Positions 1 to 24,023 of a stretch of DNA of 24,023 nt are shown piece after piece. Position 1 is the first letter of the stretch. Each line of letters starts with the position of its first letter. The notes beneath the pieces are model-generated. The model was not told where the DNA came from. It made no database searches and saw only the letters and a program-made list of their open reading frames with translations. Both the position numbers and the translations under genes were made by a program. The stretch spans positions 1 through 24,023 of the IMG/VR virus record IMGVR_UViG_3300029309_000346, one strand, 5' to 3'. Origin of the DNA: a virus.

Positions 1-525
1 AGATGTGATGTCGGATACTGTATTAACCTCACGAGCAATAATTGTGTAGCTATTACTATTAACAATAGTAGCTATTTGATATTCTTGATTTAAAACATTA
101 GCGGTAATGTTGCCACCAAGAGTAGCGGCACCGCTGAAGGTTACAAAATCACCCTCAACAGCTTCATGGTTTGTGTCCGTAACTGTGATAGTAGAAGATC
201 CATTTGTCGCCGCAAAGGTTACATCTCCAGCAGATGTCGTGACTCGTATTGGGGTTATATCGTAGTAGCCTTGACCGCTTTCAATATAATATTTGTCACT
301 TGTACCTACACCTAGATAATTATCTAAAGCAATTGTCCTCCAAGGATGCAATGCACGACAAGAACCAAGAAAAGATTTAAGACCAAGCCGTGTCCAACCG
401 CCGATCTTTTCTGGATAACCCGCTCGAAATCGAACTTTATCCATGTCAAACCAACCACCCTCATTACTATACGAGGTAGTTTCTTTATTGATCCCCGGTT
501 GAAACTGAAGTTTGGTTAGCGGCAT
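1..525 (-). CDS. Phage tail/DNA-stabilisation protein, N-terminal part (gp10-like; runs off left edge)
   Basis: The reading frame is open from an ATG at 525 to the window edge (175 residues, no stop), so the gene is 3'-truncated. The N-terminus, MPLTKLQFQPGINKETTSYS, then NEGGWFDMDKVRFRAGYPEK and IGGWTRLG, is the hallmark opening of a protein related, as I recall, to P22 gp10-type tail-hub/packaged-DNA-stabilisation proteins. A SGQGYYDITPIR strand and a Ser/Thr/Val-rich beta region, NGSSTITVTDTNHEAVEGDF, follow. A second ATG at 532 is in another frame. AAGGATG provides the ribosome-binding site. It should be a tail component that closes the head after packaging. Confidence 0.75.
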   Translation of the reverse strand, partial: MPLTKLQFQPGINKETTSYSNEGGWFDMDKVRFRAGYPEKIGGWTRLGLKSFLGSCRALHPWRTIALDNYLGVGTSDKYYIESGQGYYDITPIRVTTSAGDVTFAATNGSSTITVTDTNHEAVEGDFVTFSGAATLGGNITANVLNQEYQIATIVNSNSYTIIAREVNTVSDITS

Positions 526-540
526 TGTGCATCCTTAATT

Positions 541-554
541 AGTTCAATTGAACT
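541..554. repeat. 14-bp perfect palindrome
   Basis: AGTTCAATTGAACT is its own reverse complement. It overlaps the stop codon of the gene at 554-1048 and covers half of the 28-base gap before the gene starting at 525. It has no T-tract, so it is not a standard terminator; a binding site for a dimeric protein is possible. Confidence 0.8.
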
Positions 555-1048
555 TATGGCTTAGTGGGCCAATCGCTGTCTTGAAGATGAGGCCAATTGG
601 AATGTGCACTTATATCACGTAACGCTTGACGATAAGCTGTTTGATCAGATGACATAGTTAGATCAGAACTTGCCCACCAATCTGTTTCAGCAATAAGGCT
701 ATTCCTTGTACTGCGATTATTTTTAGCGGCATCATTGTCTAACCGTGTTTGGTATTCAGTCTCTTGTTCCGCTTTAGTTTGTCCACCTTCAATATCAGCA
801 AACATATCAACAATTTGCCAAGCATGCACCCAATCTCCATTTGAGTTCTGCTCCACGCCATTTCTTACTGCATGTTGATATGCACCAATCCCTTCTGTTG
901 GCGCAGCAGCGATCATTACTGGATCAACGTTTAATGAGTCATAAACATTGCTGTTCCAGACCTTTGGAAACGAAATATTAGGGTTGTCACGCCTTAACTC
1001 ACCTTGAGTTTTAACTTCGCCTGTTGTTCGATTGCGATATTCAGTCAT
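554..1048 (-). CDS. Tail-assembly-chaperone-like protein
   Basis: 164 residues. The N-terminus (MTEYRNRTTGEVKTQGELRR; NPNISFPKVWNSNVYDSLNV) is soluble. The C-terminal ~50 residues, STRNSLIAETDWWASSDLTM then YRQALRDISAHSNWPHL and WPTKP, match the pattern of small fibre/tail-assembly chaperones: R-x-x-L-I-x-x-T-D-W-W, Y-R-Q-A-L-R-D-I, W-P-x-x-P. Those proteins help fibres fold or attach. The position directly downstream of four fibre-type genes fits. AAGGAG lies nine bases before the ATG. The stop codon sits at the edge of a 14-bp palindrome that fills part of the next gap. Confidence 0.75.
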   Translation of the reverse strand: MTEYRNRTTGEVKTQGELRRDNPNISFPKVWNSNVYDSLNVDPVMIAAAPTEGIGAYQHAVRNGVEQNSNGDWVHAWQIVDMFADIEGGQTKAEQETEYQTRLDNDAAKNNRSTRNSLIAETDWWASSDLTMSSDQTAYRQALRDISAHSNWPHLQDSDWPTKP

Positions 1049-1075
1049 CAGTTGTTACTCCTTTTTGACCTTGAG

Positions 1076-3037
1076 TTATGCCGCAACTGCATAAAATAAA
1101 TATGTGTCACCATTGGTGTTGATGGATTGATAAGTGTTAAATTTTATATTGAACCCTGCACTGTAGGTATCAATTGTATCTTGGTTTTGGATTAAACCTG
1201 CCGCATATTGGATATACCAAAACGGTTGGTTGCTTGCAGTTAAGTTTGCCTCATCCCAGAAATACCAATTGCCTGTAGAATTAGTTTTCTTGATCATCAA
1301 CAGGCGGATTCCGTTTGAAAAGCCACAATCGATGTTTTGATTCGTTCCGTTTCCAGTGAATGTTCCAACTTTACTTATGCCAGACGCATTTCCGAATAAG
1401 AGCATAATATGGTCTTGATTGGTGTTATTATAACCACCGCCAGTGTAAAAATTTGTATCGGTTGGATGCGTATTTTGCCAAAGAAGTGTATCTGTGCTTG
1501 ACGCAGAATTTAAATTTAATCTTAGATATTTATTTGCACCAAGTGGCCTTGCATAAACATATACATGAGTTGTTGTGCTAACGGTAAACCACCACGCCAT
1601 CCCAACTTCACCCCCTAAGTTGTGGGTGTGCGTCATGTTAGACCCAGTGCCAGTAAAACAAAACGTGTCGAAACCTGTTGGCTTTCTCTGCCAGAAGTAG
1701 CCTAAATCACCAGTGCCGTTTGAACTATCCCTAAAACCATTTTGATACTGAAAATTGTGACCTGACCAAGTGTAAAACTGTGGCCCACTAGTTTCATATA
1801 GCCTATCAGTGTATCTTCCTTGTATTTGCCTAGCTCCAAAAGTCGGAGCATCAGTGGATCCACCACCCACATTTAAGTCAATAGCCGCGTCAACTCTAAA
1901 CCCTGTTGGGGTTGACCACCCCGGCGGTTGATTACCACTTGCATTTCCATAGGTACCCTTAAATACGTCTGCACCTGTTTCTGCCGCTGCCATTGGCCGA
2001 CGAATTGCCATGTAAATGTAAGTGTCATTTCCTGTATATTGATACTGAAAACCAGTAGATGTTGGATGGCCTCTAGTGTCAAAGCTATTATACTCTGTGT
2101 TGCTTAAATTTGCTCTGAGCATATAATCCATATTATCTTGGTGAGTATTATGCACCCAACCCCTCATCATATCGAACATTTCCCAGTCCATTGTTTCGTT
2201 TACTTTGCGGACTAAAATCCATTGAGGCTCAAAGCCTAAAGTAACATCTGCAATACCCGACCCATTAGTTGTAAAATTTCCACATTTTATAATGTCCTGA
2301 TCGCCTGTCGTGCCAAAGCCACCGTCACTGTTGTTGTGGGCAAAAAGATACATAACATAACTATCGCCATTATTATTTGTACCAGCCCCATCGTAACCTG
2401 GGTTTTTAATAGTTACCGTTGTGCTTGTCGGTGTTGCTGTTAATATACCACCATTAGTAAACTCTGAATAAGTTTGATTAAGTGTAACTCCGTAATTAGT
2501 TCCCGATAAACCTCTATGCCAAATATGCCAGTCGGATGCTCTAGTTAGATTTTTAATCATTACCATACCCGGAGCCGACCCTAGTGAATGCGAAATTGCT
2601 CTGCCAGTAGAGCCATCTCCCGTATAGGTTAAACAATCAAAAAAATTTGATTGCTTGGCAAAACTCCAAGCACAATACTTACCACCACTTGTGCCATTTG
2701 AGCCTGTGTGACCTGTTCCATAAGTAAATCCGTTTGTCTGCACACTTTGACAAACCCTACGTCCCAAACCATCGCCATTTGTATCTAGTGCGTCAGTAGC
2801 ATTAGGCACCAAGTTATTTTGAATACCTGTTACTGTATCACACAAAGCATGACTGAAAGCTGATGAACGGCACTTAAACCAAATCATTCCCCCATTTGTT
2901 GATAAGTCAGTGCCACTATTAACAAATGTTGCATTTCCGTTATCTGTGGCTCTATATAGCGTACTGCTAAATATACTTTCTACATTTACGCCCTCACCTG
3001 CCGCAGGTGCAGCCGCTAATTTTTTAAACACTGACAT
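1076..3037 (-). CDS. Large tail protein with four beta repeats
   Basis: 653 residues from the ATG at 3037, which overlaps the previous stop (TAATG) with GGGAG upstream; a reading seven residues longer from 3058 would overlap more. After MSVFKKLAAAPAAGEGVNVE and IWFKCRSSAFSHALCDTV, four related units of roughly 100-150 residues can be seen. Each opens with a F-TGxG strand (DCLTYTGDGSTGRAISHSLG; IIKCGNFTTNGSGIADVTLG; DTFCFTGTGSNMTHTHNLGG; KVGTFTGNGTNQNIDCGF) and ends in an aromatic strand (YVMYLFAHN; YIYMAIRRP; HIMLLFGN; TYLFYAVA). It resembles large fibre-associated proteins of marine phages (possibly a DUF7483-type domain, name uncertain). A receptor-contact role is inferred. Confidence 0.8.
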   Translation of the reverse strand: MSVFKKLAAAPAAGEGVNVESIFSSTLYRATDNGNATFVNSGTDLSTNGGMIWFKCRSSAFSHALCDTVTGIQNNLVPNATDALDTNGDGLGRRVCQSVQTNGFTYGTGHTGSNGTSGGKYCAWSFAKQSNFFDCLTYTGDGSTGRAISHSLGSAPGMVMIKNLTRASDWHIWHRGLSGTNYGVTLNQTYSEFTNGGILTATPTSTTVTIKNPGYDGAGTNNNGDSYVMYLFAHNNSDGGFGTTGDQDIIKCGNFTTNGSGIADVTLGFEPQWILVRKVNETMDWEMFDMMRGWVHNTHQDNMDYMLRANLSNTEYNSFDTRGHPTSTGFQYQYTGNDTYIYMAIRRPMAAAETGADVFKGTYGNASGNQPPGWSTPTGFRVDAAIDLNVGGGSTDAPTFGARQIQGRYTDRLYETSGPQFYTWSGHNFQYQNGFRDSSNGTGDLGYFWQRKPTGFDTFCFTGTGSNMTHTHNLGGEVGMAWWFTVSTTTHVYVYARPLGANKYLRLNLNSASSTDTLLWQNTHPTDTNFYTGGGYNNTNQDHIMLLFGNASGISKVGTFTGNGTNQNIDCGFSNGIRLLMIKKTNSTGNWYFWDEANLTASNQPFWYIQYAAGLIQNQDTIDTYSAGFNIKFNTYQSINTNGDTYLFYAVAA

Positions 3038-4008
3038 TAAGCTGAACTCCCAATCCAAACGCCATAAAGCGTTGAGCTAATTTTAAATAAAACTACGGTG
3101 TCTGACGCAGTAAGTGTTGGCGCAATGTTTCCTGTGCGAGAAACCCAATAGATCGTAGGCCATGTGATTGTGTAAGATGACGCGCTTGTTAAATGAAGAG
3201 ACATACTTTCGCCAGACGATAGACTATCAGTAAATGTTGTGTTAGAACTTATCGTTTTGGTTTGTGTTGTTCCATTGTTAGGGTCTAACGCTGTACCTGT
3301 TAAGGCATATACTGTTTCTACAATAGCATTGGAAAACTTAACATCACCGTTTGCATCAGCAGTGACAACTTTGCTTGCTTGTGATGTGCCAAGCGTCGTG
3401 ATGTCGTTATAATTTAGTTCTGCCGTTGTAGAAGTTACACCATCTAAAATGTTTAGTTCTGCTGTCGTAGCTGTAACACCGTCAAGTATGTTTAGTTCTG
3501 CTGCTGTAGAAGTTATCCCTAAATTAGTTAAAGCCGTTGCAGCACTAGCTAAATCAGACAGGTTGTTAGTTGAAGTTAGTAGATTAGATAGATCCTCTGC
3601 TACGGCTGTAACTGCGGCACCTGATCCCGCACCATCACAAAATATAACCCCTGTATCACCGTTGTTTATAGTTACATTTGCACCTGAACCTTGAGAAAAG
3701 ACACAATTATGACCCGAAGAATTTTTTACAAAATATAATTTTTGAGCATCATTTGGTGCTATTGTAATTGTGCAAGCTTGTGATGCACTGCTTAATACAA
3801 GAACCCTATACATACCGTCTGACAATGTTCCGTCAGTTGTAGTTAGTGTATGCGCCGCACCAGAGCTAGACAGATTAATTGTCCCTACACCATTTGTAAT
3901 TCTATCTATAATATCAAAGTTTAAATTAGTGGTATCGCCCCATGTTCCAGACTGTTCGCCTGTTGCGACTTTCTCGATACCTCCGTTTGTTGTGTATGTA
4001 CTTGGCAT
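3037..4008 (-). CDS. Tail fibre protein with AELNILDGVT repeats
   Basis: 323 residues. The N-terminus, MPSTYTTNGGIEKVATGEQS then GTWGDTTNLNFDIIDRITNG, is a typical marine-phage fibre head. Residues 168-205 carry three copies of a 13-residue unit, T-A-E-L-N-I-L-D-G-V-T-x-T, a motif common in phage fibres. The C-terminal part, ASSYTITWPTIYWVSRTGNI, then SDTVVLFKISSTLYGVWIGS, resembles the end of the fibre at 4858-6777 (WP then an aromatic strand). It may be a second, shorter fibre or a distal subunit. AAGGTG lies before the ATG. The stop overlaps the next start (TAATG). Confidence 0.82.
   Translation of the reverse strand: MPSTYTTNGGIEKVATGEQSGTWGDTTNLNFDIIDRITNGVGTINLSSSGAAHTLTTTDGTLSDGMYRVLVLSSASQACTITIAPNDAQKLYFVKNSSGHNCVFSQGSGANVTINNGDTGVIFCDGAGSGAAVTAVAEDLSNLLTSTNNLSDLASAATALTNLGITSTAAELNILDGVTATTAELNILDGVTSTTAELNYNDITTLGTSQASKVVTADANGDVKFSNAIVETVYALTGTALDPNNGTTQTKTISSNTTFTDSLSSGESMSLHLTSASSYTITWPTIYWVSRTGNIAPTLTASDTVVLFKISSTLYGVWIGSSA
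3394..3507 (-). repeat. Three 39-bp coding repeats in fibre gene
   Basis: About three 39-bp units encode AELNILDGVT-type repeats (the third is degenerate, reading AELNYNDITT). Confidence 0.75.
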
Positions 4009-4019
4009 CTATATCACCT

Positions 4020-4847
4020 TTATGCTGCGATTTCTGTCCACGTTGTCCCCGGTTCAGGGACTATTCTACCCCAAATTAATGGCGATGTCACCTCACCAGT
4101 TGCCGAAACTCCCGTTGGCGAGACAACCGCTCCGCCAGTAATAGTTACACTACCTACACCACCCGTAGCTTGAAGACCAGTCGGTATTGTCGTAGCCCCA
4201 CCAGTTGCCACAACTGATCCAACTTGTCCTGTTCCACCAACCCCCGTCACTGATACGTTTGCATCCGCAGCAATTGTCACTGATCCTACACCACCCGTAG
4301 CAGCTAAACCTGTCGGCGGTACATTTGCTGTTCCTGTGATTGTTGGACTTCCTATTCCACCTGTGGCAGCTACACCCGTAGGAGTCACAACGATACGTGG
4401 AGTTACTGTAACTGATCCTACACCGCCCGTACCAGACACGCCCGTTGGGGATACCACTGCTCCAGCAGCGGGTGTCGGAGATCCTATTTGTCCTGTGCCA
4501 GATACTCCAGTTGGAATGACTGTAACATTAGATACATGAGAGGCCGATCCTACTTCACCTATACCAGCTACACCTGTTGGTTGAACAAAAGCGTTACCAC
4601 CAGAGGACATAGTGCCTACAAAACCCTGTCCTTCAACGCCAGTTGGAGAAACAACAATTCTAGGGGTGGCAACAGCGGTGCCTACCTGACCTGTACCTGC
4701 AACACCCGTAACGGAAAAGTTTGCTTCACCTGTAACAGTGACCGACCCTACACCACTTGCACCCACTAGACCCGTTATCGGGGGAGAGATGTCTACAACA
4801 CCGCTATCCCCGTAGGTAGTTTCAGAAAAGGGTGTAAAGCCAAACAT
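4020..4847 (-). CDS. Protein of eleven 22-residue TGV repeats
   Basis: 275 residues. After 24 residues (MFGFTPFSETTYGDSGVVDI) come exactly eleven 22-residue units with the pattern T-G-V-x-x-T-G-x-V-G-S-x8-V-x-P, ending in a 9-residue tail, GTTWTEIAA. The phase is perfectly kept: 24 + 242 + 9 residues. The repeats are Gly/Thr/Val-rich with almost no charge and look like a regular beta-helix or stack of short strands, as in fibre shafts. It lies between two fibre genes. The same repeat appears in 1-2 degenerate copies in the protein at 8866-9327. A shaft or adhesion role is inferred. AAGGAA precedes the ATG. Confidence 0.8.
   Translation of the reverse strand: MFGFTPFSETTYGDSGVVDISPPITGLVGASGVGSVTVTGEANFSVTGVAGTGQVGTAVATPRIVVSPTGVEGQGFVGTMSSGGNAFVQPTGVAGIGEVGSASHVSNVTVIPTGVSGTGQIGSPTPAAGAVVSPTGVSGTGGVGSVTVTPRIVVTPTGVAATGGIGSPTITGTANVPPTGLAATGGVGSVTIAADANVSVTGVGGTGQVGSVVATGGATTIPTGLQATGGVGSVTITGGAVVSPTGVSATGEVTSPLIWGRIVPEPGTTWTEIAA
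4050..4775 (-). repeat. Eleven in-phase 66-bp coding repeats
   Basis: Eleven 66-bp units encode the 22-residue repeats of the protein at 4020-4847. Protein conservation is concentrated in the first 11 residues of each unit, and the DNA has diverged at third positions, so the array is older than a fresh slippage event. Confidence 0.85.
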
Positions 4848-4857
4848 TAGCTATTCC

Positions 4858-6777
4858 TTATCCGTAGGCAGCCGCAGACAATATGCCTACCCAATTACTG
4901 CCCCCGTCTCTTGTGTAGAATACATACAGATTGCTCTCTCCTGACGCAGGGGCATCTGGCGCACTGCCGCCTGCCCAGTCTACTGAATTAGGCCATGTAA
5001 GTGTGTGGCTTCCACCTGCTGTTACCTGTAAAACAAAACCTTGTGCGTAGCCACTAGACCCACCGCTAAAAGTAAATGTAGTGTTACCACTCGTTGTAAG
5101 ACTAAATCCACCAGCACTGTTTACGTTACATGTTGGAGTTGTTCCCGATAACGCATCATAATCTTCAGCTAATGAGCTATCTTCTATATATACACTGGTA
5201 TTATTTACAGTAACTCGACTTGAACCACCTGTCCTCAGTGAAATACTATCAGTGCCAAATGAAACTAGTGTGTCAGTGTCACCGGCATGGTAAATTGCAC
5301 TATGAAGAAAAATATCATCAACTGCGTTTATGTTACCGCTTATATCAATATGAGAGCTATTAACAGAAAGAATAGAAGTGCCACCCACCGTAAAGGTCAC
5401 ATTATTTGTGCCAAAACCCATCTTTGTATCTGTGTCACCAGTGTGGTAAATTTCAGACGCAAGATATATATCATTTATACCAGTGAGGTCTTGGTTTTGA
5501 AAATCAGAGGAACTGTTGGTTATTTTTAATCTGTTTGTGCCATTAGTAGAAAATGCAATAGTATCTGCCTCTCCACTAGGTTGATACATACCAGTGTTTA
5601 AATCATTGTTAAATGAATATCCTGGATTGCCTACTACTCTACCACTGTTTGTAAGCTGTATGTATGGCGTATGGCTGTTGCCACTTGTTTGCACATCACC
5701 TGATGTGCTTATGCCATTGTTAAAAGAAGCTTTACCTGCATCTGACATATCAAGTGTAAGGGCTGTTATTACAGAACCACCATCGTTACCTTTAAATAAT
5801 AAATCGGCATCTCCAACCATAGAACGAACTGTAAAATCGTTGCTTTCATTTCGCAACATGCCAATGTCGCCACCTGCATCTCTTATACGGATAATACCAC
5901 TATCAGCATCTAAATGAATTTCTCCTGAAACGTCTAGTAAAAGATTACCATTTGCTGCTGCAATTTTTCCGTTTGTTCCATCTCCTACTAATTCAAGATC
6001 GTTGCCATCACCCATTAATAAATATTGGAGATCACCCATTTTTACGTCATGGTTAAATATTGCAGTACCACCATCTGACATGTCTAGGGTAAGGGCAGTT
6101 ATTGTAGAACCCCCATCATTACCTTTAAAGATCATATCTCTATCACTGGCTCTGCTTTGGATTACAGCATCTGTACTACTATTTGCAAAAGACAGAATTG
6201 GAGTGCCATCATCAAAAAAGTTTATGAAACCACCGTTTGCATCAAGCTTAATATCAGCAGCAGCATCTATTACGAAATCATCTGTTGCTGTAATAGTATC
6301 AGCATTAATGGTCAATTCATCAACCGTGAGTGTTGTCAGTGTACCAAGGCTTGTGATGTTAGGTTGTGCAGCAGTTGTGACTGTCCCTGCTGTTGTTGCA
6401 GTAGACGCAGCTACGTTAGTCACATTACGCCCATCTGCGGTGGCTATGTGTCCACTCGCATCAAGGTATACAGCTTTTTCGGCAGGTTGCGTAATGAACA
6501 CATCCGCAGCACCTGCCGTTAAGTTTATAGCATTTCCTGAATTAGAACTTTCAAGGATAGTTGTTCTGGCAAGCGTTGTTCCAGAAGAAGTAAACGTACC
6601 AAGCCCAACCTCAAATTGCCCTGTACTACTTTCAAATATAGCATAGTAAGTTGTATCGCTATTAGAAAGAACAGAGGTAAAGGTTTGGAATCCTGTTACG
6701 GCTCCGCCTAATGTTAGAGTACCTGTCCCTGTGGTTGACGTAGTCTCTTTTACTCGATCTTTAACAACAAGTGCCAT
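4858..6777 (-). CDS. Tail fibre protein with internal duplications
   Basis: 639 residues. The N-terminal ~110 residues (MALVVKDRVKETTSTTGTGT; QTFTSVLSNSDTTYYAIFES) are the usual fibre attachment part. A repeat follows at about 176-242 and 287-353, sharing FKGNDGGSxITALTLDMSD. A second repeat pair at 435-479 and 487-531 shares IYHxGDTDTxxxFGT. The C-terminal end, HTLTWPNSVDWAGGSAPDAP then LYVFYTRDGGSNWVGILS, is a common receptor-binding tip in marine phage fibres. The protein should reach from the tail to the host surface. The internal duplications are likely to lengthen the shaft. GGAG is upstream of the ATG. Confidence 0.85.
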   Translation of the reverse strand: MALVVKDRVKETTSTTGTGTLTLGGAVTGFQTFTSVLSNSDTTYYAIFESSTGQFEVGLGTFTSSGTTLARTTILESSNSGNAINLTAGAADVFITQPAEKAVYLDASGHIATADGRNVTNVAASTATTAGTVTTAAQPNITSLGTLTTLTVDELTINADTITATDDFVIDAAADIKLDANGGFINFFDDGTPILSFANSSTDAVIQSRASDRDMIFKGNDGGSTITALTLDMSDGGTAIFNHDVKMGDLQYLLMGDGNDLELVGDGTNGKIAAANGNLLLDVSGEIHLDADSGIIRIRDAGGDIGMLRNESNDFTVRSMVGDADLLFKGNDGGSVITALTLDMSDAGKASFNNGISTSGDVQTSGNSHTPYIQLTNSGRVVGNPGYSFNNDLNTGMYQPSGEADTIAFSTNGTNRLKITNSSSDFQNQDLTGINDIYLASEIYHTGDTDTKMGFGTNNVTFTVGGTSILSVNSSHIDISGNINAVDDIFLHSAIYHAGDTDTLVSFGTDSISLRTGGSSRVTVNNTSVYIEDSSLAEDYDALSGTTPTCNVNSAGGFSLTTSGNTTFTFSGGSSGYAQGFVLQVTAGGSHTLTWPNSVDWAGGSAPDAPASGESNLYVFYTRDGGSNWVGILSAAAYG

Positions 6778-6803
6778 CGCAACAATCTCCTATCTAGTAC
6801 CGT

Positions 6804-7253
6804 TTAGGCGATTCTTATAATTGCGTTTGAAGCATCCGCTGTTGGAAAAGCAATTTGAAAGTCACCCGCCGTAGATGTTTTATCACCACCAAAGTCCAAA
6901 ACAACTACACTGTTAGCCGTACCTGATCCGCCACCTTCAGTGGTATTATAGATCAATGCACCACGCGCTGTAATAGTTGCAGAAGTAAACGTAATGTCTG
7001 CAAAGTCTGTAAGAGCAGTTGTACCTGAAGTAGTTGGATCAACACGGGTTAATGTGCCACCACCTGCGGAATAAGAACCAGAGTTACTTACTTCGTTTGA
7101 AGTTGTGTAAGCTGTGGTTGCCGCATTAAATGAAGCACTGTTGTCATATAATGCGATTTTGAAAGTATCTCCACCGCTGTTTTTAAAATCGTGACCACCC
7201 TCAAGAAGCTCTTTCTTGAAAGAAGTACACATAAAGTTTCCAGAAAAGGCCAT
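6804..7253 (-). CDS. Tail-associated structural protein
   Basis: 149 residues, beta-rich and poor in charge. The order MAFSGNFMCTSFKKELLEGG, DTFKIALYDNSASFNAATTA, YTTSNEVSNSGSYSAGGGTL, FADITFTSATITARGALIYN, and VVVLDFGGDKTSTAGDFQIA matches a small protein seen, as I recall, in many marine cyanophages and pelagiphages and assumed to be part of the tail or fibre. The specific role is unknown. AAGGAG lies in the previous gene's last codons, nine to fourteen bases before the ATG. Confidence 0.75.
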   Translation of the reverse strand: MAFSGNFMCTSFKKELLEGGHDFKNSGGDTFKIALYDNSASFNAATTAYTTSNEVSNSGSYSAGGGTLTRVDPTTSGTTALTDFADITFTSATITARGALIYNTTEGGGSGTANSVVVLDFGGDKTSTAGDFQIAFPTADASNAIIRIA

Positions 7254-7254
7254 A

Positions 7255-7551
7255 TTAAAGTCTCCTTATAAGTTCAGCCAGTTGGGGATGACCAGCATCA
7301 ACAAGCGCATTACACACAGTTGTTCGGTCACTACGAATAGCCTGTCGCATATAATTAGCAACAAGCGTCTCAATGTGCTTGGAAAAAGCACGGGCTTGGT
7401 CTCTTACGCCGGGATGCGTATTATCGGAGACCGATATGATCTTTTGGACACATTGTTCCGCAAGTTCATCTGGGGTAAATCCACGATTTTCTGTAGTATT
7501 AACGCCTACTACACTGTCATATCGTGGCACACTTATATCTATTTTGAACAT
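7255..7551 (-). CDS. Small helical conserved protein
   Basis: 98 residues. After a short strand, MFKIDISVPRYDSV, the protein is helical: FTPDELAEQCVQKIISVSDN, THPGVRDQARAFSKHIETLV, NYMRQAIRSDRTTVCNALVD and AGHPQLAELIRRL. I recall similar proteins with the ELAE...HPxxRDQA...RSDRTT pattern in marine phages, in the connector-to-tail interval, without known function. The TAATG start overlaps the adaptor stop. Its last codons carry the AAGGAG for the next gene, so expression of three genes is linked here. A tail-assembly or chaperone role is possible but unsupported. Confidence 0.68.
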   Translation of the reverse strand: MFKIDISVPRYDSVVGVNTTENRGFTPDELAEQCVQKIISVSDNTHPGVRDQARAFSKHIETLVANYMRQAIRSDRTTVCNALVDAGHPQLAELIRRL

Positions 7552-8207
7552 TATCGTTTTGTCCTGATTACTTTTCCAGTTCTATATTCATCGGTTGTTT
7601 CTTTGGCTTCACCAAGCATTTTAATTCCCATTAAAGATTCTTGAAAACGTTGATTATATACGCCCATAATATCTGGTTCACCTTTCATATAAATATACGC
7701 TTCAATTAACGACCCGTAAAGCAATGATAACTCCGCATTTTCACTAAGCCATGTTGTACTGCTATCTGTAAGGGTTGAGTCAGTAATACTTAAAGGCCTA
7801 TAAAAGTAATGGAGCTCTGCTGTATATGCAATGTCAGGCGTTGGAGCTAATAAAAAATTGTCAACGTCAAACTGAGAATAGTATCGAGGCTCTCCCGTTG
7901 TAGTTTCATCAGGCGTATACGTTTGTAAAAAACTTGGGTCTTTAAACTCTATGAAAAACTTATCTCCGTTTGTTCCGGCTAGACTTAAAGAGAACGGGGC
8001 TAAAAAGTCAGAAGGACAAGCTAAATATTTATTTGATGCCGTTGTGTTTGCCAAAACATTTTTACGAAATAAACTTAGTTGTACATTTTTAAGTATGCGT
8101 TCTTCAGCCAAACGAATAAATATAGGTAAGCTGTTTACGAAACTTGTTTCCGTATTTTCCGTATAGTCTTGTAAAGCTTGTTTTAATTGTCCGTATGTAA
8201 AACTCAT
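7551..8207 (-). CDS. Second connector/adaptor-like protein
   Basis: 218 residues. MSFTYGQLKQALQDYTENTE and FVNSLPIFIRLAEERILKNV form the helical start; PSDFLAPFSLSLAGTNGDKF, EFKDPSFLQTY, GEPRYYSQFDVDNFLLAPTP and LHYFYRPLSI form the beta part. TWLSENAELSLLYGSLIEAY and the following Tyr/Phe helix close it. The order of elements matches the adaptor at 9327-9992 (a DF-type strand, then G-x-P-x-YY, then x-x-P-x-P, a Tyr-rich strand and a C-terminal helix), so the two are likely paralogues or structural analogues. The family is that of phage adaptors below the portal. TAATG overlap with the next gene. Confidence 0.68.
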   Translation of the reverse strand: MSFTYGQLKQALQDYTENTETSFVNSLPIFIRLAEERILKNVQLSLFRKNVLANTTASNKYLACPSDFLAPFSLSLAGTNGDKFFIEFKDPSFLQTYTPDETTTGEPRYYSQFDVDNFLLAPTPDIAYTAELHYFYRPLSITDSTLTDSSTTWLSENAELSLLYGSLIEAYIYMKGEPDIMGVYNQRFQESLMGIKMLGEAKETTDEYRTGKVIRTKR

Positions 8208-8211
8208 GTCA

Positions 8212-8862
8212 TCACACTATTGTTATGTTTCCTACCATAGCACTATGATTAGTACATTGATAGACTAAGGATGTATCACTTGGTTCATGAGGAACGATAA
8301 ACTGTGTCAATCCTGTGGTTGAGTTGTAGTTTTCTGTGACTCCTGTGGTAAATGCGGACCCCCCATTGGATGTCCTAATTTGTAAAGGATGACTACCTAC
8401 GTTAGCCGTATTGTCGATTAGATAAGTGTGACCTTTATAGAAAGTAAAGTTTGGATTATTCCCCGCAGTGGCACCAGGGCCAGTAAAAGTATAAGCCGAT
8501 GAACCGCTCGTACCTGTTGTATATTTAGTAACAGGGCCAGTTGTTTCATCATTTACTCGAATCCACGCTCCACCGTGCGCAAAATATAATCCTCCAGTTG
8601 CATGAACGTGTGCAACCGCTCCATGATATGTCGAAGCACTAGGTAAATCACTTAAAGCAGCGTAGTAAAAAACTATTTTGTTTGCGCCAGAGCTTACATC
8701 TATAATGCCGTTAGAATCTATAAGATCAGTAAGAGTTGATCCATTTCCAAGTGCTGCATATATTTCTGTAAAATTTGCATTTATCTTAGTTGCGCCTGCG
8801 CGAAGGGTGTCACCATTTCCATCGTTTGCGCTGCTTCCTATTCCTACACTTTGTAAAGCCAT
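8212..8862 (-). CDS. Tail/fibre protein with cupredoxin-like C-terminal domain
   Basis: 216 residues. The N-terminus has SANDGNGDTLRAGATKINAN and FTEIYAALGNG, a motif common in structural proteins of T4-like cyanophages. A middle segment, YYAALSDLPSASTYHGAVAH, follows. The C-terminal ~90 residues look like a cupredoxin barrel: HTYLIDNTANVGSHPLQIRT with His158, then VYQCTNHSAMVGNITIV with Cys203, His206 and Met209. That His...Cys-x2-His-x2-Met set is the type-1 copper ligand pattern of plastocyanin-like proteins. It may bind copper or keep only the fold for receptor contact; neither is shown. GAGGGG precedes the ATG. Confidence 0.78.
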   Translation of the reverse strand: MALQSVGIGSSANDGNGDTLRAGATKINANFTEIYAALGNGSTLTDLIDSNGIIDVSSGANKIVFYYAALSDLPSASTYHGAVAHVHATGGLYFAHGGAWIRVNDETTGPVTKYTTGTSGSSAYTFTGPGATAGNNPNFTFYKGHTYLIDNTANVGSHPLQIRTSNGGSAFTTGVTENYNSTTGLTQFIVPHEPSDTSLVYQCTNHSAMVGNITIV

Positions 8863-8865
8863 ATT

Positions 8866-9327
8866 CTACCCCTCGTCAAATGTATCGGATGTTGAATCTA
8901 AAGTAACAGATGTACTGTCGAACCTTGGCGCAATCGAAACTGTTGCGGCTCCCACAGCGCCTGTAGCAGCGACACCTGTAACATTAATTACATCGCTAGT
9001 TCCAGAAACATCAACAGTAACTGTCCCAACCCCACCTTCGGCAACTAAATTATTTCTAGGACTTATTCCTGGGATGTCTTTAAATCCTACAGGATTGAAA
9101 CCATATTGTATTGCTCGTTCAGCGTCTAAGTTTTGTTCTGGTCTAGGGTTCCTTAAAGCTTGAGGATCTGGAAAAGCTTTTGGGGGAAATAACTGTGGAT
9201 GTTTTGGTTCAAACTCATCTGGACCAACTAACGAACCAGTCCATTCAAGACGCATGTCTCGTAATCGATAACGCCGTCCTGATCGATCTGATATGCCGTA
9301 TGCATTTTTTCCAGAAGCAAATGCCAT
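8866..9327 (-). CDS. Putative structural protein with C-terminal TGV repeat
   Basis: 153 residues. The basic N-terminus, MAFASGKNAYGISDRSGRRY, and PxxFxPKHPQLFPPKAFPDP are of a kind I recall in marine phages next to connector genes. From about residue 92 the protein changes character: VAEGGVGTVTVDVSGTSDVI and NVTGVAATGAVGAATVSIAP are units of the same ~22-residue TGVxxTGxVG repeat that makes up the protein at 4020-4847. The tail is Ser/Thr/Asp-rich. The gene seems to be a conserved N-terminal domain fused to a short copy of a shared repeat module. Its role is probably tail or neck attachment, but this is inferred. Coupled to both neighbours. Confidence 0.7.
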   Translation of the reverse strand: MAFASGKNAYGISDRSGRRYRLRDMRLEWTGSLVGPDEFEPKHPQLFPPKAFPDPQALRNPRPEQNLDAERAIQYGFNPVGFKDIPGISPRNNLVAEGGVGTVTVDVSGTSDVINVTGVAATGAVGAATVSIAPRFDSTSVTLDSTSDTFDEG

Positions 9328-9992
9328 TAAACCCTCAAGTATTGAATACTAGGTTGTAGTTTTAAAGGAGTTCGCCCCTCATCCTCATCTGCGGCTCGTT
9401 GAAACTCTTCTTCATAAACCACTTTTAAAAGCTGAGAACGTTCAGGAGCACGTTTCATTGAGATGTAGTAAGCTAACCCCGCCACCATACAAGGAAAGAA
9501 ACGAAAAGGCATATCAGTAGTATTAACAAGAGTGTCTGCATCTTCGATCCTACGAACAAAGTAATATATCAACTGATCAGTAGAGTTTTCTGGAACAGAC
9601 CAAAGGTTTATTACAGGGTCTATTTGCCTGTCAAAATAATACTGACTAGGACGACCTTGTGTGGTTTTATTTGGTATTGTCAGATACTCACCACGACTTA
9701 TCCTTTGTATTGTAAAGTCAGTGTTATCTCTACGAAGAACAACTTCCAAAACATCAACAACATCTGAAGTCAAAGTTTGTTGGGCTTGTCCTGCTGTCAA
9801 AGTAATTGTGCCTTGATTTACAGTCCAAAGATTCAAACCTCTGTTAGCCCAATCTGCAAACATCAAGTTCAAAGACCTACGTGCCGTTTTAGCATCGTAG
9901 CCCGTTCGGACTTCTAATCCGCATCTTTCATATGCTTCCTCAATTATCTCTCCGACATCGAGGTTAAAGTCTCTTGATCCTGATGTTGTCAT
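9327..9992 (-). CDS. Head-tail connector/adaptor protein (P22 gp4-like)
   Basis: 221 residues. The N-terminal helices (VGEIIEEAYERCGLEVRTGY; TARRSLNLMFADWANRGLNL) followed by a beta region (VVDVLEVVLRRDNTDFTIQR; ISRGEYLTIPNKTTQGRPSQ) and a C-terminal helical end (VAGLAYYISMKRAPERSQLL) match the pattern of phage adaptors such as P22 gp4 and T7 gp11. These bind under the portal after packaging and carry the tail. The YYFVRRIEDAD and MPFRFFPC stretches are typical. The family call rests on this pattern and on gene order. The stop overlaps the next start (TAATG). Confidence 0.7.
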   Translation of the reverse strand: MTTSGSRDFNLDVGEIIEEAYERCGLEVRTGYDAKTARRSLNLMFADWANRGLNLWTVNQGTITLTAGQAQQTLTSDVVDVLEVVLRRDNTDFTIQRISRGEYLTIPNKTTQGRPSQYYFDRQIDPVINLWSVPENSTDQLIYYFVRRIEDADTLVNTTDMPFRFFPCMVAGLAYYISMKRAPERSQLLKVVYEEEFQRAADEDEGRTPLKLQPSIQYLRV

Positions 9993-9996
9993 TGTA

Positions 9997-10155
9997 TCAA
10001 CTCATATGTGGGTTCTGGTTTGTTTTGGTTACAACTGCACCACCGTTTTTATAGCCCATGTTGTCCAAAGCCTTTTGTGCTTTTGGGTTAGTTTTTGCCT
10101 CTTCACGGAGAGCTTTGATACCCTCATTTGGTGCTTCTTTATTTTTATTTTCCAT
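9997..10155 (-). CDS. Small Lys-rich protein with KNGG motif
   Basis: 52 residues from the ATG at 10155, chosen for the perfect AGGAGG six bases upstream. It reads MENKNKEAPNEGIKALREEA, a probable helix with KTNPKAQKALDNMG, and then YKNGGAVVTKTNQNPHMS. The YKNGG element echoes the M-K-N-G-G units of the repeat protein at 10840-11109, and the gene follows the same cluster of small basic proteins. Function unknown; a structural or DNA-binding role is only a guess from company and charge. Confidence 0.62.
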   Translation of the reverse strand: MENKNKEAPNEGIKALREEAKTNPKAQKALDNMGYKNGGAVVTKTNQNPHMS

Positions 10156-10834
10156 CGTTGTCCTCCTGATTGTAAAGATTATCAAAAACTCTATTCACAT
10201 CCAATGTATAATCTAAATCACTTTTTGAATAGTGTATATGTTGTGAAGGTCTGAAGTCTGGTGCACCCTCACCCACCGCAAACCAAGCAGGATGTGTAAC
10301 TCTTACTCGATTGTTTGGTAACGCTACTATGTTTCCTGTCCATTCTCCGGCATCTAACAGCTGCATAACATGGCTTTGTTTATGTTGTGCAGGGTCATCT
10401 GCGATTTCACTGTTGGTATAGTCTACAGTAAACAGATACTTGGCAGGAAACATTTCGCCGTTTATTTTGGCTAACCATGGGCATGGTGTAGCTCTGTCTA
10501 AGACGTACACGGAATGGTAATGAGAAGCACAATCCCAAGGCTGTGCATCATGTGTTGCCATTGGTTCAGGCCATTCTTCCAAAGGAATGTCGGCAACCAA
10601 ACCTGTTATGGGCATTCTTGCCCACATTGCACCACCGTGAACGGTATCTTCTTCTTCACCCTCCGCCTCGCAACCAGTAAAGATTACTTGAAAACTAAGG
10701 GATCTATTAGGAATGGTTGTTACGGCAACAACCATAGCATGAAGAAACTCACCGTGATACTGCTCATGATTATGTGTGTATTCACGACGAACCCATGCCT
10801 TAAAATAAGGAATATTACTTTGTAGGTATGACAT
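10145..10834 (-). CDS. Conserved hypothetical, 229 residues
   Basis: A soluble protein, rich in Trp, His and Pro: MSYLQSNIPYFKAWVRREYT, HNHEQYHGEFLHAMVVAVTT, then HGGAMWARMPITGLVADIPL and HYHSVYVLDRATPCPWLAKI. The regular mix of strands and aromatic residues suggests one folded domain, possibly beta-rich. I recall close relatives in uncultured marine phages, where it is one of the better conserved proteins, but no function is known. It lies between the basic repeat protein and the connector genes, which makes a virion or head-completion role plausible. The ribosome-binding site is weak. It overlaps the following 52-residue gene by 11 nt. Confidence 0.72.
   Translation of the reverse strand: MSYLQSNIPYFKAWVRREYTHNHEQYHGEFLHAMVVAVTTIPNRSLSFQVIFTGCEAEGEEEDTVHGGAMWARMPITGLVADIPLEEWPEPMATHDAQPWDCASHYHSVYVLDRATPCPWLAKINGEMFPAKYLFTVDYTNSEIADDPAQHKQSHVMQLLDAGEWTGNIVALPNNRVRVTHPAWFAVGEGAPDFRPSQHIHYSKSDLDYTLDVNRVFDNLYNQEDNDGK
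10162..10167 (-). promoter_or_regulatory. Ribosome-binding site fixing start at 10155
   Basis: AGGAGG on the minus strand lies six bases before the ATG at 10155. This favours the shorter reading of that gene over one starting at 10185. Confidence 0.75.
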
Positions 10835-10839
10835 TATGG

Positions 10840-11109
10840 TTAGAAGATCCTCACAGGCTTCACACCACCAACTTTACCACCTTTTTGCATTCCCTTGGGT
10901 TTGGCTTTACCGCCATTCCTCATTCCCTTGGGCTTAGACACGCCACCGTTTCTCATTCCCTTGGGTTTGGCTTTACCGCCGTTCTTCATCCCCTTGGGCT
11001 TAGACACGCCACCGTTCTTCATTCCCTTGGGTTTGGCTTTACCGCCGTTCTTCATTCCCTTGGGTTTAGTCTTGCCACCGTTTCTGTAGCCTTTTTTCTT
11101 TTTAGTCAT
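10840..11109 (-). CDS. Tandem 11-residue repeat, Lys/Gly-rich protein
   Basis: 89 residues, almost wholly repetitive. After MTKKKKGYR come six units of 11 residues with the pattern N-G-G-(KA/KT/VS)-K-P-K-G-M-(K/R/Q), then KGGKVGGVKPVRIF. The KA and VS forms alternate in the middle, giving a partly 22-residue superunit. There are no acidic residues, so it is very basic and probably disordered. Similar compact basic proteins may condense or contact DNA in the head, but this is inference. AAAGGAG is well placed before the ATG. The end shares VRIF with the upstream neighbour. Confidence 0.72.
   Translation of the reverse strand: MTKKKKGYRNGGKTKPKGMKNGGKAKPKGMKNGGVSKPKGMKNGGKAKPKGMRNGGVSKPKGMRNGGKAKPKGMQKGGKVGGVKPVRIF
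10885..11082 (-). repeat. Six tandem 33-bp coding repeats
   Basis: Residues 10-75 of the protein at 10840-11109 come from six near-identical 33-bp units (plus-strand core CATTCCCTTGGGTTTGGC). Two unit types alternate, so a 66-bp period is also visible. They keep the reading frame, so copy-number change by slippage would alter length without a frameshift. Confidence 0.9.
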
Positions 11110-11121
11110 TTAAATCTCCTT

Positions 11122-11355
11122 TCAAAAGATTCTTACTACACCACCAGTTGCTTTCTTTTGTTTCCAACTGATACGTTTTGATGATTTCTTTTTCCTTGCA
11201 GCGGATGTACATTGTGCCATGGTAGGGCGACAAGCAGGATATCCTTTTCGTTTTTCACCTTTTTGACGACCACAAGGCTTTCCAGTCTTGCAATCCACCC
11301 ATCCAGTGCCCTTGTTTTGGGAAAACCATTCTCGCAAAGAATTTTTTTTCGCCAT
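11122..11355 (-). CDS. Small Cys4 basic protein ending GGVVRIF
   Basis: 77 residues from the ATG at 11355, which overlaps the previous stop (TGATG) with AAGGA seven bases upstream. The N-terminus, LREWFSQNKGTGWVDCKTGK, leads to four cysteines at 22, 28, 42 and 49 (C-x5-C-x13-C-x6-C), a plausible zinc knuckle. A basic stretch follows, AARKKKSSKRISWKQKK, and the end is ATGGVVRIF. The WVDCKTGKPCGR...YPACRPT core is one I recall in other marine phages without a function. The final GGVVRIF is shared with the next gene (GGVKPVRIF), which suggests a common tail signal. Confidence 0.72.
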   Translation of the reverse strand: MAKKNSLREWFSQNKGTGWVDCKTGKPCGRQKGEKRKGYPACRPTMAQCTSAARKKKSSKRISWKQKKATGGVVRIF

Positions 11356-11633
11356 CAAAATGTCCTTGTTCGTTTACGACGAGACTCTTCAACTTGACCG
11401 CATCCGGCAGCTATAACTCCACCAGGGGCATACTGCTGCATTGCGGTGCGTTTTGGATTGTCTACTGAGGCTATGATTCCACCTTCAGCTTTCTTGGCAG
11501 AGTTACCCCAGTTCTTGGCTCCAACTTTTCTACACTTAGAAAGTGCCCCTGAAGCGTATGCGCTTGGCCATACTTTGTAACGGCTTTTTACTTTGTGATA
11601 ACAAGCGTCTTTTTTTGTCTTTTTCTTTGCCAT
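11355..11633 (-). CDS. Small basic Cys/GG protein with aromatic tail
   Basis: 92 residues. The N-terminal half carries a motif I recall from many marine phages, DACYHKVKSRYKVWPSAYAS followed by GALSKCRKVGAKNWG, with Cys11 and Cys34 possibly forming a metal site or helical hairpin. The C-terminal half has two Gly-Gly repeats, AEGGIIASVDNPKR and APGGVIAAGCGQVE, and ends RRKRTRTF. The name of this conserved domain is not certain to me. It starts at a TAATG overlap with AAGGGG upstream. Strong positive charge suggests binding of DNA or of an acidic partner. Virion association is inferred from its neighbours. Confidence 0.72.
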   Translation of the reverse strand: MAKKKTKKDACYHKVKSRYKVWPSAYASGALSKCRKVGAKNWGNSAKKAEGGIIASVDNPKRTAMQQYAPGGVIAAGCGQVEESRRKRTRTF

Positions 11634-11866
11634 TAGTTATCCCCTTCGATGGAGGCTTGGATACTTGCTGTCGCATCTGCGCCCTCGAGATTGCCATATC
11701 TAATCTCCATTTGAGTTTTCATAAAGTCAATTTGTGAAGCCATAACTTCTGTTCTCTTGTCTACAGCGATTAAAGTCTTTGTAACCCAATCAGCCCAACT
11801 GTAGCCAATACCCCCAACACCGAGTATAAAAGCTGTTATAAGAGCTATCGTGACTTGTTTATTCAT
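11633..11866 (-). CDS. Small one-TM protein with external coil
   Basis: 77 residues from the ATG at 11866; a GTG at 11875/11878 in the same frame is possible. The N-terminus, MNKQVTIALITAFILGVGGI, is a single membrane span or uncleaved signal. It is followed by WADWVTKTLIAVDKRTEV and a helical, mildly acidic tail (MASQIDFMKTQMEIRYGNLE). The layout resembles small phage membrane proteins with a periplasmic or cytoplasmic coil. It interrupts a run of basic soluble proteins and overlaps both neighbours by a few bases. Function unknown. Confidence 0.65.
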   Translation of the reverse strand: MNKQVTIALITAFILGVGGIGYSWADWVTKTLIAVDKRTEVMASQIDFMKTQMEIRYGNLEGADATASIQASIEGDN

Positions 11867-11871
11867 TTTAA

Positions 11872-12117
11872 TCACCACATCTTACAAGACCAGTACTTGG
11901 CCTTTAATTTATCAAGGGTGCCTTTATCACAACCGTGACGAGCACGAAAAGACTTACGACGTTTTGGGTTTGATTTCTTAATAGTCATATTGGCGTCCCC
12001 AAATCGAACTATCTTTTCCTTACCCTTGTCACACGCTTTAACAACAAACTTCTTGCCGCCAGAAACCTGACGTTTTGGTTTGTTGCACTTCATTTTGTCT
12101 TTATCGATCTTAGCCAT
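11872..12117 (-). CDS. Small Cys-containing basic protein (possible zinc site)
   Basis: 81 residues, strongly basic. Two lysine-rich segments flank a conserved-looking core: KKFVVKACDKGKEKIVRFGD, then RRKSFRARHGCD and a final YWSCKMW. Cys11, Cys29, His61, Cys63 and Cys78 could bind a metal. The RFGDxNM...RRKSFRARHGCD...YWSC signature recurs in marine phages as a stand-alone protein and, in related form, near other structural genes; its function is unknown to me. It is the first gene after a terminator and has only a weak ribosome-binding site (GAGAG), so how it is expressed is unclear. The end overlaps a TGA with the next gene's upstream region. Confidence 0.72.
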   Translation of the reverse strand: MAKIDKDKMKCNKPKRQVSGGKKFVVKACDKGKEKIVRFGDANMTIKKSNPKRRKSFRARHGCDKGTLDKLKAKYWSCKMW

Positions 12118-12128
12118 TTTACTCTCAG

Positions 12129-12156
12129 AAAAAACGGCGGCTCTTACACCGCCGTT
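12129..12156 (-). terminator. Intrinsic terminator after the gene at 12160-12432
   Basis: On the minus strand AACGGCGG-TGTAAGAG-CCGCCGTT is a perfect 8-bp GC-rich stem with an 8-base loop running into TTTTTT. It lies three bases after the stop codon and 11 bases before the next ATG. Confidence 0.92.
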
Positions 12157-12159
12157 GCT

Positions 12160-12432
12160 TTAACCAAAGAATCCAGTGATTGAGTCGATGTTGGTAAGCG
12201 TCACATGACACTCATCATCAAAGATCATACCATGATCTGGAATAGTAATCTGGTTATCATCGCTTTGATGAAAGACCATAGATAATTGTGTCGCTCCGCC
12301 ACTACCGTTTTTGAACACAACCGCAGGAGAACCGCTACCCGCAGTCTTCACATAAAATGCTTTTAGTCTAGTTCGACCACCCTGTAGTGTGCCAGTCGCC
12401 GTAGCTGTCTTTGCAAAAATAGAAGCAGCCAT
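12160..12432 (-). CDS. Small putative virion protein
   Basis: 90 residues with an alternating beta pattern and few charges: MAASIFAKTATATGTLQGGR, then FYVKTAGSGSPAVVFKNGSG, and MVFHQSDDNQITIPDHGMIF. The size and composition match small capsid or tail accessory proteins that I recall from marine phages, with a conserved GTLxGGRTRLKxxYxKTA centre. AGGAGG precedes the ATG. The stop is followed after three bases by a strong terminator, so this gene closes its transcription block. Confidence 0.7.
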   Translation of the reverse strand: MAASIFAKTATATGTLQGGRTRLKAFYVKTAGSGSPAVVFKNGSGGATQLSMVFHQSDDNQITIPDHGMIFDDECHVTLTNIDSITGFFG

Positions 12433-12444
12433 AGTGCCCTCCTA

Positions 12445-12906
12445 TTAGCCAAGGTTATTGTTTTGAGCATACAGAATAGTAACGCGAACTTCACCCGCAT
12501 TTGTTGCAGCAGAAGCAGTGACCGTTAAACGAATGTCCGCTGTTCCTGTGTCTTCCCACGCTAACGTACCACCAGATTCGGTAGTTGGATATTTACGTCC
12601 TGCTGTGGTTCCAATTCCAAATGTGTTCACAAGAGTTGCTGCACCACCAACAGTGTCTCCAACACTTATATTTGTAGCTCCACTTGCTGCTGTAATAACG
12701 TCAAGCACACAATCGATAATCTGTGAATTTGCAGGAATAACAACGTCTGTGACTTGTGCAGCTAATGCACCACCAGACAGATCTGCTGCAAATGTCTGAG
12801 ACATTACTACTTGACCAGTGTTTTTGATGTTTGAACCAAGGGTTGTACCCGTAGTTTCTTTGATGGTTCCTGCTTTAATAGGACCAGAAAAAGTTGTCGT
12901 ACCCAT
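12445..12906 (-). CDS. Putative structural protein after the capsid gene
   Basis: 153 residues from the ATG at 12906, preferred because of AGGAG six bases upstream; the longer reading would begin inside the terminator hairpin. It is Thr/Ala/Gly-rich and beta-like: MGTTTFSGPIKAGTIKETTG, then VTDVVIPANSQIIDCVLDVI, and an end of EVRVTILYAQNNNLG. Proteins with this GPIKAGTIxxTTG opening occur next to capsid genes in other marine phages, as I recall. A decoration or other head-surface role is inferred. It begins a new block after the capsid terminator. Confidence 0.72.
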   Translation of the reverse strand: MGTTTFSGPIKAGTIKETTGTTLGSNIKNTGQVVMSQTFAADLSGGALAAQVTDVVIPANSQIIDCVLDVITAASGATNISVGDTVGGAATLVNTFGIGTTAGRKYPTTESGGTLAWEDTGTADIRLTVTASAATNAGEVRVTILYAQNNNLG

Positions 12907-12912
12907 GTCGAT

Positions 12913-12917
12913 CTCCT
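12913..12917 (-). promoter_or_regulatory. Ribosome-binding site fixing start at 12906
   Basis: AGGAG on the minus strand lies six bases before the ATG at 12906. It supports that start over a longer in-frame reading from 13014, which would run through the terminator region. Confidence 0.75.
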
Positions 12918-12930
12918 GTCTTGGGTTAGT

Positions 12931-12949
12931 CAGTCGCCCCATGCGACTG
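12931..12949 (-). repeat. 7-bp inverted repeat in the leader of the gene at 12906
   Basis: CAGTCGC-ATGGG-GCGACTG on the minus strand is a perfect 7-bp stem with a 5-base loop, ending 24 bases before the ATG at 12906. Its 3' arm contains GGGGCGACT, which is identical to the 5' arm of the capsid terminator. It may be part of an RNA-structure control of the downstream gene; no function is shown. Confidence 0.6.
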
Positions 12950-12978
12950 TCAGGGATGTTAACAAGATAACTTACTTT

Positions 12979-13012
12979 TAAACAAAAAGAAAGGGGCAAC
13001 CGAAGTCGCCCC
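12979..13012 (-). terminator. Intrinsic terminator after the capsid gene
   Basis: On the minus strand the sequence GGGGCGACTTCGGTTGCCCC (13012-12993) forms an 8-bp stem with one G-U pair and a very stable UUCG loop, followed directly by TTTCTTTTTGTTT. This is a textbook rho-independent terminator placed just after the capsid stop codon. Confidence 0.92.
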
Positions 13013-13022
13013 AATCATACTC

Positions 13023-13036
13023 GGAGGTAAACCCCC
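13023..13036 (-). other. Minor hairpin between capsid stop and terminator
   Basis: GGGGGTTTACCTCC on the minus strand can form a 5-bp stem with one G-U pair and a TTTA loop. It is weak and may only protect the 3' end of the capsid mRNA. Confidence 0.35.
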
Positions 13037-13047
13037 TATATCATGTA

Positions 13048-13959
13048 TTAAGCTCCAGGGGAACCAAATACACAACGTGGGTCGCTGAAGCCGAAGCTGT
13101 AACGCTCCCGAGCTTTATAGCGCATATTACCTGTGTCGAAGTCTGCTTCCATGCCAGTTGACATTGGAGTTCTTTCGAAATGTACAAAACCTCGAGGGGC
13201 ATCTGTCAAGATAAAGAATGCATCTGGATCAGTTAGGAAGTCGTTAACGGCGTAACCGTTTGGCAACATACCCATTGATCGTAGTGCGTTCACATCATTG
13301 TCAGCCGTACCAACACGAAGGTTAGATACCATCAGACGCTCTGCAACAAATTGCAATTGTCTTGGAACTAAAAGTTTCAAACCACGTAATGCAATTTTAA
13401 GACCACGCTCATCTACAAAGCCTGCGATACTTATAAGAAAATCTTCAAGAGATGTTTCGTTTAAGTCAGAGGCAGTTGCAGGTTCGTTGGCAAACGTACC
13501 ACCACTTGTGAGTGGGTGGTCAGTTGCACACAATGCTTTGCCGTCACCACCCGCAGAAGCGCCTGCGGTGAATGCATTGTTAAGAACCGCAGCGGCCTTA
13601 ACTTGCTTTGTGTGTGCCATTGAACGAGCCAACGCACGAGTATAACGTGAACCAAGACGATCATATAGATTGTCTTCGATAGCTTCCTCAGTGATTGAGA
13701 ATGCCAACGCTATTGTTTCGTGGTTGTAACGAGCAGTGTATGCTTCGTTAGCGTCGTCAAAATTTACCGCCGCACCCTCTGATTTAGTAGGTGCGGATTG
13801 GAAACCTGACAACATCACTTCTTCTTCAAATGCTCGATCTGAAGCTTCCGTGACGTAGATCTCTGTATGTTGGTTTTCGTACCTGTCGTACTCCATACCA
13901 AACAAAGCGTTGAGACCTGGTTCCAACTCTTTCGCTAGTTGTGCGCGAGATATAGCCAT
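13048..13959 (-). CDS. Major capsid protein (HK97-fold)
   Basis: 303 residues, the usual size for an HK97-fold capsid protein without a protease-cleaved delta domain. The N-terminus (MAISRAQLAKELEPGLNALF) is helical. The spine-like region runs ETIALAFSITEEAIEDNLYD, LGSRYTRALARSMAHTKQVK, and the A-domain-like part includes DERGLKIALRGLKLLVPRQL and FFILTDAPRGF. The end, RERYSFGFSDPRCVFG, is typical of this family in marine phages. It assembles the icosahedral head with the scaffold encoded upstream. A strong AAGGAG precedes the ATG. A terminator follows the stop by about 35 bases, consistent with a high-level transcript that ends after this gene. Confidence 0.9.
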   Translation of the reverse strand: MAISRAQLAKELEPGLNALFGMEYDRYENQHTEIYVTEASDRAFEEEVMLSGFQSAPTKSEGAAVNFDDANEAYTARYNHETIALAFSITEEAIEDNLYDRLGSRYTRALARSMAHTKQVKAAAVLNNAFTAGASAGGDGKALCATDHPLTSGGTFANEPATASDLNETSLEDFLISIAGFVDERGLKIALRGLKLLVPRQLQFVAERLMVSNLRVGTADNDVNALRSMGMLPNGYAVNDFLTDPDAFFILTDAPRGFVHFERTPMSTGMEADFDTGNMRYKARERYSFGFSDPRCVFGSPGA

Positions 13960-13971
13960 AAGTCAGTCTCC

Positions 13972-14607
13972 TTATACGCCAGTCGTTGAAACAGTACCAC
14001 CTGCAATAGCACCATTTGGTGAATTGAAGGAGTTGTTTAAACGAACAATTACAGGGATACCAGCTGCTGTAAAATCAGAGTTTTCAGGGTCATCTTGAAA
14101 GCCCATGATTCTCAGATTTAAATTAGCAGTGGTGTTGATTGTGCTAACACCCAACTTCGCTGAAGATATGCCAGTCGTAGAAGATCCGGCTGCACCGTCT
14201 GCAAAGTTTGCGTTTGCGAACACATGTCCTCTAGCAGTTGCTTCGCTAGTTAATGAAGCATCTGAACAGATAACGAATGTTTGCATTGGGTTGTCATACA
14301 CGAAAGCTTTGACGGGATGATTAGAATCCGCGCCAGAACCAGGCCAGTTGTTAGAAAATATTGTTTCACCAGTGGTGGACGAAACGTATTCACAACCCCA
14401 GAAAACACCTACAAGACCTACAGTGCCACCTGTTGCCGCGCCAACTTTATCTATGAAACCAGTTGATAGCGGGATTACAGGTGAGCCTTGAAACATCGTG
14501 TTGGTGTTATTGGAAGCTATACGATACTCTGTCGCACCAGTGGTGTTAGCAGCCTGACCGACTACTCCAATCGGACGAAGTCCGAATGCACCGTTAGTGT
14601 TTGCCAT
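13972..14607 (-). CDS. Putative capsid decoration/structural protein
   Basis: 211 residues, low in charge and rich in Gly, Thr, Ser, Asn and Ala, as is typical for beta-rich virion surface proteins. The opening MANTNGAFGLRPIGVVGQ and the following GATEYRIASNNTNTMFQGSP recur in marine phages immediately upstream of the capsid gene. An aromatic-rich core (GLVGVFWGCEYVSSTTGE) suggests a compact beta domain. A role as capsid-stabilising decoration is an inference from composition and from its location directly before the capsid gene. AAGGAT is positioned correctly before the ATG. Confidence 0.7.
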   Translation of the reverse strand: MANTNGAFGLRPIGVVGQAANTTGATEYRIASNNTNTMFQGSPVIPLSTGFIDKVGAATGGTVGLVGVFWGCEYVSSTTGETIFSNNWPGSGADSNHPVKAFVYDNPMQTFVICSDASLTSEATARGHVFANANFADGAAGSSTTGISSAKLGVSTINTTANLNLRIMGFQDDPENSDFTAAGIPVIVRLNNSFNSPNGAIAGGTVSTTGV

Positions 14608-14624
14608 AGTAGCAATCCTTTATG

Positions 14625-15083
14625 TTAATCGGAGTCGCGTTCGCGGCCTCCGAAGGTTACACGACTTTGCCGACTATTAGAAATCGGCATTGAAGGATGT
14701 TGTTCCTTCATCAAGTCCTGATCCACAGCAGTCATTTGTTCTCGGGTTCGGCCCCCGTAATACTCGTTTCTTTCATGCGCTGTCTCTTCAGGTATGCGAC
14801 ACAACATCAGACCACCTTGTCCAATCACTCCCTGATATTTGCCATCATCGATGACAGGAGCTTCATAGTCTGGATATTCATCTGCACGGACGGGTTCCCA
14901 TCCTTCACGTAGTTTGGCGTGGACATTCATTTTGTCCTCCTCGCCACGCATAGCAACTCTTATCCAACGATGCACATATCCTTCGGGAGGATTTGGTGCT
15001 TCAAGGTGACTGGGCGGTGCCCATGGTTTTCTACGAGATTCACTATCTCGGGTAGTTTGAGCGCGTGGTTTTCTATCAGTCAT
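14625..15083 (-). CDS. Conserved hypothetical between scaffold and capsid genes
   Basis: 152 residues, soluble and rich in charged residues at both ends (MTDRKPRAQTTRDSESRRKP; VTFGGRERDSD). The central region, YVHRWIRVAMRGEEDKMNVH then LREGWEPVRADEYPDY, followed by GVIGQGGLMLCRIPEETAHE, looks like a small folded domain. I recall this pattern from several uncultured marine phages, always in the scaffold-capsid interval, without a known function. A virion or assembly role is inferred from position only. AAGGAT lies upstream of the ATG. Confidence 0.7.
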   Translation of the reverse strand: MTDRKPRAQTTRDSESRRKPWAPPSHLEAPNPPEGYVHRWIRVAMRGEEDKMNVHAKLREGWEPVRADEYPDYEAPVIDDGKYQGVIGQGGLMLCRIPEETAHERNEYYGGRTREQMTAVDQDLMKEQHPSMPISNSRQSRVTFGGRERDSD

Positions 15084-15086
15084 TAC

Positions 15087-16019
15087 TTAATCCTTTACAT
15101 ACTTCGCATATTCCTCAAGAGGAACATTTAGCTTTTTTGCAATAGCGATCTGCGATGGTGATAGTTTCACGCTATTCTTACGCCCCTGTTTTGGATTGCG
15201 AGATGCAGATGAACCAGCAGAAGCGACCTGATTCGATCCCGATTTTTTCGCTGCTTGAAACTTGTTCGGAAACTCCGAACGCAAGCGACGATCAATTTCA
15301 CTATAATACTCATCGCTGTTCGGGTCAAACCCTTCTTCTTCGATAAGCTTTCGGTGAATACCAAACGTGGCGTAAGTCATGACTTCGTCTTGACCAAACC
15401 ACTCATTTTTTTCAGCCCAGTCTTTAGCTTTTGGATCAGGCTTTGCTTGTTGTTGTGGAGCCGCTTGTTGTTGCGGCTCAACCTGTTGCTGTTGAGGTTG
15501 TTGCTGTACTGCAACACGTTCATCCGCTTTTTTCTTAGCAAGCTCGTAGCGATCAGATTCTGCTGTTGCTCTGGCAAGAGCTTCTTGCGCAGCGGTAATT
15601 GCATCAGCGTCTCCTGACTCATAAGCTTCCTTGAACACACGTCGTGCAGCCTCTAATTGGCTTTCTACTCTTGCACCTTGTTCATTCAAATATCCAGAGT
15701 CTAAACTTTCAACACGAGTTTTAAGTTTCTGATTTTCTTGCATCAACTGTTCAGCCATACGCACGGCTTCTTCTCGTTGAAGCTGCTCATTTCTGTAACG
15801 ATCATTCAGTTGTTTGATGCGTTTTTGAACACCCTTAGAATAAGTTTCTAACTCTTCTTCTTGCGTTTGTTCTTTAGGTTTTTCTTCTTCGACTGTTTCT
15901 TCTACAGCCTCTTCAGTTGCAGCTTTAGCCTCTGGTTCAGGATCTGTTTCGATAAAAACTTCCTGTCCTTCTTCCTCAACTTCTACTTCTGGTTTTTCTT
16001 CTTCATACGTGTTTGACAT
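15087..16019 (-). CDS. Scaffold protein (capsid assembly)
   Basis: 310 residues. The composition is that of a tailed-phage scaffold. The N-terminus is very acidic (YEEEKPEVEVEEEGQEVF). Coiled-coil helices run from about 60 to 170 (VQKRIKQLNDRYRNEQLQRE and following), then a Gln-rich linker at 172-191 (QQQPQQQQVEPQQQ) and a basic C-terminal region. The last 26 residues (LSPSQIAIAKKLNVPLEEYA) could be the helical coat-binding domain. Scaffolds guide coat assembly and leave or are cleaved before packaging. The start overlaps the GroES gene by 17 nt. Its final codons carry the AAGGAT ribosome-binding site of the next gene. Position two genes upstream of the putative decoration and capsid genes supports the call. 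Confidence 0.85.
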   Translation of the reverse strand: MSNTYEEEKPEVEVEEEGQEVFIETDPEPEAKAATEEAVEETVEEEKPKEQTQEEELETYSKGVQKRIKQLNDRYRNEQLQREEAVRMAEQLMQENQKLKTRVESLDSGYLNEQGARVESQLEAARRVFKEAYESGDADAITAAQEALARATAESDRYELAKKKADERVAVQQQPQQQQVEPQQQAAPQQQAKPDPKAKDWAEKNEWFGQDEVMTYATFGIHRKLIEEEGFDPNSDEYYSEIDRRLRSEFPNKFQAAKKSGSNQVASAGSSASRNPKQGRKNSVKLSPSQIAIAKKLNVPLEEYAKYVKD

Positions 16020-16500
16020 CTGTTGGCTCCAAAATTGTAGCAATTACCTCGTCGTCATTTATGATGCGGACTTCTCCACCATCAATCTTGAAACGAGAAC
16101 CTGAATACCGACCAATGCATACCCATTGGCCTTGTTCGCACCAAGGTTGTCCCTCTGGTCCAAACTTATCTGGGTCTTTGTAAGCTAACGGTCCTAATTT
16201 AAGAACGTAGGCAACGACAGTTGCTACTGCCTCACGTTCACGTACTTCGTCTGGTACAAACAAACCACCCGCTGTCTTAGATGAACCCTGATACGGCATA
16301 ACTAAAAGTCTCCAACCAGTGGGTTGAGGAAGCCGTTCAAGTAATGATTTATCTAAAAGAGAAGGATCTAGTTCACGTTTGCCAGATTCCACGAATGCAT
16401 TTTCAACAGAGGGACTGTCCGCCTTGGCGTCTTGTCTTTCTTTGTTTACTTGTTTTGCAACGTGGTCAGGAAGATATAAAGTCTTCGACATCGTCTGCAT
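16003..16500 (-). CDS. GroES-like co-chaperonin
   Basis: 165 residues. After a charged N-terminal extension of about 57 residues, the protein matches the Cpn10/GroES fold. PTGWRLLVMPYQGSSKTAGG begins the domain, and the segment around residues 72-84 (SSKTAGGLFVPDE) corresponds to the mobile loop that docks to GroEL, with Leu-Phe-Val in place of the usual Ile-Val-Leu. EREAVATVVAYVLKLGP, the QWVCIGRYSG strand and GGEVRIINDDEVIATI complete the barrel. Phage versions such as T4 gp31 (established) replace host GroES for folding of the capsid protein. The position, two genes from the scaffold and four from the capsid gene, fits that job. The start at 16500 has a GGAG four bases upstream; a Met three codons later is possible. 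Confidence 0.85.
   Translation of the reverse strand: MQTMSKTLYLPDHVAKQVNKERQDAKADSPSVENAFVESGKRELDPSLLDKSLLERLPQPTGWRLLVMPYQGSSKTAGGLFVPDEVREREAVATVVAYVLKLGPLAYKDPDKFGPEGQPWCEQGQWVCIGRYSGSRFKIDGGEVRIINDDEVIATILEPTDVKHV
16027..16030 (-). promoter_or_regulatory. Ribosome-binding site fixing scaffold start at 16019
   Basis: GGAG on the minus strand lies seven bases before the ATG at 16019. It supports this start over an in-frame TTG at 16043, which would translate through the site. Confidence 0.65.
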
Positions 16501-16678
16501 TTTTCTCCAACAGGGTCTTGATTTCTTCTCGAGCGAAAGAGAGACCCCGTATCTCTCCCACCGTCATTTTGTATTGCTCCCAGTTCTGAACTGAACCATG
16601 AGAAAGAGCGGAACCTAAATCTTTTTCCCGCTCTTCTAATTTTTTATACATATATTTACATATGTCAACAATATCCAT
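16466..16678 (-). CDS. Small helical protein of unknown function
   Basis: 70 residues. The opening MDIVDICKYMYKKLEEREKD and the central GEIRGLSFAREEIKTLLEK both look helical, ending in an acidic DDVEDFISS. No membrane span or signal peptide is seen. Similar ~70-residue proteins with a central GSVxxWExYK motif are, as I recall, common near structural genes of many tailed phages, with no assigned role. The gene starts at a TAATG overlap and its end overlaps the GroES-like gene by 35 nt. Confidence 0.65.
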   Translation of the reverse strand: MDIVDICKYMYKKLEEREKDLGSALSHGSVQNWEQYKMTVGEIRGLSFAREEIKTLLEKNADDVEDFISS

Positions 16679-16899
16679 TAATATGTTTTTCCTCGACTAG
16701 GATCGTCCCTGACATCAGCAATACGACCACCTTCACTAAATGTTTGTGGTCTTGATGGTGGTATAAGAGACTCTGTAAGAGGACGACGTTTAGGTTTCAT
16801 CTTCTTTTTTTCTTTTGGTACTAACAGTTGATCGTCTGCTTCAGGGGGACTTACGTCAACAAACTTAAAACTTTTCTTTGGTGATGGAGGCATTGCCAT
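16678..16899 (-). CDS. Small basic protein with GG and aromatic C-terminus
   Basis: 73 residues from the ATG at 16899, chosen because a perfect AAGGAG sits six bases upstream; the longer reading would translate that site. The sequence is Pro/Lys-rich (MAMPPSPKKSFKFVDVSPPE, KEKKKMKPKRRPL) and probably disordered. It ends FSEGGRIADVRDDPSRGKTY. The Gly-Gly followed by an Arg-containing tail and a final aromatic residue recalls the small basic proteins encoded at 10840-11633. No function is known. Its stop overlaps the next ATG (TAATG). Confidence 0.65.
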   Translation of the reverse strand: MAMPPSPKKSFKFVDVSPPEADDQLLVPKEKKKMKPKRRPLTESLIPPSRPQTFSEGGRIADVRDDPSRGKTY

Positions 16900-16905
16900 G
16901 GTATT

Positions 16906-16911
16906 CTCCTT
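16906..16911 (-). promoter_or_regulatory. Ribosome-binding site fixing start at 16899
   Basis: AAGGAG on the minus strand lies six bases before the ATG at 16899. It would fall inside the coding sequence if the longer reading (starting MVKLKEN at 16923) were used, so the shorter start is preferred. Confidence 0.75.
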
Positions 16912-17519
16912 TAATTTAACCACTTATAGATTTTATGGGTTTCTTTTTGACGATGTTTCAACCCGTTATACCCACCGTTTACTCTTTTCGTAATGGTTTT
17001 AATAACCTCATCGTTAACACCTTCGTCACATATTTCCCACAGTTTGTTCCTGTGAAAAAACCAAATGGCACTTTCCATCGGATACTTAGACGCCATGAGA
17101 TCTGGATCTTTCATGACCTCTGGTAAATCCATGTCCGCTGCAAACTGAGAGTAGTTGTTTTTGCCTGTGCACTGGAGAAAGCCACGTCCTCGCCACAAAT
17201 ATCCTTGTCCATCATTACCCATACGACCACCATAAACACGGTCAGCAAGTGCCTGTGGGTTTCTTTTGCACGTTTCCGCCTCACTCTCAGATTCAAAATA
17301 CTTACCAAATACTTTGAGAATAGCTTCCGTGGAGTAGTTCAGGTTTTCTTCAGTGTATTTAAACGTACCGCTTTCATGCACAAGCTGCCCAAGAAAATGC
17401 GCTCCGCGCTCTGGATTCAAAGCGTAGTGGTGACAAATCTTTTTTGCAGTATTGGGGCCAAACGCACCATCAGGTGTAGCTCCAATCTTTTCCTGTAAAG
17501 TTTTAAGTGCTTCACTCAT
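16911..17519 (-). CDS. Endolysin, glycoside hydrolase family 19 (chitinase/lysozyme-like)
   Basis: This 202-residue protein should cleave the glycan strands of peptidoglycan at the end of infection. The N-terminal ~30 residues (GATPDGAFGPNTAKKI) resemble a shortened peptidoglycan-binding repeat. The GH19 domain follows: FLGQLVHESGTF with the catalytic Glu49, EENLNYS, then ADRVYGGRMGN and YLWRGRGFLQCTGKNNY at about 107-123. These are all hallmarks of phage GH19 endolysins. I start it at the ATG at 17519, which overlaps the previous stop; a GTG one codon upstream (17522) is also possible. No signal peptide is visible, so it needs the holin for access. It is the last gene of the lysis block. Confidence 0.92.
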   Translation of the reverse strand: MSEALKTLQEKIGATPDGAFGPNTAKKICHHYALNPERGAHFLGQLVHESGTFKYTEENLNYSTEAILKVFGKYFESESEAETCKRNPQALADRVYGGRMGNDGQGYLWRGRGFLQCTGKNNYSQFAADMDLPEVMKDPDLMASKYPMESAIWFFHRNKLWEICDEGVNDEVIKTITKRVNGGYNGLKHRQKETHKIYKWLN

Positions 17520-17641
17520 CACTTCTTACCTTTTATAACTTTCTTTAGTTTCTTTGCCTGACTAGCATGAAGCTTAGAAGCTTTGTTCAAACCCTTGATA
17601 ACTTTTTTCACCGTAGCTTTTTTCTTTTTATTTAATGTCAT
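17519..17641 (-). CDS. 40-residue lysine-rich protein
   Basis: A 40-residue frame starts at an ATG overlapping the stop of the preceding gene (TAATG) and ends at a TGA overlapping the endolysin ATG (TGATG). Nearly half of the residues are Lys (N-terminal MTLNKKKKATVKKVIKGLNK, C-terminal KKLKKVIKGKK), with no acidic residues. It could bind nucleic acid or be an amphipathic, membrane-active peptide, since the VKKVIKGLNKASKL segment can form a basic amphipathic helix. No homologue is known to me. The precise coupling at both ends makes it a likely real gene. Confidence 0.65.
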   Translation of the reverse strand: MTLNKKKKATVKKVIKGLNKASKLHASQAKKLKKVIKGKK

Positions 17642-17907
17642 TATTCTACAACCTCTTTTGATCCACAAACACGTTCATACACCATATCATCTATATAAGC
17701 TTCTGCCCATTTATTTTCAGTGAAGGTACAGAATGCCCACAAATCATTCACGTCAGCATTTAGAAGATCTATAATGTCTTGCTGCGCTGATACTTGACCC
17801 TGAAGATGTTCTATATCGTGAACGATGTTGCTTATATACCACACCAAACCAACTAATTGCACCGCCATGGCAAAAACCAGAGCTACTGGTATCTTTAAAT
17901 CACCCAT
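17641..17907 (-). CDS. Small one-TM protein in lysis cassette
   Basis: 88 residues. One hydrophobic segment near residues 7-28 (PVALVFAMAVQLVGLVWYIS) is followed by a helical, mostly polar stretch, VHDIEHLQGQVSAQQDIIDL, that could form a coiled coil. Two cysteines (60 and 81) lie near the C-terminus. The layout of an N-terminal anchor plus an external coil resembles an inner-membrane spanin or an accessory holin, but there is no family signature and no partner lipoprotein is visible. The start has a GAGG five bases upstream. The stop overlaps the next ATG (TAATG). Its location between holin and endolysin is the best hint to its role in lysis. Confidence 0.7.
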   Translation of the reverse strand: MGDLKIPVALVFAMAVQLVGLVWYISNIVHDIEHLQGQVSAQQDIIDLLNADVNDLWAFCTFTENKWAEAYIDDMVYERVCGSKEVVE

Positions 17908-17909
17908 GA

Positions 17910-18290
17910 TTACCTCTTAAAAAACTTTTGTATTCCTCTGACACCAAACGATGCAGAGATTGCTATGCCTAAGCTGTAAAAATACCAGTCTGGTGCCTTG
18001 GAAAGCTGTTCAAAACCCCGATCAACCCAACCCTCTGCACCTGGAATCCAACATAAAATTAATGGAATACTTAAAATAATTACAAAATATTCGTCCTTCC
18101 AACTCGACTGAGAGCCTTGCGCCATTATACGCTCCCAATCTGCAACAGAAGTCTCTTTACTAAGCATAATCTTTGCTTTGGCTTCGGCCTCTGTGAGTTT
18201 TAGCTTTGCACTTGCAGCTTGTGCTTGTGACTTTGCATCAAGCCAACTTCCCGCTAGATTGGCTATCGGCCCTATGAATGACTGTAACAT
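17910..18290 (-). CDS. GTA-type (3TM family) holin
   Basis: 126 residues. An amphipathic, Ala/Lys/Glu-rich N-terminal helix (AASAKLKLTEAEAKAKIM) leads to a conserved-looking SWKDEYFVIILSIPLILCWI, whose hydrophobic part is near residues 69-84. A second membrane span near 102-118 (WYFYSLGIAISASFGVRG) and a basic end, FFKR, follow. This is the pattern of the holin family first described in gene-transfer-agent clusters (Pfam GTA_holin_3TM, by recollection). The family makes membrane lesions that release or activate endolysin. The start is well supported by GGAGGA six bases upstream of ATG. It sits three genes upstream of the GH19 endolysin, forming a lysis cassette. Confidence 0.82.
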   Translation of the reverse strand: MLQSFIGPIANLAGSWLDAKSQAQAASAKLKLTEAEAKAKIMLSKETSVADWERIMAQGSQSSWKDEYFVIILSIPLILCWIPGAEGWVDRGFEQLSKAPDWYFYSLGIAISASFGVRGIQKFFKR

Positions 18291-18637
18291 TAATTATCCT
18301 CCATCTGTATAGCGGTCTTTTTGCTCTCAGCCTTTGCGCTATACGCATTGAATCCCATAAAAGCTGCAACCACCCCAGAGGCAGCTATGACATATACACT
18401 TGCTATATCTGTTATTAAACTTGCTGCTTTGTCAAATCCAAGCACCGAAGCAAGCAATATAATAAACGGATAGATCAACATTCCGGCTAGTGCAAAACCA
18501 GTAAACCGTCTTTCTGCATTACGCTTGAGATCTCTATCAACCATCTCAAGTCGTCTATCTTCCAGAGCAATCTTATTCCACTCTGCTTTCTCAATAACAC
18601 CGTTGTTATTTAAATCTGCTTTTTCAAACTCTGTCAT
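18290..18637 (-). CDS. Two-TM membrane protein with N-terminal EF-hand loop
   Basis: 115 residues. The N-terminus contains DLNNNGVIEKAE at residues 8-19, which matches the canonical calcium-binding EF-hand loop at every key position: Asp1, Asn3, Asn5, Gly6, Ile8 and Glu12. A charged helix follows (EDRRLEMVDRDLKRNAERR), then two hydrophobic segments near 46-66 and 78-99, and a charged tail. The topology fits a holin-like or other small phage membrane protein in which a soluble sensor-like loop precedes two membrane helices. It overlaps the 37-residue gene (ATGA) and the holin gene (TAATG; a strong GGAGGA for the holin lies in its last codons). Calcium binding is a prediction from the motif only. 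Confidence 0.85.
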   Translation of the reverse strand: MTEFEKADLNNNGVIEKAEWNKIALEDRRLEMVDRDLKRNAERRFTGFALAGMLIYPFIILLASVLGFDKAASLITDIASVYVIAASGVVAAFMGFNAYSAKAESKKTAIQMEDN

Positions 18638-18747
18638 TTCTTTGACCTCGCATGTGCAATCGCTACTTTTTTGTCACGAGTGATTATAACAATCTTTCCT
18701 TGTTTGTCATACACAATGTATTTTCCACGCCATTCCTTTAGTATCAC
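18634..18747 (-). CDS. Very small 37-residue basic protein, GTG start
   Basis: The frame opens at a GTG at 18747 that overlaps the TGA of the 53-residue gene (GTGA). It ends in a TGA that overlaps the ATG of the next gene (ATGA at 18637-18634). The product, beginning MILKEWRGKYIVYDKQGKIV, is basic, reads as a beta-rich mini-domain and ends AHARSKK. It has no ATG in frame; GTG is the best start, and a CTG further upstream is the only other candidate before an in-frame TAA. No good ribosome-binding site is visible, so expression would rely on coupling to the upstream gene. The perfect tiling of both ends is the main evidence that it is a real gene. Confidence 0.55.
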   Translation of the reverse strand: MILKEWRGKYIVYDKQGKIVIITRDKKVAIAHARSKK

Positions 18748-18905
18748 CGTTCTATTTTTATGCAGACTACTTTAGAATTTTGATTTGTGACAAGCACTTT
18801 TGCTTTTGATAAAGCAGCCTTACATGCTTCTTCACTTGAATAACTGTCCACATGGTAGTGATCAAAGCTTCCGCTGATAACCTGTAACCAAAGCAACACC
18901 CACAT
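18744..18905 (-). CDS. Small 53-residue protein with hydrophobic N-terminus
   Basis: A 53-residue frame begins with ATG immediately after the TAG of the preceding gene (TAGATG, no spacer) and ends at the TGA at 18746-18744. The N-terminus, MWVLLWLQVISGSF, is hydrophobic and could be a short signal or membrane anchor. The rest reads like a small folded domain: HYHVDSYSSEEACKAALSKA, then a KVVCIKIE strand, with two cysteines. It is supported as real by its exact fit between two genes, by the periodic, compact sequence, and by resemblance to small proteins I recall from other marine phages (Y-H-V-x-S-Y-S-x-E-E-A-C). It may be exported to the periplasm. Function unknown. Confidence 0.7.
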   Translation of the reverse strand: MWVLLWLQVISGSFDHYHVDSYSSEEACKAALSKAKVLVTNQNSKVVCIKIER

Positions 18906-19382
18906 CTACCATCTACCTTGCCATTGACCTAAAATATAAAACCCAACAAAAAGTATGCTACCACCAATAGCAAAAATAGCCGCACCAATTCCAAAATTAA
19001 TAAGACTATCAATTTGTGCTTGTTTCCTGTATAATTCGTCCTTCCGTCTTTTTCGCATCTGTGCCTCTATCTGCAAAACCTCATCCCATGCAGATTTGCC
19101 ATAATGCCAGGTAATGTGTTCTTTGATCTCTGCCCTCATTTGTTCCATCTTTTTCTTGTTAGCAAAGATCTCAATAGCGGTTTCTTCGTCAGATCCCTTA
19201 AATGTTTTTTTCCAAAATGGTGGGTTTTTTTCTCGTTCTTCTATATTGGTAAAATCAGAAAAAGCCTTGCCCCACTGGGAAAGCTGACCTGTCATATCTT
19301 GTAGATCTTTCCCCGCTCCTATAGCACCCTTGAGAGCCTTAAATGCGCCAGTGGCTAAAGCAACACAAGATACGGGGTCCAT
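18906..19382 (-). CDS. Conserved one-TM phage protein (function unknown)
   Basis: 158 residues. The N-terminal third is small-residue rich (ALATGAFKALKGAIGAGKD). The middle is highly charged and helical (MEQMRAEIKEHITWHYGK, then IEAQMRKRRKDELYRKQAQ), and one clear hydrophobic span lies near residues 130-152 (IGAAIFAIGGSILFVGFYIL). The C-terminus, GQWQGRW, is short. I have seen proteins with the same opening (MDPxSCVALATxAF) and NPPxxKK centre in marine T4-like and podovirus-like phages, always without a known function. It starts at a TAATG overlap with the portal stop and is followed with no spacer by a 53-residue gene. Its place at the head of the membrane/lysis block makes a membrane role during lysis or DNA ejection possible, but that is inference. 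Confidence 0.75.
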   Translation of the reverse strand: MDPVSCVALATGAFKALKGAIGAGKDLQDMTGQLSQWGKAFSDFTNIEEREKNPPFWKKTFKGSDEETAIEIFANKKKMEQMRAEIKEHITWHYGKSAWDEVLQIEAQMRKRRKDELYRKQAQIDSLINFGIGAAIFAIGGSILFVGFYILGQWQGRW

Positions 19383-21856
19383 TAGCCACCTCGTTGCATC
19401 TTCTGACGTTGCACATCGATACGCTCACGATTCACTGCATTACGGTCATCAGCAATTTCTTCCTGAGTTTCTAATCGAGCAGCATCAGATGCGGCTTGTT
19501 GTTGTAATTTAGCAACTTCAATATCAAGTTTGTTCTGATCGTTTTGTACGTCCGCCTGTAACTCTGCTTGTTTCAGTCCAAGCTCTTGCATACGGAGTTG
19601 TACTAACGGATCAGCCGCCGGATTCGGTGGAGGAGGCGTAATCATCTGAGCAACCTGTTGAACAATTGTTTGTTGAATCTGAGCCACAACTCGAGCCATA
19701 CCGTTTGGATCTTGCATCTGCATTTCCATTTGTTGCATCTGCATTTGAGCTTCTTCTGGAAGTATACCACCAGTTTGAACAAGAAGTTGTATTTGCTGCA
19801 TCTGTTGTTGTATTTGCTGCATCGCCTGTTCCTGTGCCAAAAGAGATATATGCTCTTGTAAATGACCATATAATGCCCCCTGTGCAGGAGCAGACGCCAT
19901 AATTAAAGGCGTTTTCAAAAAGGCTACATGCGCCATAATGTGTGCGTTGTGATCCTGACCCTCAAACGCTTGAATAGTTTTGCCTTTTATAACCAGAGCA
20001 TTTTCCAAAGCCGGATCTGTTGGTTGTGGTTGTGGTTGCGGAGGCAACACTTCGTCTATGTTTTGAATCTCCAGAGCTTGATACATACGACGATACGCAG
20101 CGTGTAGGTTGTGCATCTGTGGATTAGATTGAGCAAGCTGGAGTTGACTTTGTGCTAAAGACACACGTTGTGCCATAGAAAAGATGTTTGGGTCACTGAC
20201 GGGCAGGATATCGACCCGTCCGTCAAAATCTGTAACCTTTATGGCAGAGTCTGCATTCGCCACTGGATATGGATACGACTCTGGTAAATTCTCCGCAATA
20301 ATCCGTGCAAGAATACGAAACTCGTTTTTCTGTGCATAGTGTAGCCGTTTGTGGATTGCTGACATAACTTTCATGCCGCGCTCCAACATAGCCACTGTAG
20401 TACCTACGGGCATCTCCTGATTCATGTTACTTACGGCATTGTCCGCAACTGAAACAAATCTTCTTCCGCCTTCTACGAGTGCTCCTAGAAGCTGTGCGAG
20501 TGTACCTGATGGTTCTTTGTATGGTAACGGAATAATAGAATCCCGTATGTTCCCCCCAGGTGCATCAATATCCCGCCACTCACCCGGTTGTAACGGTTCA
20601 TCATCGTTGCGAACCCTTACGCCCCTAGCCTTGAATCCTGCTGGGAGGTTTGCAAGAGTTCCTGCATCGATCAATTGTCGGAGGAGACTCGTTGCTGCAC
20701 GACCAAGGCCACCAATCATGTGAGTCAAACCAAAGCCGTAGAAACCTAGACCAGGCATGAACTTGTAGTGAACAAAGTATTGAATCTTTTGTTTGAAAGG
20801 ATCTCCCTCCATATAGTTCCTACGAATGGCAAGAATCTTAGAACTATCCCGATCCAGTGTTACAATGTATGGTAGTTTAATGCCTGTTGGCTCTCCGCTT
20901 TCGTCAACGTCCTCAAAACCCTCAAGATCCAAGTCAATGTGCATCTCTAGAATTGTTCTAACGTCATCGGTGTAAGACTTCGATGTCCCCTGTAATTCGT
21001 CAACTTTCTGACGCACAGGGTTTTCTTCCTGATCCCCTGAGTTAGAAAGCTCCACATCTCTGTACATTCCCATGACTTGTTGCTTACGCAAATCGTTATC
21101 TGACATCTTCAGAACATGCGTGATCCGTGGTGCAGTGGCTAAATCACTGGCAGAATACGGAACAACTACGTCTTGCGCCGGAACAAACTTGGCAACAGGG
21201 CGGTTACGAACCGTGTCGTAGTATACTTTCTTAAACGTAGAACCAGACAACGGCAGATAAAACAGCAACTGATCCATGTCTGGATCGAACTCTTCCATCT
21301 CTTCTGTGATCAAATAGTTCATGTAATCCTTGACACGTTTGGCTTGCGCCTCTGTTTCTTGGTTTTGTAATCCGGCAATCCTTGTTTTTACAGGACCACC
21401 AGAAGGAAGAAGTTCTTTGTATGCTTGCGCTTGGAACTGTGTGACACTCTCCGAAATCAACGGATGCGTTACACCACTGGCACCCTGAAAAGGTTCAGAA
21501 CGTTCAATCGTCTTAACACCCAATAGATCAAGACCCTTGGTGTAAGTTTCTTCCCACTCGTCTCTCGATTCAGTGTCATCCTCAAATGAAGCTAACAAGT
21601 CATTGGATATTTCACCCATGTCACTTTCGTTAAGAAACTCAGCAAGGTTGGCATCAAATGGAATCTGTTCCTCCACCATCTCACCAATCAAAGCTTCCGC
21701 CAGAGCTTGCACGATTGCCCCGCCCTCACCGTCTGGTATGACTTCCGCTCCGTTCTCAAACATCTCTACTTGTGCCACAGGGACTTCAACCGACACTTCG
21801 TCAGCTACCATGTCCTCGGCTCTGATTCCTGAATCTACTAGAGGTGGGATTGCCAT
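19382..21856 (-). CDS. Portal protein
   Basis: At 824 residues this is a large portal, in the size range of P22- and T7-group portals plus extensions. It should form the dodecameric DNA gate at one capsid vertex and bind terminase and the connector proteins. An acidic N-terminal ~100 residues precede a conserved-looking core starting GVTHPLISESVTQFQAQAYK (about 128-147). The core includes MRRNYMEGDPFKQKIQY-like stem/wing segments and VGTTVAMLERGMKVMSAIHK, a typical portal crown helix. From about residue 668 the protein becomes a Gln/Met-rich helix (MQQIQQQMQQIQ, MQMQQMEMQMQ) followed by a long charged coiled-coil tail. It lies directly after terminase with a 1-nt overlap. The family is inferred from position, length and core pattern, not from a database match. 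Confidence 0.88.
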   Translation of the reverse strand: MAIPPLVDSGIRAEDMVADEVSVEVPVAQVEMFENGAEVIPDGEGGAIVQALAEALIGEMVEEQIPFDANLAEFLNESDMGEISNDLLASFEDDTESRDEWEETYTKGLDLLGVKTIERSEPFQGASGVTHPLISESVTQFQAQAYKELLPSGGPVKTRIAGLQNQETEAQAKRVKDYMNYLITEEMEEFDPDMDQLLFYLPLSGSTFKKVYYDTVRNRPVAKFVPAQDVVVPYSASDLATAPRITHVLKMSDNDLRKQQVMGMYRDVELSNSGDQEENPVRQKVDELQGTSKSYTDDVRTILEMHIDLDLEGFEDVDESGEPTGIKLPYIVTLDRDSSKILAIRRNYMEGDPFKQKIQYFVHYKFMPGLGFYGFGLTHMIGGLGRAATSLLRQLIDAGTLANLPAGFKARGVRVRNDDEPLQPGEWRDIDAPGGNIRDSIIPLPYKEPSGTLAQLLGALVEGGRRFVSVADNAVSNMNQEMPVGTTVAMLERGMKVMSAIHKRLHYAQKNEFRILARIIAENLPESYPYPVANADSAIKVTDFDGRVDILPVSDPNIFSMAQRVSLAQSQLQLAQSNPQMHNLHAAYRRMYQALEIQNIDEVLPPQPQPQPTDPALENALVIKGKTIQAFEGQDHNAHIMAHVAFLKTPLIMASAPAQGALYGHLQEHISLLAQEQAMQQIQQQMQQIQLLVQTGGILPEEAQMQMQQMEMQMQDPNGMARVVAQIQQTIVQQVAQMITPPPPNPAADPLVQLRMQELGLKQAELQADVQNDQNKLDIEVAKLQQQAASDAARLETQEEIADDRNAVNRERIDVQRQKMQRGG

Positions 21857-23319
21857 CAGTAATACTCCTTAATACGAGGAATCTCCATTTGTTCCTCGCG
21901 TTCATTTTGCAGAGATATAAAACCACCCTGCCTAAATCGCATCAACGCTAATGTCATACTATCACAAAAGTCATCATGATCGCCATTAGGAAATGATACT
22001 ACTTCTTCAATAACTTCATCCGCAAACTTTTTGTCTGTTGGTGCCCATACTACACCAGCTTCGAACAATGGCGCAACCATGTGCATACGAGTTACCTTAT
22101 CCTTACCTTTGCCTGGTGAAAACCCTAACGCCGGAATCCCGCGTAGTCGTAGTTCGTCAATCAGTGGCATACCCGTCGCTTTTGCCTCCACAAGCACCAT
22201 ATCTGGCTCCCAATACTCGTGTTCCTCATAGGCAACCTCTTTGAGTTCAGGAAAGTTCCACCTTCCGCGCCGTGCATCCATCAATATAATCTGTTCAGGG
22301 CCACCTTCTTCTGGATAAAAAATCCCCCACGTTGTAATCGCGCTGTAATCTGCTGTTTCTTTCTTGGAAAACGCCGTGTCATACGCCTGAATGATGTAAT
22401 TTACAGGCGGAATCTTCTCTTTTTCCCACGGTTGCCACCATTCCCGCTTTACAATCGCAGATTCGGACGTTGTCGGCGTTTGTTGCCACTGTGCATTCCA
22501 TTTTCCTACAGGTAACGACGCTTTAATAGACAACAATGCGTCTTTTTCCCAAAATTCAGGCCACAATGGCTTGTCTGACGGCAGAATCGCAGGAAATTCT
22601 ATCACTTCCCACTGATCCGCCATGACATCACTGCCCTGATTGTTGATCAAACGCCCTGTCAAGTCTTTTTTACCCCATCGAGTCATAACAATTATGATCG
22701 CACCACCCGGTTGAAGCCTCTGTCGAGGCCCAGAAGTGTACCATTCGTATGCATGGTCGAATGCAGTCTCGCTTAACGCATCTTGTTCCGAATGAGGGTC
22801 GTCAATGACGAACAAGTCCGCACCACGGCCCGTAACGGCTGCGCCCACACCCGCCGCGAAGTACTCGCCGCCTCTGCTTGTACCCCACTTACCTGCACCT
22901 TTGTTGTCTTCCTTGAGAACCGTGTCTGGAAATATCTCTTTATACGCTGGATCATCGATCAAGTCCCTCACTTTCCTACCAAAACGCACCGCAAGTTCCG
23001 TGTTGTGCGTTGCTTGAATAATTTTTAACTTCGGATTGCGCCCCAAAAACCACGCAGGCATCAAGTAACTGGCAAATTCAGACTTAGAATGACGCGGTGG
23101 CATATTAATTATAAGCCTCTTGAGTGTACCTTGTGCAACCTGCTCAAGTTTTTCCGCTATGATCCTATGATGATGCCCTTCAATAAAGTTTTCGTACACA
23201 TGATGCGCGAACGGCATGAAGTGTTCCTGCGCTTCCTCGCGCAGCTCAAGTTTTTTCTTGGCCTCCGTTAGTGCCAAGATTTCTTTTAACGCTTCCTCTG
23301 GTAGTGCTTGTAGATTCAT
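21856..23319 (-). CDS. terL: Terminase large subunit
   Basis: This 487-residue protein is the ATP-driven DNA packaging motor and headful or site-specific nuclease. The ATPase domain shows a Walker A-like PPRHSKS at residues 74-80 (the arginine/serine-rich variant of large terminases), Walker B LFVIDD at 169-174 and a TRW coupling motif at 213-215. The C-terminal RNase H-like nuclease shows AYDTAFSKKETADYS with Asp314, LVEAKATG with Glu378 and GDHDDFCDS with Asp449/450/453, which match the expected acidic triad. The length is typical. The gene begins at an ATGA overlap with the acetyltransferase and ends at a TGATG overlap with the portal gene, whose ribosome-binding AAGGAG lies inside the terminase C-terminal codons. 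Identification is by motifs and by its neighbour, the portal. Confidence 0.95.
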   Translation of the reverse strand: MNLQALPEEALKEILALTEAKKKLELREEAQEHFMPFAHHVYENFIEGHHHRIIAEKLEQVAQGTLKRLIINMPPRHSKSEFASYLMPAWFLGRNPKLKIIQATHNTELAVRFGRKVRDLIDDPAYKEIFPDTVLKEDNKGAGKWGTSRGGEYFAAGVGAAVTGRGADLFVIDDPHSEQDALSETAFDHAYEWYTSGPRQRLQPGGAIIIVMTRWGKKDLTGRLINNQGSDVMADQWEVIEFPAILPSDKPLWPEFWEKDALLSIKASLPVGKWNAQWQQTPTTSESAIVKREWWQPWEKEKIPPVNYIIQAYDTAFSKKETADYSAITTWGIFYPEEGGPEQIILMDARRGRWNFPELKEVAYEEHEYWEPDMVLVEAKATGMPLIDELRLRGIPALGFSPGKGKDKVTRMHMVAPLFEAGVVWAPTDKKFADEVIEEVVSFPNGDHDDFCDSMTLALMRFRQGGFISLQNEREEQMEIPRIKEYY

Positions 23320-23774
23320 ATGTCTTTCCGATAAAATCCACCCTGATACTCAAAGTCCATCCGCTCCATAAGCTTGCCAACCCTGTCAGATTTATAATTA
23401 GAACCCAACGTCGTGAACACAATGCTCCCACCATGCATCTTGACCCATGTCTCAAACTGTTTCAAGAGCCGAGGCCCAACCATCGTATTCCGGCAACTAG
23501 GGTCTACATACCAAACACAATCGTATCCCGCAACTTCCTCCGTGAAAAACGGCTGCTCCAAATACCCAAACAATATCCCAACAACCCTATCGTCCTTCAC
23601 CGCTATGTTCGCAAAATAATTCGGATCTAACATACACCGCATCGTCTCAGATGCCGTCCGCTCTACACTAAACGAGATGTTCGAGAATGCCGTCTCCTCG
23701 TGCATCTTCTCCCCAAGCTCCACTATTCCCTTCAGATCTCGGGGCGCGGCCCTGCGATACTCGGTCTTAGACAA
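23316..23774 (-). CDS. GNAT-family N-acetyltransferase-like protein
   Basis: This 152-residue protein has the layout of a single-domain GNAT acetyltransferase, which transfers an acetyl group from acetyl-CoA to an amine. Visible marks are an N-terminal strand and helix (YRRAAPRDLKGIVELGEKM), a central strand pair (NIAVKDDRVVGILFGYLE), and motif A with an acyl-CoA-loop-like segment, VDPSCRNTMVGPRLLKQFE, around residues 90-108. A C-terminal FEYQGGFYRK follows. The substrate is unknown. The start codon must be TTG at 23774: the frame has an upstream stop and the first internal ATG would remove the N-terminal GNAT strand. It overlaps the gene before it by 8 nt and the terminase start by 4 nt (ATGA). 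Such genes next to packaging genes recur in marine phages, where their role is not established. Confidence 0.7.
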   Translation of the reverse strand: MSKTEYRRAAPRDLKGIVELGEKMHEETAFSNISFSVERTASETMRCMLDPNYFANIAVKDDRVVGILFGYLEQPFFTEEVAGYDCVWYVDPSCRNTMVGPRLLKQFETWVKMHGGSIVFTTLGSNYKSDRVGKLMERMDFEYQGGFYRKDI

Positions 23775-24023
23775 GAGGACGAATAACCCCTGGGGGCTGC
23801 ATCAATGAACCAACACCTTGCTGCATCATCATTTGATTCTGGGGATTCATTGCCATCGGAGCATTGGGTCTAGGCTGTGGTCCCGCGTTTCCACCCGGAG
23901 GTGGAGGCATCCCAGTCACAGCACCCGTCGCCATATCGTAATTGCTCAACGCACCAGGTACAGACAATACACCCTGACCCATCATCCGCTGACGATATTG
24001 CTCCGCTGCCTGCGGTCCCCGAG
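23767..24023 (-). CDS. Pro/Met/Gln-rich protein, C-terminal part (truncated by window edge)
   Basis: The frame is open up to the right edge of the window, with codons reading RGPQAAEQYRQR before an internal Met-Met pair at 23985. I take the gene as 5'-truncated rather than starting there. The visible ~84 residues are low complexity: a PPPPGG stretch, then Pro, Met, Asn and Gln runs (MNPQNQMMMQQ), ending PGVIRPLV. No domain is recognisable. Its stop codon lies inside the first codons of the following acetyltransferase gene (8-nt overlap), so the two are probably translated together. It sits just upstream of the terminase genes, where a small terminase subunit might be expected, but the visible part gives no support for that. 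Function unknown. Confidence 0.6.
   Translation of the reverse strand, partial: RGPQAAEQYRQRMMGQGVLSVPGALSNYDMATGAVTGMPPPPGGNAGPQPRPNAPMAMNPQNQMMMQQGVGSLMQPPGVIRPLV

Follow-up and report, generated by a model that had tools for sequence, protein, structure and literature searches.

The window, by which we mean the whole stretch of DNA that was analysed, is a complete IMG/VR record of 24,023 bases and corresponds to a marine podovirus-type contig with nearly all of its predicted genes on the minus strand. Profile searches of the window retrieved the terminase large subunit, the portal, a GroES-like co-chaperonin, the major capsid protein and two SU10-type adaptors (Table 1), and from its position the coiled, acidic protein encoded upstream of the capsid gene is the probable scaffold. 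A block of small genes is bounded on one side by the major capsid gene together with the two small genes that follow it, and on the other by the first SU10-type adaptor, in agreement with a preliminary description of the sequence, which had placed it between head genes and connectors. From the capsid side to the adaptor the order is P1, a membrane-like gene, P2, P3, P4, a 229-aa gene and P5, and the open reading frames of P1 to P6 were all found at the positions of Table 1, each on the minus strand. At the thresholds used, no relatives of solved structure were retrieved for P1, P2, P3, the capsid protein or the adaptor; the capsid protein, folded without an alignment, gave a useless model (pLDDT 34), and the model of P3, folded with an alignment, is of low confidence, its mean pLDDT of 62 being below what can be used for a fold search.

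Table 1. Genes and C-terminal tags of the head-connector region in the 24,023-base window.
Feature	Position	Strand	Remarks
Second SU10-type adaptor	7551..8207	-	PF24175, E 2.9e-23
SU10-type adaptor, downstream boundary of the tagged block	9327..9992	-	PF24175, E 5e-14
P5, Gly-Gly hinge and tail KTNQNPHMS	9997..10155	-	52 aa, charge +3, weakly basic; tail 10000-10044
229-aa gene within the block	10145-10834		
P4, repeat protein (KPKGM[KR]NGG)n with VRIF tail	10840..11109	-	89 aa, net charge +30
P4 C-terminal tag GGVKPVRIF	10843..10869	-	type T1
P3, core LxxWF..GWVDCKTGKPCGR..YPACRP with VRIF tail	11122..11355	-	77 aa, net charge +19; superfamily A
P3 C-terminal tag GGVVRIF	11125..11145	-	type T1
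P2, core KKDACYHKVKSRYKVWPSAYASGALSKC with GCG-type tail	11355..11633	-	92 aa, net charge +17; superfamily B
P2 C-terminal tag GGVIAAGCGQVEESRRKRTRTF	11358..11423	-	type T2
Overlapping ORF MAISRAQMRQQVSKPPSKGITNGK..., N-terminal motif common to the major capsid protein	11536..11697	-	out of frame with P2
Non-basic, membrane-like gene within the block	11633-11866		
P1, basic, 4 Cys, distantly DUF5754-like, untagged	11872..12117	-	81 aa, net charge +20; phrog_7595, E 7e-16
Major capsid protein (MAISRAQLAKELEP...)	13048..13959	-	PF25209, E 5e-12; phrog_371
Probable scaffold, coiled and acidic, upstream of capsid gene	15087..16019	-	phrog_28737, unannotated family
Phage GroES-like co-chaperonin, within the head operon	16003..16491	-	PF00166; phrog_3188
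P6, ends GGRIADVRDDPSRGKTY, upstream of the GroES-like gene	16678..16899	-	73 aa, charge +6, moderately basic; tail 16681-16731
Portal protein	19382..21856	-	phrog_1216, E 3.5e-55

The same description had presented the small proteins as basic, rich in Gly-Gly motifs and in several cases ending in an aromatic tail. Open reading frames and translations agree with the related ends of the adjacent P3 and P4, and with the Gly-Gly and Cys counts (4, 3 and 4 Cys in three of the small proteins), whereas a strongly basic character holds for P1 to P4 (+17 to +30), is weak in P5 and moderate in P6. A conserved tail behind a Gly-Gly hinge is present in five of the six listed proteins. P1 has to be removed from the tailed set, since its aromatic end, YWSCKMW, is part of its conserved domain and none of 33 relatives carries a tag; this protein scores 19.9 bits against DUF5754 (PF19058), under the Pfam cut-off of 27.4, and in Vibrio phage ICP1 its domain is fused behind what we take to be a prohead-protease-type domain. 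P2 matches phrog_727 (E 1.2e-21, profile 263-310) and has relatives in 366 phage records; neither P2 nor P3 has a match in Pfam, and P2 does not reach the gathering score of DUF5872. The ends of the remaining proteins likewise recur beyond the window: KPVRIF of P4 on relatives with different repeats in loci L004 and L016, KTNQNPHMS of P5 on unlike cores in L004, L034, L035 and L118, and the GG..VR...RGKTY end of P6 on unlike cores in L048, L064 and L065. A further shared element lies at the other terminus, where the capsid N-terminal motif MAISRAQ recurs, written in varied codons, on a group of small proteins that includes tagged ones; the counterpart of the open reading frame that overlaps P2 is in frame with a superfamily B core in L125, L132, L164, L189 and L345.

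A search of IMG/VR with P3 gave 589 relatives among 600 candidate stretches, and in the 80 that were kept the core is conserved while the ends differ by whole blocks, being GGLVRVF (type T1), ...IARGCGKVMNNRRKxTKxY (type T2, of the same kind as that of P2), ...TIRGQGVVMRDRLR (type T3) or none. The Gly-Gly hinge is nearly invariant in the P3 alignment (A2); a combined alignment of P2 and P3, in which the rows of P2 were misaligned, was not used. Tag classes were defined as regular expressions, gene calls in the metagenomic loci being heuristic, and DNA patterns without a stop codon were run on IMG/VR. Among the matches listed, the T2 pattern (GCGxVxxxRRKxT) stands 3-8 residues from the stop in 80 of 80, the T3 pattern (RGQGxVMxDRLR-type) ends exactly at the stop in 80 of 80, and the T4 pattern (RGMGAAx[RK]GxKF) lies 2-10 residues from it in all 78. 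The T1 pattern, which includes the stop codon, was found in 20 IMG/VR stretches, every one of them in a P3 or YPSAYAN core. A further tail of the P2 family, RGFxN[ML]LxxKRxKTKxx, looks like a variant of T2. Hundreds of IMG/VR contigs have the tails on cores that are unrelated to one another. T2 is carried by no fewer than 11 core groups, and T4 by no fewer than 22, between which BLAST finds no connection; some T2 proteins are just 34-37 aa long and almost all tail. The system comprises at least four tail types that are well sampled, of which one lies beside the portal gene; it is wider than had been described from the window, and the proposal that otherwise unlike proteins share a short C-terminal tail is substantiated.

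The tails are swappable modules. Counted over the retrieved loci, members of the P3 family bear T1 in 47 cases, T2 in 11 and T3 in three, the WVRI family T2 in 71, T3 in two and T1 in one, the P2 family T2 in 64 and T3 in 10, and the YPSAYAN family T3 in 51, T2 in 22, T1 in two and T4 in two, so that one core bears different tails in different phages, and some relatives are tail-less. On the tree of the adaptor protein the carrier of T2 switches between superfamilies A and B at least nine times, shuffled labels giving about 46, and the T1/T3 state changes once. Exchange of tails is accompanied by exclusion: in 240 of 240 deduplicated T2-bearing loci, which are genome fragments, T2 occurs once and never twice. 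Where tagged members of superfamilies A and B occur in one locus, their tags differ in 85 of 89 pairs; shuffling, which ignores relatedness, expects about 22 same-tag pairs and never gave fewer than 12 in 10,000 shuffles, and the avoidance of the same tag by neighbours, judged in this way, is indicative. That no locus has a second T2 would suit a single place in the structure more than a label for cargo in general, and counts against the address tag proposed below.

These properties bear on whether the tails could be DNA- or metal-binding extensions only, with no addressing role, as the basic residues of T2 (RRKxT) and its one conserved Cys would allow. We regard this as very improbable, because T1 (GG[LV]VR[VI]F) and T4 (RGMGAAxRGGKF) are poor in charges and lack a conserved Cys, and neither the strict C-terminal position nor a single T2 per locus is needed for DNA binding.

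The tails are conserved at the protein level and are under purifying selection. Among 65 distinct P3-T1 sequences the ratio of non-synonymous to synonymous codon differences (ns/s) has the same value, 0.17, for the seven terminal codons and for the core, and the invariant residues of T2 and T3 are encoded by two to six different codons. A reading at the nucleotide level, as a ribosome-binding site or RNA element, was rejected in view of this codon variation, since the residues remain invariant while the codons vary. For the same reason a wider view, in which the tails are recombination joints, that is gene ends spread by homologous exchange or serving as ribosome-binding site for the next gene and having no function as peptides, is already disfavoured and hardly probable at all: the switching of tails between neighbouring genes of one operon and the overlap of the P2 tail with the start of P3 would agree with it, but synonymous positions vary freely and the tails precede many different downstream genes.

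Tagged genes are confined to the head-connector blocks of one capsid lineage. A head or connector homologue shares the locus with 466 tagged genes, of which 465 lie no more than 3 kb from it and all 466 on the same strand. Carriers of T1, T2 and T3 are found mostly between the capsid gene and the first adaptor, and those of T4 adjoin the portal and terminase genes or lie between two adaptors. Homologues of the structural genes of the window were present in 114 of 117 tagged loci of at least 8 kb, as against 3 of 17 untagged loci, most of which contain the same cores. Together with the ns/s value and the retention of the tail residues in homologues, the lack of which the preliminary description had named as a refutation, this confinement is what would be expected of the targeting or docking signal that it had suggested.

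Among named phages, tblastn with the T2 peptide gave one record, and relatives were found through the major capsid protein instead, which served as the lineage marker for tagged phages. They include the Pelagibacter phages HTVC023P and HTVC027P, the lake phage DSL-LC04, the cyanobacterial phage Pag-Yong1, the Roseobacter phages CRP-901/902 and Caulobacter phages. T4 tails are present on gp32 and gp51 of HTVC023P, and similar ends in DSL-LC04 and Pag-Yong1; HTVC027P has no tag by the four main patterns, and none was found by these patterns in CRP-902, an Alcaligenes phage or a Caulobacter phage. The untagged phages CRP-902, P-SCSP2 and C72C1 make the same cores from similar places, and hence the tag is not needed everywhere for core function. 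A stricter T2 pattern, run on bacterial and archaeal genomes totalling 257 Gb, had 7 matches, about 4 of them on phage-like genes, and by this distribution of its sequence the tag belongs to viruses. The open-access literature, supplementary tables excluded, yielded no earlier description of shared C-terminal tags; a text search for the tag strings returned nothing relevant, and the paper on an HTVC023P-type genome nothing on the terms searched.

A link to the virion is provided by the T4-GC119 / phrog_727 protein of marine T4-like phages, a long chain that joins relatives of P2 and P3 and whose gene lies downstream of the small-terminase gene in S-SM1. Its counterpart in S-CREM2, ORF160, was detected by MS with 7 unique peptides in CsCl-purified virions (PMC10665884 Table 3). 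We matched ORF160 by its coordinates (128342-129235) and found P3-like and P2-like domains and no tag, so that the virion evidence speaks for the cores but says nothing for the tag. For tagged phages no virion data turned up in the open-access literature; this result, like the operon shared with the GroES-like and scaffold genes, would suit assembly or host-directed factors that are absent from the virion and whose tails bind the co-chaperonin, the scaffold or a host protein late in infection. The presence of a relative with two of the cores in purified virions, and the way in which the tags track the capsid and adaptor lineage, nevertheless make such factors quite unlikely. Two small virion proteins of the siphovirus P-SS2, ORF009 and ORF020, were considered as members and were rejected on reading them.

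Taken together, these observations call for a peptide that is recognised as a C-terminus by some partner particular to the virion lineage. The small basic proteins are two-part modules, a variable core being joined through the Gly-Gly hinge to a conserved tail of about 7-20 residues at the C-terminus. We hypothesize that this tail may act as an address tag by which the protein is docked, while the particle is assembled, on some part of the prohead or connector. Once docked, the core would belong to the particle and would most likely lie with the DNA inside the head, and each tail type would lead to its own docking place. Carriers of T1, T2 and T3 are made between the capsid and adaptor genes and those of T4 mostly around the portal gene; the T2 place would be filled by one protein per genome, and cores have been swapped behind the tags in evolution, presumably via recombination at the hinge. 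That the tails are C-terminal docking or packaging address tags for the prohead or connector, functionally like the capsid-targeting sequence (CTS) of T4, we put at roughly even odds (about 0.5). The partner in docking may be the shell, the scaffold or the connector; entry into the prohead, a place within the head and delivery together with the genome are likewise putative, as are the DNA binding and, for the Cys patterns, the zinc binding considered in the preliminary description.

The main rival is a purely structural anchor, in which the tail would be the conserved foot of a virion subunit, such as a head decoration, a vertex plug or part of a connector collar, nothing would be packaged, and the cores would be interchangeable exposed domains as in head fibres. 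The single T2 per locus, the differing tails of neighbours, the position of T4 carriers around the portal and between adaptor genes and the MAISRAQ motif common to small proteins and the capsid N-arm are all compatible with such a foot. The strongly basic, lysine-rich character of the cores, however, would be expected where a protein touches DNA and not on an exposed surface, and some carriers are nearly tail alone, which leaves the anchor an unlikely explanation. As for the address tags, one T2 per locus and the avoidance of the same tag by neighbours suggest separate docking places and not a general packaging label. A more specific proposal, which we advance only tentatively, is a multi-address system in which several docking places would each be read by their own tag type, the T2 place accepting one protein and neighbouring places differently tagged proteins, with cores being exchanged freely. 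If true, it would amount to a modular addressing code for the virion proteins of globally abundant marine podoviruses.

In marine phages many of the small proteins are hypothetical, and their conservation is piecemeal. With a C-terminal tag that can be read, the head-associated proteins of this phage lineage could be listed from sequence alone, and the tag would indicate a docking partner within reach of structural methods. Such a tag could also be used for packaging in a capsid lineage to which widespread Pelagibacter phages belong, and the occurrence of the same tag on different cores opens the modular evolution of virion cargo to direct tests.

Known families and systems resemble the tagged proteins in part. 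A T2-tagged YPSAYAN protein scores above the cut-off of DUF5872 (PF19197), and DUF6321 (PF19846) includes the RRKSYCAR protein of HTVC027P; in the family matches seen, tags fall outside the alignment. The phrog_727 / T4-GC119 protein shares the P2-like and P3-like domains and has a virion-associated relative in S-CREM2, but it is one long multi-domain chain with no C-terminal tags and belongs to a different head lineage.

The T4 CTS is N-terminal and is cut off by the prohead protease. Like the tags, the CTS of IPI-III and Alt is a short conserved sequence on otherwise diverse small proteins of the head region, and the T-even internal proteins have been described as diverse and conserved only in the CTS (PMC3012670). 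The tags described here are in contrast C-terminal, of several types and, as far as can be read from the genes, uncleaved; they do not occupy the N-terminal position, for which reason membership of the CTS family is not claimed, nor is any sequence similarity. The encapsulin shell has the HK97 fold, and its cargo peptide follows a flexible linker. This cargo-loading peptide is a short terminal peptide that recruits unrelated cargo (PMC7355545), and the tags likewise are short terminal peptides that follow a flexible linker, the Gly-Gly hinge, on unrelated proteins. Encapsulins are cellular compartments, whereas here the shell would be the phage capsid, several tag types occur per genome and the binding is putative.

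The major capsid protein has an N-terminal motif, MA[IT][ST]R[AGS]Q[LM], that also occurs on several small proteins unlike one another, at loci listed below. In the window it heads an ORF that overlaps, out of frame, the start of P2 (a superfamily B core with the T2 tail), while in relatives the motif is found in frame with a superfamily B core. At the N-terminus of some tagged small proteins is one loop of dockerin- or EF-hand-like type (DLTGDGKVTKKDVL). A 229-aa acidic protein, encoded between the tagged genes and the SU10-type adaptor gene, matches phrog_3704, labelled ferredoxin (E 5e-26).

Features and their locations (L numbers, loci other than the window)
Feature	Locus	Coordinates	Strand
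Major capsid protein with the motif	window	13048-13959	
ORF headed by the motif	window	11536-11697	-
Other loci with the motif	L125, L132, L164, L189, L345, L117, L128		
Small proteins starting with the loop	L010, L027, L035, L043, L046, L118		
229-aa acidic protein	window	10145-10834	-
ICP1 protein	L212	4425-5261	
T4-like cyanophage protein	L085	3029-4618	
T4-like cyanophage protein	L331	2029-3516	
T4-like cyanophage protein	L332	2242-3135	

In Vibrio phage ICP1, a domain similar to the untagged basic protein P1 forms the C-terminus of a protein whose N-terminal part presumably resembles a prohead protease; the gene for this protein is upstream of that for the capsid, a few genes away. The mini-domains of the T4-like cyanophage protein are divided by similar acidic linkers (EEVxxE, EETxxE); these putative prohead-protease sites could free separate small proteins inside the head. 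In Roseobacter phage CRP-902 (L482), a related phage without C-terminal tags, four unlike proteins encoded between the portal gene and the GroES gene (gp65, gp66, gp68 and gp72) all begin with MANP[VI]K, which may be the N-terminal equivalent of those tags.
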